NCBI GenBank assembly: GCA_026417655.1
Contig: JAOACS010000007.1
Coordinates: 1-61,891 of the forward strand
Direction: 5' to 3'
DNA: 61,891 nt
DNA from: Syntrophobacterales bacterium
Lineage (GTDB): Bacteria > Desulfobacterota > Syntrophobacteria > Syntrophobacterales > Thermodesulforhabdaceae
The translations under genes and the position numbers were made by a program. Each line of letters starts with the position of its first letter. The first letter of the stretch is position 1. Below, piece after piece: positions 1-61,891 of this stretch. Below the pieces are notes generated by a model. That model was not told the origin of the DNA. It did no database searches and saw only the letters and a program-made list of their open reading frames with translations.

Positions 1-19
1 AGATGTGTATAAGAGACAG
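1..19 (+). other. Tn5 mosaic-end (Nextera) adapter, not genomic
   Basis: The first 19 bases are exactly the hyperactive Tn5 mosaic end used in tagmentation libraries. The reverse complement closes the window at 61873-61891. This is untrimmed adapter, so the genomic insert starts at base 20. The trpB reading frame runs into it and meets a stop inside the adapter, as expected for an artificial junction. Confidence 0.97.
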
Positions 20-381
20 GGGTATTACATGGTGCAAAATCTTATGTACTTCAGGATGAACACGGCCAGATTAGGGAAGCCCATTCTATAGCAGCAGGAT
101 TAGATTATCCCGGCGTGGGACCTGAACATGCCTATCTCAAGGAGATCGGTCGAGTTCGCTATGTGTCGGTAAGGGATGATGAAGCGCTTAGTGCCTTCGA
201 TCTTCTTTCCCGCTATGAGGGGATAATACCAGCTCTTGAGAGTGCCCATGCCGTTGCCTGGGCGATGGTGGAAGCCACAAGTAGAAAGTCGAATGAAGTA
301 ATTATCATAAATCTTTCTGGAAGAGGCGATAAAGATCTTGAAATGGTGTGGCGGTATAGAAATGGCTCAAAGCAATTGTAA
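20..381 (+). CDS. trpB: Tryptophan synthase beta subunit, 3' end (partial)
   Basis: This is the C-terminal ~120 residues of TrpB, the PLP enzyme that joins indole and serine to make tryptophan. The frame is open from the adapter junction and reads [12 protein letters not shown], then [19 protein letters not shown], which is the conserved C-terminal part of TrpB. The last residues contain NLSGRGDKD, a glycine-rich conserved TrpB motif. The 5' two thirds are lost at the window edge. A start at the internal Met (about 115) would cut a conserved domain and is not real. The stop lies 15 bases before trpA, so trpBA is one operon. Confidence 0.95.
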
Positions 382-396
382 ATCGGAGTAAAAACC

Positions 397-1251
397 ATGA
401 ATCGAATCGAAAAAACCTTTGCTGAGTTCAGAAAAAAAGGTGAAAAGGCTCTCGTTGGGTTCATTACAGCAGGGGATCCCGACATTGAAAGGTCCTTTGA
501 GATTGCAAAAACCCTTTGTAGAGGAGGTGTGGATATCTTGGAACTAGGCGTTCCCTTTTCTGATCCTACAGCGGATGGGCCGGTTATTCAACGATCATCG
601 ATGAGGGCACTACGAAGCGGGATGACACTAGAAAAAGTTTTCCCTTTTATCGAGAGATTACGTATAGAGGGTATTGAGGTGCCCGTGATTATCTTCAGTT
701 ATTACAATCCACTATTCCGCTACGGGGCTGAACGGTTTTACAAGAAGGCGACTGAGGTGGGAGCCGATGGTGTGCTCGTGGTAGATCTTCCTCCCGAAGA
801 GTCGGAGGAGTTTACGGGAAAATGGGATGGATGGATACCTGGGGTTAGTTCCTTTAGCTTCATAAGGCTTATTGCTCCAACAACCACTAGAGAGAGAATG
901 GAGGGGATTCTTAAAAGTGCTTCAGGCTTCGTCTATCTCATCTCAAAACTAGGGGTAACTGGAAGTGAAAACATTATTTCCCCCTCCCAATCCAAAATCC
1001 CTCATGATCCTCTAGACTACAAGACAATAGAGGAAATGGTTCATACCATAAAGTCTATAAAGGAAATGCCTGTTTGCGTGGGATTTGGCATATCAACCCC
1101 AGAACAGGTATCAATGGTAGGGAGAATCGCCGATGGAGTGGTTATAGGAAGCGCCTTTGAAAAGGCTATCGAGGAGCACATGGAGAAACCAAATATTTTG
1201 AAGGTGCTTGACAACATGGCTTTCACATTTAAAAAAGCTTTGAAGTGCTAA
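397..1251 (+). CDS. trpA: Tryptophan synthase alpha subunit
   Basis: TrpA cleaves indole-3-glycerol phosphate and passes indole to TrpB. The TIM-barrel landmarks are present: FITAGDP near residue 22, the catalytic Glu in ELGVPFSDP at residue 49 and the catalytic Asp in ADGPVIQ at residue 60. These are the same numbers as in enteric TrpA. The GVTGSEN loop and the phosphate-binding GFGIS near residue 225 are also present. At 284 residues it is slightly longer than the usual ~268, because of extra residues after GVTGSEN. The start is ATG behind a GGAG-type ribosome site, 15 bases after trpB. Confidence 0.96.
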   Translation: MNRIEKTFAEFRKKGEKALVGFITAGDPDIERSFEIAKTLCRGGVDILELGVPFSDPTADGPVIQRSSMRALRSGMTLEKVFPFIERLRIEGIEVPVIIFSYYNPLFRYGAERFYKKATEVGADGVLVVDLPPEESEEFTGKWDGWIPGVSSFSFIRLIAPTTTRERMEGILKSASGFVYLISKLGVTGSENIISPSQSKIPHDPLDYKTIEEMVHTIKSIKEMPVCVGFGISTPEQVSMVGRIADGVVIGSAFEKAIEEHMEKPNILKVLDNMAFTFKKALKC

Positions 1252-1280
1252 AATACGAGGAGGGAAAAGAGTAGGAAAGT

Positions 1281-1607
1281 ATGTTTTTCTTTTTCATTGG
1301 AGGAGTTCAGCCAAAGACGATTACTCTCGATGAGACACCTAGGTTATGTCCTAATTGTGGACTTGCCCAGGCCCGTTTGAAACGTATAGATCACTACCTA
1401 AGCATTTTCTTTATCCCCATTGTGCGCTTAAAGAAAGGTGAGCCTATTGTTATTTGTGAAAGATGTGGGTTTTCTAGTCCAGAGAACGAAACTTTCCAGG
1501 GTTGGAGAAGGCAACAAACTCCTAAGATGTCCTTAGTGTGTCAATCCTGTGGCGCGACACTTGAACCTTCATTTCGCTATTGCCCTCAATGCGGAACAAA
1601 GATATAA
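1281..1607 (+). CDS. Double zinc-ribbon protein, function unknown
   Basis: This 108-residue protein has eight cysteines in four CxxC pairs. Cys23/26 with Cys59/62 form one zinc ribbon around a hydrophobic segment (LSIFFIPIVRL), and Cys87/90 with Cys101/104 form a second, compact C-terminal ribbon. The N-terminus is a short run of phenylalanines, too short to be confident of a signal or anchor. It is 29 bases behind trpA with a GGAGGGAA ribosome site, so it may be transcribed with the trp genes, but no link to tryptophan synthesis is visible. Such ribbons usually mediate protein or nucleic-acid contacts, and no specific role can be assigned. Confidence 0.75.
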   Translation: MFFFFIGGVQPKTITLDETPRLCPNCGLAQARLKRIDHYLSIFFIPIVRLKKGEPIVICERCGFSSPENETFQGWRRQQTPKMSLVCQSCGATLEPSFRYCPQCGTKI

Positions 1608-1666
1608 GCTTAGTGAATTGTGGGGGTATGATTATCCAAAATCCTTTATTAGAGTGGGGAACGTCC

Positions 1667-2407
1667 ATGGCAAAGAACAGGGGACAGGTAATTCCCTTCC
1701 CTTCACCGGCAAAACCAAACATCAAAGAGCTTTTTTCAGAATTTCTCAAAGAGGAACAAAGACGATTAAGACCAGCAACATTTAGAAACTACGAATTGAT
1801 AATTGAGCTACTAGAACATTGTCTAAATAGTTACGGTTACTCATTTCTTTCGGAACCGGAAGGTCAACTCTATGAAAGACTCTATGAGCGCAAAAATCTA
1901 GAGTTTTGTTCCATCTTCGATCCGGAAAAGATAATACTTATACTCCCAACCTTCCTTGGAGACTTCATGATAAGAAAGGTGGCGGCCTCCGAATCACTTC
2001 TTAGATATTCTGGAACGGTAACCAAAAGGCTTATCAAATGGCTCGCCGATAGGGGACACATAGGCAAGGCGAAAGCAAAGAAGGCCATAAGTTATGCAGC
2101 TGAAGCAACTAAAGTGTTACCTGCCGCTGAACGTCTCGCAAGACTTCTCTACGAATATTCTCATACCCATGCACCGAGATCTTGGAATATGGAAATAGAC
2201 GATTTCTTCACCATAGAGGAGATCATGCCAGGAAAGGTGATTTTGTCAACCCTGTCGTCTACCGAGATTGACATGGTGGAGCTAAGATTGCCTGAAGAGA
2301 TTTTAAGCCATTGTCGGGTAGGCTGGCAAATCAACCTACTCTTGGGCAAAACCTCAAGAGGTTGGCAGATTATAGAATCGGGAAGTGTCTATCCTGATCT
2401 TTTCTAG
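1667..2407 (+). CDS. Protein with integrase-like N-terminal helical region, no catalytic domain
   Basis: This is a ~246-residue protein of unknown function. Residues ~15-60 (ELFSEFLKEEQRRL, then RPATFRNYELIIELLEHCL) read like the SAM-like core-binding domain of tyrosine recombinases. The R-H-R-Y catalytic domain that should follow is absent. Instead there is an alpha-helical middle (VTKRLIKWLADRG) and a beta-rich end ending GSVYPDLF. The frame stays open upstream to 1580, overlapping the zinc-ribbon gene. I chose ATG 1667 because it follows a GGGGA stretch and the upstream residues look unstructured. It may be a recombinase fold reused for DNA or protein binding. Confidence 0.7.
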   Translation: MAKNRGQVIPFPSPAKPNIKELFSEFLKEEQRRLRPATFRNYELIIELLEHCLNSYGYSFLSEPEGQLYERLYERKNLEFCSIFDPEKIILILPTFLGDFMIRKVAASESLLRYSGTVTKRLIKWLADRGHIGKAKAKKAISYAAEATKVLPAAERLARLLYEYSHTHAPRSWNMEIDDFFTIEEIMPGKVILSTLSSTEIDMVELRLPEEILSHCRVGWQINLLLGKTSRGWQIIESGSVYPDLF

Positions 2408-2455
2408 GGCCTTTGGAGAAGACGACCCCTTATGAGAGTCACCTTCTCATTTCCT

Positions 2456-4204
2456 TTAATAAAACAGTATAAGCCAAATATTGGAGATTATGACGCTTAT
2501 TATCATATAAGGAAATGCTATCTTCATAAAACCCATAAAACTCATGCGATAACCCTTTGCTTCCGCGATACCTATTGTAACAACATTGGCACTAGCTCCA
2601 ATGATTGTCCCATTACCACCAAAACAGGCTCCTAGCGAAAGGGCCCACCAAAGGACATTATTCTCAGCTCCAGGAATGGACTTGGTGAGATAGGCAACAA
2701 TGGGAAGCATAGTAGCTGTAAAGGGTATGTTGTCCACAAAGGCACTCGCTATGGCAGCAACCCATAGGATAAGGCATATAGCTGCAGTTAAATTCCCCTT
2801 TGAAAGCTGAAGCACCCAGTCCGCAATAATAGCCAAAAGTCCCACTTCTTCAACAGCTCCCACAAGAACAAATAGAAATATGAAGAAAATAAGAGTAGGC
2901 CACTCAATATCCTTTTCGAGAAGCTCATAGAGATGAATCTTTTTAGTGAGAAGTCCGTAAATAAACAGGCTTGCCGCTCCAAAGAGAGCAGGAATACTCA
3001 CTTCCATGTGCCAATAGCCGTGGGAAGCAAAAAAGGCGATCACAATAGCCATTATAATAAGACCATAGCCTAGCAGGACCCTATCGGTGATTTTATACTC
3101 TTCCCTTAACTTCGCTATAAAGGCATCTACATCGTCCACTTTACCTTTTTTGTATTCTTTACCGTACCAAAGGCGAACATAGAAATAGAGAACAATGGTC
3201 GAAACAACCACTGGAACAGTGAGGTTATATACAAACTCCATAAAGGTAAGTCCTGTGTAGGAACCAATGATTATGTTAGGAGGATCACCAATCAAGGTAG
3301 CCGTTCCTCCAATGTTTGAAGCGATGATACCTGGAAGAAGCAAAGTAATAGGAGAAATATGAAGGGCTATCGCTATTTCCATAAGAACAGGGGTGTAAAG
3401 CAGCATGGTAGTAACATTGTCTAGGAAAGCTGAGGTAAAGGCTATGAAGATACAGGATATAAAGGATAAAGCCATTACGTTGCCCTTAGCTATCTTGTAG
3501 GACATATAGGCACACCACTGGAAAACCCCTGTATGCTTGAGCACACCTATTATGATCATCATGCCCATCAGAAGAAATATGACGTTCATATCTATGGCTG
3601 CGATAGCCGTTTCGTAAGAGATAATTCGATATTCGGGATTGATGGTTCCAAGGGTATAACTCACCAGCATGATAAGGGATCCGCCCGCTAGGGCAGCTAC
3701 AGTTCGATGAAGTAGCTCAAAGGATATAACTATATAGGTCAGCACAAATATGGCTGTTCCTATGTAAAAGGCCGGATTTAGCTTTCTTTTTAAGGTTATA
3801 TCTTGGGAGAAGTATCCTACACACCCTTTGATCGCTACATTTTCTATAGGAATCGTTACCATGGTTTTTTCGAAGGCGCTCTTGTAAATCTCCAACTCAA
3901 TTTTGGATTTACCAACCTGGTTTTCCAATATTTGAAAGGCGAATTGGTAGGTTCCGTGAGAAGAGGTCTCAACTTCCTCCACTTCCTTATGATCCGCTAT
4001 AATGCGATGGGGCTGGTTATTGACGAACAACCTTACTCGGGCAGCCTTCACTGGGTTTTTATGAGGATCCAGTATTGTCCCTGAAAAGTAAAATGTAACG
4101 TAGCCTTCCTTTTGCTGAGGGAGCTCATGTTGTTTAGCCGCATTAACAAAAGCTGCCGACACGACGACAAAAAGAATCGTCCAATACGCAAGAAATCTTT
4201 TCAT
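2456..4204 (-). CDS. ArsB/NhaD-type (ion transporter superfamily) permease with N-terminal periplasmic domain
   Basis: This 582-residue membrane protein has a signal peptide (residues 1-22), then a ~125-residue soluble beta-rich domain resembling carboxypeptidase-regulatory (CNA-B-like) folds. About 12 hydrophobic helices follow from residue ~145. The permease half carries NIGGTATLIGDPPNIIIG and, in the second repeat, GACFGGNGTIIGASANVV. These are the paired hairpin motifs of the ArsB/NhaD/SLC13 superfamily, so it probably exchanges Na+/H+ or moves a small anion. The substrate cannot be told from sequence. The start is ATG behind GGAGGGAAA. The gene stands alone, divergent from the slyD region. 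Confidence 0.85.
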   Translation of the reverse strand: MKRFLAYWTILFVVVSAAFVNAAKQHELPQQKEGYVTFYFSGTILDPHKNPVKAARVRLFVNNQPHRIIADHKEVEEVETSSHGTYQFAFQILENQVGKSKIELEIYKSAFEKTMVTIPIENVAIKGCVGYFSQDITLKRKLNPAFYIGTAIFVLTYIVISFELLHRTVAALAGGSLIMLVSYTLGTINPEYRIISYETAIAAIDMNVIFLLMGMMIIIGVLKHTGVFQWCAYMSYKIAKGNVMALSFISCIFIAFTSAFLDNVTTMLLYTPVLMEIAIALHISPITLLLPGIIASNIGGTATLIGDPPNIIIGSYTGLTFMEFVYNLTVPVVVSTIVLYFYVRLWYGKEYKKGKVDDVDAFIAKLREEYKITDRVLLGYGLIIMAIVIAFFASHGYWHMEVSIPALFGAASLFIYGLLTKKIHLYELLEKDIEWPTLIFFIFLFVLVGAVEEVGLLAIIADWVLQLSKGNLTAAICLILWVAAIASAFVDNIPFTATMLPIVAYLTKSIPGAENNVLWWALSLGACFGGNGTIIGASANVVTIGIAEAKGYRMSFMGFMKIAFPYMIISVIISNIWLILFY

Positions 4205-4337
4205 TGGTGGTTTCCCTCCATGAAAATCATCGTTTAATTAATGTCTTTCAGTCTCACACATGAACGAGCAGTATACTATAGTAGTCATTGTTTGTTGTCA
4301 TCCAAAAAAGGATGATATTTTAAAAACATTTTTTTTC

Positions 4338-4366
4338 TTGAATCGGTAGGTTTAATCGGTTATGAA
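4338..4366 (+). promoter_or_regulatory. Candidate sigma-70 promoter upstream of slyD leader/RNA
   Basis: TTGAAT at 4338-4343 and TATGAA at 4361-4366 are separated by exactly 17 bases, a good -35/-10 arrangement on the plus strand. Transcription would start near 4373, about 210 bases before slyD. The call rests on the motif match alone. Confidence 0.4.
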
Positions 4367-4372
4367 ACAACT

Positions 4373-4544
4373 GGTTTTTTAGTTTAAACATCCTGGTGCT
4401 CTTTAGATAAGGAGAGATCCTTTCTTAGTTAGTAATAGCCCCAGGAAAAGGCTAACAGTAATAGAAAGGACATAAAAGATTTATAAAGGACGAGGTTTCA
4501 AAGGATACCAGACTCGAGGTAGGAGTTCTGGTTTTTTGTTTTTT
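4373..4544 (+). ncRNA. Candidate structured leader or small RNA upstream of slyD
   Basis: This is most of the 380-base gap between the permease (4204) and slyD (4585), and no ORF fits it. On the plus strand it has a possible promoter just upstream. A hairpin with a GNRA loop follows (4409-4413 pairs 4418-4422, loop GAGA). Next is a compound hairpin (GTTA 4428-4431 with TAAC 4453-4456, GCC 4438-4440 with GGC 4450-4452) with a bulge. The octamer AGTAATAG occurs twice (4431-4438 and 4457-4464). The region ends in an intrinsic terminator (4508-4544). It could be an independent small RNA or an attenuator-type leader for slyD. It does not match any riboswitch consensus I know. Confidence 0.3.
4508..4544 (+). 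terminator. Intrinsic terminator upstream of slyD
   Basis: CCAGACTC (4508-4515) pairs with GAGTTCTGG (4523-4531) with one bulged base and a 7-base loop. Six T, one G and six T follow (4532-4544). No plus-strand gene lies upstream for 2 kb, so it must end an RNA that starts in this gap or act as an attenuator ahead of slyD. Confidence 0.6.
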
Positions 4545-4584
4545 ATTGGCACATCAAAAAGAATAGTTAGAGAAGGAGTTTAGA

Positions 4585-5073
4585 ATGAGAACTGTTCAGA
4601 AAGGTAATTTTGTAAAGGTCCACTACACTGGAAGGCTCGACAATGGCGAAATCTTCGACTCCAGTGAGGGTCGAAGTCCTTTTGAGTTTCAGGTAGGTTC
4701 TGGTCAGGTCATCCCCGGTTTTGAAAATTCTCTCATTGGAATGAAGCTGAAGGAGAAAAAAACTTTCACTATTGAACCGGAAGATGCCTATGGCGACAGA
4801 GACGAGCGCCTAGTTCAAACATTTCAGAGGGCAGAACTTCCTATGGATTTCCAGCCGTCGGTTGGTGAGATCCTAGCCCTTCAAACTGAAGATGGAACAA
4901 GACTTCACGCTATAGTAGCCAATGTTACCCCTACCACCATTACAATAGATTTGAATCATCCCCTTGCTGGCCAAAGACTAACTTTTGATGTGGAGATAGT
5001 TGAAATTAACGATAGTCCTAGCCCATCTCTTTTCTGTGCCCCAGGAGGAGGTGGCTGTAGCTGTGGATGCTAG
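4585..5073 (+). CDS. slyD: FKBP-type peptidyl-prolyl isomerase, SlyD-like
   Basis: This 162-residue cytosolic cis-trans proline isomerase/chaperone has the FKBP core at residues 1-70 (VKVHYTGRLDNGEIFDSS) with the SlyD insert-in-flap domain at ~70-125. QVIPGFENSLIGMK and FDVEIVEI are typical. The tail (CAPGGGGCSCGC) is a short cysteine/glycine-rich metal-binding end, the counterpart of the long His/Cys tail of E. coli SlyD, which supplies nickel for hydrogenase maturation. The start is ATG behind GAAGGAG. It is a single gene with a terminator-like hairpin on each side. Confidence 0.93.
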   Translation: MRTVQKGNFVKVHYTGRLDNGEIFDSSEGRSPFEFQVGSGQVIPGFENSLIGMKLKEKKTFTIEPEDAYGDRDERLVQTFQRAELPMDFQPSVGEILALQTEDGTRLHAIVANVTPTTITIDLNHPLAGQRLTFDVEIVEINDSPSPSLFCAPGGGGCSCGC

Positions 5074-5093
5074 TCTCCTTTAGATAATCTATT

Positions 5094-5123
5094 GTAGGGG
5101 CATAGAAAATACTATGCCCCTAC
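5094..5123. terminator. Hairpin between converging slyD and porin genes
   Basis: GTAGGGGCATAG (5094-5105) and CTATGCCCCTAC (5112-5123) form a perfect 12-bp stem with a 6-base loop. It sits between two converging 3' ends, so it probably stops or protects transcripts from both. Neither side has a strong T-tract, so it is not a textbook intrinsic terminator. Confidence 0.6.
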
Positions 5124-5137
5124 CACCTTACCAAAAG

Positions 5138-6268
5138 CTAAAAGCTCATGTTAAACCTAATTCCCCAAATGTAGCCTTCATTCTTTCCGCCATCCCTTAA
5201 GTCGTCATTCATGTATTGGAAGTCAACAGAGAAGTTGGCGCTTACGGCTTTGTATTCAAAGATATGAAACTTTAAATAGGTCTCTAGAGCGTGAGTATGT
5301 GCAACATCCGAATTGGTTGATCCATCCAAGTAAGCATATCCTATACCTATTTCATCATTTTTACGTCCCCAGGTTGAACCGCTTACATTTAGCCCAAAAG
5401 ATATGAACTTATCGTAGTATACAAAGGCTTCATCGTCCTGCCATCCGGCTCTGAAAAATGCTCCTAAAACGTCTTTTATAATCTGCTGATCAAAACTAAC
5501 CCCAAATCCTCTAAGGGACGCCTTCTTTTCTCCATCCCCTTTGAGGAACTCTTCATTGGTTAAAAAACCGTAGATACGATAATTGCCCTCCCCTAGAGGT
5601 GTCTCCAACTTGTAACCTAGTTGGAGTGCAAAATAGGCATAGTTATTACCATCGTCGTTTTTAGAGGTCATACTAACAAACCGTAAATGCCAGGCATCCC
5701 ATTCTAGCTCCACTGCCCCACCAATATCATAACTGGGAAGATTTGCTATGGGATTGTTCACAAAGACCTCGTTCACAAACTGCCCTAGCTCATCATTGGC
5801 ATAGGAGTTGTCGTCTATAAAGGCTGTAGCATCAATAATACCACCGGTGACTTTAAAGGACAGGTTTTCCTGGAGCCTTATAGTATGAGCATACCAAAGC
5901 TCCTGGAGATGGTCCTGCCATTTATGGCCGTTTATGTTTTTAAGATCATCTTCAAGGTCATCGGCGTTTGGAGAAAGAACAAAGGGACTCTTATTCTTTA
6001 AACCATTACCCTTTGCAAAACTTGCTCGTCCTGAAAATTCTCCCCCCTCCCAGGGTTTTATCGAAACAGTGAGATCAAATACTCCCGACCCATCATCCTC
6101 ATTATCCCCTACCCCAGCCGACTTCTCTAGCCATTGGTAAGTCCCAGTAAAGGTTCCGTAAATGGAAAACCATCTGTTAACCTCATAGCCCCATGCTGGA
6201 GTGGATAACACTGCAACCAAAAACAGTAGGAAGCCAACACTTACCCATACCTTGCGATCCTTTCCCAT
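5138..6268 (-). CDS. Outer-membrane beta-barrel protein (porin-like)
   Basis: This 376-residue protein has a signal peptide (residues 1-27, ending ...STPAWGYE). Alternating amphipathic strands follow throughout, and it ends in Phe (IRFNMSF), the usual C-terminal signature of BAM-assembled barrels. Phrases such as FTGTYQW, GEFSGRASFAKGNG and LRFVSMTSKNDDG fit the carbohydrate/phosphate porin-like families found in Desulfobacterota. No substrate can be assigned. The start is ATG behind GGGGGAAAGG. It is transcribed away from the second outer-membrane gene at 6608 across a 339-base shared intergenic region. Confidence 0.8.
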   Translation of the reverse strand: MGKDRKVWVSVGFLLFLVAVLSTPAWGYEVNRWFSIYGTFTGTYQWLEKSAGVGDNEDDGSGVFDLTVSIKPWEGGEFSGRASFAKGNGLKNKSPFVLSPNADDLEDDLKNINGHKWQDHLQELWYAHTIRLQENLSFKVTGGIIDATAFIDDNSYANDELGQFVNEVFVNNPIANLPSYDIGGAVELEWDAWHLRFVSMTSKNDDGNNYAYFALQLGYKLETPLGEGNYRIYGFLTNEEFLKGDGEKKASLRGFGVSFDQQIIKDVLGAFFRAGWQDDEAFVYYDKFISFGLNVSGSTWGRKNDEIGIGYAYLDGSTNSDVAHTHALETYLKFHIFEYKAVSANFSVDFQYMNDDLRDGGKNEGYIWGIRFNMSF

Positions 6269-6607
6269 CCTTTCCCCCTATTCTCAATCACTCAAAGGAG
6301 ATTATCAAAAAAGCTTAAAAGAAATGGTTTCGCCTTCGTGGCTTCTACTACACCAAGCTTCATTCCTGGTAAGGAATCTTTTAACGAATCTACTAAACTG
6401 TGTCAAACACTTTACCAAAAGGAACAATAATGTACTGGATAGGTTTCGACAGGGTCCAATATGCACAATTTTGTTACAAGCGTTTTTCAAAATAGTCGAA
6501 ATAACCTCCTTTCTCCATGGCACAATATTAGCTTACATAAGAGCACGACACACCTTACACCTTATGAAGGGGTTTAAATTCTTATGAAAATTAAAAGGAG
6601 GACAGAG
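6269..6607. other. Divergent intergenic region between two outer-membrane protein genes
   Basis: This 339-base gap has no convincing gene. It separates the minus-strand porin from the plus-strand TorF-type protein and presumably carries both promoters. The one clear element is the sigma-54 match at 6518-6533. ORFs reading through it in either direction have non-coding-like composition and no ribosome site. Confidence 0.6.
6518..6533 (+). promoter_or_regulatory. Sigma-54 (RpoN) promoter, -24/-12
   Basis: TGGCAC at 6518-6523 and TAGCT at 6529-6533 match the RpoN consensus TGGCAC-N5-TTGCW at all but one fixed base, with the required GG-N10-GC spacing. Transcription would start about 12 bases after the GC, giving a ~64-base leader for the gene at 6608. 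The activator-binding site is not identified. Confidence 0.6.
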
Positions 6608-7459
6608 ATGCGATTAAAAAAGTCTAGTATGAAACAGGGTGAAATAGCACTAGGCCTCATCTTAACATTACTTATATTAGCATCTTGCCCATCAATTGGC
6701 TGGAGCGAGGATAAAAAAGAGGAGAAACCTTCTATCAATGCTTCAGTAGGAATATTAAATAAGTATGTGTTTCGAGGATATGAAATAGGTACAGACAGTG
6801 CTGTTATTCAGCCATCTTTAAGTGTGAGCTACAAAGGTTTTTCTATAGGCTTTTGGGGAAATATCGATACCGATGAAAATCCAACCCAAAATTTAACAGC
6901 TCCCGACAGGGAAGGTAAGGCAAGTTTCAACGAGGTTGACCTAACTTTGAGCTACACCTATACCTTTGACAAGTTATCCCTTACTGGTGGATATATTTAC
7001 TACGGAACGAAATATGCGCCAGAGACCCATGAGTTATTTATAAGCGCTTCATACGATATTATATCTAAGCCCACCCTCACAATCTATAGAGACATTGCAG
7101 AATATCCTGGCACATATATAAACCTTTCCTTTTCCCACTCATTGCCTCTATACAATAATATTACCCTGGATCTAGGAATGGCCTTTGGCTATTTCTGGGG
7201 CGATGGCAGTTACTGGAAAACCTACGAAGCTTCAACAGGCACTTATAGTGGCGAAAAATATAAGGCCTTTCACGACGGCATGGTGAAGGCTGGTCTAACC
7301 ATTCCACTCATGGAGCATTTCTCCTTACAGCCAATGTTACAGTATTGGTTCCCACTTTCTGATAAGGCAAATCGTGAGGTTGACGGCAACTCCTATAATC
7401 CAAACGGTTACATTGAGGGCACGTTTGTAGTAGGGGTAACATTTAGTTTTTCGTGGTAG
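6608..7459 (+). CDS. TorF-family putative outer-membrane protein
   Basis: This is a ~283-residue outer-membrane beta-barrel. It has a signal peptide (hydrophobic LILTLLILASC, then SIGWSED), then SINASVGILNKYVFRGYEIG. That opening, with the 'YVFRG' strand, is characteristic of the TIGR02001 (TorF) family. It ends GVTFSFSW, an aromatic terminus typical of barrels. The upstream ATG at 6584 has no ribosome site. ATG 6608 follows AGGAGG (6596-6601) at 6 bases, so I start there. A sigma-54 promoter match lies upstream, so expression may depend on an RpoN activator. The substrate is unknown. Confidence 0.85.
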   Translation: MRLKKSSMKQGEIALGLILTLLILASCPSIGWSEDKKEEKPSINASVGILNKYVFRGYEIGTDSAVIQPSLSVSYKGFSIGFWGNIDTDENPTQNLTAPDREGKASFNEVDLTLSYTYTFDKLSLTGGYIYYGTKYAPETHELFISASYDIISKPTLTIYRDIAEYPGTYINLSFSHSLPLYNNITLDLGMAFGYFWGDGSYWKTYEASTGTYSGEKYKAFHDGMVKAGLTIPLMEHFSLQPMLQYWFPLSDKANREVDGNSYNPNGYIEGTFVVGVTFSFSW

Positions 7460-7524
7460 TGACTTAGTAATTAGTAAGTTTTTTCCTTGCATCTCCCCAC
7501 CTCCCACAACCTAATTCTTTAAAA

Positions 7525-7551
7525 GGGTAGTCCCTAATTTAGGGCCTACCC
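7525..7551 (+). terminator. Hairpin terminator after the TorF-family gene
   Basis: GGGTAG (7525-7530) pairs with CTACCC (7546-7551), and inner CCCT pairs with AGGG across one mismatch. The hairpin is preceded by AAAA and followed by the T-rich stretch TAAATTCTTTT. The rest of the 7460-7720 gap shows nothing I can name. Confidence 0.5.
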
Positions 7552-7720
7552 TAAATTCTTTTGCCCCTCTAGCCGATTATTATTAATCGCAACCTATGAC
7601 TTACTAACCATTGACTTTCTCCAGTTCCTATTGTTTATTGACAGAAGGGAGCGGAAGTCTAGGGGTAAGTTTTCGGCTACTTGAGAGAATGTATCAACCC
7701 ACTAGAAAAGAGGAGGCCCT

Positions 7721-8329
7721 ATGATTCTCGAAATGAACCCTCACCACCCTGAACCTCGGAAAGTCAAACAGGTAGTGGAAGTTCTGGCCAATGGGGGATT
7801 AATCGCTTATCCGACAGATACTTTTTACGGTATAGGATGTGATCTCTTCAACAAAGAAGCCATTGAAAAGGTCTATGCCCTTAAAGGGAAAACCCATGAC
7901 AGACCCTTAAGTATCGTCTGTAGTGATCTAAAAAATATTAGTGAATATGCTCAAGTTACCAATTACGCCTATAAGGTTATGAAAAAGTGCCTCCCAGGCC
8001 CCTACACTTTTATATTAGAGGCCTCAAGATTAGTTCCCAAAATAATGCTTTCGAAAAGAAAGACTATCGGCATTCGTGTTCCCAATTGTCCTATCGCCCT
8101 TGCTATTGTGGCAGAACTTGGCCATCCTATTATCAACACGACGGCCGCAGACAGAGAGTCGGGCGAAACCCTCATGACCCCCCAAGAAATCAAGTCAAAA
8201 TTAGGGGATATGTTGGACCTTATAATCGATGGTGGACCAGTTCCAGGAAAACCCTCAAGCGTAATTTCCCTCATCAATGACCAGCCGGAGATTTTAAGAG
8301 TAGGAAGCGGAGATGTGAGTCTCTTTTAA
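7721..8329 (+). CDS. YciO/TsaC/Sua5-family protein (threonylcarbamoyl-AMP synthase-like)
   Basis: This 202-residue protein of the YrdC fold has AYPTDTFYGIGCD near residue 30, LPGPYTFIL near 90 and KRKTIGIRVP near 110. The fold makes threonylcarbamoyl-AMP for the t6A tRNA modification. The layout (KVMKK.LPGPYTFIL, KTIGIRVP, IIDGG, ending VGSGDVSLF) is closest to the YciO branch, whose role is less certain than that of TsaC. TsaD, the partner enzyme in t6A synthesis, is encoded at 17535-18557, and no other YrdC protein is seen here. The start is ATG behind AGAGGAGG. Confidence 0.88.
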   Translation: MILEMNPHHPEPRKVKQVVEVLANGGLIAYPTDTFYGIGCDLFNKEAIEKVYALKGKTHDRPLSIVCSDLKNISEYAQVTNYAYKVMKKCLPGPYTFILEASRLVPKIMLSKRKTIGIRVPNCPIALAIVAELGHPIINTTAADRESGETLMTPQEIKSKLGDMLDLIIDGGPVPGKPSSVISLINDQPEILRVGSGDVSLF

Positions 8330-8356
8330 GCACTGAGCACTGCGGGGAGAAGAGGA

Positions 8357-10066
8357 TCAGAAACCGTAGATCTCCATATCCTTAATGATCATAAGGCATT
8401 GCTTTTGAACCGAGTCCCATTCCAGTTGATAAGCCACGTTACATCTTACTCCTGGTCGAATTCCAGGAAAAAGGGAACCTCCCCGCCATACAATACCCTG
8501 GACTTTACCACCGAATAGTAGCTTAAGGTGCTTGTGACCGTCTCCAAAAACCCTTGCATCAACAAGTCTTAAGTTGCGAGAAACAAATAGGGGGGTAGGA
8601 TTTCCTTGTCCAAAGGGTTCAAGATACTCGAGGGCCTCCACCAGTTCTCTAGAAACAAGACGTATAGGAAGTTCACAATCGATAAAAAGCTTTCTAGTGA
8701 AGCACTCCCTAGGCCAGTTTTGTAAAGCCTTCTCAAAACATTTTGAAAATTCCTCGAATCGCTCGTATTCAACAGAGAGTCCTGCAGCGGCCTCATGTCC
8801 TCCCCACTTAAGAAGATATTTTTCGCAAAGAGAAAGAGCTTCACAGATATCCACCCCTGGAATGCTCCTACCAGAGGCTCTTACAATACCATCACTATCT
8901 ACAGAACCAATTATAACAGGGCCATAGTGATATTCCTGGATCACCCTAGAGGCTACAATGCCCACCACACCAGGATGCCAAGCCTTATCGGCTAACACAA
9001 CACTACGTCGCTTTGTTCCCTCGGTTTCCTCTACATTTCTTAGATAATCAATAACTTTGCGAAAGACCTTTGCCTCTTCCATCTGCCTTTGAATATTCAA
9101 CCGATTCAGTTCTAATCCGAGATAAGATGTGGTCTCCTGGTTTAGGGAAGTCAAAAACTTAAGAGCTATCATAGGGTCGGATATTCTACCTGGAGCGTTA
9201 AGGCGTGGTGCTAGATAGAACCCTACATGGCCAGCCGATAGCTTTCTACCCTTGAGTCCAGCTAGTTCCTTTAGGACAGAAAGAGGCAAAAACTTTTCTT
9301 CATTGATCTTTTCAAGCCCTGACTTAGCAATAATTCGGTTCGCCCCTGTAAGAGGCATTACATCGGCTATAGTCCCAATAGCTGCAAGGGTCTGATAACG
9401 AGCGTCGAGCCTTGGTCTAGGAAAACGTTCATCCAGAAAATTTCTTAGCTTAGCCAAGAACATAAGGGTTAAGCCAGAGCTACAAAAATCCTTAAAACAG
9501 GATGGACAATTTGGATGTTTGGGATTAATAAGCACAGTGGCAGGCGCAAGTCGGCTTGGGTCACCAATCTTGTGATGGTCAATTACGATAACGTGGGCTC
9601 CTTTTCCTGTTGCTAGCCGTATGGAATCGATGTCATGAGTTCCGCAATCTAAAGCAATAAAAACCTTAGCATCACTGTTTTCATTTACAGCACGTTCAGG
9701 AAAGCCGTATCCCTCCGATCTGTGGGGAATAACAACGGAAAAGTTTTTGTAACCGATGTCATGAAAGAAGAAAACCCATTGAGCGATTGAGGTGACACCA
9801 TCACAATCGTAGTCCCCCACAATTACCACCTTATGGTTATTAGTGAGATGGTCAGCTATAAGTTTTGCACCCTCCTCAATGTTTCCTATTTGGAGGTAGG
9901 GCTCAAGTTTATTCAATGAAGGCTCCCAAAGGAGGTTATTATCGATGCCGCGAAGTTTAGCCACAATCTCAAGGACCTCTTCACAGCTAGAAGGAATACT
10001 ATGTTGTCTTTCATCTTCTTCGCTATTTCCGGCAAGCTGTCGCATTACCCATTCAAATCGCGTCAT
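8357..10066 (-). CDS. recJ: Single-stranded-DNA-specific exonuclease RecJ
   Basis: This is a ~569-residue 5'-3' ssDNA exonuclease of recombination and mismatch repair. The DHH phosphoesterase motifs are all visible: VVIVGDYDCDGVTS near residue 80, the metal-binding ALDCGTHD, and VIVIDHHK near 165. The DHHA1 domain follows (WHPGVVGIVASRV; GRSIPGVDI; KWGGHEAAAGLSV), then the OB-fold end. The length fits RecJ. A TTG-ATG pair begins the frame, and I use the ATG at 10066, with GGAG upstream. Confidence 0.96.
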   Translation of the reverse strand: MTRFEWVMRQLAGNSEEDERQHSIPSSCEEVLEIVAKLRGIDNNLLWEPSLNKLEPYLQIGNIEEGAKLIADHLTNNHKVVIVGDYDCDGVTSIAQWVFFFHDIGYKNFSVVIPHRSEGYGFPERAVNENSDAKVFIALDCGTHDIDSIRLATGKGAHVIVIDHHKIGDPSRLAPATVLINPKHPNCPSCFKDFCSSGLTLMFLAKLRNFLDERFPRPRLDARYQTLAAIGTIADVMPLTGANRIIAKSGLEKINEEKFLPLSVLKELAGLKGRKLSAGHVGFYLAPRLNAPGRISDPMIALKFLTSLNQETTSYLGLELNRLNIQRQMEEAKVFRKVIDYLRNVEETEGTKRRSVVLADKAWHPGVVGIVASRVIQEYHYGPVIIGSVDSDGIVRASGRSIPGVDICEALSLCEKYLLKWGGHEAAAGLSVEYERFEEFSKCFEKALQNWPRECFTRKLFIDCELPIRLVSRELVEALEYLEPFGQGNPTPLFVSRNLRLVDARVFGDGHKHLKLLFGGKVQGIVWRGGSLFPGIRPGVRCNVAYQLEWDSVQKQCLMIIKDMEIYGF

Positions 10067-10118
10067 CAACCCATCTCCGATTAGGACAGGAAAACTCCTC
10101 TACGAAATCTTCGCCCTT

Positions 10119-10544
10119 CTAGTCCCGAGATATATTCATGGCCATAAGCTTCTTAACCATATTCCCTTCGGAGTCTTTAAATATAACCTCCATCTTCTTT
10201 GGGGTTCTCACCTTAGCCACCACACCAAAACCAAACAGAGGATGTTTGATAAGATTTCCCTCACTGTAGGACTCCGAAATAGAGTAAAGGGGCACCCCTT
10301 CAGGTTGGGCGTTTTGAAGCAGGGCAAACCATTCTTCATCACTTTTTGGCTTAGAGATACCCATGAAGAGAACAGAAGGAAGCGGCTCATCCTCCGTTTC
10401 TATTTCATCGCTCATTATTAACTCTTCGCCTTCGTCGTAAACAATATCTACTACTTCTGAAACAATCGCTTCTTCTTCATCAGCTTCCATATTGAGATCT
10501 TCTATCATTTCCTCGAGGTCGTTATCATCCTTTATCGGGGTCAT
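10119..10544 (-). CDS. Acidic protein with C-terminal SH3/Tudor-like domain
   Basis: This is a ~141-residue protein. The first half is extremely acidic (many Glu/Asp, e.g. EDLNMEADEEEAIVSEVVD) and probably disordered. The last ~45 residues (IKHPLFGFGVVAKVR, then MEVIFKD) match the small SH3-like beta-barrel seen at the ends of UvrD/PcrA helicases and in CarD-like proteins ('H-p-x-F-G-x-G-x-V'). Binding to RNA polymerase or DNA is plausible but not shown. ATG 10544 is preferred over GTG 10553 because AGGAGG sits 8 bases upstream of it. It lies between recJ and the sigma-54 activator, on the same strand. Confidence 0.75.
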   Translation of the reverse strand: MTPIKDDNDLEEMIEDLNMEADEEEAIVSEVVDIVYDEGEELIMSDEIETEDEPLPSVLFMGISKPKSDEEWFALLQNAQPEGVPLYSISESYSEGNLIKHPLFGFGVVAKVRTPKKMEVIFKDSEGNMVKKLMAMNISRD

Positions 10545-10594
10545 TAAATTCACCTCCTGATAATGTAGTATAGTATATAAGATCCATAATCCTT

Positions 10595-12049
10595 CTACTC
10601 CTCTGGGTGTAACGATGATGAAACAACATCATCGCCTTCTCCGTGAACCGAGAAGCCGTATTTAGAAAGCCTGTATCGGAAAGAACGAAAGCTCATACCT
10701 AAGAGCTCGGCAGCTTTATACTTTCTTCCGCCCGACATGGCAAGAGCTTGGGTTAGGTAATGTTTCTCTACTGTTTCCAACAATCCATCAAGGTAAATAC
10801 CCTCTGGGGGTAGATCCGGAAGCTTTTCGAAGAAGGAGCTAAAAGTTGTGACAGGTTTTTTGAACCTATGGGTGGCTATAGTTAGACTTTCCGGAAGAAT
10901 AATGCACGTCCGTTCTAGAGCTACTCCCCTTTCGATAATATTTTCCAACTCCCTGACATTTCCCGGAAAATGGTAGGATTTGAGAATGTCGAGGGCATAA
11001 GAGGAGATACGTTGGATATTCTTTCCAAGCCTTTTGCTGTAAAGCTTGAGAAAATACTTAGCAAGGATTGGTATATCGCCTTGCCGATCCCTGAGAGCCG
11101 GTATTTTTATGGGAATAACATTTAACCTGTAATAAAGGTCTTCTCTAAAGGTTCCCTCAATGACCATCTTTTCGAGATCTCGGTGAGTTGCTGAAATGAT
11201 CCGAACGTCAACTTGACGGTCCTCATTATCACCCAATCTTCTAATGACCTTTTCCTGAATAAGTCGTAAAAGCCTTACTTGAAGAGCTGAGGAAAGCTCT
11301 CCGATCTCATCAAGAAAGAGAGTGCCTCCCTGGGCAGCCTCTACGAGTCCCTTTCTGTCCTGCAATGCACCAGTAAAGGCTCCCTTTTTATAACCGAAGA
11401 GCTCACTTTCTATTAGCGACTCAGGCACTCCACCACAGTTTACCGTGACAAAAGGGCGGTCACATCTTTTACTAAGTTTGTGGATAGCACGAGCAACAAG
11501 TTCCTTTCCCGTTCCGCTTTCGCCCATAATAAGAACATTGCTATCGACTTTTGCTACCTTTTCTATGAGGTCATAGACCCTGAACATTTCGGGACTTTCG
11601 CCTACAATCAAACCAAAGTGGAGTGGAATCTCCTCAGAGATATCCTGTATGGGGGATCCTGTCTTATCGTCCAGTAATTTTTTTTTCTCCCACGCTTCCT
11701 CGATAATCCGATACATTTCATCTATATCAAAGGGCTTTGGAAGATAGTCGTAGGCCCCTTCCCTCATAGCTTCTACAGCCGTATCGGGGCTTGCATAGGC
11801 AGAGATCATTATAACTACAATTTCCGGATGGAGTCTCTTGGCTTCTCTCAGAACATCGATACCGCTTAGGGGGGTCATCCTTATGTCGGCAATGACAATA
11901 TCAAACCTTTCAGATTTTAGTAATTCCAAGGCCTTCAGTCCATTAGATGTCACAACAGCTTCATAACCCTTGCGGGTTAGCATCAATTCAAGAAATTCCC
12001 GCATTCCTTCTTCATCGTCGACGACTAGAATTCTAGGACCGAGGCGCAT
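10595..12049 (-). CDS. NtrC-family sigma-54-dependent response regulator
   Basis: This 484-residue regulator has three domains. Residues 1-125 are a receiver with acidic pocket (VVDDEE) and phospho-acceptor Asp55 in IVIADIRM. Residues ~145-385 are a sigma-54 AAA+ domain with Walker A GESGTGKE, the sigma-54 contact loop GAFTGA and Walker [11 protein letters not shown]. The C-terminal Fis-type helix-turn-helix ([22 protein letters not shown]) binds DNA. The layout is close to PilR/ZraR types. No histidine kinase is adjacent, so its partner is unknown. It overlaps the end of pyrC by 17 bases. It could in principle drive the sigma-54 promoter at 6518, but nothing shows this. Confidence 0.95.
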
Positions 12050-13406
12050 AGATATTCCCTAGAGGTGCACAGATTCCGTCAGTGTCCATGAACACAAGGG
12101 ATCCATCTACTATAGTCATTTGAACTCTTCCACGGAGACTCCAACCCTTAAAGGGGCAGTTACGCGAGATAGAGAAGAATTCATCAGGATTAACAACCCA
12201 CTCATGGTTAGGATCAATCAATGTAGCGAAGGCCGGTTTGCCAATTTCGATGGAACCTAAAGAAATTCCAAGAATACGGGCAGGATTTGTTGAAAGAAGA
12301 GCGATAGCTCTAAGAGGGGAAAGGATCCCCTTCCTTACAAGTTCAAGCGAGAGAGGTAAGGCTGTCTCAAGGCCGATCATACCGAAGGCGGCATTATCAA
12401 ATTCCACATCCTTTTCAAGGACGCTGTGGGGAGCGTGATCTGTGGCGATCGCATCAATGGTTCCATCGGAAAGACCCTCTACCACTGCTTCGACATCTTC
12501 CAGTGTTCTAAGGGGTGGGTTCACCTTATAGACCGCATCATAGCCCTGAAGCGCCTCTTCCGTCAAAGTAAAGTAATGAGGAGCCGTTTCTGCCGTAATT
12601 GGAAGTCCCTCCCTTTTGGCACGTCTTATAAGCTCCACTGAGTATTTTGTGCTAACGTGGGCGATGTGGAGCCTCGCACCAGTCCACTTAGCTATCATTA
12701 TATCGCGAGCGACCATTACCTCTTCCGCAATGCTTGGAAGGCCTCTGAGACCAAGCTTAAGAGATATCATCCCTTCATTTGCAACACCGCCGGCGGAAAG
12801 TTGAAGATCTTCGCAGTGGCTTATGATAGGGACGGAAAAAATAAGAGAATACTCCATTGCCCGTCGCATAACCTGAGCATTCATCACGGGACGACCATCG
12901 TCAGAAAAGGCCACTACCCCAGCCTCAACGAGAGAGCCCATCTCGGTTAGTTCTTCCCCTAAAAGTCCCTTAGTTATGGCCCCCACAGGATAAACGATGG
13001 AGGCGCCCTCCCTTGCGGCCTTATCCACAATGAATCTAGTTACGGTATAACTATCATTTGGTGGTTTAGTATTTGGCATACACGCAACCGCTACAAAACC
13101 TCCAGCTACTGCAGCTCTAGTCCCAGAAGCTATAGTCTCTTTGTATTCCTCCCCAGGCTCCCTTAGATGAACGTGCATATCAACTAGTCCTGGAACGAAC
13201 CAGGAGCCATTGCATGAGAGGACGGGAATAGCCTTTTCACTAGATGGGCGATAGCCCATAGGACGGAGGATATCCCCTATTAGCCCATTAGTTATCACTA
13301 CATCGGCTTCCTCGTCCCTGTTAGTGGAGGGATCAATCAGTCTGACATTTTGAAAAACCACAGAAACCTTTGGTGCTTCCTTTATCGAACATGCCCACCT
13401 TGGCAC
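12033..13406 (-). CDS. pyrC: Dihydroorotase (class I)
   Basis: PyrC closes carbamoyl-aspartate to dihydroorotate in pyrimidine synthesis. The zinc ligands are visible: DMHVHLREPGEE (HxH), the bridging Asp in AFSDDGRPV, His in IISHCED and IAHVSTK, and the catalytic Asp in IATDHAPHS. The bridging Asp in place of a carboxylated Lys marks the class I (Aquifex-like) type, which usually works in complex with aspartate carbamoyltransferase. That enzyme is two genes upstream. The frame is open to 13439. GTG 13406 follows AAAGGATGAG and lies after the upstream stop, so I prefer it, though GTG 13361 is also possible. Confidence 0.93.
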   Translation of the reverse strand: MPRWACSIKEAPKVSVVFQNVRLIDPSTNRDEEADVVITNGLIGDILRPMGYRPSSEKAIPVLSCNGSWFVPGLVDMHVHLREPGEEYKETIASGTRAAVAGGFVAVACMPNTKPPNDSYTVTRFIVDKAAREGASIVYPVGAITKGLLGEELTEMGSLVEAGVVAFSDDGRPVMNAQVMRRAMEYSLIFSVPIISHCEDLQLSAGGVANEGMISLKLGLRGLPSIAEEVMVARDIMIAKWTGARLHIAHVSTKYSVELIRRAKREGLPITAETAPHYFTLTEEALQGYDAVYKVNPPLRTLEDVEAVVEGLSDGTIDAIATDHAPHSVLEKDVEFDNAAFGMIGLETALPLSLELVRKGILSPLRAIALLSTNPARILGISLGSIEIGKPAFATLIDPNHEWVVNPDEFFSISRNCPFKGWSLRGRVQMTIVDGSLVFMDTDGICAPLGNIYAPRS

Positions 13407-13419
13407 TGTCTCATCCTTT

Positions 13420-14028
13420 CTACTTTTTCCTAAGCTCAATTGAATTCATAAGACTTTCTGTAAGTTTTACCATCTCGTCAAAATTGGAGACCCTGGCACT
13501 CGTTGCGGTAAATATGATTACATTGCCAGTTTCGGTGTCGAGCTGGTATTGGATATATTTACTGCCCTCATTATGGCCATCGGCTATAAAAACTAGTGTA
13601 TCACGGCCATTGAACCTCTTTTTTGAACATTCGTAAACCTTAATAGATTTGCCAGCTCTTTCGGAAAGTTCTAAAGGAAGCGATTGACATAACCTCTGGA
13701 GCTCCTCTCCACTTTTTGGAACGGTTCCTAGGGATCTATCTACCGCTATTACAAAGCTAGGATTTTCAGAAAAATAATACTCAACCTCTCCCCGGAGAAT
13801 CATTTCTTTGATAGATGTAAGCATAGCCTTTGTTTCAGGGGACGTATCGCTAGAGACAAAGACTGATTCCACTATATGTTGATTCTCCCTGACATAAGCC
13901 TGATCTAGCACTATCCAATTATTGCCGGGGAAAAGGACCCTAAATCCGAAACTACTTTCATAGACCTTACCAGCGGTGGCAACACCAGTAAGTAACACCA
14001 TGATGATTAAAGATATAAGCCCTCGCAT
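13420..14028 (-). CDS. Exported protein of unknown function between pyrB and pyrC
   Basis: This 202-residue protein has a clear signal peptide (MRGLISLIIMVLLTGVATAG). The mature part begins YESSFGFRVLFPGNNWIVLD, a pattern of PsbP/DcrB-like folds ('f.y...F.i.yP..W'). It ends with a helix, EMVKLTESLMNSIELRKK. This suggests a periplasmic or lipid-facing all-beta/alpha fold but no activity. It is translated tightly with its neighbours (26 bases after pyrB, ~13 before pyrC) and has GGAGA before its ATG. It has no obvious link to pyrimidine synthesis. Confidence 0.8.
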   Translation of the reverse strand: MRGLISLIIMVLLTGVATAGKVYESSFGFRVLFPGNNWIVLDQAYVRENQHIVESVFVSSDTSPETKAMLTSIKEMILRGEVEYYFSENPSFVIAVDRSLGTVPKSGEELQRLCQSLPLELSERAGKSIKVYECSKKRFNGRDTLVFIADGHNEGSKYIQYQLDTETGNVIIFTATSARVSNFDEMVKLTESLMNSIELRKK

Positions 14029-14053
14029 TTAATCTCCTTTCTATTTGAGTTTC

Positions 14054-15004
14054 CTATAGCTCAGAACCTCGCTGAGCAAGAATATAGAGGATGGCCATAC
14101 GCACTGAGACCCCGTTTGTAACCTGATCTAGTATAACGGAGCGGGCTCCATCGATCACATCAGAGCTTAGCTCAACTCCCCGGTTAATTGGACCTGGATG
14201 CATCACTATAAGATCCTTTTTTGCTCTCTGAAGCCTTCTTGAGTTAATCCCATAAAGAAGAGAATATTCCCGAAGTGATGGGAAAAAGCTTAGTTTCTGT
14301 CGCTCTAATTGGAGACGGAGTACCATAAGGACGTCAGCTTCGGGGATCGCCCCATCAAGATCGTAGGTTACTTTAACCTGAGTTCCATAGAAAAGCTTTT
14401 CCAAAGTGTTAAGGGGAAGAAGGGTAGGAGGACCACACAGAGTTACTTTAGCACCCATTTTAGTAAAGGCCCAGATGTTTGATCTTGCAACTCTGCTGTG
14501 TAAAACATCTCCTACAATGAGTAGCTCTAGCCCTTCCACACTACCCCTATGGTCTAAGACTGTAAGTAGATCCAACAAGGCCTGGGATGGATGCTCATGT
14601 TGCCCATCGCCGGCGTTTATGACGGAAACCGGCGTAATGGAAGCTATGCGGTGTGGAATACCCGATTGGGAATGCCTAATGATAAAAACATCTGGTTTCA
14701 TGGCCTCTAGATTTTTTATGGTATCGAGAAATGTCTCCCCCTTGACCATGGAGCTCGTAGTAGTGGAGATACTGTAGGTGTCTGCACTCAGACGTTTTGC
14801 TGCAATCTCAAAGGACATCTTTGTCCTAGTGCTAGGTTCGTAAAAAAGACTTACAATGGTTTTACCACGAAGGGTTGGCACTTTTTTTATGGCCCGTTCA
14901 TTGACCTCTCTAAAGGATTTTGCGATCTCTAGAATATGCTCAATCTCGCCACGAGAAAGCTCTTCAATCCCTAAAAGATCCTTTTTTCTATAGTGTGTTT
15001 CCAT
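14054..15004 (-). CDS. pyrB: Aspartate carbamoyltransferase catalytic subunit
   Basis: PyrB condenses carbamoyl phosphate with aspartate, the committed step of pyrimidine synthesis. The carbamoyl-phosphate site [19 protein letters not shown] (residues ~50-70 from this start), [11 protein letters not shown] near 135 and the aspartate-loop region [12 protein letters not shown] near 225 are all present, as is [10 protein letters not shown]. The frame reaches a GTG at 15037 with a non-conserved lead ([10 protein letters not shown]). I prefer ATG 15004, although neither has a strong ribosome site. No pyrI is seen. With pyrC two genes on, an Aquifex-like ATC-DHO complex is likely. pyrF lies far away at 51417. 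Confidence 0.95.
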
Positions 15005-15107
15005 TTGTTTACCAACCTTTCCGCTTTGGATAGACACGACGGATCATTATGATAGAAGATCCTATCGTGTCACTGTCGGAGAAACACCTTAGAAGTTTTT
15101 AAGAAAG

Positions 15108-15590
15108 CTAGAATGTTGGTTTTCTTACTTCAATGATTTCCAGGGAGCGAATCCCTTTAGGTGTGTGAACTTTAACCTCATCACCCACTTCTTTGCCCAA
15201 CAAGGCCTTTCCTATGGGAGAAGAAATCGATATTGTCCCCCTTTCGACCTGAGCCTCAAAGGGCCCAACGAGGCAATAGGTTTCGATCGATCCTGTATCT
15301 AAATCCTCCACAACAACGGTAGATCCAAAAACAATCCTTCCATTTGAGTCCTCGCAACCTTCGACAATTTGACACCTCGATAGTTTGTTGGTGATGTCAC
15401 TTATTTGAGCTTCTATAAGCGCCTGTTTTTCCTTGGCCGCTTCGTATTCGGCATTTTCCGATAGATCTCCATGGGCCCTCGCCTCTTCTATGGCTTTAAT
15501 AACCTTTGGACGTTCCTCCCTCTGAAGCCTTTCGAGTTCCTTCCTTAGCCGCTCGTATCCTTGGCGTGTTATTGGAACCATCCCATCCAT
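15108..15590 (-). CDS. greA: Transcription elongation factor GreA
   Basis: GreA rescues backtracked RNA polymerase by stimulating cleavage of the nascent RNA. The N-terminal coiled coil contains the tip acidic pair in AHGDLSENAEYEAAKEKQA, the defining GreA/B motif, and the C-terminal FKBP-like domain ends the protein (SPIGKALLGKEVGDEVKV). It is ~160 residues, the usual size. ATG 15590 follows AGGGGGG at 8 bases, while the frame's first ATG (15608) is upstream of that site and unlikely. Confidence 0.96.
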   Translation of the reverse strand: MDGMVPITRQGYERLRKELERLQREERPKVIKAIEEARAHGDLSENAEYEAAKEKQALIEAQISDITNKLSRCQIVEGCEDSNGRIVFGSTVVVEDLDTGSIETYCLVGPFEAQVERGTISISSPIGKALLGKEVGDEVKVHTPKGIRSLEIIEVRKPTF

Positions 15591-15740
15591 AGTAAATACC
15601 CCCCTCATTTAGAGAAGAATCTGATAATCTATCAAGTAGCTTTCTAACTCAGCTAAAAAATTCTTTCAATGGGAACGTGGACTTCTTCAAAGAGATAATG
15701 AAATGTGGTATAAGGTATCTTGCAATATGAGGGTTCATCT

Positions 15741-16673
15741 ATGAATCGAGAGATTGTCCCCCTTTACCGTGATTATAGCTCCTATCTAAAGGACCTCTTC
15801 GGCTGTCGTGTTCACAAAATCACTGTGGATGCAGGGATGACTTGCCCTAATCGTGATGGGACAAAGGGGGTTGGGGGATGTGTTTACTGTAACGCCAGGG
15901 GATCCGGGACAGGTCAATGGGCTAAAGGGAAAACCATTCGTCAACAACTCGAGGATGCGAAGCCCTATCTTAAAAAACGTTTTAAGGCAGAGAAGTTTCT
16001 CGCCTATTTTCAATCCTTTTCTAATACCTACGCTCCCATTGAAAGACTAAGAGCTCTTTACGAAGAGGCCCTTTCAGTGGAGGATGTTGTAGGTCTTACC
16101 ATTGGAACTAGACCCGACTGCGTATCCGAAGAGATACTTAGCTATCTTTCTCATCTCTCCCGGAGTCACTATGTTTCAATAGAGTACGGGCTCCAATCCG
16201 CCCATAATGAGACCCTAAAGCTTATAAATAGAGGTCACTCTGTAGAAACTTTTATCAAAGCACTTAGGGAAACGAGAAAGCGAAACATCCCTGTCTGTGT
16301 GCACGTCATACTAGGTCTCCCTGGTGAATCTGAAGAGGATATGTTAGAAACGGCTCGATTCCTCTCAAAGCTTGATATCCAGGCGGTAAAGATTCATCTT
16401 CTTTATGTAGTTCGGGGAACAGTTTTAGAAAGATGGTATGCCGAGGGTAAATATCACTGTTTATCGAGGGAAGATTATGTCCGTATAGTTAGCCGCTTTC
16501 TCGCTCTCCTACCCCCTCATGTGATCATCCAGCGCCTTACGGGTGATCCTCACCGAGAGGAACTTGTCGCACCTATCTGGGCCTTGGAAAAACAGGAAAC
16601 TCTCCAAGCCATTACTTCCTATATGGCTAGCCACGGTATCATTCAGGGATCCCTATTTCAGCAAAACATTTAG
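15741..16673 (+). CDS. Radical SAM protein, TIGR01212/YhcC family
   Basis: This is a ~310-residue radical SAM enzyme. The cluster motif is in the family's unusual form: CPNRDGTKGVGGCVYCN, with a long gap between the first and second Cys. GRHVHKI-type lead residues (FGCRVHKITVDAGMTC) and VGLTIGTRPDC are also typical of the TIGR01212 (YhcC) group, whose reaction is not established. GAGGG at 15729-15733 sets ATG 15741 as start, not the upstream TTG. It is a lone plus-strand gene among minus-strand genes, and its last 35 bases overlap the 3' end of rsmA. Confidence 0.9.
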   Translation: MNREIVPLYRDYSSYLKDLFGCRVHKITVDAGMTCPNRDGTKGVGGCVYCNARGSGTGQWAKGKTIRQQLEDAKPYLKKRFKAEKFLAYFQSFSNTYAPIERLRALYEEALSVEDVVGLTIGTRPDCVSEEILSYLSHLSRSHYVSIEYGLQSAHNETLKLINRGHSVETFIKALRETRKRNIPVCVHVILGLPGESEEDMLETARFLSKLDIQAVKIHLLYVVRGTVLERWYAEGKYHCLSREDYVRIVSRFLALLPPHVIIQRLTGDPHREELVAPIWALEKQETLQAITSYMASHGIIQGSLFQQNI

Positions 16674-17532
16674 CAAGTCTTACAAAACCTTCCGGAGAGA
16701 TCTCCTCTGGGCGAAGATGGGGTAGGATGTTTGCCCTCTCAAGACACCCTTGGATTAAATCCGGCTTATAAGCATAGGTCCTGTTTTTCATGACAAAGCT
16801 CTTTAAACCATTCATAATGGTTTTTCGCCTCTGGCGAAAGACCTCTGCTACGAAGTTATGGAAAAATTCATAAGAAAGGGGTGCCCATCCGGGAGGGTCA
16901 AAAAAACGAAGTCTAACTACAATCGATTCAACCTTCGGAGGTGGGAAAAATTGACCGTGACTTACTGAAAAAAGCCTTTCTGCTATTACGCAATTTTTAA
17001 GGATCACTGTGGGGATCCCGTAATCTTTGGTCCCAACTCTAGCTGTCCATCTCAGCCCTACCTCCCGTTGCACCATAAGAACTGCCCGTTCAATTATGGC
17101 ACGAGCACTAATGAGATGAAAAAGAAGGGGTGAGCTAATATTGTAAGGGATATTTCCTATAACCTTAAGAGATGGGGGGGCCTTCGAGATCTCTTTGCCA
17201 TCACTTCCTTTAAGAAATTCTCTCCAATCGATGGTAAGAATATCCTGTAGATACCACCTAACGGAGGCTTTACATGGAAAAATAAGGGTTTGCAGAGCCT
17301 CCGCTAGATTCTTGTCTATTTCCACAAGGTATAAGTCACAGGGATAATCTATGAGATATCTAGTCAAAGCGCCCAATCCGGGGCCAATCTCCACAACAAT
17401 GTCACCGGGGGTAATTTCAAGGGCCTCAACTATTCGACGGGCAGTGCGAGGTTGAATAAGAAAATGTTGTCCCAGGCTTTTGGAAGCTCCTTTTCCGAAG
17501 CGGTATAGGTATTCTTTGGGACTCAGAAGCAC
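16639..17532 (-). CDS. rsmA: 16S rRNA dimethyladenosine transferase
   Basis: RsmA (KsgA) dimethylates two adenines near the 3' end of 16S rRNA. It shows SLGQHFLIQPRTARRIVEAL near the N-terminus, the SAM site VVEIGPGLGALTRYL, and the catalytic NIPYNISSPLLFHL (NxPY), with the C-terminal rRNA-binding helices RQRRKTIMNGL. The frame is open upstream inside tsaD, but GTG 17532, three bases after the tsaD stop and ~8 bases behind GAGGTGG, gives a 297-residue protein of normal length. It is part of an fbp-tsaD-rsmA run and converges on, and overlaps, the radical SAM gene. Confidence 0.95.
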   Translation of the reverse strand: MLLSPKEYLYRFGKGASKSLGQHFLIQPRTARRIVEALEITPGDIVVEIGPGLGALTRYLIDYPCDLYLVEIDKNLAEALQTLIFPCKASVRWYLQDILTIDWREFLKGSDGKEISKAPPSLKVIGNIPYNISSPLLFHLISARAIIERAVLMVQREVGLRWTARVGTKDYGIPTVILKNCVIAERLFSVSHGQFFPPPKVESIVVRLRFFDPPGWAPLSYEFFHNFVAEVFRQRRKTIMNGLKSFVMKNRTYAYKPDLIQGCLERANILPHLRPEEISPEGFVRLAKCFAEIGIPE

Positions 17533-17534
17533 AT

Positions 17535-18557
17535 CTAATACCACCTCGACAAAGCATCTACCGAGAAAAGATCCCGACAGAATCCTTCCCTTTTCCAAAC
17601 CTCGTAGGCAGCAGCGGCTATCATAACGGCATTGTCGGTGCAGAACGCAAGGGGCGGAAGTCGAAGATCCCACCCCTTCTCCATAGCCCTTTCCGTGAAT
17701 CGCTCTCTAAGCCTCCGATTTGCCGCTACTCCTCCTACTACGGCCACATGCCTTACCCCTTTACGTTCCGCCGCCATGGTCGTCTTCTCAAGAAGAACAT
17801 CCACAATGGCCTCTTGAAAGCTCGCTACAACATCTTCCACCCTGTAGGGCAATATCTCTTTGCTAGAATCCAAAGGACTTCCAAACTTTTTAACGAAATT
17901 TACAACAGCGGTTTTGATACCGCTGAAGCTAAAGTCGAAGGAATCCCTCCCAAGGAATGACCTAGGAAAAGAGACGGCCTGGGGATTACCCTGTTCAGAA
18001 AGTCTGTCAATAACAACTCCTCCTGGATATCCAAGCCCGAGAAGTTTCGCAACCTTGTCGAAGGCTTCTCCTGCTGCATCATCGAGGGTAGTTCCAAGAA
18101 GCTGAGGTGGTTCACCGGGCTTTACGAAGTAGAGGGCAGTATGGCCCCCGGAAACAACAAGGCAGACAGAAGGACCGGAAGGGGGGTCTCCGCCCAAAAA
18201 GGCCGCCCAGAGATGACCCTCGAGATGATTTACAGGGATAAGAGGCTTATCTAGAGCATAAGCGATCGCCTTTGCGGCGGCAATACCCACAAGAAGGGAT
18301 CCCACAAGACCAGGTCCGCAGGTTACGCCAATCGCATCGATCTCATCAAGAGAGCATCCAGATTCTCGAACAGCCTTATCGATAACCGGTATAATAGCCT
18401 CTACATGCTTTCTTGATGCAAGCTCAGGGACAACTCCTCCGTAGGGACTATGAACACTGATCTGACTTGCCACCACTTGGGATCTAATTATTCGGCCTCT
18501 TTCAACAATTGCGGCCGCCGTCTCATCGCAGGAGGATTCAATACCGAGAATTATCAT
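17535..18557 (-). CDS. tsaD: tRNA N6-adenosine threonylcarbamoyltransferase
   Basis: TsaD (Gcp/YgjD) transfers the threonylcarbamoyl group to A37 of ANN-decoding tRNAs (t6A). The 340-residue protein has the ASKHA signatures [16 protein letters not shown] at the start, the metal-binding HLEGHLWAA (HxxxH) near residue 110, [13 protein letters not shown] and [15 protein letters not shown]. Its ATG overlaps the fbp stop by four bases (ATGA) with GGAGGT just upstream, so the two are translationally coupled. The YrdC-type partner is at 7721. TsaB and TsaE are not in the window. Confidence 0.97.
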
Positions 18558-19579
18558 GAAGAACCTCCATCGTTTAAGAATCGCTCAAGTTCAGAAACGT
18601 CCTCGGAGCTCCCTATAAAAAGGGGCACCCTATCGTGGAGGGTTTCTGGTTCGATATCTAAAATTCTCCTATGACCATCCGACGCAGCTCCACCGGCTTG
18701 TTCAACAATCATAGCAAGGGGAGCGGCTTCAAAGAGAAGACGGAGTTTTCCTCGAGGCTTTTTAGGATCCTTTGTATCGGCAGGATACATGAAAATACCA
18801 CCCTTTAGAAGATTTCTGTGGAAATCACCTACTAGGGTTCCAATATAACGTGATGTGTAGGGCTTTCCTTTTGCAGGATCTTTTTCTTTAAGTGAATCTA
18901 CGTATCGTCTTATTGGTTCACTCCAATAGTAATAATTTCCCTCATTTACACTGTAGATCTTCCCCCTTTTTGGGATCTTTATGTTGCGGTGGCTAAGGAG
19001 AAATTCTCCAAGGGCAGGATTTAGAGTAAAGCCGTGGACACCCTTGCCTGTCGTATAAACAAGCATGGTGCTAGAACCATATATGAAATACCCTGCGGCG
19101 ATCTGCTCTGAACCCTTTCGTAGAATCTCATCAAGGGTCACGGGTCCACTCTCTTTAATACGGCGGCGTATGGAGAAGATGGTTCCAATATTTGCATTAA
19201 CGTCAATGTTGGAGGATCCATCGAGAGGATCGATAAGAAGAATATAGGGGCCTGTAGGATATTGATGGGGAACCTCGATAATGTCGGCATCTTCTTCCGA
19301 AGCGATGGCCGCTATATGGCCTGTATGGATAACTCGCCGTATAATTGTTCTGTTGGCAAATTCATCAAGTTTTTGTATCTCCTCACCATAGACATTTTCA
19401 GATCCTGTGGATCCGAAGATGTCAACAAGCCCAGCCTTGCTTACTTGGCGGTGTATAATCTTTGCCGCCACTATCAATTCATTAAGAAGCTGAGTGAAGG
19501 CGCCAGTTGCGTAAGGCGTCTCACGCTGTTCTCGAAGAAGATGTTCTGTAACTGTAATACCAAGGCCTCTATCGGTCAT
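18554..19579 (-). CDS. fbp: Class I fructose-1,6-bisphosphatase
   Basis: This 341-residue gluconeogenic phosphatase has the metal site in IASEED (residues ~95-100) and [14 protein letters not shown] (~120-133), and the substrate loop [22 protein letters not shown] near 245. [20 protein letters not shown] is the class I C-terminal signature. GGGGAGGAT precedes the ATG. It implies gluconeogenic growth, in line with an organism living on acids and acyl-CoAs. It heads the fbp-tsaD-rsmA set, divergent from moaA. Confidence 0.97.
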
Positions 19580-19693
19580 GATAAGATCCTCCCCTTTGAA
19601 TTTAATGTTGCACTCTTAAGGTTTTATTCTTATAGCAGAATTCGATAGGAGATTAAACCTCAAAGCCCTTCGTAAAAGAGGAAGGAGAAGGAA

Positions 19694-20719
19694 TTGGCTC
19701 TACCTACTTATGGAGAAGAGGTAGCCCCAGGCTCCCTATACAAGACCCCTCCCTACGAAAGGACGGTCGATTATCTCCGCATTGCTGTAACCGACAGATG
19801 TAACCTTCGCTGTATCTACTGTATGCCCCCTGAAGGCGTTCCCAGACTCCCCCACAAGGACATCCTTTCCTATGAAGAACTTCTACGTTTCGCCTCCATC
19901 GCCCGTTCCTTCGGGATCTCAAAAATCCGTATCACTGGCGGAGAACCACTTTTAAGAAAGGGGATTATATCCTTTATCAATCGCCTTATTAAAGAGGTAA
20001 CGCCTGAAGAAGTAACCATCACAACCAATGGAGTGCTTCTTGCCGACTGTGCAGAGGAGCTCTTTAAAGCGGGTGTAAGGCGTGTAAATATAAGCTTAGA
20101 TACCTTAAGGGCTGATCGTTTCAAGGAGATAACAAGAAGCGATTCTCTAAAAGAAGTATTTCGGGGTATTGATAAGGCGATGGCTATTGGCTTTCATCCG
20201 GTTAAACTTAATGTAGTGGTCATGAAGGGGATAAATGACGATGAGGTTGAAGATCTTGCTCGTCTTACCTTAAAAGAATCGATTCACGTTAGATTTATTG
20301 AATTTATGCCCTTTGGAGGAGAGGAATGGGAGAAAAGATTTATTCCTTCTAGAGAAATTATCGATCGACTCAAAGAGGTGGGAGAGCTTGAATCTACAGT
20401 AAGTCTCAATAACAATGGACCCGCAAAATACATGCGATTTAAGAAAGGGATAGGAAAAATCGGTATCATTAGTCCTATGAGTCAGCATTTTTGCAACTCC
20501 TGTAATAGACTTCGACTAACACCAGAAGGAAAACTTAGAACGTGTCTTTTCAGCCCTGAGGAAACGGACATAAGGCAACTTCTTAGGTGCTCCGCCTCGG
20601 ATGGGGAAATTGCCAAGGTTCTTATCGAGGTCCTCAAAAGGAAGCCTTCCCAACGAATACTTGGCACTGAACTTATTAAAAAATGTATATCCCGCCCCAT
20701 GTCTAAAATTGGAGGGTGA
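19694..20719 (+). CDS. moaA: GTP 3',8-cyclase MoaA
   Basis: MoaA performs the first step of molybdopterin synthesis. The N-terminal radical SAM cluster CNLRCIYCMP (CxxxCxxC) follows RIAVTDR near residue 28, and GEPLLRKG comes next. The C-terminal cluster HFCNSCNRLRLTPEGKLRTCLF near 270-290 is specific to MoaA. The C-terminal Gly-Gly that normally must be free is near the end (SKIGG), so activity is expected. The start is TTG behind GGAAGGAGAAGG. A MogA/MoaB protein is at 56989, which points to use of Mo or W enzymes. Confidence 0.96.
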   Translation: MALPTYGEEVAPGSLYKTPPYERTVDYLRIAVTDRCNLRCIYCMPPEGVPRLPHKDILSYEELLRFASIARSFGISKIRITGGEPLLRKGIISFINRLIKEVTPEEVTITTNGVLLADCAEELFKAGVRRVNISLDTLRADRFKEITRSDSLKEVFRGIDKAMAIGFHPVKLNVVVMKGINDDEVEDLARLTLKESIHVRFIEFMPFGGEEWEKRFIPSREIIDRLKEVGELESTVSLNNNGPAKYMRFKKGIGKIGIISPMSQHFCNSCNRLRLTPEGKLRTCLFSPEETDIRQLLRCSASDGEIAKVLIEVLKRKPSQRILGTELIKKCISRPMSKIGG

Positions 20720-20731
20720 TGCCTCCAATTT
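20706..20731 (+). other. Hairpin over the moaA stop codon
   Basis: AAATTGGAGG (20706-20715) and CCTCCAATTT (20722-20731) form a perfect 10-bp stem with the moaA stop codon in the loop. Only a short T run follows, so it may act as a weak terminator or a stability element between moaA and the nuclease gene 34 bases on. Confidence 0.5.
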
Positions 20732-20752
20732 CTACCAAAAAAAGGAGAAAAG

Positions 20753-22342
20753 ATGAAAATTACACCCCTTGGTGCAGCAGGACAGGTTACCGGTTCGTGT
20801 CATCTTATAGAGACAAGTGGTATGAAATACCTTGTGGATTGCGGACTATTTCAGGGTGGAAAGCGGACTGAAGAGCTCAACTGGGAACCGTGGGCCTTCA
20901 ATCCTTCCGAAATCGGCGCTCTCTTTCTTACCCACGCCCATATTGACCACTGTGGTCGTATCCCTAAACTTGTAAAAGACGGTTTTCGAGGAAAGATTTA
21001 CGCTACACGCCCCACTATTGAACTTTGCAAGATACTTCTTCTTGACTCAGCTCACATCCAAGAATCCTATGCGGAGCTAAAAACGAGAAAAAACCTTCGT
21101 AGGGGCCTCCCTCCCACAAAACCCCTCTACACAGAGGCCGAAGCCATTGAGAGCTTTGCCTTCATGGAGCCCATAGAACCGAATAGAGCCTTTTCGGTGA
21201 GTGAAAACCTTAAAATCTCCTTTAGAACCGCAGGCCATATTCTAGGAGCTTCTATCCTAGAGATCTGGGCCAGGGAGGAGGATACAGAGCAAAAAGTAGT
21301 CTTTTCCGGCGATATAGGTCGTAACGACCAGCTCATTGTAAAGGATCCCGAGGAAATCTTTGAAGCCGACGCCCTTTTTCTAGAGTCAACCTACGGAAAT
21401 CGTAACCATAAAACCCTTGAAGAAAGTAAAAGCGAGCTTAAAGAGGCTATTTTGTATAGTTACGGACATAGACAGAAGGTTCTTATTCCATCTTTTGCTG
21501 TAGAAAGAACACAAGAGATTTTATATGTTCTTAGAGAGTTTTTTAAAGATAGACTCATTCCTGATATGCCTGTCTTTCTCGATAGCCCCCTGGCCATTCA
21601 GGCCACAAAAATTTTCAGTCAAATGCAGGAATTCTTCGATGAGGAAACAAGGGCTATCATAGCTCGGGGAGAGGATCCTTTTCTATTTCCTCAACTTCAT
21701 TTCAGTCAGACTGTCGATGATTCTCGGAGAATAAACATGATGGAAGGCCCCGCTATAATCATAGCGGGAAATGGCATGTGCACAGCTGGACGTATACTCC
21801 ACCATATAAAACACAACATATGGCGTGAGGGATGTTCTCTGGTAATTGTAGGTTTTCAGGCGGAAGGAAGTTTGGGAAGACAGATCATTGATGGGGCAAA
21901 ACGGATACGGGTGATGGGTGAAGATGTGGCTGTTAGGACGAAGGTATTTACCATTGGTGGGTTCTCGTCTCACGCGGGACAGGATGAACTCATAGAGTGG
22001 GTAAGTAACTTCAAGAAAAGGGAAATGAAGGTCTTCTTAATCCACGGAGAAAAAACTGCAAGCGAGGCTCTCTCCTTTCTCATTCGAGAAAAGCTTGGAC
22101 TTTGGACCTACATTCCGCACATGGGAGAGACACTTATAATTGAACCAGTAAAACCTGAAGTGCTACCTGAAGATATTTGCGAAAACTATCTTTACGAAAT
22201 TGGGAAACGCTTCTTCGAACTCGAACATAATCTTATGCGGTCCCTACCCTTCCTTTCGATGGAAAAGAAAAAGGCTCTTGCAGAGAGACTAAAAAGGATA
22301 CAACAGGAGATAGAGGATACGATGATCTTTTCCAGGAGATAA
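20753..22342 (+). CDS. Beta-CASP metallo-beta-lactamase RNA nuclease
   Basis: This 529-residue protein has an MBL core with LTHAHIDHCGR (HxHxDH) near residue 60, FRTAGHILGAS near 155 and FSGDIGR near 180. Inserted after it are the beta-CASP motifs: LESTYGNR, PSFAVERTQE, GNGMCTAGRILHHIKH and FSSHAGQDEL. This is the CPSF73/KH-less archaeal-like group common in anaerobes, probably a 5'-3' or endo-ribonuclease. An extra ~60-residue helical C-terminus follows (RSLPFLSMEKKKALAERL). The start is ATG behind AAAGGAG. It is separated from arsC, on the other strand, by one base. Confidence 0.92.
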   Translation: MKITPLGAAGQVTGSCHLIETSGMKYLVDCGLFQGGKRTEELNWEPWAFNPSEIGALFLTHAHIDHCGRIPKLVKDGFRGKIYATRPTIELCKILLLDSAHIQESYAELKTRKNLRRGLPPTKPLYTEAEAIESFAFMEPIEPNRAFSVSENLKISFRTAGHILGASILEIWAREEDTEQKVVFSGDIGRNDQLIVKDPEEIFEADALFLESTYGNRNHKTLEESKSELKEAILYSYGHRQKVLIPSFAVERTQEILYVLREFFKDRLIPDMPVFLDSPLAIQATKIFSQMQEFFDEETRAIIARGEDPFLFPQLHFSQTVDDSRRINMMEGPAIIIAGNGMCTAGRILHHIKHNIWREGCSLVIVGFQAEGSLGRQIIDGAKRIRVMGEDVAVRTKVFTIGGFSSHAGQDELIEWVSNFKKREMKVFLIHGEKTASEALSFLIREKLGLWTYIPHMGETLIIEPVKPEVLPEDICENYLYEIGKRFFELEHNLMRSLPFLSMEKKKALAERLKRIQQEIEDTMIFSRR

Positions 22343-22343
22343 T

Positions 22344-22790
22344 TTAATTAGAGCTCTTCCTACTTGATTCAAGAAAGTTACGAATATCCTTTATAAAGTC
22401 CCTTATCTCATCACGCACCCTTCTGTAGTGAGATAGAGCTTCATCCTCGGTTTTTGCTCCTTTAGCAAGCATTGGAGGGTCATCAAAGGGAACATGGGCA
22501 TAAAGAACTTTAGCAGGGAAAACGGGGCAGGCCCTCTTAGCGCTATCGCAGAGTGTAATGACATAATCGAACTCAATAGATTCGACTTCATCGATCGACT
22601 TAGAACGTTGATTTGAAATATCAACTCCCGCTTCCTTCATAACTTTCACTGCCAAAGGATCTACTCCATGGGGTGCCACTCCTGCTGAAAAGGCTTCAAG
22701 CCAGTCACTATGAAAAAACCTTGTCCACCCTTCAGCCATCTGGCTTCTACAAGCATTGCCGGTGCAAAGAAACAGTATCTTTTCTTTCAT
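22344..22790 (-). CDS. arsC: Thioredoxin-type arsenate reductase / low-MW phosphatase-like
   Basis: This 148-residue enzyme reduces As(V) to As(III) by a three-cysteine relay. CTGNACR (Cys9...Arg15, CX5R) is the P-loop, and Cys81 and Cys88 in LCDSAKRACPVFP are the relay pair, one position off the well-studied B. subtilis Cys10/82/89. The ATG overlaps the upstream Fe-S gene by four bases behind GGAGGT. No arsR or ars efflux gene is adjacent. The ArsB-like permease family member at 2456 is distant and its substrate is unknown. Confidence 0.93.
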   Translation of the reverse strand: MKEKILFLCTGNACRSQMAEGWTRFFHSDWLEAFSAGVAPHGVDPLAVKVMKEAGVDISNQRSKSIDEVESIEFDYVITLCDSAKRACPVFPAKVLYAHVPFDDPPMLAKGAKTEDEALSHYRRVRDEIRDFIKDIRNFLESSRKSSN

Positions 22791-23326
22791 TCTACCTCCA
22801 AAAGCCTCATAAAGGGTTCCAGGTATCTTTTAAGAACTTCTTTTTTACCAGAAGACAATTCTGGGCACTGCTCCACACTACGGATGCCTTCAGCAAGTTG
22901 GATCGCAAAGACCATACAAGTAGGAAGCCCACATTTTTTGCAATTGGTCTTAGGCAAACATTTTAGGATTTCCACAATGTTCGGTTTCTTCTCAGCTGTG
23001 CCATCAAATTTTGGCTGAATCTCGTGACGCCGTTCCCAAATATTATTAATTAATTCCTTGAGCCATTCAAGAACTTTTACAGCCTCCTTCTCATCAGCAA
23101 GAGCATTTACAGCGATCTTATCAGGATGGACGGTTATAAGTTTTCCATGGTGCTTGAAGGTAACGGAAAGAGGGTCCTTCGTAAACTGGTATCCTCCTAG
23201 CTCAGCATTTAGGTAGGGAATTACCTCTTCAATGTTCTGATCCAAGTGGGCAATACAGTGGAGTGATTGGAATCGGGTATTACATTCAGGCCTAAAAATT
23301 TCTTTTCTATAACTTTTTAAAATCAT
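22787..23326 (-). CDS. Fe-S binding protein with CODH-type 4Fe-4S motif
   Basis: This is a ~179-residue protein. Residues ~1-90 form an alpha/beta domain without a recognised motif. The C-terminal part has CLPKTNCKKCGLPTCMVFA followed by EQCPEL, the CxxCGxxxC...C arrangement of the PF04060-type 4Fe-4S domain found in CODH/ACS gamma subunits and RnfB. ATG 23326 follows AGGAAAGAAGG and is preferred to the upstream in-frame ATG. It is coupled to arsC by overlap, so it may serve as an electron donor or an arsenic/redox-related accessory. That link is inference from order alone. Confidence 0.82.
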   Translation of the reverse strand: MILKSYRKEIFRPECNTRFQSLHCIAHLDQNIEEVIPYLNAELGGYQFTKDPLSVTFKHHGKLITVHPDKIAVNALADEKEAVKVLEWLKELINNIWERRHEIQPKFDGTAEKKPNIVEILKCLPKTNCKKCGLPTCMVFAIQLAEGIRSVEQCPELSSGKKEVLKRYLEPFMRLLEVE

Positions 23327-23459
23327 ACCTTCTTTCCTCCCTGTAGGCAACCTTTCAGGCATTAATTCCTGAAGGCAAAGGGTGACGAGATTTCCATCTT
23401 GCTTTATAGAAGTATATCTGTATTATTGTTACCTGTAAATAAGTGAGAGTCAAAAAGAT

Positions 23460-23506
23460 GGGCTTGTCTGAAAATACCCAATCTAGAGCCTTTCTCAGAC
23501 AAGCCC
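23460..23506. repeat. Perfect 12-bp inverted repeat
   Basis: GGGCTTGTCTGA (23460-23471) and TCAGACAAGCCC (23495-23506) are exact inverted copies 23 bases apart. Read on the minus strand the second arm is followed by ATCTTTTT, like an intrinsic terminator, but no minus-strand gene feeds it. It could be a terminator-like hairpin, an operator, or the remnant of a small transposon's terminal repeats. No direct target duplication is obvious. Confidence 0.6.
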
Positions 23507-23529
23507 ACAAGAGACGGAAGCCTTGTCCT

Positions 23530-23679
23530 ATGAGATTAAAAGATGTAGTGGTGACCCTCACAGGGGAAGAAGCGCAAAAGGTTCTCGAAATAGATCTTGA
23601 TGGAACCCCCCAGGATGCGCTTCAATTCATCCGGAATATACTAGCAAAAAAGGTTAGGGAGTCCCTTAAGACGAAGTGA
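23530..23679 (+). CDS. Small conserved-looking protein, 49 residues
   Basis: The ORF reads MRLKDVVVTLTGEEAQKVLE, then a DLDGTPQDALQFIRNIL helix and a basic end. This is a well-behaved alpha/beta composition resembling short proteins I have seen in sulfate reducers, without known function. The frame is open upstream to 23443 but that part overlaps the inverted repeat and has poor composition, so I start at ATG 23530. A clear ribosome site is missing, which lowers confidence. Confidence 0.5.
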   Translation: MRLKDVVVTLTGEEAQKVLEIDLDGTPQDALQFIRNILAKKVRESLKTK

Positions 23680-23759
23680 AGGCCGGTCTTTGAGGCTGGA
23701 TTCAGCCCATCTCAATTAAAGAACCTTCTACCTTAAAATCCTTTTAAAAAGGAGAGGTT

Positions 23760-23804
23760 ATGTCCGTTCTTCATGTTTTCCAGGATGAGTCCATAGGAAT
23801 GTAA
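23760..23804 (+). CDS. Possible 14-residue leader peptide
   Basis: An ATG directly behind the strong site AAAAAGGAGAGG opens a 14-codon frame (MSVLHVFQDESIGM) that stops 68 bases before badH. The ribosome site is better than that of many real genes here. It could be a leader peptide or the stump of a deleted gene. It is too short to judge by composition. Confidence 0.3.
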   Translation: MSVLHVFQDESIGM

Positions 23805-23872
23805 AAAATAGACATAGATCGGGATGAGGCCATTTTATAAAAGAGTTTTTAAGTGGAAGAGAGGGGAATTAT

Positions 23873-24637
23873 ATGTTTCGCCTAGACCATAGAGTCGGAG
23901 TAGTAACTGGTGGAGCTAGAGGTATTGGGAAAGCTATATCCAAGGTTCTTGCAAAACAGGGAGCCCTGGTAGTGGTAGCTGATATGAGGTTTGAGCTTGC
24001 AGAGCAGACAGCCTTCGAAATAAATGCTAGTGGAGGAGTAGCCTTGGCCACCTATGTGGATGTGACCGACATTGAATCGGTCAAAAAAATGGCCCAGAAG
24101 GTTCGAGAAATCTACGGACCTATCGACATCCTTGTAAACAACGTCGGATGGGATAAAATGATGCTTTTTTCCGAAACAGATCCTGATTTTTGGAGTAAGG
24201 TGATAGACATAAATTATAGGAGTGTTCTAAACTGTGTTTATGTTTTTATGAACGACATGATCCAGAAAAAACGCGGCAGAATTGTTTCAATAGGCTCCGA
24301 TGCTGCAAAGGTTGGAAGTAGTGGGGAATCTGTCTACTCTGGAGCTAAGGGAGCTATTATCTCCTTTAGTAAGACAATGGCAAGGGAACTTGCACGGTAT
24401 AACATAACAGTTAACGTTGTATGTCCTGGACCAACGGAGACTCCACTTGTAGAGGAGATAAAGGGGGAAAACGAACTGGGTCAAAAGATACTTGGTTCAA
24501 TAGAAAAATTCATACCCCTTGGAAGAATAGGAAGACCCGAGGACGTGGCCTATGCCGTAGCATTTCTCGTATCGGATGAGGCTGAATATATCACAGGGCA
24601 GGTTCTCAGTGTAAACGGTGGTTTAACCATGTGTTGA
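23873..24637 (+). CDS. badH: 2-hydroxycyclohexanecarboxyl-CoA dehydrogenase-like SDR
   Basis: This 254-residue short-chain dehydrogenase has the cofactor motif TGGARGIGKA (TGxxxGxG) near residue 12, NNVGWD near 90, and catalytic Ser-Tyr-Lys in IGSDAAKVGSSGE, VYSGAKGA. The stretch SDAAKVGSSGE..VYSGAKGA, then ITVNVVCPGPTETPL and the end GQVLSVNGGLTMC follow Rhodopseudomonas BadH closely, better than generic FabG. BadH oxidises 2-hydroxycyclohexane-1-carboxyl-CoA to the 2-keto compound, the substrate of the next gene's product. No FabG-type operon (acpP, fabF) is nearby. The family call is strong and the exact substrate is inferred. Confidence 0.75.
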   Translation: MFRLDHRVGVVTGGARGIGKAISKVLAKQGALVVVADMRFELAEQTAFEINASGGVALATYVDVTDIESVKKMAQKVREIYGPIDILVNNVGWDKMMLFSETDPDFWSKVIDINYRSVLNCVYVFMNDMIQKKRGRIVSIGSDAAKVGSSGESVYSGAKGAIISFSKTMARELARYNITVNVVCPGPTETPLVEEIKGENELGQKILGSIEKFIPLGRIGRPEDVAYAVAFLVSDEAEYITGQVLSVNGGLTMC

Positions 24638-24664
24638 TAATCCTTATCATGGAGGGCTCTAATC

Positions 24665-25495
24665 ATGAGATTTCAAGATATTATCTATGAGAAGAAAGAA
24701 AGGGTTGCTCGGATCTCCATAAACCGCCCGCAGAAGTATAATGCCTGCACACCTGTTACACTCTACGAACTTACAAAAGCCTTCATAAAGGCCTGGACCG
24801 ATAAAGACATAGGGGTAGTGGTACTTACAGGAGAGGGGGATAAAGCCTTCTGCACTGGTGGAGACCAAAGTATTAGAGGATTAGGGGGATATGAGGGATA
24901 TACAAGCGCGGATCTCGAAGGCACCGTTGCCGCTCTACCACTGGAGGTGGGCTGGCAGTTCGTGACCTTTCTTATTCGCCATATACCAAAACCGGTTATT
25001 GCAAGGGTCAACGGTTATGCCATTGGTGGAGGCCATGTTTGGCAAGTCAACTGCGATCTTTCTATCGCTTCCGATAGGGCCAAATTTGGACAGGCTGGTC
25101 CCAAAGTGGGAAGTTTCGATCCAGGTTTTGGCACAGGAGACCTCTGGCGTAACGTCGGTTTGAAGCGAGCCAAGGAGATTTGGTATCTTTGTAGAATCTA
25201 CTCGGCTGAAGAAGCCTATCAGATGGGATTGATCAATAGGGTAGTTCCCCATGAAAGATTGGATGAAGAGGTAGATTTGTGGTGTAAAGAACTTCTCGAA
25301 AAAAGCCCCACATCCCTTAAGATGCTCAAATACGCCTTTCTTGCAGAATCGGATGGACTGGGGGGTATAACGGAGCTCGGTGTAGGTGGTTTAAGTCTTT
25401 ATTACGGCACCGAGGAGTCGGTTGAAGGTCGTAATGCCTTTATGGAGAGACGAAAGCCCGACTTTTGGAGATATTTTAACAAGGGGAAGGAATGA
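24665..25495 (+). CDS. badI: BadI/MenB-type crotonase (2-ketocyclohexanecarboxyl-CoA hydrolase-like)
   Basis: This 276-residue crotonase shows RVARISINRP, FCTGGDQ near residue 62, the oxyanion region GYAIGGGHVWQVNCDL and FGQAGPKVGSFDPGFGT near 150, a block shared by BadI and MenB. The start (FQDIIYEKKERVA) and SFDPGFGT favour BadI, which opens the ketone ring to pimelyl-CoA. The C-terminus (EESVEGRNAFMERRKPDF) is as close to MenB, so 1,4-dihydroxy-2-naphthoyl-CoA synthase cannot be excluded. The adjacent badH and the absence of other men genes support ring cleavage. It has an unusual ~15-residue insertion after GGDQ. GGAGGG precedes the ATG. Confidence 0.68.
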   Translation: MRFQDIIYEKKERVARISINRPQKYNACTPVTLYELTKAFIKAWTDKDIGVVVLTGEGDKAFCTGGDQSIRGLGGYEGYTSADLEGTVAALPLEVGWQFVTFLIRHIPKPVIARVNGYAIGGGHVWQVNCDLSIASDRAKFGQAGPKVGSFDPGFGTGDLWRNVGLKRAKEIWYLCRIYSAEEAYQMGLINRVVPHERLDEEVDLWCKELLEKSPTSLKMLKYAFLAESDGLGGITELGVGGLSLYYGTEESVEGRNAFMERRKPDFWRYFNKGKE

Positions 25496-26154
25496 TGGAA
25501 ACGATAGAAATAATCCAACTTCCGGTAGGTCCCTTTGGGGTCTTTTGTTACATTATCTATGATCCTATAACCAGAGAGGGGATAATAATAGATCCCGCAG
25601 GAGATCCCGATAAAATAATAGAGCTAGTTAATGAAAACCACATTTCCATAAAATATATCATTAACACCCATGCCCACGCTGACCACATTGCGAAGAATCA
25701 GGAGATTAAAAAAGCTACGGGTGCTCCTGTGGTCATACACAGGCTTGATGATGAGTTTTCCAAAACCCCTGAGTCAATCGAGTGGAACAGAAAACTAGGC
25801 TTTGATGAGACTCCACCCCTTGTGGACATACCTATTGAAGACGGTGACGAGCTCTCTTTGCAAAATTTCAAGGTTCGTTTTATCCACACACCGGGACACA
25901 CACCAGGAAGTTGCTGTATCCTTATTGGAAAGAACCTCTTTACCGGTGATACGCTCTTTGTTGGGGCGGTAGGAAGAACCGATCTCCCAGGTTCCTCCTT
26001 CACAGCTTTGCTTGAATCTCTCAAAAAAATTCTGGCTCTTCTACCGCCAGAGACCATTATTTGGCCTGGCCATGATTATGGCGATACACCCACTTCTACC
26101 CTTGAGAAGGAGCGAGAAACTAACCCCTACATCACGGATTTCCTGAATGAGTGA
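25492..26154 (+). CDS. MBL-fold hydrolase, glyoxalase II/persulfide-dioxygenase-like
   Basis: This 220-residue metallo-hydrolase has THAHADHIAKN (HxHxDH) near residue 60, HTPGHTPGSCCI near 138, FTGDTLFVGAVGRTDLPG near 153 and the final metal ligand in WPGHDYG. All glyoxalase II-type ligands are present. It could act as a thioesterase on the acyl-CoA intermediates of badH/badI, as a hydroxyacylglutathione-type hydrolase, or on sulfur substrates. Its start overlaps the badI stop by four bases, so co-translation is likely, and that is the main hint of a pathway role. Confidence 0.88.
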   Translation: MMETIEIIQLPVGPFGVFCYIIYDPITREGIIIDPAGDPDKIIELVNENHISIKYIINTHAHADHIAKNQEIKKATGAPVVIHRLDDEFSKTPESIEWNRKLGFDETPPLVDIPIEDGDELSLQNFKVRFIHTPGHTPGSCCILIGKNLFTGDTLFVGAVGRTDLPGSSFTALLESLKKILALLPPETIIWPGHDYGDTPTSTLEKERETNPYITDFLNE

Positions 26155-26671
26155 TCAAAAAACCGTAGTAATTCAAACACCCTTTGGATCTCTTGAGGTG
26201 CTCTTTATTGAGAAAGCTATCCTACGGGTTCGATGGATAAAAGAGGAACTAGTAAACCAATATTACACCCATTCCGAAGAACCGATAGCTCTACAGATAC
26301 AACAAGAATTTTTGGAATACTTTAGGGGCCTCAGAAGGACCTTTACGCTTCCCTACACCTTTTTATACGTAACCCCCTTTTGCCTTAGGGTATGGGAAGA
26401 GATCAGAAAAATTTCCTATGGAGAAACAATCACCTATAGTGAGCTCGCGAGGAGGGTAGGAAAGGAAACCTCGGCAGCCCGAGCTATAGGTCGTGCATGT
26501 GCTCTAAATCCACTACCCATTATAATCCCCTGCCATCGTGTGATTAGAAAAGATGGCTTCATTGGGCATTATTCAGCCCCTGGTGGGGCTGAATTAAAAA
26601 TTGGTCTCATCGCCTTTGAACAGAGGGTTTTGAGAGGCGATTTACCAATCGCCTCTCAAGTTTTTAGATGA
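26147..26671 (+). CDS. ogt: Methylated-DNA-protein-cysteine methyltransferase
   Basis: This 174-residue suicide repair enzyme moves the methyl group of O6-methylguanine to its own cysteine. The active site [14 protein letters not shown] (PCHRV) near residue 125 and the helix-turn-helix [21 protein letters not shown] are typical. It overlaps the MBL gene by eight bases, an odd partner in a catabolic operon. The C-terminus runs ~15 residues past the usual end, and those extra codons ([11 protein letters not shown]...) coincide with an intrinsic terminator (26632-26665), so the reading frame passes through the terminator stem before its stop at 26669. Confidence 0.93.
26632..26665 (+). terminator. 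Intrinsic terminator inside the ogt 3' coding end
   Basis: GAGAGGCGATT (26632-26642) and AATCGCCTCTC (26647-26657) form a perfect 11-bp stem with a TACC loop, followed by AAGTTTTTAG. It ends the badH-badI-MBL-ogt operon. The stop codon of ogt (26669-26671) lies past the T-tract. Read on the minus strand there is no T-tract, so it serves the plus strand. Confidence 0.8.
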
Positions 26672-28088
26672 TATTTCTCTGCTTGTATTCATCCAATGTG
26701 GATTTTCCGAGGCCAAGATACTTCTTATAAATAAACTCGTTATCCGCCCCCACAGGACGACATAACCATTTAATCCTTCCTGGTGTAAGATTCATGCCGT
26801 TAAAAGAAGAGTTTTGAACAAGAAGCTTTCCATAGTAGGGATCTTCTATCATAACAAAGGCCATACGTTCTTTCCAATGATCTCTTTGGATAACGTCGGT
26901 TGGATTTTCAAGCCTTCCAACAACAACTGTTCCCTTCTTGTCAGGTCTTCGGCTGTATTGGGTTACGATTTCGAGAATCTCATCTGCCGTATACTTGGCT
27001 GTAAACTTTTCGATTTCATGTTGAATCTTTGGTTGATTTTCAGGAGTTAGGCGTTCTCTGATTGTAGGAAATTTTTCCTTTAGATCGGGACGCTCCATTA
27101 TTTCGCAAAGAGCAGTCCAGTTAGGATCCGTAAATCCAGAGATGAAGGTATATCCATCTTTACATTTAACGTAGGTATAGGGAAACACGGCGTAGTCATA
27201 GTTTCCTGCCCGAACCATTTCTTTACCACCGGACATATGGAAATAGGGTATAAGGTAGTTAGCGATAGAAAGAAGCCCCTCCGGTGGAGAGCTGTCTACA
27301 AACTGCCCCTTTCCAGTTTTTCTTTTGTATAACATAGCCAATCCAATTCCAAAAACAGCCCAGGCACCACCTACATACCATCCCATCCAATTCCCATGCT
27401 TAAGGGGACGCTTATATTCCTGGGGGACCTCAGGATCTAGTTCCGGCTCTCCCGTGATTGACATGATTACCCCTCGAGCCTGAGCAATTATATCATAGTC
27501 TGGTTGGTTACCGTACTGGACAGTATCATCTCCAAAGTGGCCATAACTATGAAGGGCGCAGTAGATAAGCCCAGGATTATCCTGGGAAAGGGCTTTATAG
27601 CCAAGGCCAAGAGAGTCGAGATAACCAGGTTTGAAGGTCTCTATGAGAACGTCGGCTTTACGAACCAGTCTTCTGAGGAGTTCTCGCCCTTCCTCGGTCC
27701 TAAGGTTACAGGTTATGTGGAATTTATTTCGCCCTCCTTCCACAAGATAAGGAAGCCCCGTGTCCTTTATCATCATCCCAAAGGGTGACATTTTCCTTGC
27801 AATATCCCCTCCTGGCGGCTCTATACGAATTACTTCCGCTCCCATTTCAGCAAGAAGTGATGAAGCAAAGAGTCCAGCAAAACTACCGTAGGAAGCATCG
27901 ATTACAAGCATATCATCTAGGGCTTCCGGCTTTTTGAATACATCTGCCGGATTAGTCTCTCTCCAGGCCCACATCGCATATTCACGATTTACCGCAAGAC
28001 CTATAACCTTTTTTTCCAGTTCAGACTCCTGATCAAGATCTTCACCTTCAAAGGAAACAGTTCCTTCTTTCTTAAGTTCTTCTGCCAT
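26664..28088 (-). CDS. CaiB/BaiF-family CoA-transferase, subunit 2 of a pair
   Basis: This 474-residue class III CoA-transferase family protein has [35 protein letters not shown] in the N-terminal CoA-binding fold (I give only the region, residues ~60-95), [21 protein letters not shown] near 155 and [16 protein letters not shown] near 265. The position of the catalytic Asp of formyl-CoA transferase appears to be Glu here (SPPEG), as in some racemase-type members. It is longer than the usual ~400 residues because of an N-terminal extension. It lies 39 bases after a second family member, like BbsE/BbsF of benzylsuccinate activation. GGAGGC precedes the ATG. Confidence 0.85.
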
Positions 28089-28127
28089 AGCGTTGCCTCC
28101 TGTTAGAAGATCTCCTAATTTGTTTGG

Positions 28128-29462
28128 TTAGAACAGCTTAAGACCGCTTTTACCATCCCAATCGGGTGGAGGACAGACCGACGGAACTGCTGGATTCCAC
28201 TTGAAAATAACCCCCTCGGCTTCAAGCTGTTCTATCTCATTCTTGGAAAGTCCACAGAGAGTGGTCAAAACATAGTGGTTATCAAACCCCAGGGGACGCT
28301 GTGCCCATTTGAGACGGCTAGGAGTTTCGCTCATCCTTGGTGGGTAGCAGGCTTCCACCATTTTGCCGTAGAGTTCATCATCGAATTCCTGAATGGCTCC
28401 TCTCTTACGATAATGGGGGCTATAGTATGCTTCACGGGTGGTAATTACACGGGATGCGGCAAAGCCATACTCCTGACCCAAGGCTTCAACCTCGGCAACC
28501 TTTTTTGTTCGTGTCCACTCATCGATAGCTCTTAGTATCACCACCGCATTCTCTTCCCTTAGCCTAACTGTTGGATCGGCATACTGTTGGAATAGGTCCA
28601 TACGATTCATAGCTGTGCAAAGGCCTTTGAATTCTTCCTCTGCGAAGGCGGCAAGGGCGATCCAACCATCTTGGCAGTCGAAGAGATCGGAAGGACATAT
28701 TGCAAGGTCCCTATTCCCAGATCTTGGTCTATCTTGACCGGTTAGGTAAGTATAGAGCCAGGTCCAATCGAGAAGACGGATAACATTTCCTGCCTGCATA
28801 TAGTCTATGAACTGCCCTTTACCGGTGCGTTCACGGTAGTTCAGAGCTATGATGATAGCTACAGCACACATGATAGCCGTTATCCAGTCGGCAATCCAAA
28901 CTCCAGATTTAATGGGGCCTCGCTCTTTAAAACCGGTAATTGCAGAAAGTCCTCCCATACTCTGAGCTACAGCGTCGTAGGAGGTTCTTCCTGTCCAGGG
29001 CCCCCAGCTACCATAACCGGAAACGTGAAGTTGGATAATACGAGGATTAATTTTACTGAGCTCCTGATAACTCAGCCCCCATGCCGCCATCCGGCCAGGC
29101 GTGAGATTATCAGCTACAATGTCAGCCTTTTTAACCATTTCTAAAAAAAGTTCCTTGGCCTTTGGGTTCCCAAGATGCATTCCAACCCAATATTTGTTAT
29201 GATTCTGCTCTTCCATCCCCGGTGAAACGTTCTTCCAGAAAAAGGCATAGGGAGTAACAAAACGCATCTGATCGCCTCTTTGGCCTTCAAATTTAATCAC
29301 CTCCGCTCCGAATTCAGCGAGATAATCCATCGCAGCCGGTCCCAAAACAACATAACAGACCTCCAAAACTCTGATCCCCTTCAACGGTTCTGGCTTGTCA
29401 AAAAGCTTGCCACTGTTGAAAAGCTTTTCTACTTCTTTTGCATACTCCTTGAGATGCTCCAT
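28128..29462 (-). CDS. CaiB/BaiF-family CoA-transferase, subunit 1 of a pair
   Basis: This is a ~444-residue member of the same family as the downstream gene. [20 protein letters not shown] opens the CoA fold, [18 protein letters not shown] near 130 is the 'E-N-F-x-P-G' region (here DNLTPG), and [18 protein letters not shown] near 235 lacks the Asp expected after the Gln. So this subunit looks non-catalytic on its own and probably pairs with the next. ATG 29462 follows GGAGGG at 6 bases, and the longer open frame to 29540 has no ribosome site. The location facing badH/badI suggests it activates or exchanges CoA on a carboxylic acid of that pathway. Confidence 0.83.
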
Positions 29463-29809
29463 AAGAACCCTCCGACAAGTTATTAAAAATCTACACAACC
29501 TAAGAGATTTCCCCAAAATAGGGGGAAAACCTCCAGCCACAAAGATTCATTCCTTTTTATAATCCCAAAGTTAATGGACTTTTCCAAATTGTCAGAAAAG
29601 AGCGTAAACTATACCCTCTAATAGGATCTCAACTTCAGTAGGAAAACCCCATCGCCCGTTTGGAGGAGAATGTTCGAAATGGTGCTTTAAGGATGTCTTG
29701 CTATTTTATTCAAAGATCACTAACTACCGAGGATTGCGAAAAACGGCAAAAAACCACAGGTAGGGTTTTTACGATAATGTTTGATCGAAGTCAAGAAAAT
29801 TTTGTTATC
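29463..29809. other. Intergenic region upstream of the CoA-transferase pair
   Basis: This 347-base gap has no credible ORF. It carries the promoter side of the CoA-transferase genes (minus strand) and the 3' side of aat. TTTCCCC (29508-29514) and GGGGAAA (29522-29528) form a small inverted repeat ~46 bases upstream of the CoA-transferase start, a possible operator or leader hairpin. AAAAAACC (29748-29755) with GGTTTTT (29764-29770) is a weak A/T-rich hairpin that may end the aat transcript. Confidence 0.45.
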
Positions 29810-30517
29810 TCAAACAAATGATTCAAAATTTTGGAAGTCTCTATACCAGTTTCCTTTTATAGAGGGGTAGGAAAGGGCCTGATCAAGGAGGTGGAGAAAA
29901 TCTTTTCTAGGGATTTCTTCTGCTCCCATTCTAATAAGGTGTTTACTAGAGACCTGACAATCAATTAAAGTAAATTCCCAATTCTGAAGTATTCTTGCTA
30001 AAAATACGAGTGCTACCTTGGAGGCATCTTTCATTCGAGAAAACATGGATTCCCCAAAAAATGCCCGGCCAAGGGATACTCCGTAAAGTCCCCCCACTAG
30101 TTGCCCTTCATGCCATGTTTCAACGGAGTGGGCATAACCAAGGTTGTGGAGCATTTCGTAAGCTTCTATCATTTCGGGAGTAATCCATGTGCCAATATTT
30201 TTCTCAATCCGGACGGAGGCACACTCTCTTATGACTTGAGAAAAGGCCTTGTCCATAGATACCCGAAAAATACCCTTTTTGATAACCCGTTTTAGGCTAT
30301 GGGAGATCTTTATCTTTTCTGGAAACAGCACAAGCCTTGGATCTGGAGACCACCATAGGATTGGACTTTTACCATCATACCATGGGAAGATACCTAAAGA
30401 ATAGGCTACCAGTAGCCTTCTTGGTGAAAGATCTCCTCCTACGGCCAAAAGACCATCTGGATCGGCAAGTTCAGGATGGGGAAACCTTACTTCCTTCCCT
30501 AGCCAAAAAACTGTCAT
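29810..30517 (-). CDS. aat: Leucyl/phenylalanyl-tRNA-protein transferase
   Basis: Aat adds Leu or Phe from charged tRNA to the N-terminus of proteins starting with Arg or Lys, turning them into ClpS substrates. The 235-residue protein has [48 protein letters not shown] and the C-terminal [19 protein letters not shown], all family hallmarks. It starts eight bases after the clpA stop, so clpS-clpA-aat form one operon carrying the whole N-degron pathway. Confidence 0.97.
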
Positions 30518-30525
30518 TTTAAAAT

Positions 30526-32829
30526 CTATCCAGCAGTAGCAGTAAAGCTAAACACGAGATGGTCGGTTTTGAAAATTTTCCCCTTTTCATCTGGAGAATA
30601 CTCTTCTAGAAGCTTTACGATAACGTGACCACCATCCTTTATCGATCCAAACAGAAGCTCATTCGCTAAAGGATCCTTAATCTCAGTCTGGATTAGTCTT
30701 CCAAGGGGTCTGGCTCCAAAGGATTTATCATAACCTTTGTCAGCAAGCCATGATCTTACTCCTTCAGAAATCTCAATCGTAACCTTCTTATCAGCAAGTT
30801 GAACCCTCAGCTCTCCTATGAATTTGTCCACGATTTTCCCCATGATTTCGGTTGTAAGCCCCTTGAAAGTGATTATAGCATCCAGTCGGTTTCTAAACTC
30901 AGGACTAAAGAGCTTCTCTACCGCTTTCATCCCTTTGTGCATTTTTTCGATTGATTCGTTTTGGGCAAACCCAATAGATACTGTCTCCATTTCTCGAGCT
31001 CCGGCATTCGAGGTCATAAGAAGAATAACATTTCTAAAATCAGCTTTTCGACCGTTATTGTCCGTAAGGGTCGCATAGTCCATCACCTGGAGAAGGATAT
31101 TGAAAACGTCCGGATGAGCCTTTTCGATTTCATCCATAAGCAACACACAATAGGGATGTTTTCTTATGGCGTCTGTAAGAAGCCCCCCTTGATCGAAACC
31201 GATATAGCCTGGAGGAGCACCGATAAGTCGGGCTACCGTATGTTTCTCCATATATTCACTCATGTCGAACCTAAGAAAATGGACTCCTAGGATCTTCGCA
31301 AGTTGTTTAGCCACCTCCGTTTTTCCAACACCTGTTGGACCTACAAGCAGGAAAGAACCTACGGGTTTATCCGGATGTCCTAGTCCAGCTCTAGCCCGTT
31401 TTATAGCTCTAGCAAGTTGAGCTATGGCTTCGTCTTGACCAAAGATTACCTCTTTGAGCCTGACCTCTAGGTGTTGCAGCCTTTCCTGGTCAGATTCGGA
31501 AATGTTTCGTGATGGTATCCGGGCGATTCTTGCCACTACCTCCTCCACATCCCGCACACCGACTACATGTCGTTTTCGCTTATCTTCCTTGATTCTAAGG
31601 GCTGAACCGGCTTCATCTATTACATCAATAGCCTTATCTGGAAGATATCTATCGTTGATGTAGCGGGAAGAAAGGTCTACAGCTGCTTTGATAGCTGCAT
31701 CGGTATACTTTACCCTATGATGTTTTTCGTAATAGGCTTTGAGACCTTTGAGGATCTTATAGGTTTCTTCAATTGTTGGCTCCGAAATCTCCACCTTCTG
31801 AAACCTTCGGCTGAGGGCCTTATCCTTCTCGAAATGATTTTTGTATTCCTCGTAGGTAGTTGATCCGATACAGCGAAGGGATCCCGAAAGGAGAGCTGGC
31901 TTTAGGATATTGGACGCATCAAGGGTTCCTCCACTGGTTGCTCCGGCTCCAACTATTGTGTGAATCTCATCTATGAAGAGTATGGCTCCCCTTCTGCCCT
32001 TTATCTCGTTTATAACTCCCTTAAGCCTAGCCTCAAAATCCCCCCGAAACTTTGTGCCTGCTATAAGAGCTCCCATGTCAAGGGAATATATTTCTACGTC
32101 AAAAAAGCTTTCGGGAACTTCCTTCCTATAAACCTTAAGGGCCAGTCCCTCAACAATAGCCGTTTTCCCAACACCTGGATCACCTACCAAGATGGGATTA
32201 TTTTTGGTGCGACGACTGAGGATCTGAAGCACCCTCATTATTTCCTGCTCTCGACCTATCAGTGGATCAATGAGTCCCCGAGCTGCCTTCTCTATGAGAT
32301 TAACCGTAAAGGATTCGAGAGCGCTCCTTTTTTGAGAAGTTTTTCTTCCCGTAACCGTGTCGATAACTCGTTCTTCGTCTTCTTCTTCATAATGAGCAAC
32401 CTTGGAGATTCCGTGGGATATGTAATTTAAAATATCTAGCCTGGTAACCCCCTGGGATTTAAGAAAATATACAGCATGGGAGTTTTCTTCAAAAAACATT
32501 GCTGCCAAAATATCACCCGATTCTACCTCACGTTTTTCAGCGTTTCTAGCATGAAGAATAGCTCTCTGGAGCACTCTTTGGACACTCAAGGTTTGGATAG
32601 GCTCTTTCTCCGTGCCGTAAGGAAGAGGCTGAAGTTTACGATAGAAGAAATCTTCAAGGTTTTCTTTTAGAAGCTGAATATCTACCCCGCAGTTATAAAG
32701 AATCCGCCTTCCGGTAGGATCCAATATAAAGGCATAGAGAATATGTTCAAGGGTAAAGAATTCATGCCTCCTCTGCCGTGCCTCATTAATGGCGATAGAA
32801 ATAATAGTTTCCAATTCTTTGCTTATCAT
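30526..32829 (-). CDS. clpA: ATP-dependent Clp protease ATP-binding subunit ClpA
   Basis: This 767-residue AAA+ unfoldase feeds ClpP. It has an N-terminal ClpS-binding domain (residues 1-145, [26 protein letters not shown]), first Walker [15 protein letters not shown] near 215 and Walker [15 protein letters not shown]. The second module has [15 protein letters not shown] near 500 and [11 protein letters not shown]. No ClpB-type middle coiled coil is present, so it is ClpA. It begins three bases after the clpS stop. clpP is not in the window. Confidence 0.97.
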
Positions 32830-32831
32830 AA

Positions 32832-33152
32832 TTAAGCTTCTTCCATGCTACATCTTAGTGGAAATCCATGTTGTCTTGCTAAGCGGTGAACGATTTCCAC
32901 TTTTGTTTCAGCAATTTCTGCAGGATAAATCCCGCAAACGCCTATACCATTATAATGAACATGCAACATAATCCTCGTTGCTTCTTCTGGATTTTTATGA
33001 AAAACCGATTGAAGAATCTCTACTACAAAATCCATCGTAGTGTAATCGTCATTATGGAGAAGCACCTTATACATAGGAGGCTCTTCTAATTCTTCATCAA
33101 CATCACTAGAGACCTGCCATTCAAGTTCTCTTTCATCGTCCCACCGGGACAT
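32832..33152 (-). CDS. clpS: ATP-dependent Clp protease adaptor ClpS
   Basis: ClpS is a 106-residue adaptor that delivers N-degron proteins to ClpAP. A flexible acidic N-terminus ([19 protein letters not shown]) precedes the core [20 protein letters not shown], whose Asn-Asp and following residues form the N-degron pocket, then [16 protein letters not shown] and [12 protein letters not shown]. The gene leads the clpS-clpA-aat operon and has a good sigma-70 promoter match ~65 bases upstream. Confidence 0.97.
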
Positions 33153-33215
33153 GGTACCTTCTCCCCAAAAAAACTTATACCTCTCTTCTTCCCTACTTTT
33201 TACCTTACATGATAA

Positions 33216-33243
33216 AAGATACAGCTTAGAATATTAGAGTCAA
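33216..33243 (-). promoter_or_regulatory. Candidate sigma-70 promoter for clpS-clpA-aat
   Basis: On the minus strand TTGACT (33243-33238) and TATCTT (33221-33216) are 16 bases apart, about 63 bases before the clpS start. No other good match lies in the gap between clpS and the divergent MBL gene. Confidence 0.45.
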
Positions 33244-33334
33244 GAAACAAGTATATAGGAAAGGACGTTATGGAAAGGATGTCTTTAATTTTTTGAACCC
33301 ATGCCTTTAGTCTAACCTTAATAGGAGGAGTCCT

Positions 33335-34111
33335 ATGAAAGTTACATTTCTAGGTGTAGGTGAAGCGTGTGACGAGAGACATCCTAACACATCGATATTG
33401 TTGGAGGTTGAAGACAACGACGGAGAAACACGAACGGTCCTGTTAGACTGTGGTTTTGCTGTACCCTTCCAGTTTTGGAAATATGTCGCTGACCCGGATA
33501 AACTTGATGTCCTTTGGATTTCTCACTTTCATGGCGACCATTTTCTGGGAACCCCTTTACTACTGCTACGTTTTTGGGAAATGAAACGGAAAAAACCTCT
33601 TATAATTGTTAGCCCAAGGGGAGGTGGATCTAATATTGAGAAGGCCCTTGAGCTCGCCTATCCTGGATTTATGAGCCGCTTCGCCTTTGAACTAGTCTTT
33701 AAGGAAGTGGATGAAGGAGAGGAAGTAAGTATCGCTTCCTTTAAGTGGATGTTTGCTTCCACAGAACACGGCCAAAAAAATCTCTCGATTGCTATAGACA
33801 CCAACGACGGTAAAATCTTCTATAGCGGCGATGGAAAACCTACGGTAGCGACGGAAGAGATAGCCAAAAATAGTTCCCTTCTTATCCACGAGGCCTTTCA
33901 TATTGAACCTTCCGTCCCAGGACATGGGACTGTGCAGGGAGTAATGGAAATGGCTGAACGTGTTGGAGCTACCTCGGTAGCCTGTGTACATGTACAAAGA
34001 GATGTAAGAAGAGCACATCAGGATAAGATAAGGAAGCTCCTTGCGGAAAGACCCTTTATCAAGGCCTTTCTACCCTTAAGTGGCGATGTCGTTAAAGTTG
34101 GAAAAAGTTGA
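33335..34111 (+). CDS. RNase Z-like MBL-fold hydrolase
   Basis: This is a 258-residue compact metallo-beta-lactamase protein. It begins MKVTFLGVGEACDERHPNTS, as RNase Z/ElaC and related proteins do, and has WISHFHGDHFLGTPLLL (HxHGDH) near residue 68. The later ligands are in STEHGQKNLS, FYSGDGKPT and ACVHVQRD. It lacks the long exosite arm of true RNase Z, so tRNA 3' processing is possible but unproven, and members of this branch include phosphodiesterases. GGAGGAG precedes the ATG. It starts the three-gene plus-strand island with the baeRF protein and archease. Confidence 0.85.
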   Translation: MKVTFLGVGEACDERHPNTSILLEVEDNDGETRTVLLDCGFAVPFQFWKYVADPDKLDVLWISHFHGDHFLGTPLLLLRFWEMKRKKPLIIVSPRGGGSNIEKALELAYPGFMSRFAFELVFKEVDEGEEVSIASFKWMFASTEHGQKNLSIAIDTNDGKIFYSGDGKPTVATEEIAKNSSLLIHEAFHIEPSVPGHGTVQGVMEMAERVGATSVACVHVQRDVRRAHQDKIRKLLAERPFIKAFLPLSGDVVKVGKS

Positions 34112-34235
34112 TGCAATATTTTTGCAAGTAGGATAATTTAAAATATGCGATTACTTAAAAGCGGATGAGGATATAACTTGTACGATACTGAAACTGCCGT
34201 GGTAACGTCAAGTTTCGGACTGTTAGGAGGACAAG

Positions 34236-35402
34236 ATGAATATCTTTCACCAGGAAATACTAAAAAAGCTCAAAGAAAGAAGTCCTAAGGAAGGTTCACC
34301 GGTTCTAAGTGTTTATCTCAATATAGATCCATCCTTCCCCTCAAATGCCAAAGGAGGCTACAAAACTATCCTTGATCAGATGCTCACAAGAATAGAAAAG
34401 GAGATATCCGGCGATGGCAATCTTAAGAATCATTTCCGTGAGGATAGCCAATGGATAACCAAAAAAGTAGAAACCCTTATCCCTTCTGGAAAAACCCTTG
34501 TTGCCTTCTGTGATATTTCTGAAGGATTTACCTATGAGGAAGAAATCCCCCTTAGGCTTCCTAACTTGGTTATTTACGAAGAGGTGCCATACATACGGCC
34601 TATAATAGAGGCTATGGACGAATATGAAAGATATGTTATCTGTCTTGTAGATAGTGAAAAGGCTCGACTTTTTCTATTTGCATTTGGTCAATTAGAGGAG
34701 ATTCAGGATACAGTAAGTCTTGCACCTGTAAAATACAGAAAGACCGTTGGAACAGATCACATGAGATCTCAAACAATCTTTAAGAGACGTGCTGAAACCT
34801 GGACGAGCTGGTTCTTAAAAGATACGAGCTCCCGCATATACGATCTTATGGAAGAGTCAAAGGCCCAGTATCTCATCCTTATGGGACCTAGCGAGGTAAC
34901 GTCGGAGCTTTTCCGGTTACTACCAAAAACCCTTCAGGAGAAGGTTGTAGCTCGATTGAGGATGTCGACAAAATCTAGAGGAGAGGACGTATTGGAGACG
35001 ATACTTCCGGTGGTGGAAGAAAGAGAGAGGGCGAATGAGCTAAGAATAGTGACTGATCTAATAACCACGGCGAACAAATTAGGAGGAGGATTCGATAAGG
35101 CCGTAATCGGTATAAACCCTACAATAGATGTTGTTAACCAAGGTAGGGCTTATCTTTTAGTTTATCCAGCTGGGACACAGATTAGGGGATATTTTTGTCC
35201 TAAGTGCGAGGTTCTTCTCGATCATTCTCCGAAGGAAAATAAGTGTCCCTATTGCTCTGAAATCCTTGATGCCACCGATGATTTGATATGGCTTGCCTCG
35301 GAAAAGGTTTTGGCCCTAGGAGGAAAGATCGAGGAGGTTAAATCTGAAGATGCTTCTAGACAACTCCTTTCCCAAGGTATTATTGGAGCATTTTTAAGGT
35401 AA
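34236..35402 (+). CDS. Bacterial eRF1-like (baeRF-type) protein with zinc ribbon
   Basis: This is a 388-residue protein. Residues ~15-140 (PVLSVYLNIDPSF, ESLIPSGKTLVAFCD-type strands) and 130-260 (YVICLVDSEKARLFLF, then ESKAQYLILMGPSEV) have the layout of bacterial archaeo-eukaryotic release-factor homologues. AGGGFDKAVIGINPTIDVVNQGRAYLLV-like text near 285-315 is the L7Ae/eRF1-C-like part, followed by a zinc ribbon (CPKC...CPYC). These proteins are thought to act on stalled ribosomes or peptidyl-tRNA, but their biochemistry is little known. No GGQ loop is obvious, so hydrolysis is uncertain. GGAGG precedes the ATG. It is followed by archease. Confidence 0.78.
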   Translation: MNIFHQEILKKLKERSPKEGSPVLSVYLNIDPSFPSNAKGGYKTILDQMLTRIEKEISGDGNLKNHFREDSQWITKKVETLIPSGKTLVAFCDISEGFTYEEEIPLRLPNLVIYEEVPYIRPIIEAMDEYERYVICLVDSEKARLFLFAFGQLEEIQDTVSLAPVKYRKTVGTDHMRSQTIFKRRAETWTSWFLKDTSSRIYDLMEESKAQYLILMGPSEVTSELFRLLPKTLQEKVVARLRMSTKSRGEDVLETILPVVEERERANELRIVTDLITTANKLGGGFDKAVIGINPTIDVVNQGRAYLLVYPAGTQIRGYFCPKCEVLLDHSPKENKCPYCSEILDATDDLIWLASEKVLALGGKIEEVKSEDASRQLLSQGIIGAFLR

Positions 35403-35407
35403 ATATC

Positions 35408-35434
35408 TTTGGGCAGGTTAAAATCCTGCCCAAA
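35408..35434 (+). other. Intercistronic hairpin between baeRF gene and archease
   Basis: TTTGGGCAGG (35408-35417) and CCTGCCCAAA (35425-35434) make a perfect 10-bp stem with a 7-base loop. It is followed by A's, not T's, so it is not an intrinsic terminator on the plus strand. It may set separate stability for the two cistrons. Confidence 0.55.
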
Positions 35435-35455
35435 AAAAAGAAGGAGAGGATTTCC

Positions 35456-35893
35456 ATGCCCTATGTCTACCTTGAAGATAGAGCTACCGCCGACGCTGCC
35501 TTCAGAGCATGGGGCACAACCCTTGAAGAATTATTTAAATCCTGCGCCGATGCTTTACTAGCGGTTATGGTCTCGGATCCAGAGCATATACATCCCGTAG
35601 AAGAAAAAATTGTAAAACTTCAGGGAGATTCTTTAGAACTTCTTCTTCACAATTTTTTACAGGAGATCCTATACTTTAAAGATGCTCACCAGCTCTTTGT
35701 TAAGGTTAAGGATATAAGGATAGAGCCGCCCAAAGATGAGCCAATATGGTCACTTCAGGCGACCTTCTCCGGCGAGCTCATAGAACTTCATAGGGACAAT
35801 CTACTGGCCGACGTAAAGGGCGTAACATTTCATGACTTCTCAGTGGAAAGAATAGACAATCGGTGGGAAGCGGTCGTTATCGTTGATGTGTAA
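35456..35893 (+). CDS. Archease
   Basis: This 145-residue protein shows the archease pattern: Y-x-x-x-D-R-A-T-A-D-A-AFRAWG at the N-terminus (the usual H of 'DHTADI' is R here), LEELFKSCADALLAVM, LLHNFLQEILYFKD near 65 and the end KGVTFHDFSVE and VVIVDV with the terminal metal-binding Asp. Archease activates the RNA ligase RtcB by helping guanylylation. In bacteria it normally sits beside rtcB, and no rtcB is in this window. Here the neighbour is the baeRF-type gene. GAAGGAGAGG precedes the ATG. Confidence 0.85.
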   Translation: MPYVYLEDRATADAAFRAWGTTLEELFKSCADALLAVMVSDPEHIHPVEEKIVKLQGDSLELLLHNFLQEILYFKDAHQLFVKVKDIRIEPPKDEPIWSLQATFSGELIELHRDNLLADVKGVTFHDFSVERIDNRWEAVVIVDV

Positions 35894-35927
35894 AACTTAT
35901 CGATCCCTTCGGAGGCTCTTTTAAGAC

Positions 35928-36575
35928 TTAACGAATTTCCATCTCATCTAGATGCTTTTGGAGTAAATCTTCTGCCCTATATCCTTTCATTCTAGCAAAC
36001 TGGCAAAGATGAACAAAGATATCGGCTAAGGATTGAGATAGATCCGATTTGGAATCATCCAATAGCCTCTTTAAGCTCTCTTTCATGAGTTTCTTAAGAG
36101 CGTCTTCGTCTTCAGGGATTGGGGGATTTAAAAGATTTCTTGAAAGTAGTCGATAAGCTCTCATAAGGGCTGGTAATGTCTTTGGAATCTCACTATGACG
36201 GCTTTCTACCCTTTTGATCTTTTCCCAGTTATCCTTCACTTCCTCCGCTGAGCTTACCCGAAGGTTTCCGAAAACGTGAGGATGCCTTCGGATCATCTTT
36301 TCCTCAATCTGGGCGCATACTTGCTCAAACCTGAAAAAGCCTTCTTCTTCGTAAAGATGAATCATAAATAGCACCATAAAAAGCAAATCCCCTAATTCTT
36401 CCATCACCTCCAGGGGATTCCCTGTTCTAATGGCGGCATCGACCTCGTGGGCTTCCTCTACCACGTAGCCCTTTACCGAATCGGGAGTTTGTTTTCTATC
36501 CCATGGACAACCGTTATCGCCCCGTAATCTATCTATGATACTCCAAAGCCTCTCAATGCTATCTCCCTTACCCAT
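35928..36575 (-). CDS. mazG: Nucleoside triphosphate pyrophosphohydrolase MazG
   Basis: This 215-residue MazG cleaves NTPs to NMP and PPi, a house-cleaning function. The first MazG domain is intact: CPWDRKQTPDSVKGYVVEEA followed by EELGDLLFMVLFMIHL, the EExxD metal helices. The second half has the motif DNWEKIK and a degenerate second domain. The length is a little under the ~260 of E. coli. It starts seven bases after cvpA and is probably translated with it. Confidence 0.94.
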   Translation of the reverse strand: MGKGDSIERLWSIIDRLRGDNGCPWDRKQTPDSVKGYVVEEAHEVDAAIRTGNPLEVMEELGDLLFMVLFMIHLYEEEGFFRFEQVCAQIEEKMIRRHPHVFGNLRVSSAEEVKDNWEKIKRVESRHSEIPKTLPALMRAYRLLSRNLLNPPIPEDEDALKKLMKESLKRLLDDSKSDLSQSLADIFVHLCQFARMKGYRAEDLLQKHLDEMEIR

Positions 36576-36582
36576 TTGGCCT

Positions 36583-37161
36583 TTAATCTCCTCTGCTAGA
36601 GCGACCCTTGGATTGGTCTTCCCAATACCTTTTTAAAACTTCGCGACGTTTTGCCAGTTCTTCACCAACGTGTTTTGATATAAAGGAATGTAGAGCCGAT
36701 GAAGATTTACTTACATAAGGTGCGATCACAGATTCCTTGAGGATCGGATGGGTTAATGGGAGAAAAAGAGTAAGGGCTAAGAAAACCATTCCCTGGATCG
36801 CGATAGCAAGAACTAGCCCTATAAATCCCCCCAAGAGGCGGTCAAGAAATTTCAACTTGGCTTTAGCAAATAGACTACTCAGCCAATGCCCTATCCCTCC
36901 TATAACAAACCAGGAGAGAAAAAAGACCACAATGAAGGCCACCAAATCTGGCTTAGAAAGAGATGGGATTAGGGATTTTAATAAAGCTCCAACCTGGGGA
37001 TATACATGGATTGCGGTAATAAAACCGGCAATTAACCCTACTACGTTGAAGAGTATAACTATACCCCCTTTCCAAAGACCTCTAAAGACACACAAGAGAA
37101 GAATCGTGAGAAATATATAATCGAGGGTATTAAATCTATCTATCGGGATGGCCATGGACAT
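36583..37161 (-). CDS. CvpA-family membrane protein
   Basis: This 192-residue inner-membrane protein has four hydrophobic helices. LDYIFLTILLLCVFRGLWKG at the start ('D..................G..RG' CvpA pattern) is followed by IVVFFLSWFVIGGIGHWLS, LDRLLGGFIGLVLAIAIQGM and a soluble end. CvpA family members are linked to colicin V production and biofilm or envelope homeostasis. The exact role is unclear. GGAGG precedes the ATG. Confidence 0.85.
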   Translation of the reverse strand: MSMAIPIDRFNTLDYIFLTILLLCVFRGLWKGGIVILFNVVGLIAGFITAIHVYPQVGALLKSLIPSLSKPDLVAFIVVFFLSWFVIGGIGHWLSSLFAKAKLKFLDRLLGGFIGLVLAIAIQGMVFLALTLFLPLTHPILKESVIAPYVSKSSSALHSFISKHVGEELAKRREVLKRYWEDQSKGRSSRGD

Positions 37162-37309
37162 CTATGCCTCCAAAGCTTCTAAGTATCGATAAACGCTATA
37201 GCTTAGCTATCCCTTGGACCTCAACTGAAAAATATAGTAATCCAGTTTGAAATTGTGTATATAGTAGGGCCTCGATTGAAAAAAATAAACTAACATAATT
37301 TTAACTCTA

Positions 37310-38065
37310 ATGAATGGAGTCGGCAATATAGACCTAATACAAGACTTTGTTGAAGAGCTTAGATCGGGAAAGGCCATTATTTACGAGGATGGTAATCTCA
37401 TCACTATATCGAAACCTTCTGGAATACCATCTATCCCAGAGAGGCGACCTACGGGTAATGATCTATTATCAATACTTTCTCGCGAGAGAGGAGAAAAATT
37501 TTACGTAGTTCACAGGCTCGACAAAGATGTAAGTGGCATAATCCTTTTCGCCAAGGATAAAGAAACCCATAGAATCATGAATAGATTTTTTGAGTTGAGA
37601 CTTATTGAAAAGACCTATATAGCCCTTGTGCACGGTATTGTTAAAGACAGGGAGATATCGGTTGAAGCTCCTCTTAGGCGTTTCGGCTCAGGCCGTGTTG
37701 GGGTTGATTATAGGAAAGGCAAACCGAGTATTACCCACCTTAGGGTTATAAAACGATTTAGCTCCTCTTCACTTCTTACCGTATTTCCAAGGACAGGGAG
37801 AAGCCATCAGATCCGAGCTCATCTATACCACATTGGCCATCCCATAGTAGGAGACCAGTTATACGGTGATCCATCGAAAAAGGCTCTAGTGGCGCATCTA
37901 GAAGGTCCAGTCCTTATTGTTCCAAGGCTTATGCTTCATGCTCTATCATTAAAGATCCCTCCTACCGGTTCTAACCGTCCCATGTTCTTCAAGGCCGCTC
38001 TTCCTAAAATCTTTCGTCATATACTAAAGGTTGTGGAAAACCTGGAGCTAGAGTGTGGAATTTAA
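37310..38065 (+). CDS. RluA-family pseudouridine synthase
   Basis: This 251-residue enzyme isomerises uridine to pseudouridine in rRNA or tRNA. The catalytic Asp is in FYVVHRLDKDVSGIILFAK (HRLD) near residue 70, and KTYIALVHG, FPRTGRSHQIRAHLYHIGHPIVGD (GRxHQIR) and LMLHALSL are present, matching the RluA family. No N-terminal S4 domain is seen. The target base cannot be deduced. The start lacks a clear ribosome site. Its last 18 bases overlap the end of the ATP-grasp gene on the other strand. Confidence 0.92.
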   Translation: MNGVGNIDLIQDFVEELRSGKAIIYEDGNLITISKPSGIPSIPERRPTGNDLLSILSRERGEKFYVVHRLDKDVSGIILFAKDKETHRIMNRFFELRLIEKTYIALVHGIVKDREISVEAPLRRFGSGRVGVDYRKGKPSITHLRVIKRFSSSSLLTVFPRTGRSHQIRAHLYHIGHPIVGDQLYGDPSKKALVAHLEGPVLIVPRLMLHALSLKIPPTGSNRPMFFKAALPKIFRHILKVVENLELECGI

Positions 38066-38884
38066 CCATTCTTCCACAACTTCATTAAGAAGACGGTAAT
38101 AAGCTTCGTTTCCTCCAAGACCGGTTCTTCCGAAGAAATAGTTAACCTCAAGAAGCATAGGCTTTTCACCTTCTCTGTCCTTCTCGTGAAAGATAATATC
38201 GATACCCGCAAGGTTTATACCCGTTAGTCTTTTTAGGGTAGAAGCCAGCCTAAGACCTGCTTTTTTTCTGTCTTCGTCGGATTCTAGCTCATATCTTGCT
38301 CCTTTAGAAATGTTATGAAGAAATTCTCCCTGGGGAGACACTCGCCAGTAGGCGTAAAAACGGTTTCCCATTATGACTATCCGTAGATCCTTTCCATCAT
38401 TTGGGACATAATCCTGAATGAGAAACCCCTTACAGCCGGATTTTTCCAGAAGAAACATTCTATAGAGAGCTTCTTCCATAGCGTAGCGATCCGATACAAG
38501 GAGGACATTCTCCCCCTCCCCTCCCGTATTCCCCTTGACTACGACGGGGTATTTTAAAGAGTCCACCATAAATCGGGGAAAGTCCCTAGTAGAACCAAAA
38601 AGGCTAGTTCTAGGATGAGGAAGCCCAAAGGCCCTAAACATTCTTACCTGTCCCGTCTTTCCCGGATAAAGAAACCTACACCGGTAGTTGGGAAAAACCC
38701 TAGGACAGTAGCGAACCGCCATCCAGTAAAGATCGGGAGAGCATCCCTGAGGTAGGATAACAGCTCGGGCTCTTTTTATAATCTGAGCATCTCTTTCCTT
38801 TGGCTCCCTTCCAGCACAAAGCCGATACAAGTCGGCCTTAACCATAGGATTGAAAGATAGTACGTAACTTCTACTACGCTCCAT
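38048..38884 (-). CDS. ATP-grasp enzyme (RimK/glutathione-synthetase-like)
   Basis: This is a 278-residue protein. Residues ~85-270 carry the ATP-grasp fold: YPVVVKGNTGGEGENVLLV (the glycine-rich small loop) near 135, FLIQDYVPNDGKDLRIVIMG near 180, the GARYELES turn, and the metal-binding end GIDIIFHEK ... MLLEVNYFFGRTGLGG. This is the RimK/GshB type, which ligates amino acids to a carboxylate. The N-terminal ~80 residues (SFNPMVKADLYRLC) form a divergent pre-ATP domain. The substrate is unknown and no peptide-synthesis genes are adjacent. It converges with, and overlaps, the RluA gene. Confidence 0.82.
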   Translation of the reverse strand: MERSRSYVLSFNPMVKADLYRLCAGREPKERDAQIIKRARAVILPQGCSPDLYWMAVRYCPRVFPNYRCRFLYPGKTGQVRMFRAFGLPHPRTSLFGSTRDFPRFMVDSLKYPVVVKGNTGGEGENVLLVSDRYAMEEALYRMFLLEKSGCKGFLIQDYVPNDGKDLRIVIMGNRFYAYWRVSPQGEFLHNISKGARYELESDEDRKKAGLRLASTLKRLTGINLAGIDIIFHEKDREGEKPMLLEVNYFFGRTGLGGNEAYYRLLNEVVEEWLNSTL

Positions 38885-39013
38885 CTTCTAAATTGGCCTT
38901 TCTCCCCTTTGACTTTTTCCCTAACGGGACGTAAAAGATCACAATATCCGGGATAATGAAAGATATTTTACAGGTAGTATGAAGATGCTTTAAAAGATGG
39001 GGGAAAATAGATC

Positions 39014-39175
39014 GTGAGTACAGGGACTCGTATACTCTGTCTTATAGGTGGTATAGGAGTGCTTATCTCCGGAATAATTAGAGTTGTCAAGCAAGATGAG
39101 TGGACCCTTGCCATAATAGGGCTTCTCATTGTTGGATTTAGTATTTCAGGGTTTTTTAAAGGCTCTAGTTCATGA
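39014..39175 (+). CDS. Small two-helix membrane protein, 53 residues
   Basis: This GTG-started frame encodes 53 residues made of two hydrophobic helices (TRILCLIGGIGVLISGIIRV and TLAIIGLLIVGFSISGFF) around a polar loop KQDEWT. A GGGGG stretch lies ~10 bases upstream. The composition (two clean membrane spans, polar ends) supports a real gene over the antisense frame here. Function is unknown. It lies upstream of lysS with an 88-base gap. Confidence 0.6.
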   Translation: MSTGTRILCLIGGIGVLISGIIRVVKQDEWTLAIIGLLIVGFSISGFFKGSSS

Positions 39176-39263
39176 AGGCTTGACGTAATCAAAACTTTCT
39201 TCTAGCGTCTCGATCTCGTGTGGTTTGAGAGGAACCGTAATTCTTAGCTGAAGGGTGAGAAGG

Positions 39264-40757
39264 ATGGAAGAGCTCAATATCGTAATGAAAGAACGACTAA
39301 AAAAAGCTGAGATCTTTGAACAGGAAGGTATAGCGCTCTACCCAAATCATTACAAAGTGGATCACAAGCTGTCGGACGTTGTGGAAAAACTCAAGGATAG
39401 GACAGCCGAAGAATTGGAAGAGGCAAAGGAGCGTTTCTGTGTCGCCGGTAGAATTATGGCTATCCGCTCCTTCGGTAAATCCATATTTATGCATCTTCAA
39501 GACGATAGGAACCGACTTCAGATTTACCTTCAGAAGGATCGGGTCTCAGAGGATCAGTTTAATTTTGCAAAACGGGTCGATATAGGTGACATAGTTAGAG
39601 TTAAGGGGATAGCCTTTAGAACAAAGACGGGAGAATTGACCATCCTGGTGGAAGATTTTGTCCTGCTTACCAAAAACCTTAGACCTCTTCCAGAAAAGTT
39701 TCATGGTCTCAAAGACGTTGAAACTCGCTATCGTCAAAGATATGTAGACCTCATAATGAATGACTTTGTTAGAGAGGTTTTCCGTAAGAGAACAAAGATA
39801 ATCCAGACAATTCGCCAGTTTCTTACGGAAAGAGGGTTTATGGAGGTCGAAACCCCTATGATGCAGATTATTCCCGGTGGCGCAACGGCAAAGCCCTTTA
39901 AAACCCACCATAACGCCCTAGGAATAGACCTATATTTGAGAATCGCTCCTGAGCTTTACCTTAAGCGACTTTTGGTTGGAGGATTCGAAAGGGTTTTTGA
40001 GCTTAATCGTAATTTCCGAAACGAAGGGATCTCAACTCAACACAATCCTGAATTCACAATGTTAGAATTCTACCAGGCCTATGCAACATACGAAGACCTC
40101 ATGAGGCTTACGGAAGAACTTTTCGTAGCCCTATGCGATGCTGTGAACAAGGGAAACAAGCAGATTATCTATCAGGGAGAGAGTATAAATCTTTCACCAC
40201 CATGGCGAGTTTATCAATTCATGGAAAGCCTTGTTGAGATCGGAAAACTTCCAGAAGATAAGATTACTACCCTTGATGGCACCATAGAGCTAGCAAAATC
40301 CCTTGGCATTCCAGTAGAACGTTACGAGGGCCACGGAAAGCTTCTTACCAAACTCTTCGATATTGTCGTAGAACCCAAGTTAATTCAACCAACATTTATA
40401 ACCCATTATCCCCTTGAGGTATCTCCTCTTTCTAGGAAAAATGATGAAAACCCTGACCTGGTGGACAGATTTGAGCTGTTTATTGCGGGACGGGAGATAG
40501 CGAACGCATTTTCTGAACTCAATGATCCGAGGGATCAAAGGGAAAGATTTATTAAGCAGATTGAAGCTAAGCAAGCCGGTGATGAAGAGGCTCATGAAAT
40601 GGATGAAGATTACATAAGAGCCCTCGAATATGGCATGCCTCCTGCCGCTGGGGAGGGTATAGGGATCGATCGGGTAGTAATGCTCTTTACCGACATGCCA
40701 TCAATAAGGGATGTTATACTCTTTCCCCATCTCAAACCTGAGAAGAAAGGCGATTGA
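39264..40757 (+). CDS. lysS: Lysyl-tRNA synthetase, class II
   Basis: This ~497-residue enzyme has an OB-fold anticodon domain (VAGRIMAIRSFGKSIFMHLQD) followed by the class II core. Motif 1 is FMEVETPMMQIIPGGATAKPF near 200, motif 2 is FRNEGISTQHNPEFTMLEFYQAY near 260, and motif 3 is GIGIDRVVMLFTDMPSIRDV near the end. The frame opens with GTG 39255, but ATG 39264 lies behind a purine-rich AAGGGTGAGAAGG and gives the usual start MEELN. The end is 4 bases from the lolC/E gene. lysS next to lolCDE is common in proteobacteria. Confidence 0.97.
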   Translation: MEELNIVMKERLKKAEIFEQEGIALYPNHYKVDHKLSDVVEKLKDRTAEELEEAKERFCVAGRIMAIRSFGKSIFMHLQDDRNRLQIYLQKDRVSEDQFNFAKRVDIGDIVRVKGIAFRTKTGELTILVEDFVLLTKNLRPLPEKFHGLKDVETRYRQRYVDLIMNDFVREVFRKRTKIIQTIRQFLTERGFMEVETPMMQIIPGGATAKPFKTHHNALGIDLYLRIAPELYLKRLLVGGFERVFELNRNFRNEGISTQHNPEFTMLEFYQAYATYEDLMRLTEELFVALCDAVNKGNKQIIYQGESINLSPPWRVYQFMESLVEIGKLPEDKITTLDGTIELAKSLGIPVERYEGHGKLLTKLFDIVVEPKLIQPTFITHYPLEVSPLSRKNDENPDLVDRFELFIAGREIANAFSELNDPRDQRERFIKQIEAKQAGDEEAHEMDEDYIRALEYGMPPAAGEGIGIDRVVMLFTDMPSIRDVILFPHLKPEKKGD

Positions 40758-40761
40758 AAGA

Positions 40762-42024
40762 GTGACGATCCAAGAAAAGCTCCCCTTTGAATGGTTTGTA
40801 GGGTTTAGGTATTTTAAATCTAGGAAGAGACAGGGTTTTCTTTCTTTAATTACGGCTATCTCCATCGTTGGGGTTGCCGTAGGGGTCATGGCTCTCATAG
40901 TGGTTCTTGCGGTAATGAATGGCTTTCAGAGTGATCTAAGGGAGCGAATTTTAGGTGTTACCGCCCACGTGGTAATAAGAAGCCTTCAGGGGAGTATTCC
41001 CGATTATGAATTGGTAGTCTCTGAGATAACCAAAATACCAGAAGTAAGAATCACATCGCCCTTTATCTATCTCCAAGGTCTAGTAAGTGTTGGTGGAAAA
41101 TCGAATGGAGCGATCATTAAAGGGGTTGATCTCTCCCAAGGTCGCTCAGAAATGATCTCTAGAAATCTCATCATGGGACGAATAGAGGATCTAGAAAAAA
41201 TTTCATCTCCTAGTAGTGATAGGGAGACCCTTTTACCTGGTATTATTTTAGGAGTAGAACTAGCAAAACAACTCAATGTTCATCTTCACGATGTTGTAAG
41301 TGTTCTTGTTCCGTCAGGAAGAATTACTCCCATGGGACAGATCCCAAGAAGCCGAATATACAAGGTAGTGGGACTCTTCCAATCTGGGGTGTACGACTAC
41401 GACCAGACCTTTACTTTTGTAAGTCTTCAGGAGGCTCAGCACCTTTCAGGTATGACAGGTAGGGTTATGGGAGTAGAACTTTGGATCCGAAACCCCGACA
41501 GTGCTGACCGTGTTGCCAACCTAATCCAGGAAAAACTAGGATACTCATATTGGGTCCGCGATTGGATGCAAATGAACAGAAACCTTTTCTCTGCCCTTAA
41601 GCTAGAAAAGACCGCCATGTTTATCATACTTACGTTAATCGTTCTGGTGGCGGCCTTCAACATTGCAAGTTCCCTAATAATGCTAGTTAGAGACAAAACT
41701 AAGGATATTGCTATTATGAAAGCGATGGGCGCAACGATGTCTCGAATTCGTCGAATATTTATGCTTGTAGGGCTCCTTATTGGGATCTGTGGAACCATTT
41801 TGGGTCTTTTAGGTGGTTTCTTACTGTGTGGCATCTTAAAGCGTTACCATTTTATAGAACTTCCAAAGGACATTTACTATATCTCAACTCTTCCTGTTAA
41901 GGTTGAGTTTTGGGATGTTTTCTTCGTCTGCGTGGCTGCAGTTTTGATAAGTTTTGGCGCAACAATTTATCCTGCCTATCAAGCCGCAAGACTTGATCCC
42001 GTTGAGGCATTAAGGTATGAGTGA
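40762..42024 (+). CDS. Lipoprotein-releasing ABC transporter permease (LolC/LolE)
   Basis: This ~420-residue permease extracts outer-membrane lipoproteins from the inner membrane for LolA. One N-terminal helix ([20 protein letters not shown]) is followed by a large periplasmic domain ([12 protein letters not shown]... to ~residue 265) and three C-terminal helices, with the FtsX/MacB motif [18 protein letters not shown] and the end [19 protein letters not shown] single permease with LolD suggests a LolF-like homodimer. GTG 40762 is chosen, as the open frame before it lies inside lysS. Confidence 0.93.
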
Positions 42025-42715
42025 AGGATGTTTTGGCTCCGTTTTGATACAAGCTGTAGGACTCACCAAGATCTATGGGGAGGGAGTCAGGCAGGTAGAA
42101 GTTTTCAGAGACTTAGATGTTACGGTAAATAGTGGTGAACGAATAGCCATTACGGGGGCATCTGGTGTAGGGAAGTCAACGCTTCTTCATATCCTGGGGC
42201 TTCTCGATCGTCCAACATCTGGGCGAGTATATTACAGCGGAATGGATGTTATGGCCATGAGCGACGAAAAAAGGGCTCTATTTAGGAATTCACATGTAGG
42301 ATTCGTATTCCAACTCCACTATCTACTACCAGAATTCAACGCCTTAGAAAATGTTATGATGCCTGGTATCATTGCTGGCCAACCTAGGAGTGAATTGAGA
42401 GAGAGAGCCATAAAGTGGCTTGAAAGGCTTGGACTAGGTGATAGACTCTCCCATAAGATCGGTGAACTCTCAGGAGGTGAACAACAAAGGGTTGCAATAG
42501 CAAGAGCCCTAGTGCTCTCTCCTACAGTCCTTCTTGCCGATGAGCCTACGGGGAATCTAGATAGTCGAACCAGTCGTATAATTCACAAAATGCTTGTGGA
42601 ACTCAACGAAAACATGGGGCTGACAATGGTTGTTGTAACTCACAATATGGAACTAGCGTCTATGATGCACAGGTCCTTGAGACTTGTCGATGGTCGCTTG
42701 ATCCGGGAAAAGTGA
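42017..42715 (+). CDS. lolD: Lipoprotein-releasing ABC transporter ATP-binding protein LolD
   Basis: This 232-residue ATPase shows Walker [24 protein letters not shown], the Q-loop [16 protein letters not shown], signature [15 protein letters not shown], Walker [13 protein letters not shown] and the H-loop VTHN. It is the ATPase of the LolC/E-type permease that it overlaps by 8 bases. It feeds the lipoprotein sorting route that would carry the TPR and LolB-like lipoproteins at 53629-56035. Confidence 0.95.
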
Positions 42716-42787
42716 AACGGTAAAAGGTTGGGAAATCGAAGGTATGGTTCTAAGAGTACCAAAACCCTAGACTAACAGGGGAAAAGA

Positions 42788-45415
42788 ATGCCGGGAAAAA
42801 CTATAGTTTTCACATGGACTGTTTTTCTTTCCCTTATCTTTTTTGTTGGCCCTATAGGTGCCCAGGAAGTGATTGTGGGTATTTCTCCTCCTGTGATTCA
42901 TGGAACCAAAAATGTAGAAGCTACATCAAAGGCTATTTCCAGCTCCTTGGAGGAACAGTTAAGAAAACAAGGGATTAAGGTAGCATTGGAGCGAGAGGTT
43001 TTTAACTCCGATGATCAGGCGAAACGGAGTGGAAGCGTTAAGGGATGGGATTATGCTCTCTGGGGGTCTGTGACGGTTTTTGGGGATGCGTTGAGTATAG
43101 ATCTAAGGCTTGTTCCAATAAAGAAAACCGGAGATATTTTACCAGTCTTTGCCGAAGCTAAGGGAATGAAGGATATTATTAGAGCAGCGGGAGAAATAGC
43201 TGAAAAGGTTGCGAGTAGGGTTTTCCCTCAATGGATAGTCTCTAGTGTGCGCATCGAAGGTAATGAACGGATAGGAGCAGATGCTATAAAGGCGGTTATA
43301 ACAACCTCTCAGGGTCAACCCTTTTCTCAGGCAAAAGTTCAAGAGGATATCAAGAACATATACAACATGGGCTATTTTGAAGATGTTCGAGTTAGCGCAA
43401 AGGATACCCCAGAGGGTAAAGAGGTGATTTTTATCGTAAGAGAAAATCCCATAGTTGATGTGGTGGAGGTTAAAGGTAATTCTGGTATCGACAAAAAGGA
43501 TATTCTTGCAGCAATTCAAACGAAGCCCTATTCCGTATTAAAAAGAAAGCAGCTAGCTGACGATGTCCAAAACATTCTCACCCTATACCACCAGAAGGCT
43601 TATTACGATGCGAAGGTGGATTACACGATAGAATTTCCGCGGGATCCCCGGAAAGCTCAGGTAACCTTCCGGATCCAGGAAGGTAAAAAATTTTTTGTGA
43701 GGAAGATAACCTTTGTTGGAAACAAGTCCTTTTCGGATAGAAAACTCAAATCCGTAATGAATACCAAGGAAAAAAGCATTCTATTCTTTTGGAGCACGGA
43801 AAGAGGAGTATTGCAACACGATGTTTTAGAGACAGATGCCGATCGACTAACCGCCTTCTATCACGACAATGGCTTTATGGATGCTAGAGTAGGAACACCA
43901 AAGGTTGAGCAAAAAAGCGATGGTTTCTACATTCAAGTGCCCATAGAGGAAGGGGCTAGATACAAAGTGGGATACTTTAGGATTACTGGAGATCCCTTGG
44001 AAACAAAGGAAAATATATCCAAAAAGATCCAGACCAAGGTGGGCGAATATTTTAGTCGAGAGAAACTAAGGAAGGACATTCAATATCTTACCAGACTATG
44101 TCTTGATCAGGGCTATGCACGCGCAGAGGTGGATCCCCACATTCAGAAGGATTCTAATAAACGTGAAGCCAGTATTGAGCTTGAGGTCAAGAAGGGAGCA
44201 AAGGTTTCCATTGGTCGAATCACAATATCTGGCAATATGAAGACAAAGGATAAAGTCATAAGACGACAATTTCAAATAGCCGAAGGAGATACCTTCAGCG
44301 CTACAAAGATTGAAAACAGCGAATCTAGATTAAAAAGATTAGACTACTTCGAGGAGATTAAGATAAATCCAGTGGACACCGAAAGTCCCAACCTAATGGA
44401 TATAGAGGTTCAAGTGAAAGAGAAGCTTACTGGGCATATTGGAGCAGGGGGTGGGTATTCCTCTGACGAAGGTTTTTTTGTGGGCGGTGAAGTTACGCAG
44501 AGAAACCTCTTTGGTCGGGGACAGATACTTACCCTTAAGGCCCATTTTGGAGGATCTGTTCAGCGCTATATGTTAAGCTTCATTGAACCAAGCGTTTTTG
44601 ATACATACTACTTTTTTGCTTCAGATATTTACGATTGGGTTCGAGAATATGACGATTTTACGAAGGAAGCCCAGGGTTTTCAGTTAAGAACTGGTAGGGC
44701 CTTTGGTAACTGGAGTAAATTTACGGTGGGATACATCTTCGAAAATACCAATATAACTGACGTCTCCGAAAATGCCTCCTCTATCATTAAAAGACAGGAA
44801 GGACGACACATAAAAAGCAGTGTAGTGCTGGGCTTTGAAAGAGACTCGACCGATCATCCCTTTCTACCTACTAAAGGATCTATTGTAAGGGCAACTATTG
44901 AAGAATCAACCAGCTACCTCGGAAGTGAAACGGATTTTACAAAGTATGAGATCGCCGCTGGAAAGTATTTCCCTCTTTTCTGGAAATTTGTGGGACTTAT
45001 AAAGGGAGAGTTAGGGTGGATCATAAAAACTGGCGATAAGGATATTTTACTCTCCGATCGGTTTTTCCTGGGAGGAATAAACTCAGTAAGATCCTATGAC
45101 TGGGGAGATCTTAGTCCTAAAGATCCTGCAACGGGTGACAAGATAGGAGGTACTAAATACGGCCTATTCAATACTGAGATTACCTTCCCGATTGTGGAAG
45201 AGATAAATCTAAAGGGGGTCTTGTTCTTTGATGCAGGAAACGCCTTTGCTGAAGGGGAAAATTTAGATGTGTCAAAATTCAAAATGGGTGTAGGGGGAGG
45301 ACTTAGATGGGCCTCTCCCCTAGGTCCTCTAAGGATTGAATGGGCCTATAACCCAGATCCAGGTCCAGATGATCCTAAAAGTAGATGGCAGTTTTCAATG
45401 GGAGCATTTTTCTAG
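42788..45415 (+). CDS. bamA: Outer-membrane protein assembly factor BamA
   Basis: This 875-residue core of the BAM complex has a signal peptide (residues 1-26), a ~120-residue N-terminal region with a FlgO/TolB-like flavour (EVIVGISPPVIHGTKNVEA), then five POTRA domains (~150-545; e.g. VSSVRIEGNERIGADAIK, VDVVEVKGNSGIDKKDI, VRKITFVGNKSFSDRKLK). The 16-strand barrel starts at GHIGAGGGYSSDEG and ends FSMGAFF with the typical C-terminal Phe. The family's RGF is seen as VRSYDWGD. It is longer than the usual ~800 because of the extra N-terminal domain. skp and lpxD follow. Confidence 0.95.
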   Translation: MPGKTIVFTWTVFLSLIFFVGPIGAQEVIVGISPPVIHGTKNVEATSKAISSSLEEQLRKQGIKVALEREVFNSDDQAKRSGSVKGWDYALWGSVTVFGDALSIDLRLVPIKKTGDILPVFAEAKGMKDIIRAAGEIAEKVASRVFPQWIVSSVRIEGNERIGADAIKAVITTSQGQPFSQAKVQEDIKNIYNMGYFEDVRVSAKDTPEGKEVIFIVRENPIVDVVEVKGNSGIDKKDILAAIQTKPYSVLKRKQLADDVQNILTLYHQKAYYDAKVDYTIEFPRDPRKAQVTFRIQEGKKFFVRKITFVGNKSFSDRKLKSVMNTKEKSILFFWSTERGVLQHDVLETDADRLTAFYHDNGFMDARVGTPKVEQKSDGFYIQVPIEEGARYKVGYFRITGDPLETKENISKKIQTKVGEYFSREKLRKDIQYLTRLCLDQGYARAEVDPHIQKDSNKREASIELEVKKGAKVSIGRITISGNMKTKDKVIRRQFQIAEGDTFSATKIENSESRLKRLDYFEEIKINPVDTESPNLMDIEVQVKEKLTGHIGAGGGYSSDEGFFVGGEVTQRNLFGRGQILTLKAHFGGSVQRYMLSFIEPSVFDTYYFFASDIYDWVREYDDFTKEAQGFQLRTGRAFGNWSKFTVGYIFENTNITDVSENASSIIKRQEGRHIKSSVVLGFERDSTDHPFLPTKGSIVRATIEESTSYLGSETDFTKYEIAAGKYFPLFWKFVGLIKGELGWIIKTGDKDILLSDRFFLGGINSVRSYDWGDLSPKDPATGDKIGGTKYGLFNTEITFPIVEEINLKGVLFFDAGNAFAEGENLDVSKFKMGVGGGLRWASPLGPLRIEWAYNPDPGPDDPKSRWQFSMGAFF

Positions 45416-45432
45416 TGTTGGTTTTGTGGCAT

Positions 45433-45473
45433 AAAGGGAGAGTTAAAATCCCTTTTTCGCTCGTATCGGAGCG
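45433..45473 (+). other. Tandem hairpins between bamA and skp
   Basis: AAAGGGA (45433-45439) pairs with TCCCTTT (45449-45455), followed by TT. Then CGCTC (45458-45462) pairs with GAGCG (45469-45473) and AAAAA follows. These may act as a partial terminator or processing site that sets the ratio of bamA to skp. Confidence 0.4.
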
Positions 45474-45499
45474 ATAAAAACAACTCTATGGAGGTTTTC

Positions 45500-46081
45500 A
45501 TGAAAAGTATCAGGTGGTTCGTAACGTTATTCGCAGTAAGTGTCATGATCTTCGTAATAGGAGTGTCGCCATCGAAGGCGGAACAAAAGATCGGTTTTTT
45601 TGATCTCGAAAAGGTCTTATCCACATCCCAGTGGGGGAAGTCAGTTCAAGAAAAACTTAAAAAGGAAGAGGGACAGATTAGATCTCAGCTCCAAACCAAA
45701 CAGGAAGAACTCTCTAAAATGAGAGATGAGGTGCAGACCAAACAGGGAAGCGGTAAAGCAGCCGACGAAGCGAAAAAGCAGAAGATGAAAGAATTTGAAC
45801 AGAAACGGCAAGAGGCGGAACACTTTCTATTCGAATCGAATAAGAAACTTCAAAATCTCTCTGAACAATTAATGAAACCCCTAATAGATAAGATTATGGA
45901 AATCGTAAAAGATATAGCCAAGAAGGAAAAGTATGACCTCGTTTTAGAGGCTAGAAGAAGTGGTATGATTTATGGCGATGATAAGTATGATCTAACCCAG
46001 AAGATTATCCAGGAACTTGACAAACAGCCTCAGACAGTGGCTCCTGCTCCAACTTCGGCACCTACGGGACAAAAAAAATAG
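45500..46081 (+). CDS. OmpH/Skp family periplasmic chaperone
   Basis: This is a ~193-residue periplasmic chaperone that holds unfolded outer-membrane proteins for BamA. A signal peptide (SIRWFVTLFAVSVMIFVIG, then VSPSKA) is followed by KIGFFDLEKVLSTSQWG, a long charged coiled coil (residues ~45-125) and the conserved KEKYDLVLEARRSGMIYGDDKYDLT. ATG 45500 is chosen because GGAGG sits 5 bases upstream, while the earlier ATG 45488 overlaps that site. It lies between bamA and lpxD, as in many proteobacteria. Confidence 0.93.
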   Translation: MKSIRWFVTLFAVSVMIFVIGVSPSKAEQKIGFFDLEKVLSTSQWGKSVQEKLKKEEGQIRSQLQTKQEELSKMRDEVQTKQGSGKAADEAKKQKMKEFEQKRQEAEHFLFESNKKLQNLSEQLMKPLIDKIMEIVKDIAKKEKYDLVLEARRSGMIYGDDKYDLTQKIIQELDKQPQTVAPAPTSAPTGQKK

Positions 46082-46085
46082 CCCC

Positions 46086-47144
46086 ATGAACCCTGTGGGT
46101 AAAGAATACACCCTCTCTGAACTCGCCCGTCTCTTTGGAGTAAAGCTCCAAGGGGACGGCTCCATCGTAATTCGCGGTGTAGCACCCATAGAAAGGGCAG
46201 ATCGATATCATATCACTTTTATAGAAAGCCGTAAGTTCTTGCCTCCCAAACCTTCTATGATTACGGCGGGAGCTATCGTAACTCATCCATCCCTTGCGGA
46301 AAAGCTGTCGGAATTCCCCCTAATTTTATCACCTACTCCTAAGGCAACCTTTGCCCGTATCGCTCAAATCTTTTACAAAGGTCCGGCTTTGCCGACCGGT
46401 GTCCATCCTATGGCATGGATAAATCCTAAGGCCAGGGTTGAGGCAAATGTGAGGGTTGGCCCCTTTGTTTGTATAGGCGATGGATCAACTGTTGGGAAAG
46501 AAACTGTTATTATGGCCCACTGTTACGTGGGAAGTAACGTCGTTATAGGCAGTGGATGTCTTATTTATCCAGGGGTTATCATTCTGGATGGATGCACAAT
46601 AGGCGATAGGGTAATAATTCACAGTGGGACCGTTATTGGAAGTGATGGATTTGGTTATGCTCTCGATGAGCAGGGCGAACCTGTAAAAATCCCCCAATTA
46701 GGCACTGTGGTAATTGAAGATGATGTGGAAATTGGGGCCAATTGCACAATTGATCGTGCAACATTTGGAGAGACCCGAATTAAGCGAGGTTCTAAAATAG
46801 ACAATCTAGTCACGGTCGCCCATAACGTAACCTTAGGTCAACGATGTATCATTGCAGGGCAGTCAGGAATAGCGGGAAGTTCGATCCTGGGAGATGGAGT
46901 TATTGTAGGAGGACAGGTTGGAATAACTGATCATATCGTTATTGGGAATGGGGTAAGAATTGGAGCCAAAAGCGGAGTTTTTTATGATGTGAAGGATAAA
47001 ATGGATATATTTGGTATCCCAGCTCTTCCTAAAGAGGAGTACCTTAGGATTCAAGGAGGTATAAGAAGGATTGAACGCCTTAGGAAGAAGGTTAAGGATT
47101 TGGAAGAGATCGTTCAAAAATCTCTAACAGGGACAAAGAGATGA
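46086..47144 (+). CDS. lpxD: UDP-3-O-acylglucosamine N-acyltransferase LpxD
   Basis: This ~352-residue third enzyme of lipid A synthesis adds the N-linked acyl chain. The N-terminal uridine-binding domain ([18 protein letters not shown]) is followed by ~10 hexapeptide repeats ([17 protein letters not shown]...), and the catalytic His is in [20 protein letters not shown] and [16 protein letters not shown] are typical. A long C-terminal helix follows ([16 protein letters not shown]). The open frame before ATG 46086 lies inside skp and is ignored. fabZ overlaps its stop by 4 bases. Confidence 0.96.
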
Positions 47145-47569
47145 CAAAAGATGTCAAATGGATTCAGTCTGTATTGCCCCATAGGTATCCCTTTCTGATG
47201 GTGGATCGAATCCTTTTTATATCGGCTGAAGAAGCCGTTGGAGTAAAAAATGTAACGATAAATGAGCCGTATTTTCAGGGGCACTTTCCTGACGATCCCA
47301 TTATGCCAGGTGTTCTACTTTTAGAGGCCCTTGCTCAACTTGGTGGTGCCATGATTAACTTCGGTCATGGCGAAAAGGAGGAAAGAAGAGGCTACTTTGC
47401 AGGACTAGATGGTGTAAGGTTTAGAAGGCCGGTCCGCCCTGGGGATCAAATCATCTTAAAGGTGACCCTTATTAAGCATAAAGGAAACATTTACAAACTG
47501 AAGGGTGAAGCAACAGTAGATGGCGAGACTGTAGTAGAGGGTGAACTTCTTATAGCTCTTGGTAAATGA
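47141..47569 (+). CDS. fabZ: 3-hydroxyacyl-ACP dehydratase FabZ
   Basis: This 142-residue hot-dog-fold enzyme dehydrates 3-hydroxyacyl-ACP in fatty-acid elongation and competes with LpxA/LpxD for the same substrates. [13 protein letters not shown] (catalytic His) and [26 protein letters not shown] (catalytic Glu in the central helix) are diagnostic. ATGA overlaps with lpxD on one side and lpxA on the other show tight coupling. Confidence 0.97.
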
Positions 47570-47595
47570 GTTATCAACAGGAGGGGAAGATTAAA

Positions 47596-48375
47596 GTGAG
47601 CCAGATTCATCCAACAGCGGTTGTTCACAGGGGAGCGGAGATAGGAGAAGGCACAATCATTGAACCCTATGTTATTATAGGACCTGAGGTGAAAATTGGG
47701 AAAGGTAATAGAATCGGAGCCCACACGGTTATAGAGGGCCGAACAACTATTGGTGAGGGTAACACTATTTTCCCCTTTGTATCTATAGGCTTACCACCCC
47801 AAGACATATCCTATCGAGACGAGCCAACGGAAGTTGTAATAGGAAACCGTAATATCATACGAGAGGGGGTAACCATCCATAGAGGCACAATAAGAGGGAC
47901 TGGATTGACCAAGATTGGCGACGACAACTATCTTATGGCCTATTCTCACGTAGCCCACGATTGTGTGATAGGAAACCACGTAATTCTAGCCAATTGTGCA
48001 TCCCTTGCGGGACACGTAATTATTAGTGATTATGCTGTCATAGGAGGCCTTGTAGGGGTTCATCAGTTCGTTCGAATAGGAAAATACGCATTTATAGGTG
48101 GACTCAGCGGGATTTCAATGGATATTCCTCCCTTTATGATAGCCGCTGGCGACAGGGCAAAACTCTATGGGCCAAATATTGTGGGTCTTAGACGCGCTGG
48201 CTTTTCTCCTGAAACGATCATGTCTATAAAAAGAGCATACAAGATCCTATTCCGTTCAGGTCTTACGTTACAAAAGGCAATAAATAAGCTTCGAGGAGAA
48301 AAGGTCCCATCAAGGGAAGTTGAAGAACTTATTGAGTTTATGGAGGCTCCCTCTAAAAGAGGCGTAACGAGGTAA
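47596..48375 (+). CDS. lpxA: UDP-N-acetylglucosamine O-acyltransferase LpxA
   Basis: This ~259-residue first enzyme of lipid A synthesis has left-handed beta-helix repeats from IHPTAVVHRGAEIGEGT onwards, the catalytic His in MAYSHVAHDCVIGN and IADY/GVHQFVRIGKYAF, then the C-terminal helices (GLRRAGFSPETIMSIKRAYKI). An ATG at 47566 opens the frame, but GTG 47596 sits 8-9 bases behind AGGAGGGG and gives the standard LpxA N-terminus, so I start there. If its dehydrogenase-fused neighbour makes a 3-amino sugar, this LpxA may use an amino-sugar acceptor. Confidence 0.96.
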   Translation: MSQIHPTAVVHRGAEIGEGTIIEPYVIIGPEVKIGKGNRIGAHTVIEGRTTIGEGNTIFPFVSIGLPPQDISYRDEPTEVVIGNRNIIREGVTIHRGTIRGTGLTKIGDDNYLMAYSHVAHDCVIGNHVILANCASLAGHVIISDYAVIGGLVGVHQFVRIGKYAFIGGLSGISMDIPPFMIAAGDRAKLYGPNIVGLRRAGFSPETIMSIKRAYKILFRSGLTLQKAINKLRGEKVPSREVEELIEFMEAPSKRGVTR

Positions 48376-48379
48376 GAAG

Positions 48380-50212
48380 GTGATTAGAAAGGAGCTATCC
48401 CTTACCAACTCTTCAAACAACCCCATTGGTTTAATAGCCGGAGGAGGTCAATTTCCCATTCTATTTTCTAAAGCAGCAAAGGAAAACGGATTTTCTGTGG
48501 TAGCTATAGGGATTGAGGGAGACGCCTCCAATGAATTAGCTAAATGGACAGACTATCTCTATTGGGTAAAACTTGGCGAGGTGGGCAAAATCATTTCAAT
48601 CTTAAAGAATCAATGTGTTGGTCGAGTGGTTTTGGCGGGACATGTTGACAAAAAACGTATCTACTCAAGAATTAAACTAGATCTTCGCGGTGCAAAGCTC
48701 GCCATGAAGCTTATCAACAAAAACGATGATGCTTTGCTTAGAACCTTTGCTGAAGAATTAGAAAAGGAGGGGATAATTGTAGAACCATCTACCCTATTTC
48801 TAACATCCCTAATTGCTCCCGAGGGAATTCTTACTAAGAGGGTTCCAACTCCTAGAGAAGTTAAAGATATTGTCTTTGGGTGGAGGTTAGCTAAATCTAT
48901 TGGTGGAATGGATATAGGACAGTGTGTCGTTGTTAAGCATCAGGCAGTTCTTGCAGTTGAAGCTATTGACGGCACAGATGCTACCATAATTAGAGGGGGG
49001 AAACTTTGTAACGGTGGAGCTGTAGTGGTAAAGGTCAGCAAACCCGGTCAGGATCTACGCTTTGATGTTCCATCTGTTGGGCTAGGCACTATTGAGACAA
49101 TGAAAAAAGTAGATGCAAAGGTTCTCGCTATAGAGGCGGGAAAAACTCTCATATTTGATAAAGATGCTATGATTAAAGAGGCCGATAGTGGGGGAATCGC
49201 TATTGTAGCTTTGAAGAATCCAGAGGATATAAAACATCTCCAGAGAAAGGTCGATGGATATAAGGGTATTTTTTCTTTCCTTAGAGGTAGAAAAAAGAGT
49301 CTAAAAATGGGAGTAGTTGGCACGGGATACCTAGGGAAATTTCATGTAGAAAAGCTCGCTCAGATGCCCTTTGTTGATCTAAGAGCCGTTGTAGATATTA
49401 ATGAAGAGGTAGCTAAATCTGTAGGTAACCGCTTTAGAGTTCCCTACTTTACATCCCATCATGAAATTATCGGAGAAGTTGAGGCCGTAACTATCGCTAC
49501 CCCTACAGATACGCATTTCTCCATAGCACAGGATCTCCTAGAGGCAGGGATACACGTATTTATAGAAAAACCCATAACTCGAAGACTTGAAGAGGCCGAT
49601 CACCTTATTGAACTAGCTGAGAGGAAAGGGTGTGTTCTTCAGGTAGGCCATATTGAGCGCTTTAATCCTGCCTTTATAGCCCTAAGTAAGAGGATTAAAT
49701 CGCCATCTTTTATATACTCGAAACGTCTTAGTCCATTTAAAGAGAGAAGTGTAGGTATTGATGTCGTGCTGGATCTTATGATTCATGATATTGATCTACT
49801 TTTAAATCTTGTTCCCGGTGAGATATCTAGCTGGTCAATAGATGGGAAGGCCGTTGTGACCCATTTACCGGATGTGGTCTTCGCCCGCATGGACTTCTCC
49901 ACCGGAACCACGGCCTATCTTGAAGCGAGCCGAATATGGAGTGATGAAATCAGGAAGATGGAGGTAATTGAAAATGGAGTCTGCCTAGTAGCCGATTATA
50001 AGAGACAGGAGGTCCATGAGTTCTCTATAAATTCAAAGGCTAATGTCCCTAAAGTGTTAGAGGTGGAACCCATGGATACATTAGAAAGTGAACTTCGTAG
50101 CTTCGTAGAAGCTGTTATGTTCTCAAATAAGCCATCGGTTGATGGTCAGGCGGCGCGGCGGGCTCTTGCGCTTGCCCTCCAAATGTCACAAGCCATTTCC
50201 AAAACCTTTTAG
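48380..50212 (+). CDS. lpxI: Fusion of LpxI (UDP-2,3-diacylglucosamine hydrolase) and Gfo/Idh/MocA dehydrogenase
   Basis: This 610-residue two-domain protein has LpxI (DUF1009) at residues ~15-290: IGLIAGGGQFPILFSKAA, GEVGKIISILK, RVVLAGHVDKK, LLRTFAEELEKEGI, KHQAVLAVEAIDGTDATI and DVPSVGLGTIETM. After a ~25-residue linker (KVDGYKGIFSFLRGRKKSL), residues ~312-610 are a complete Gfo/Idh/MocA enzyme with Rossmann motif MGVVGTGYLGKFH, then VTIATPTDTH, FIEKPITRR (EKP) and GHIERFNPAF. LpxI makes lipid X. The dehydrogenase could be GnnA-like (UDP-GlcNAc 3-oxidation), which in some bacteria lies between lpxA and lpxB. The frame is continuous. The start is GTG. Confidence 0.9.
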   Translation: MIRKELSLTNSSNNPIGLIAGGGQFPILFSKAAKENGFSVVAIGIEGDASNELAKWTDYLYWVKLGEVGKIISILKNQCVGRVVLAGHVDKKRIYSRIKLDLRGAKLAMKLINKNDDALLRTFAEELEKEGIIVEPSTLFLTSLIAPEGILTKRVPTPREVKDIVFGWRLAKSIGGMDIGQCVVVKHQAVLAVEAIDGTDATIIRGGKLCNGGAVVVKVSKPGQDLRFDVPSVGLGTIETMKKVDAKVLAIEAGKTLIFDKDAMIKEADSGGIAIVALKNPEDIKHLQRKVDGYKGIFSFLRGRKKSLKMGVVGTGYLGKFHVEKLAQMPFVDLRAVVDINEEVAKSVGNRFRVPYFTSHHEIIGEVEAVTIATPTDTHFSIAQDLLEAGIHVFIEKPITRRLEEADHLIELAERKGCVLQVGHIERFNPAFIALSKRIKSPSFIYSKRLSPFKERSVGIDVVLDLMIHDIDLLLNLVPGEISSWSIDGKAVVTHLPDVVFARMDFSTGTTAYLEASRIWSDEIRKMEVIENGVCLVADYKRQEVHEFSINSKANVPKVLEVEPMDTLESELRSFVEAVMFSNKPSVDGQAARRALALALQMSQAISKTF

Positions 50213-50235
50213 CATTGATTTGTAGGGACCAGAGA

Positions 50236-51399
50236 ATGGATATCTTAATTTCTACCGGTGATCTTTCGGGAGAAATTTATGGGGTGGAAATTCTAGGCAG
50301 GTTAAGGAAGGTGTTTCCAACGGTAAATTTTTTTTCCCTCACAAAGGGTATTCTTTCAAAGGCCGGTGCTATTCCCATAAGTCCAATAACCAACATTGGA
50401 GTAGTGGGCATCACTGAAGTGATAACTCAGGCCAAGAATCTATGGAAGCTTTTACAATGTCTACAAAGTTTTTTTGAACGCTCGACTCCAAAGGTTGTGA
50501 TTCTTATAGATTTTCCTGACATGAATCTCCACATTGTGGCTCGCATGGCGAAGCGTAGGGGTGCCAGGGTGTTATATTTTATTCCTCCTCAGGTATGGGC
50601 ATGGCGCCCATCCCGCATAAAGCTCTTAAAAAAACTAACCGATAGCCTGATAGTAATACTTCCCTTCGAGGAATCCTTCTATAAGAGAGCAAATATAAAA
50701 GAGGTTGTCTATTTTGGACATCCCCTTGTGGACAGGGTATCCCTCAATAGATTTCCTACCTTAGAGACTGAAAAGAGTTTGACCATAGGGCTCTTCCCAG
50801 GAAGTAGAATTTCCGAATGGAACCATCATATACCAATTGTAAATGAAGTTGTAAGCCAACTTCGCTCCCTTTACTCCGAAGCACGCTTTCTCTTGGCAGT
50901 AGCACCGGGAATGGAAAAACTGGTTTCTAGTTTTGAGCTAAGCCATTATATAGAATTAATTTTTGGATCGGAGTTAGAAACCGCAACAGAAGGTGTCTTG
51001 AAAAGGTGTCATCTTGCTCTCATGGCCTCCGGAACTGTAACTCTTGAAGCTGCCCTTCTAGGGGTTCCCATGATCGTATTTTACAAAGTATCCCCATTAA
51101 GCGCCCTGATTACCAGAAAACTTATAAAGATTCCCTTTGGTTCACTACCAAATATTATCGTAGGAGAATATATTGTCCCCGAATTTATCGAATTTATCAG
51201 GCATTTTGAACCCGAGGATCTCCTAAGGGCTACTAAACATCTAATTGAGGACTTCTATTTATTTAAAAACAATCAACACCTTCATGACTCAGCATGGCAG
51301 AAACAAAAAGTTGCCCTTACAAAGGTGAAGGAAAGTCTCGGAACTCCCCCAGTAATGGAGCGAATTGCCGATTATATTTTGTCTTTTATTACAAGATAA
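50236..51399 (+). CDS. lpxB: Lipid-A-disaccharide synthase LpxB
   Basis: This ~387-residue GT19 glycosyltransferase joins lipid X and UDP-diacyl-GlcN. MDILISTGDLSGEIYGVEIL (GDxSGD-type start, here GDLSGE), VVILIDFPDMNLHIVARMAKRRG, YFIPPQVWAWRPSRIKLLKK, YFGHPLVDRV, LFPGSRISEW and LMASGTVTLEAALLGVPMIVFYK match family hallmarks. The frame opens at a TTG (50215), but ATG 50236 follows AGGGA. It follows the LpxI fusion by 23 bases. Confidence 0.96.
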   Translation: MDILISTGDLSGEIYGVEILGRLRKVFPTVNFFSLTKGILSKAGAIPISPITNIGVVGITEVITQAKNLWKLLQCLQSFFERSTPKVVILIDFPDMNLHIVARMAKRRGARVLYFIPPQVWAWRPSRIKLLKKLTDSLIVILPFEESFYKRANIKEVVYFGHPLVDRVSLNRFPTLETEKSLTIGLFPGSRISEWNHHIPIVNEVVSQLRSLYSEARFLLAVAPGMEKLVSSFELSHYIELIFGSELETATEGVLKRCHLALMASGTVTLEAALLGVPMIVFYKVSPLSALITRKLIKIPFGSLPNIIVGEYIVPEFIEFIRHFEPEDLLRATKHLIEDFYLFKNNQHLHDSAWQKQKVALTKVKESLGTPPVMERIADYILSFITR

Positions 51400-51416
51400 T
51401 TTAGAGGACAAAGAAC

Positions 51417-52115
51417 ATGAGATTGATACCACCAGAAGAGAGGCTAATCCTTGCTCTTGATCTTCCAACGAAGGATGAAGCAATAAAGGTCGTAAAAAGA
51501 GTAGAGGGCTACATTAGGTTTTTCAAAGTGGGACTTCAACTTTTTCTTGCAAGTCACTTTTACATGGTAGATTGGCTGGGAGATAAGGGATATAAAGTTT
51601 TCCTCGATCTCAAACTTCATGACATTCCCAATACGGTGATTCATGCCCTAAATGTGATGTCCCAACATCCTGTTACCTTCACAACCCTCCATGCGGAGGA
51701 GTCAATTCTTAGAGCTGGTGTTGAAGCGGTAGGTGATAGGATAGGAATTCTTGCCGTTACGGTTCTTACTAGCGTGGACCCAAAGTATTTTAACTGGGGA
51801 AAATCCCTTGAAGAGGTAGTTATAGAAAGAACTGGAATAGCTATAGATGCTGGATGTGTTGGTGTTATAGCCTCAGGAAAGGAGGTGTCTCTCATAAGAA
51901 AAGAGTATGGAGAAGATCCTATTATTGTCACACCGGGCATTAGATCGCAATCCACTGGGGTGAGGGACGATCAAAAAAGAACTGTGACAGCCTTTGAAGC
52001 AATTAAAAATGGTTCCGATTATATAGTCGTGGGAAGACCAATACTTAATGCTCTAGATCCAAAAACTGTAATTGTTGAAATTGTAAAAGACATAGAAAAA
52101 GCCATGAAGAAATGA
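51417..52115 (+). CDS. pyrF: Orotidine 5'-phosphate decarboxylase
   Basis: This 232-residue TIM barrel forms UMP. It has LILALDLPTKDEAI, the FFKVGLQLFL strand and the catalytic VFLDLKLHDIPNTV (DxKxxDI), with the phosphate loop VTPGIRSQSTGVRDDQKR and YIVVGRPIL. It sits after lpxB and its stop is overlapped by the HD-GYP start, so it appears transcribed with envelope genes and not with pyrB/pyrC at 12033-15004. Confidence 0.96.
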   Translation: MRLIPPEERLILALDLPTKDEAIKVVKRVEGYIRFFKVGLQLFLASHFYMVDWLGDKGYKVFLDLKLHDIPNTVIHALNVMSQHPVTFTTLHAEESILRAGVEAVGDRIGILAVTVLTSVDPKYFNWGKSLEEVVIERTGIAIDAGCVGVIASGKEVSLIRKEYGEDPIIVTPGIRSQSTGVRDDQKRTVTAFEAIKNGSDYIVVGRPILNALDPKTVIVEIVKDIEKAMKK

Positions 52116-53413
52116 TCATCAACAGAACCACACGCATAAAACGTAAACGTATAAGACCGGAGAAGGTTCAAAAGGGGATGGTGATCGAAATTCCATTACC
52201 ATGGTTTAAACATCCCTTTTGGCGTTCTCGATTTTTGGTAAAAAGTGACAATCAAATAGAAAAGATAAAAAAACTCGACATCCCCTTCGTATTTATACTT
52301 GAGCAGGATTCTTCTAAGGAGGAGGAAAAGAGACAACATGATGAGAAAACTCGTGAAGACAAAATAGTAGGAGTATCGATAGAGGAGAAAGAATCTAGTT
52401 ATAGCGAAGTAGAAACTGAGAAAAAGCAAACACCCTCTGCCAAAGTTCACCATATAAGATACCAAAAATGTGCTAAAGCCTATGAAGAAACCCTATACGA
52501 AGTAAAGGCTTTCATAAATGGGTTACTATTCTTTTCGGAAGAATCCCTAAAAGACTCAGAAAAGATGATGAAAAGAATGGTGGATACCCTGATGAAAGAC
52601 CCTAACACCATGCTCTTTCTTATAAATGCAAAACAGAAAAAGGAAGAGGTATTTCATCATGCTCTAAATGTTTGTATGCTAAGCCTTCTTCTTGCAAGAG
52701 CTAGCGATATAACATCTGAAGAGATGCTCATAATAGGCCTTGGAGCGCTATTTCATGATATTGGAAAACTTAAAATCCCAAAGTCCATACTCTTAAAAAC
52801 CCAGCCGTTAACAAAACATGAGCGTTCCTTTTTACAACTACACCCTCAATTTGGCATAGAGATTGTTTCTAGAATTAAAACCTTCCCAGAGGGCCCAAAG
52901 AAGATTATTGCCGAACACCACGAAACTCTTGATGGAAAAGGGTATCCAAAGGGACTAAAGGAAAATGAAATTAATGCTTTGACAAGAATCGTAAGTATCG
53001 TCAATACCTACGACAACCTGTGTAATCCTCCCGTTGCTGGAAAAGCGATGACTCCCTATCATGCATTAGCCTACATGTATAAGAAACTTTCCTCGAAGTT
53101 AGACTCAAAACTTGTGGAGCTCTTCATAAACCTCCTTGGTATATACCCTCCCGGAACTATCGTGAGACTTTCCGACAAATCCATAGGTATTGTAGTGTCT
53201 AAATCGCCAAACCGTCCTAATAAACCCTCTGTTCTCATTTACGACCCCAGTGTTTCTCCATCAAAGGCTCCTGTAATCTCCCTAGAAGATGAACCATCCC
53301 TTAGTGTTGAAGAAACCCTTCATCCCCTTTCTCTCCATCAGGAGGTTTTCAATTATTTAAATCCTCCTCTAAGGATAGCTTACATGGTAGATTCATTTAT
53401 CGGGAAAAAGTAG
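52112..53413 (+). CDS. HD-GYP domain protein (putative c-di-GMP phosphodiesterase)
   Basis: This is a 433-residue protein. An N-terminal DUF3391-like region (KVQKGMVIEIPLPWFKHPFW, residues 12-60) and a charged linker precede an HD-GYP domain at ~175-370. It has FHHALNVCMLSLLLA, LFHDIGKLKIPKSIL (HD), RSFLQLHPQFGIEIV, AEHHETLDGKGYPKGL (HHE..GYP) and RIVSIVNTYDNLCNPP. All metal ligands seem present, so c-di-GMP hydrolysis is likely. A C-terminal ~60-residue beta-rich part (GTIVRLSDKSIGIVV) follows. The start overlaps pyrF by 4 bases. Confidence 0.93.
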   Translation: MIINRTTRIKRKRIRPEKVQKGMVIEIPLPWFKHPFWRSRFLVKSDNQIEKIKKLDIPFVFILEQDSSKEEEKRQHDEKTREDKIVGVSIEEKESSYSEVETEKKQTPSAKVHHIRYQKCAKAYEETLYEVKAFINGLLFFSEESLKDSEKMMKRMVDTLMKDPNTMLFLINAKQKKEEVFHHALNVCMLSLLLARASDITSEEMLIIGLGALFHDIGKLKIPKSILLKTQPLTKHERSFLQLHPQFGIEIVSRIKTFPEGPKKIIAEHHETLDGKGYPKGLKENEINALTRIVSIVNTYDNLCNPPVAGKAMTPYHALAYMYKKLSSKLDSKLVELFINLLGIYPPGTIVRLSDKSIGIVVSKSPNRPNKPSVLIYDPSVSPSKAPVISLEDEPSLSVEETLHPLSLHQEVFNYLNPPLRIAYMVDSFIGKK

Positions 53414-53628
53414 TATTGATTTTGCTACTGACGGTGATATAAAAACCTTCCGACGAGGAGAAAGGGTGGGGAAAGTTTTTAACCAGGGCTCCTTAGGTAA
53501 TATTTTATAGTCAAAGCACTACAGCATCCCCGCTCTCTAGGTATTCTTATCCTTATGGTCGGCAACCAAAAAAGGAGTATTATAATAAATCTTGAGATAC
53601 ACATATCAGGCCGGAGGACAATCTGGAG

Positions 53629-55332
53629 ATGAGGAAACTTTTAATTAGTTTTTACCTTTTCCTAGTTCTTCCATCCTGTGCAACCCTTCAGGTGGGGTAT
53701 AATAGAGATCAAAAGGTTGAAAAATTACCAACCCTTACTTCCGCTCCCTTTTACTACGCCTACCTAAGGGCTCATAGACTTGTTCGAGAAGAAAAGATTT
53801 CAGAAGCGATAGCGGCCTATGAGGAGGCCCTTAAAGGAAACCCTCAATCTGTGGAAATACTCAATGAGCTGGCTTTCCTTTATGTTCGACAGGGAAAGTA
53901 TAGTAGGGCCCTATCCTATGTGGAGAAGGCCTACCAAATTGATCCAACAAATCAGGAAATCCTGGTTCTTCTAGGAAGGCTCTATGCGAGTACAGACCAG
54001 AAAAGCAAGGCTATAGAGGTTTTCGAAAAGGCTCTTAAATACTATCCCCGATCTCCGGAAATCTATTTACTCTTAGGTACCCTATACGCCCAGGTAGAGA
54101 AATTCGATAAGGCCGTTAAGACCCTCGATAAATTAACAGAACTCCTTCCAGGTAATCCTCTGGCCTATTATTATAAGGGTAGAATATTTTTAGAGATGAA
54201 ATATTACGACTATGCGGAGCAAACCTACAAAAGGGCTCTTAAGATAGATCCCTTTTTTATTGAAGCTATGGGTGACCTCGCCTATCTTTACGAACTTACA
54301 AATTCCTATAAGAAAGCCGACGAGATGTACAAGAAAATGATAATAACTGATCCAGAAAATCCTGAAGTCATTGAAAGAGCTGGCAATTTCTACATGAGGC
54401 AAGGTAATTTCGAAGAAGCGCTAAAGCTTTTTGAAAAACTCTCATCTATAAACAAAAAAGATTTGCAAAATAGACTAAAGATAGGAATCATTCATCTGAA
54501 GCAGAAAAGTTACCGAGAAGCTATAGAAGATTTCAGTCAACTTCTAAAGGAAGAACCCAAATATGACCAAGCTCTATTCTACCTCGCAACCGCGTATGAA
54601 GAACAGGGTAATATTGAACAGGCTATCGTAAATTATCGATTAATATCAAAGGAAAGCTCCCTATGGAAACTGGCGCAAGTAAGACTAGCTCTTCTTTTTG
54701 TAAAGAACAAAGACTATAGCTCGGCAGAGAAGATATTGAGGGAGGCCTTAAACCTATATCCTGACGTATTAGAGTTTTATCTTTACCTAGGCATGGTTTA
54801 CGAAGATCAAAAAAAATGGGACAATGCTTTGAATATATTTAACGAAGGGATAAACAAAGCTCCACGGGACGTTGACCTCCTATATCGTAAGGGAGTTGTA
54901 TTGGACAAGATTGGGAAAAAGGATGAAGCTCTTCACATAATGAAGAATATACTTCTCATAGACCCAGAAAGCCCCGAGGCTCTCAATTATGTAGGTTATA
55001 CTTACGCTGAACAGGGTATAATGCTTGAGGAGGCCGAAAGACTCATTGCAAAGGCTTTGGAAAAGGCCCCTCAAGATGGGTATATACTTGACAGCATGGC
55101 TTGGGTTTATTACAAAATGGGGAAGTATCGAAAGGCCCTAGAATATATAGAAAAGGCACTAAAGTTTGTCCCTAATGATCCTATAATAGCCGACCACGCA
55201 GGGGATATATATCGAGCTCTTGGTATGAAGCGAAAGGCCATTGAGTTTTATCGTAGAGCCATAGAACTTAAGCATGAAAATGCTCTAGAGATCGAAAAAA
55301 AAGTAAAAGAGCTATCAACCAATGGTCAATGA
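53629..55332 (+). CDS. Tetratricopeptide-repeat lipoprotein
   Basis: This 567-residue protein has a lipoprotein signal (FYLFLVLPSC, lipobox cysteine ~16 residues in) followed by about 14 consecutive TPR units from residue ~45 to the end (e.g. YEEALKGNPQSVEILNELAF, KALKYYPRSPEIYLLLGTLY). Such outer-membrane TPR lipoproteins scaffold envelope or secretion complexes. The gap of 215 bases upstream suggests its own promoter. GGAGGA lies ~10 bases before the ATG. It overlaps the next lipoprotein gene by 11 bases, pointing to a joint function. Confidence 0.93.
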   Translation: MRKLLISFYLFLVLPSCATLQVGYNRDQKVEKLPTLTSAPFYYAYLRAHRLVREEKISEAIAAYEEALKGNPQSVEILNELAFLYVRQGKYSRALSYVEKAYQIDPTNQEILVLLGRLYASTDQKSKAIEVFEKALKYYPRSPEIYLLLGTLYAQVEKFDKAVKTLDKLTELLPGNPLAYYYKGRIFLEMKYYDYAEQTYKRALKIDPFFIEAMGDLAYLYELTNSYKKADEMYKKMIITDPENPEVIERAGNFYMRQGNFEEALKLFEKLSSINKKDLQNRLKIGIIHLKQKSYREAIEDFSQLLKEEPKYDQALFYLATAYEEQGNIEQAIVNYRLISKESSLWKLAQVRLALLFVKNKDYSSAEKILREALNLYPDVLEFYLYLGMVYEDQKKWDNALNIFNEGINKAPRDVDLLYRKGVVLDKIGKKDEALHIMKNILLIDPESPEALNYVGYTYAEQGIMLEEAERLIAKALEKAPQDGYILDSMAWVYYKMGKYRKALEYIEKALKFVPNDPIIADHAGDIYRALGMKRKAIEFYRRAIELKHENALEIEKKVKELSTNGQ

Positions 55333-56035
55333 CATTAAAAAACTAAAGGTAATTTTATCAGGCCTATGCCTCCTCCTGGGAATAAGTAGCTGTATAACTC
55401 TCGATTCCAAACAAGGGACCGGTGATTTTTTCTACAGGGCGGAGAAGAACATAAGTGAGCGATGCTATCATTGGACTACTTTCGAGGCACAGCTTCTTTG
55501 TAAATTAAAATTTCCTACCTTCTCAAACAAATACCTTTTGTCAATCCGAAAAGATAGAGATCTGCTCCGTTTAGATTTAACATCTCTATGGGGTAATACC
55601 TTAGCGGTAGTAGTGGTAAAAAAAGGTGAAGCTATTTTATGGCTTCCTTTAGAAAAGACTGTCTATAAGAGTCTAGAACCCGATACCTTCCTTGAAAAGA
55701 TCGTAGGAATAGAGGGACGGTTAACCGATATTTTGGCTTTAGTTACTGGCTGTTTCGAAGCTTCGAAAATCCAACTCTTTAATGTTTCCTCAATTCAACC
55801 TCCCTTCCCTACCCTCTCAATGCTTACAGTCCGTCAAAAAGACCAAAATTGGAAAGTCCACTATTCTCCCCCCTTCGCTCTATTTCCCGTAGAACTTACT
55901 CCAAAGATAATTACAATCAATACTCCCACATCCGAATTGACCTTTGAGGTAAAGGGGATGGAGAAGCGGCCCGAAATTCCTCATGTAACCTTTGATCTGT
56001 CATACCCACCGCAGACTTTGGTAAAGGAATTATGA
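55322..56035 (+). CDS. LolB-like/DUF4292-type lipoprotein
   Basis: This 237-residue protein has a lipoprotein signal (ILSGLCLLLGISSC; lipobox ISSC). The mature part reads WTTFEAQLLCKLKFP, YLLSIRKDRDLLRLDLTSLWGNTLAVVVV and KGEAILWLP, the half-barrel pattern of LolB/DUF4292 proteins that handle lipidated or hydrophobic ligands. With lolC/E and lolD encoded at 40762-42715, it is a candidate outer-membrane lipoprotein acceptor, though the similarity is to the fold only. It is coupled to both neighbours by overlaps. Confidence 0.78.
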   Translation: MVNDIKKLKVILSGLCLLLGISSCITLDSKQGTGDFFYRAEKNISERCYHWTTFEAQLLCKLKFPTFSNKYLLSIRKDRDLLRLDLTSLWGNTLAVVVVKKGEAILWLPLEKTVYKSLEPDTFLEKIVGIEGRLTDILALVTGCFEASKIQLFNVSSIQPPFPTLSMLTVRQKDQNWKVHYSPPFALFPVELTPKIITINTPTSELTFEVKGMEKRPEIPHVTFDLSYPPQTLVKEL

Positions 56036-56514
56036 AACCGGACTATCCCCCAAGAAAATATCGTTTTGTTGTAGACTCCATGCTAGGGAGAATGGCAAAG
56101 TGGTTAAGAATCTTAGGGTGGGATACGGTTTACCTACCCCTCAAAAACCAGGATGAGATTAGGTCTTTCGTCGCCTCAGGTCGAATAATAATAACTCGGG
56201 CCCTAAGATGGTGTCACATGGATGGCGTAGTATGCATAAAGGCGAATAGTATTGGTGACCAACTAAAGGAGCTATTTTCTATTCTTGGACTTAAATATGA
56301 TCCGGAAGACTTTTTAGCTCGGTGTGCCAGGTGCAATCTTGAGCTAAAGGAATGTCCGAGAGAGCAGGTCCACGGTAAAGTGCCTGAGTATGTATGGCAT
56401 ACAATTGATGAGTTTTTTATATGTCCTGGGTGTAGTAAAATTTACTGGTCAGGAAGCCACGTATTTCGTATGAATGATCATCTTAGAAATTGGCTAGGTA
56501 TTAACAGAACATAA
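56032..56514 (+). CDS. Mut7-C RNase-domain protein with zinc ribbon
   Basis: This is a 160-residue protein. Residues ~12-85 form a PIN-like Mut7-C domain (RFVVDSMLGRMAKWLRILGWDTV, with acidic residues at VVDS and DEI), followed by a zinc ribbon CARCNLEL...CPGC and the family end YWSGSHVFRM. The Mut7-C family is named after the C. elegans 3'-5' exonuclease partner domain, and bacterial members are predicted RNases. It starts inside the end of the LolB-like gene (4-base overlap), an unexplained pairing. Confidence 0.88.
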   Translation: MKPDYPPRKYRFVVDSMLGRMAKWLRILGWDTVYLPLKNQDEIRSFVASGRIIITRALRWCHMDGVVCIKANSIGDQLKELFSILGLKYDPEDFLARCARCNLELKECPREQVHGKVPEYVWHTIDEFFICPGCSKIYWSGSHVFRMNDHLRNWLGINRT

Positions 56515-56532
56515 GAGAAAGGGAGTCCTGCT

Positions 56533-56946
56533 ATGACAAATGGCTTACCCAAAACTTTACAAAATTTTGCTAGAAAACTTGTTATCTACCTCAAAGAATA
56601 CGGACAAATTGGTCTTAAATGGTCATGGAAGGTTTTCAAGAGCTGGCGTTACGCCTTACAAAAGGGTTTTGCAAAACGTAGATTTGACAAGATGTTAAAA
56701 CATTTTGGAAGTGAGGTGTATGTTGTTTTCGTGAAAGAGGGGAAATCCGACTGGATGGAGACAGCATCAATAAGAGAAAAAATAGAAATGTTAAAGCTTA
56801 CCGAGGCTAATGTAAATCATTTCGATCGGTTAAGGGAAGATCTAGAAAGGCACTTTGAACTTCAAAAGCTTCAAATAAAGAAGAATGCCGAGGCCTCGCG
56901 AAGGGCTTTACCCGATCTAGGAGGATCAAAGGAGGAAACATCATAA
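56533..56946 (+). CDS. Hypothetical protein, 137 residues
   Basis: I do not recognise this one. It is strongly basic in its first ~65 residues (KLVIYLKEYGQIGLKWSWKV, RYALQKGFAKRRFDKML), with an amphipathic helical look. A YVVFVKEGKSDW strand and a charged coiled-coil-like end (LREDLERHFELQKLQIKK) follow. No signal, metal or catalytic motif is visible. AAAGGGAGT precedes the ATG, and it trails the Mut7-C gene by 18 bases, so it is probably part of the same transcript. A basic surface would fit nucleic-acid or membrane contact. Confidence 0.65.
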   Translation: MTNGLPKTLQNFARKLVIYLKEYGQIGLKWSWKVFKSWRYALQKGFAKRRFDKMLKHFGSEVYVVFVKEGKSDWMETASIREKIEMLKLTEANVNHFDRLREDLERHFELQKLQIKKNAEASRRALPDLGGSKEETS

Positions 56947-56988
56947 AATAGGTCCCCGGGGTATCCCCCAGGGGCATGTCCCAATTCA

Positions 56989-57483
56989 CTAATCCCTCGA
57001 ACATTCCGATGGGTCACCTTGAATTTTCTCAAGGGCGTGAGGTATTGAGACTCTGATAGCCATGAAATTCTCTACCGCTCCAGAAGGACTACCAGGAAGG
57101 TTAATAATAAGGCTTTTACCCCTCACTCCCACAATAGCTCGAGAGAGCATCGCATAGGGCGTCTTCCTTAAGCTCTCGGCCCTCATAGCTTCTGCCATAC
57201 CTGGTATTTCTCGATCGATTACATCTTTAGTAGCTTCAGGCGTTACGTCTCTAGGGCTTACTCCCGTTCCGCCGTTGGTTATAACGAGATCACATCCAAC
57301 GGTGTCACATAATTCTCTAAGAACTTCCGAAATCCTATCCCTTTCGTCGGGAACGATTCTTAGATCGATAATCCTATAACCTTCCTCCTGAAGAAGGCTC
57401 TTCAATTTAGCTCCCGTAAGATCTTCTCTTTCCCCCAATGAACATCTATCACTTACGGTAACTATAGCGACCTTCCAAGACAT
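56989..57483 (-). CDS. MogA/MoaB-family molybdenum cofactor biosynthesis protein
   Basis: This 164-residue enzyme adenylylates molybdopterin or has the related MoaB role. AIVTVSDRCSLGEREDLTG starts the fold, and VITNGGTGVSPRDVTPEATK near residue 75 and LIINLPGSPSGAVENF near 130 are the MPT-binding motifs. With moaA at 19694 it indicates synthesis of Mo/W cofactor, needed by formate dehydrogenases or aldehyde:ferredoxin oxidoreductases common in anaerobes. It lies downstream of the EF-G paralogue but past a terminator. Confidence 0.94.
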   Translation of the reverse strand: MSWKVAIVTVSDRCSLGEREDLTGAKLKSLLQEEGYRIIDLRIVPDERDRISEVLRELCDTVGCDLVITNGGTGVSPRDVTPEATKDVIDREIPGMAEAMRAESLRKTPYAMLSRAIVGVRGKSLIINLPGSPSGAVENFMAIRVSIPHALEKIQGDPSECSRD

Positions 57484-57503
57484 TGACCCTTTCCCCTATT
57501 TCT

Positions 57504-57537
57504 AAAAATAGATCCCTCAAGCGAGGGCTTGAGGGAT
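57504..57537 (-). terminator. Intrinsic terminator after the EF-G paralogue
   Basis: ATCCCTCAAGC (57512-57522) and GCTTGAGGGAT (57527-57537) form a perfect 11-bp stem with a GAGG loop (plus-strand reading). On the minus strand the stem is followed by CTATTTTTAG, a usable T-tract. It separates the translation factor gene from the mog-type gene. Confidence 0.75.
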
Positions 57538-57564
57538 TCCAAAGAGGAGTTTAACATTTTGGCC

Positions 57565-59646
57565 TTACTTATTCTCTTTCTCAGCTTTAGCCTGCTCGAC
57601 TATTTTTTCTTGCAACTGGGCGGGCACTTCCTCGTAATGGTCGAAGCGCATAATGAATACACCTCTTCCTGCCGTCATAGAACGCAAATCGGGGGCATAT
57701 CGTAGCACCTCAACCATAGGCACAAGAGCTTTAATGATCTGCTTCTTTCCTTTAGACTCCATTCCAAGGACCTTACCTCGTCGTCCATTTAGATCCCCGA
57801 TAATATCCCCCATACAATCATCCGGAACCGTTATCTCCATATACATAATAGGCTCCAGAAGAACCGGTTTAGCCTCCATTACAGCCTTCTTAAAGGCCAT
57901 GGAACCAGCTATCTTAAAGGCTAGTTCAGAGGAATCAACGGGATGGAAGGAACCATCAACCAGATCCACTTTAAAATCGATAGTTGGATAACCAGCCAGC
58001 ACCCCTTCCTGAGCAGCTTCCACAATACCCTTTTCTACCGCAGGTATAAACTGTTTGGGAATCACTCCTCCTACGATCTTGTCGACAAATTTAAAACCTT
58101 CACCTCTAGGAAGCGGTTCAATCTCAATCCAGCAATCGCCGTATTGGCCGCGACCTCCCGTCTGTTTCTTATATTTACCTTGAACGCGTGATCTACCCCT
58201 TATCGTCTCTTTGTAGGGCACCTTGGGGAGACGAAGGTTAACTTCGACTCCAAACTTGCGTTGGAGTTTATCAACGGTTGCCTCAATATGGATCTCTCCC
58301 ATGCCAGAAAGAATCATTTCCTTAGTTTCATCGTTACGCTCCAGTTTAAGAGCCACATCTTCTTCCATAAGACGGGCAAGGGAGGAAAAGATCTTTTCCT
58401 CATCGCCTCGACTCTTGGGTTCCACTGCAAGAGAATAAACCACAGGAGGAAGAGGAAGAAGCTCATACATAACGGGCTGTTTTTCGTCACAGAGAGTATC
58501 TCCCGTGAAGGTATCCTTTAATTTGGCCACAGCAACAATTGCTCCGGGTCCGGCTTCGGAGACCTGTTTTTGACCCTTTCCTTGGATAGAAAGAAGAGCT
58601 CCAAATCGTTCCTTCGACTTTTTATTAGCATTATAGACCGTTGAGTCAGAACTAACAGTTCCAGAAAAGACCCGCATGATGGTGAGTCGACCTGCATAAG
58701 GATCATTTAGAGTTTTAATAACGAGAGCACTAAAAGGTTCTTCTGGGAGGGGTCTACGGGAAGTTTCTTCGCCTTCTTGGGTTTTAGCAACTCTAGGTCC
58801 TCTATCTATCGGGCTTGGAAAATACCGTGTCATAAAATCTAGAAACTGGGCAACCCCTATAGCCGTAACGCCGGATCCACAAAGTATTGGAACGAGTTTA
58901 CGGGAGACAATAGCCGCACGTAACCCCCTTTCTACTTCATCTAGGTCTAAGGATCCTTGCTCCAAATACTTTTCTAGGAGTTCATCGTCGGCCTCCGCAA
59001 CTCTTTCCATAATTTGTTCTTTATAGGTCTCAACCTCATCGGCGAGTTCAGAGGGGATATTCTGAATACTGAATTGCTTCGACTCCGGCTCTGAATATAT
59101 AAAAGCTTTTCCCTGCAGCACATCTACAACACCTTTAAAATGCTCTCCCGACCCTATAGGAATTACTATGGGTACGCATATGTCGCCAAAGTTATTTCTA
59201 ATATCTTCGACCGTCCGCTTAAAGTCAGCTCTATCTTTATCTACTTTACTTATGAATATAACTATTGGATGTTCGAGGGCATCGGCAAGCTCCCAAACCT
59301 TTTCCGTTTGAACCTTAACTCCATCTACGGCGTCCACAACAACTACCACTCCATCGGCACCATGGAGCACGGTCTGAGTTTCGGTGATAAAGTTGAAATC
59401 ACCAGGCGTATCAATAAGATGAAAGGTGTATTTATTCCACTCAAAAGTGTAGAAAGCAGAGCTTATGGTGATTTTTCGCTTTAACTCTTCCGGTTCGAAA
59501 TCAAGAACTGAGTTTCCTTGATCGACCTTATTGAGCCTTGTAGTTGCTCCCGCCGTAAAGAGCATAGCTTCCCCAAGCGACGTCTTGCCTGCTCCTGTGT
59601 GAGCTCCGAGCGCAAAATTTCTCACCTTTGCCAGATCTTCCTTCAT
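57565..59646 (-). CDS. Elongation factor G paralogue (EF-G2 type)
   Basis: This is a ~693-residue translational GTPase with all five EF-G domains. G1 is GAHTGAGKTSLGE (not the GHIDAGKTT of canonical EF-G), G2 is KRKITISSAF, G3 is LIDTPGDFNF and G4 is ISKVDKDRADF. Domain IV has GKYKKQTGGRGQYGDCWIEI and the tip region; domain V follows (EPIMYMEITVPDDCMGDIIGDLNGRRG). The divergent G1/switch sequences and the absence of rpsL, rpsG or tufA mark it as an EF-G2-like paralogue. ATG 59646 lies behind GGGGAG. The role is uncertain (recycling or stress translation). Confidence 0.92.
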   Translation of the reverse strand: MKEDLAKVRNFALGAHTGAGKTSLGEAMLFTAGATTRLNKVDQGNSVLDFEPEELKRKITISSAFYTFEWNKYTFHLIDTPGDFNFITETQTVLHGADGVVVVVDAVDGVKVQTEKVWELADALEHPIVIFISKVDKDRADFKRTVEDIRNNFGDICVPIVIPIGSGEHFKGVVDVLQGKAFIYSEPESKQFSIQNIPSELADEVETYKEQIMERVAEADDELLEKYLEQGSLDLDEVERGLRAAIVSRKLVPILCGSGVTAIGVAQFLDFMTRYFPSPIDRGPRVAKTQEGEETSRRPLPEEPFSALVIKTLNDPYAGRLTIMRVFSGTVSSDSTVYNANKKSKERFGALLSIQGKGQKQVSEAGPGAIVAVAKLKDTFTGDTLCDEKQPVMYELLPLPPVVYSLAVEPKSRGDEEKIFSSLARLMEEDVALKLERNDETKEMILSGMGEIHIEATVDKLQRKFGVEVNLRLPKVPYKETIRGRSRVQGKYKKQTGGRGQYGDCWIEIEPLPRGEGFKFVDKIVGGVIPKQFIPAVEKGIVEAAQEGVLAGYPTIDFKVDLVDGSFHPVDSSELAFKIAGSMAFKKAVMEAKPVLLEPIMYMEITVPDDCMGDIIGDLNGRRGKVLGMESKGKKQIIKALVPMVEVLRYAPDLRSMTAGRGVFIMRFDHYEEVPAQLQEKIVEQAKAEKENK

Positions 59647-59694
59647 CGCACTCCCCATTTCAATTAGCAGTTCGACCTCTTGAAACCTTAGCCC

Positions 59695-59886
59695 CTACTT
59701 TTTATCCTTTTCCCCACTGGTTACAAAAACCTGAGGGTTTATATTACCAGAGCCAGGCCCACCACATTCAGGAATGTAACAGCTCACATCTACAAACTCG
59801 CACTTTTCCTTACAAGATGGGCATACATCCGGCGGTGTGGTGGCCTGTATAAGATGCCCACATTTATTACATTTCCAGTTTGTCAT
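59695..59886 (-). CDS. Rubredoxin-like small redox protein
   Basis: This is a 63-residue protein. WKCNKCGHLIQATTPPDVCPSCKEKCEFVD carries two CxxC knuckles, CNKC near residue 5 and CPSC near 22, that would bind one iron as in rubredoxins. Two further cysteines, in DVSCYIPECGGPGSGN, are unusual for rubredoxin. The C-terminal ~20 residues are a tail (INPQVFVTSGEKDKK). It may serve as an electron carrier for oxygen or peroxide reductases or for the neighbouring redox genes. GGGGTAAAGGG precedes the ATG. Confidence 0.88.
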   Translation of the reverse strand: MTNWKCNKCGHLIQATTPPDVCPSCKEKCEFVDVSCYIPECGGPGSGNINPQVFVTSGEKDKK

Positions 59887-59915
59887 AGCCCTTTACCCCC
59901 TTTTTATTCATACCT

Positions 59916-60728
59916 TTATTCGATCATATCAGTTCTTTCGAGGTAACTCCTAAGTTGTTCATGGAACCCCTTTGGCGCTATAAGTAGAAAATCCTTTATA
60001 CGACGGCCATCGGCATATTCGTTTATGTAAAATCTCCCACCGTCGAAATATTCTACACTACCTCCTGCAGATTCCAGAATAAGAAGGGGCGATACCATGT
60101 CCTTAAAGGCAACGTTATGAACAATAGCCCCATCAGCACGTCCCTGGGCGACATAGCAAATATGAGCTCCGGTACAACCAAGATTTCTTATTTTACCAGG
60201 AAAGGTTGTTCGAAAGTGATCATGAAATCGAGAGTAGGTAAAAAGCAAGCTCTCATTGTTAGTAGGCTCAGTTTCCACAATTTTTCTTTCTCTACCGTTA
60301 AAAAACATGGAACCTCCCCCAAGGGCGACCCACATATCCCCTGTAGAAGGCATGAGATAGGCTCCAACGAGAGGCCAAAAGTTTTCCATAACAGCGCAAG
60401 ACATACCCCACATAGGTATTCCGGCCTGGTAGTTCGCCACCCCATCAAGGGCGTCAAACACCCAGAGATATTTGCCCACATCGTGACGATAGTCACTACC
60501 GCTGCCTATAGTTGAATCGTCCCCAAAAAACATATGTCCTGGAAAGGCCTTATTGATCTGGGATCGAACAAAGGTCTCAATTCTTACCTCGAAGGAAGTA
60601 ACCATGTCCTCGTCGAATTTTTTATCAGGACGACCTTGCCCATAGCCTTCCATGGCGATCCGTCCTGCTTCCTGAAGTATTTCAACGATAAATTTTTTTA
60701 ATCCTTCAACGTTGAGTTCCTCTGTCAC
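59916..60728 (-). CDS. Inositol-monophosphatase-family protein with altered active site
   Basis: This is a 270-residue member of the IMPase/FBPase-like superfamily: EAGRIAMEGYGQ, DMVTSFEVRIETFVRSQINKAFPGHMF, WVFDALDGVANYQAGIPMWG near residue 95, and VSPLLILESAGG near 215. Key residues differ from active IMPases. The Glu-Glu of motif A (GEE) is GDD, the DPxDGT loop is DALDGV so the water-activating Thr is lost, and WDxAA is FKDMVS. Metal-binding Asp residues seem kept. It may have another substrate or be non-catalytic. The start is GTG behind GGAG, 15 bases after porB. Confidence 0.8.
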   Translation of the reverse strand: MTEELNVEGLKKFIVEILQEAGRIAMEGYGQGRPDKKFDEDMVTSFEVRIETFVRSQINKAFPGHMFFGDDSTIGSGSDYRHDVGKYLWVFDALDGVANYQAGIPMWGMSCAVMENFWPLVGAYLMPSTGDMWVALGGGSMFFNGRERKIVETEPTNNESLLFTYSRFHDHFRTTFPGKIRNLGCTGAHICYVAQGRADGAIVHNVAFKDMVSPLLILESAGGSVEYFDGGRFYINEYADGRRIKDFLLIAPKGFHEQLRSYLERTDMIE

Positions 60729-60742
60729 TTTATAAATCTCCT

Positions 60743-61645
60743 CTATAAAAGCTCTGCCTTTTTAAGATATTGTTCCCATCGCTCATTTACATCCCTTTGG
60801 AATGACTCAATCTGCTCTGGCGTCATTTTTCTAAATCTGTCTTGGAGTCTTAGATACTCTTCAACCGGTTTCTTTCGACCAGATCGGGCCATTGTAAGAC
60901 TTCGACCCGTAAGCCTAAATTTCCCATTTTCTATCTCAAAAAGCACTACGACCGCTGTTTCCACAGCCATCCGCCCTAACTCTACAGTCTTGTTTGTGGG
61001 AAATCCCCAACCAGGGGGACAGGGCACATAAAGGTGGATAAACCTCGTTCCACCCATATCTTTGGCCTTTAGAAGTTTCTCATAGATGTCACGAGGATAG
61101 GCGGAACAGCAGGTAGCAAGATACGATGGCCTGTGGGCTTCCATAATGGCAATAAAATCCTTCTTTGGTTGTTTCTTAGGTTCAATAGGTGTGGTTGTAG
61201 TAAGGGCCCCTTCCGGGGTTGCACTGGAACGTTGAACTCCCGTGTTCATATAAGCTTCATTATCATAGCAAATATATATAAAATCAGTCTGCCTCTCAGC
61301 AGCTCCGCTCAAGGCCTGAATGCCCATATCGTAGGTGCCACCATCCCCAGCCATACCAACCACTACGTAACCATCCTGTCCCGTCGCTTTAAGTCCTGCA
61401 ACAAGTCCTGCGGCGGAGGCTGCAGTACTTGCAAAGGCTGTATTTACCGCATTAACCGCAACGGGTGTTTTAGGATAAATACCATGAAGTATTGTCAAAC
61501 AGCAGGCCGGCAGAGTAACAATGGTCTTGGGTCCGAGGGCTTTAAGAATATAGCGATAGGCCAGGGTGAGTCCACATCCAGCGCAAGTTCTTGTGCCAGG
61601 AAGAATATATTCTCGGTCCGGGATCTCAACAAAGGGTAAGCTCAT
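60743..61645 (-). CDS. porB: 2-oxoacid:ferredoxin oxidoreductase beta subunit (PorB-type)
   Basis: This 300-residue TPP-binding subunit is the partner of the porA-like C-terminus at 61691. CAGCGLTLAYRYILKAL holds the first two of the cluster cysteines, with more in PACCLTILHG and TCCSAYPR. GMAGDGGTYDMG, then YDNEAYMNTG give the GDG...N TPP/Mg2+ motif. It oxidises pyruvate (or another 2-oxoacid) to acetyl-CoA, reducing ferredoxin, or runs in reverse to fix CO2. AGGAG precedes the ATG, 45 bases after the alpha subunit. Confidence 0.93.
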   Translation of the reverse strand: MSLPFVEIPDREYILPGTRTCAGCGLTLAYRYILKALGPKTIVTLPACCLTILHGIYPKTPVAVNAVNTAFASTAASAAGLVAGLKATGQDGYVVVGMAGDGGTYDMGIQALSGAAERQTDFIYICYDNEAYMNTGVQRSSATPEGALTTTTPIEPKKQPKKDFIAIMEAHRPSYLATCCSAYPRDIYEKLLKAKDMGGTRFIHLYVPCPPGWGFPTNKTVELGRMAVETAVVVLFEIENGKFRLTGRSLTMARSGRKKPVEEYLRLQDRFRKMTPEQIESFQRDVNERWEQYLKKAELL

Positions 61646-61690
61646 AGGTTTGCTCCTCTTTGAGGTGAAAAGTCTAATACTCGAGAGGTT

Positions 61691-61872
61691 TCAAGAAACG
61701 AGACGCTCATGAAAGTGTTCATCCTCATGCCACCACAATGGATGTTCTCTGGAAACTTCTCGAGCTACAGCTCGGTATATGCCTATAAGATCTCTGGGTT
61801 TGACGTCCTTTCCCCCAAGTCCAACGACCCATGACCATACCAACGGATGATTGGTCCGTCCCAGGCTATAGA
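61691..61872 (-). CDS. porA: 2-oxoacid:ferredoxin oxidoreductase alpha subunit, C-terminal end (partial)
   Basis: A minus-strand frame of 59 codons runs from the adapter junction to a TGA at 61691-61693, reading TNHPLVWSWVVGLGGKDVKP, then a DLIGIYRAVAREVSREHPLW helix. GLGGKDV near the end and the position just before porB identify it as the C-terminus of PorA (the pyruvate-binding, TPP-pyrimidine subunit). The rest lies outside the insert. Confidence 0.85.
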
Positions 61873-61891
61873 CTGTCTCTTATACACATCT
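61873..61891 (-). other. Tn5 mosaic-end (Nextera) adapter, not genomic
   Basis: The last 19 bases are the exact reverse complement of the first 19, the Tn5 mosaic end. The insert is therefore bounded by adapter on both sides and this end should be trimmed. Confidence 0.97.

Follow-up and report, generated by a model that had tools for sequence, protein, structure and literature searches.

An LpxI–GnnA fusion encoded between lpxA and lpxB in a Syntrophobacterales bacterium and its class

One uninterrupted gene in the lipid A cluster of a Syntrophobacterales bacterium encodes a full-length LpxI joined to a full-length GnnA-type dehydrogenase. We propose, with a probability of roughly 0.7, that the product is a bifunctional LpxI–GnnA enzyme which feeds the synthesis of amide-linked (GlcN3N) lipid A. 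Within the window, which denotes the whole stretch of 61,891 nucleotides analyzed here, the fusion gene is located between lpxA, which stops 4 bases 5' of it, and lpxB, which lies immediately 3' (Table 1). Four Pfam domains score above the cut-off in its product and nothing interrupts the 610-codon frame, in agreement with an earlier note on this DNA that had described one unbroken frame of LpxI and a dehydrogenase between the two genes. Both enzyme families are already known, and the joined form is what is new; we found no mention of it in the literature searched, the coverage of which excluded most subscription journals.

Table 1. Coordinates in the window of the fusion gene, its parts and its neighbors
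Feature	Position	Strand	Evidence or remark
fabZ	47141..47569	+	upstream; Pfam FabA-like
lpxA	47566..48375	+	upstream; Pfam Acetyltransf_11 and Hexapep
lpxI-gnnA fusion gene	48380..50212	+	single open frame, GTG start, 610 aa
LpxI domain (UDP-2,3-diacylglucosamine hydrolase), residues 16-276	48425..49207	+	PF17930, PF06230
Codon of D229	49064..49066	+	aligned to the Asp replaced by Ala in LpxI entry 4j6e
Linker, residues 279-304	49214..49291	+	pLDDT <50 at 289-304; length varies in relatives
GnnA-like UDP-GlcNAc 3-dehydrogenase domain, residues 305-610	49292..50209	+	PF01408, PF22725, NF040723, 7bvj, tree
K397 of EKP motif	49568..49570	+	111/111 lpx-linked dehydrogenases, 7bvj included
D465-x-M-I-H469-D470 motif	49772..49789	+	D465, M467, I468, H469, D470 each 111/111, 7bvj included
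lpxB	50215..51399	+	downstream; Pfam LpxB E 5e-78

In the N-terminal half, the Pfam domains LpxI_N (residues 16-143, E 6e-37) and LpxI_C (residues 147-276, E 2e-49) are both complete and well above the cut-off. The LpxI model NF047836 is covered nearly entirely (E 1.5e-44), with a score of 152.5 bits that lies below its curated cut-off of 400. This half shares 33% identity with the LpxI of the solved structure 4ggm. Alignments to 4ggm and 4j6e locate D229, which is invariant in 32 fused proteins, at the position that we take to be the LpxI catalytic Asp (D225 in Caulobacter). The bacterium's own genome yielded no LpxH, in line with the LpxI half hydrolyzing UDP-2,3-diacylglucosamine.

The C-terminal half consists of a GFO_IDH_MocA domain (residues 309-424, E 1e-32) and a GFO C-terminal domain (residues 456-527, E 3e-7). 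Its top NCBIfam match is NF040723, a UDP-GlcNAc 3-dehydrogenase model whose short name marks an archaeal family; the match (E 1e-54) reaches 186 bits, below the cut-off of 450. The AlphaFold model of the fusion protein, for which 32 fused sequences were aligned, reaches a mean pLDDT of 85.5. The PDB structure closest to its C-terminal half is GnnA of Acidithiobacillus ferrooxidans (7bvj; Z 41.2, rmsd 1.6 Å, 299 residues, 38% identity), followed by the next enzyme at Z 35.4 and by WlbA (3q2k) at Z 32.9. In a tree of 132 sequences built by a quick method, the dehydrogenase half groups among the enzymes encoded between lpxA and lpxB, with 7bvj in the same clade on a long branch, and a branch of support 100 divides 111 GnnA-type enzymes (7bvj included) from 21 WbpB-like ones. 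Residues K397 (the catalytic Lys of the Gfo/Idh/MocA superfamily), H469 and D470 show no variation in either group. By comparison, H322, R427, R456, M467, I468, D472 and R518 are invariant or nearly so in the GnnA group, as in 7bvj, and differ in nearly all WbpB-like enzymes. A WbpB- or WlbA-type identity was dismissed on the tree and these clade-specific residues. Thus domains, tree, predicted structure and active-site residues together bear out the proposal of the earlier note that a GnnA-like dehydrogenase is joined to LpxI within the lpx cluster. The fused dehydrogenase is the sole Gfo/Idh/MocA enzyme of its genome, as the two further PF01408 matches were recognized from their sequences as ProC and Rex.

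The fusion is conserved well beyond this assembly. A single full-length match in one frame was found in 30 of 59 genomes (the bacterium's own and its relatives), and 15 more have the two halves in frames of identical length, one of which (G010) was checked as an example, bringing the count to 45 of 59. The fusion protein of the other species of the genus is 62% identical, and those of 28 further relatives are 44-51% identical. Among cultured species, Desulfacinum hydrothermale carries the fusion, its protein (L002) being identical to L086 from genome G007, a member of the same order as the bacterium studied here. Such conservation in one frame rules out an assembly error, a frameshift or a missing stop at the junction. 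In addition, each half is a full-length domain whose active-site residues do not vary, and the fusion is therefore not a product of chance. Genomes outside the class have lpxI as a separate gene next to that of the dehydrogenase or lack lpxI, and in many relatives the dehydrogenase lies between lpxA and lpxB while lpxI is a gene of its own or is missing. As the tree needs only one change to account for all fused proteins, the fusion most likely arose once, from adjacent separate lpxI and gnnA genes, and it has been retained by several families of a single class. It had been taken as a feature of this genome; it is indeed present here, yet it is not peculiar to it.

Other long frames of the phylum (G128, G131, G160, G190 and others) were rejected as further fusions, with lpxI in a different overlapping frame or not found. 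Another kind of fusion within this operon was seen at L043:3585-5651 (+), where the dehydrogenase and LpxB share one frame of 688 aa. FabZ lies in frames of 428-458 aa at L021:2912-4198 and L043:234-1610, which are probably LpxC-FabZ fusions. LpxC-FabZ fusions are known from Bacteroidetes and others (PMC3087551). Given these and the dehydrogenase-LpxB frame of L043, the lpx operon fuses readily.

Neither a gnnB within the window nor a degT adjoining the fusion gene was found. The earlier note had likewise reported no gnnB in the window, which is correct and incomplete, as a search of the genome (96% complete) yielded one candidate, a full-length C3-type DegT of 541 aa encoded elsewhere (G000:C25:21079-22701). 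It is the sole full-length sugar DegT aminotransferase of the genome. Its best solved relatives, aligned over the aminotransferase part, are 4qgr from Brucella abortus and WbpE (3nyu). It falls within a WbpE-type clade, apart from the degT genes of lpx clusters. Since the fused dehydrogenase and this DegT are each the only one of their kind in the genome, their pairing would be the simplest reading. The separate location of gnnA and gnnB in Mesorhizobium loti is a precedent for pairing in trans (PMC5644692). Identity to GnnB is just 37-39% for the gnnB candidates of Granulibacter, a bacterium with lipid A that is discussed as containing GlcN3N (PMC8036547).

The WbpE-type character of the candidate, together with the WbpB-like dehydrogenases that adjoin its relatives in four genomes (G010, G011, G027 and G055), would also suit a dehydrogenase that supplies another 3-amino sugar for O-antigen or glycan, as WbpB or WlbA does, its lpx placement being incidental. 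We consider this improbable, as the dehydrogenase is split from the WbpB-like enzymes at full support and groups with GnnA, and many lineages have retained its placement between lpxA and lpxB, several of them with a degT there.

The DegT candidate, also recorded as L111:1462-3087 (-), begins with a domain of some 150 residues that matches no Pfam family, and this N-terminal extension recurs in G001-G004, G010, G027 and G055. In the model of this domain, the order of strands and helices resembles that of a PIN domain. At L193-L196, the WbpB-like dehydrogenases next to the DegT homologue occupy frames of 539-595 aa and may therefore include an additional domain.

Across the phylum, the dehydrogenase and DegT proteins of this type co-occur. 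In a sample of 197 genomes, each at least 90% complete and those unnamed in the tables deduced from numbering gaps, 168 have an lpx-type dehydrogenase. A DegT matching the candidate at E up to 1e-55 is present in 159 of these 168 and in 15 of the 29 others (Fisher p 3e-8, kinship ignored). If the latter group is limited to families f26, f44, f49 and f64, where the dehydrogenase is missing from every named genome of the sample, such a DegT is present in 6 of 16 genomes (p 6e-8). The link is not strict, because those 6 genomes of dehydrogenase-free families hold the DegT nonetheless. Most of the nine exceptions with the dehydrogenase and without the DegT hold some other DegT-family protein, and mere presence of the family therefore tells little. 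In other lineages, such a DegT (E up to 1e-40) accompanies an lpx-linked dehydrogenase in 23 of 24 genomes. Furthermore, several lineages, among them Gammaproteobacteria and Geobacter, have these genes in the order lpxA-gnnA-degT-lpxB or gnnA-degT-lpxB, and adjacent coordinates in the phylum tables add further gnnA-degT neighbors. Within family f5, a DegT match at E 1e-20 is found in four of six fused genomes and in none of five without the fusion. G040, G044, G049, G052 and G053 of this family have neither the fusion nor a DegT of the candidate's type, though their relatives carry the fusion.

Some fused genomes depart from this pattern, which is the chief reservation about the proposed function. 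In G018 and G028, which belong to one genus, and in G042, the fusion is present and no DegT of the candidate's type was found (genomes 87-94% complete). This might suggest that the C-terminal domain has ceased to act as an enzyme. However, all 32 fused proteins compared, those of the DegT-less genomes included, have K397, H424, D465, H469 and D470, and a loss of activity is thus highly improbable. Loss of catalytic residues in the DegT-less genomes had been considered as a natural experiment and gained no support, all such residues being kept in these three genomes. The two genomes of one genus are a real puzzle despite their incompleteness. There, the tethered dehydrogenase could conceivably make or interconvert a 3-keto sugar nucleotide for a use other than amination, which would add a branch to lipid A synthesis that has not been described before; we regard this as very unlikely.

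These data enable us to propose a putative role for the bifunctional LpxI–GnnA enzyme. The pathway to amide-linked lipid A starts from UDP-GlcNAc and proceeds through GnnA, GnnB, LpxA, LpxC, LpxD, LpxI and LpxB, with GnnA at step 1 and LpxI at step 6. Initially, the C-terminal GnnA half would use NAD to oxidize UDP-GlcNAc at its C3 hydroxyl. The DegT aminotransferase encoded at G000:C25 would then convert the 3-keto sugar to UDP-GlcNAc3N, which LpxA would N-acylate, and the resulting lipid A would bear amide-linked chains at C3. The N-terminal LpxI half would convert UDP-2,3-diacyl-glucosamine to lipid X. From the GnnA clade and the DegT co-occurrence, the dehydrogenase is probably tied to amide-linked lipid A, as the earlier note had suggested. 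Its further idea of a route coupled to lipid X formation found no support; direct channeling between the halves is unlikely, because GnnB, LpxA, LpxC and LpxD act between GnnA and LpxI.

The same note had offered a second role, a check on the choice of precursor that LpxI hydrolyzes, for which the tethered dehydrogenase would serve as a kind of sensor. The physical link would agree with such a role. However, the linker, 26 residues here and 26-48 across the 32 fused relatives, is predicted by AlphaFold to be disordered over residues 289-304, the dehydrogenase keeps its full catalytic set, and it occupies the same place, adjoining lpxB equally, where lpxI is separate or absent. Moreover, the separate lpxI of Caulobacter is functional without the dehydrogenase (PMC3087551). 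A sensor or check is accordingly most doubtful and found no support.

The gain from joining would be at most equal dosage and co-location, and possibly none. We give even odds to a neutral fusion, in which each enzyme works as it would on its own and the joining serves no function. The non-consecutive steps of GnnA and LpxI, the adjacency of their genes in unfused relatives and the readiness of the operon to fuse all point in this direction. On the other side, the fusion has persisted in several families of one class even as its linker diverged, suggesting at least mild selection or a fusion that is hard to split. Neutrality bears on the effect of the tether only and is compatible with the bifunctional LpxI–GnnA reading.

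In summary, the fusion places GnnA in the lipid A pathway throughout a bacterial class, and, with the dehydrogenase present in 168 of 197 genomes, the survey predicts that most of the phylum carries the enzyme for amide-linked (GlcN3N) lipid A. As in LpxC-FabZ, two adjacent genes of the lipid A operon are joined, whereas the enzymes differ. The DegT candidate is similar to GnnB and WbpE-type aminotransferases over the aminotransferase part, and differs from them in its additional N-terminal residues and in lying outside the lpx-cluster degT group. The dehydrogenase matches GnnA of A. ferrooxidans (7bvj/7bvk) in fold, active-site and clade residues and tree clade, and is distinguished by its tie to LpxI and by the lack of an adjoining degT. 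With LpxI of 4ggm, the protein has in common two full-length Pfam domains, a gene site between lpxA and lpxB and the conserved Asp at the 4j6e mutant position; in contrast to that LpxI, it bears an additional C-terminal dehydrogenase.
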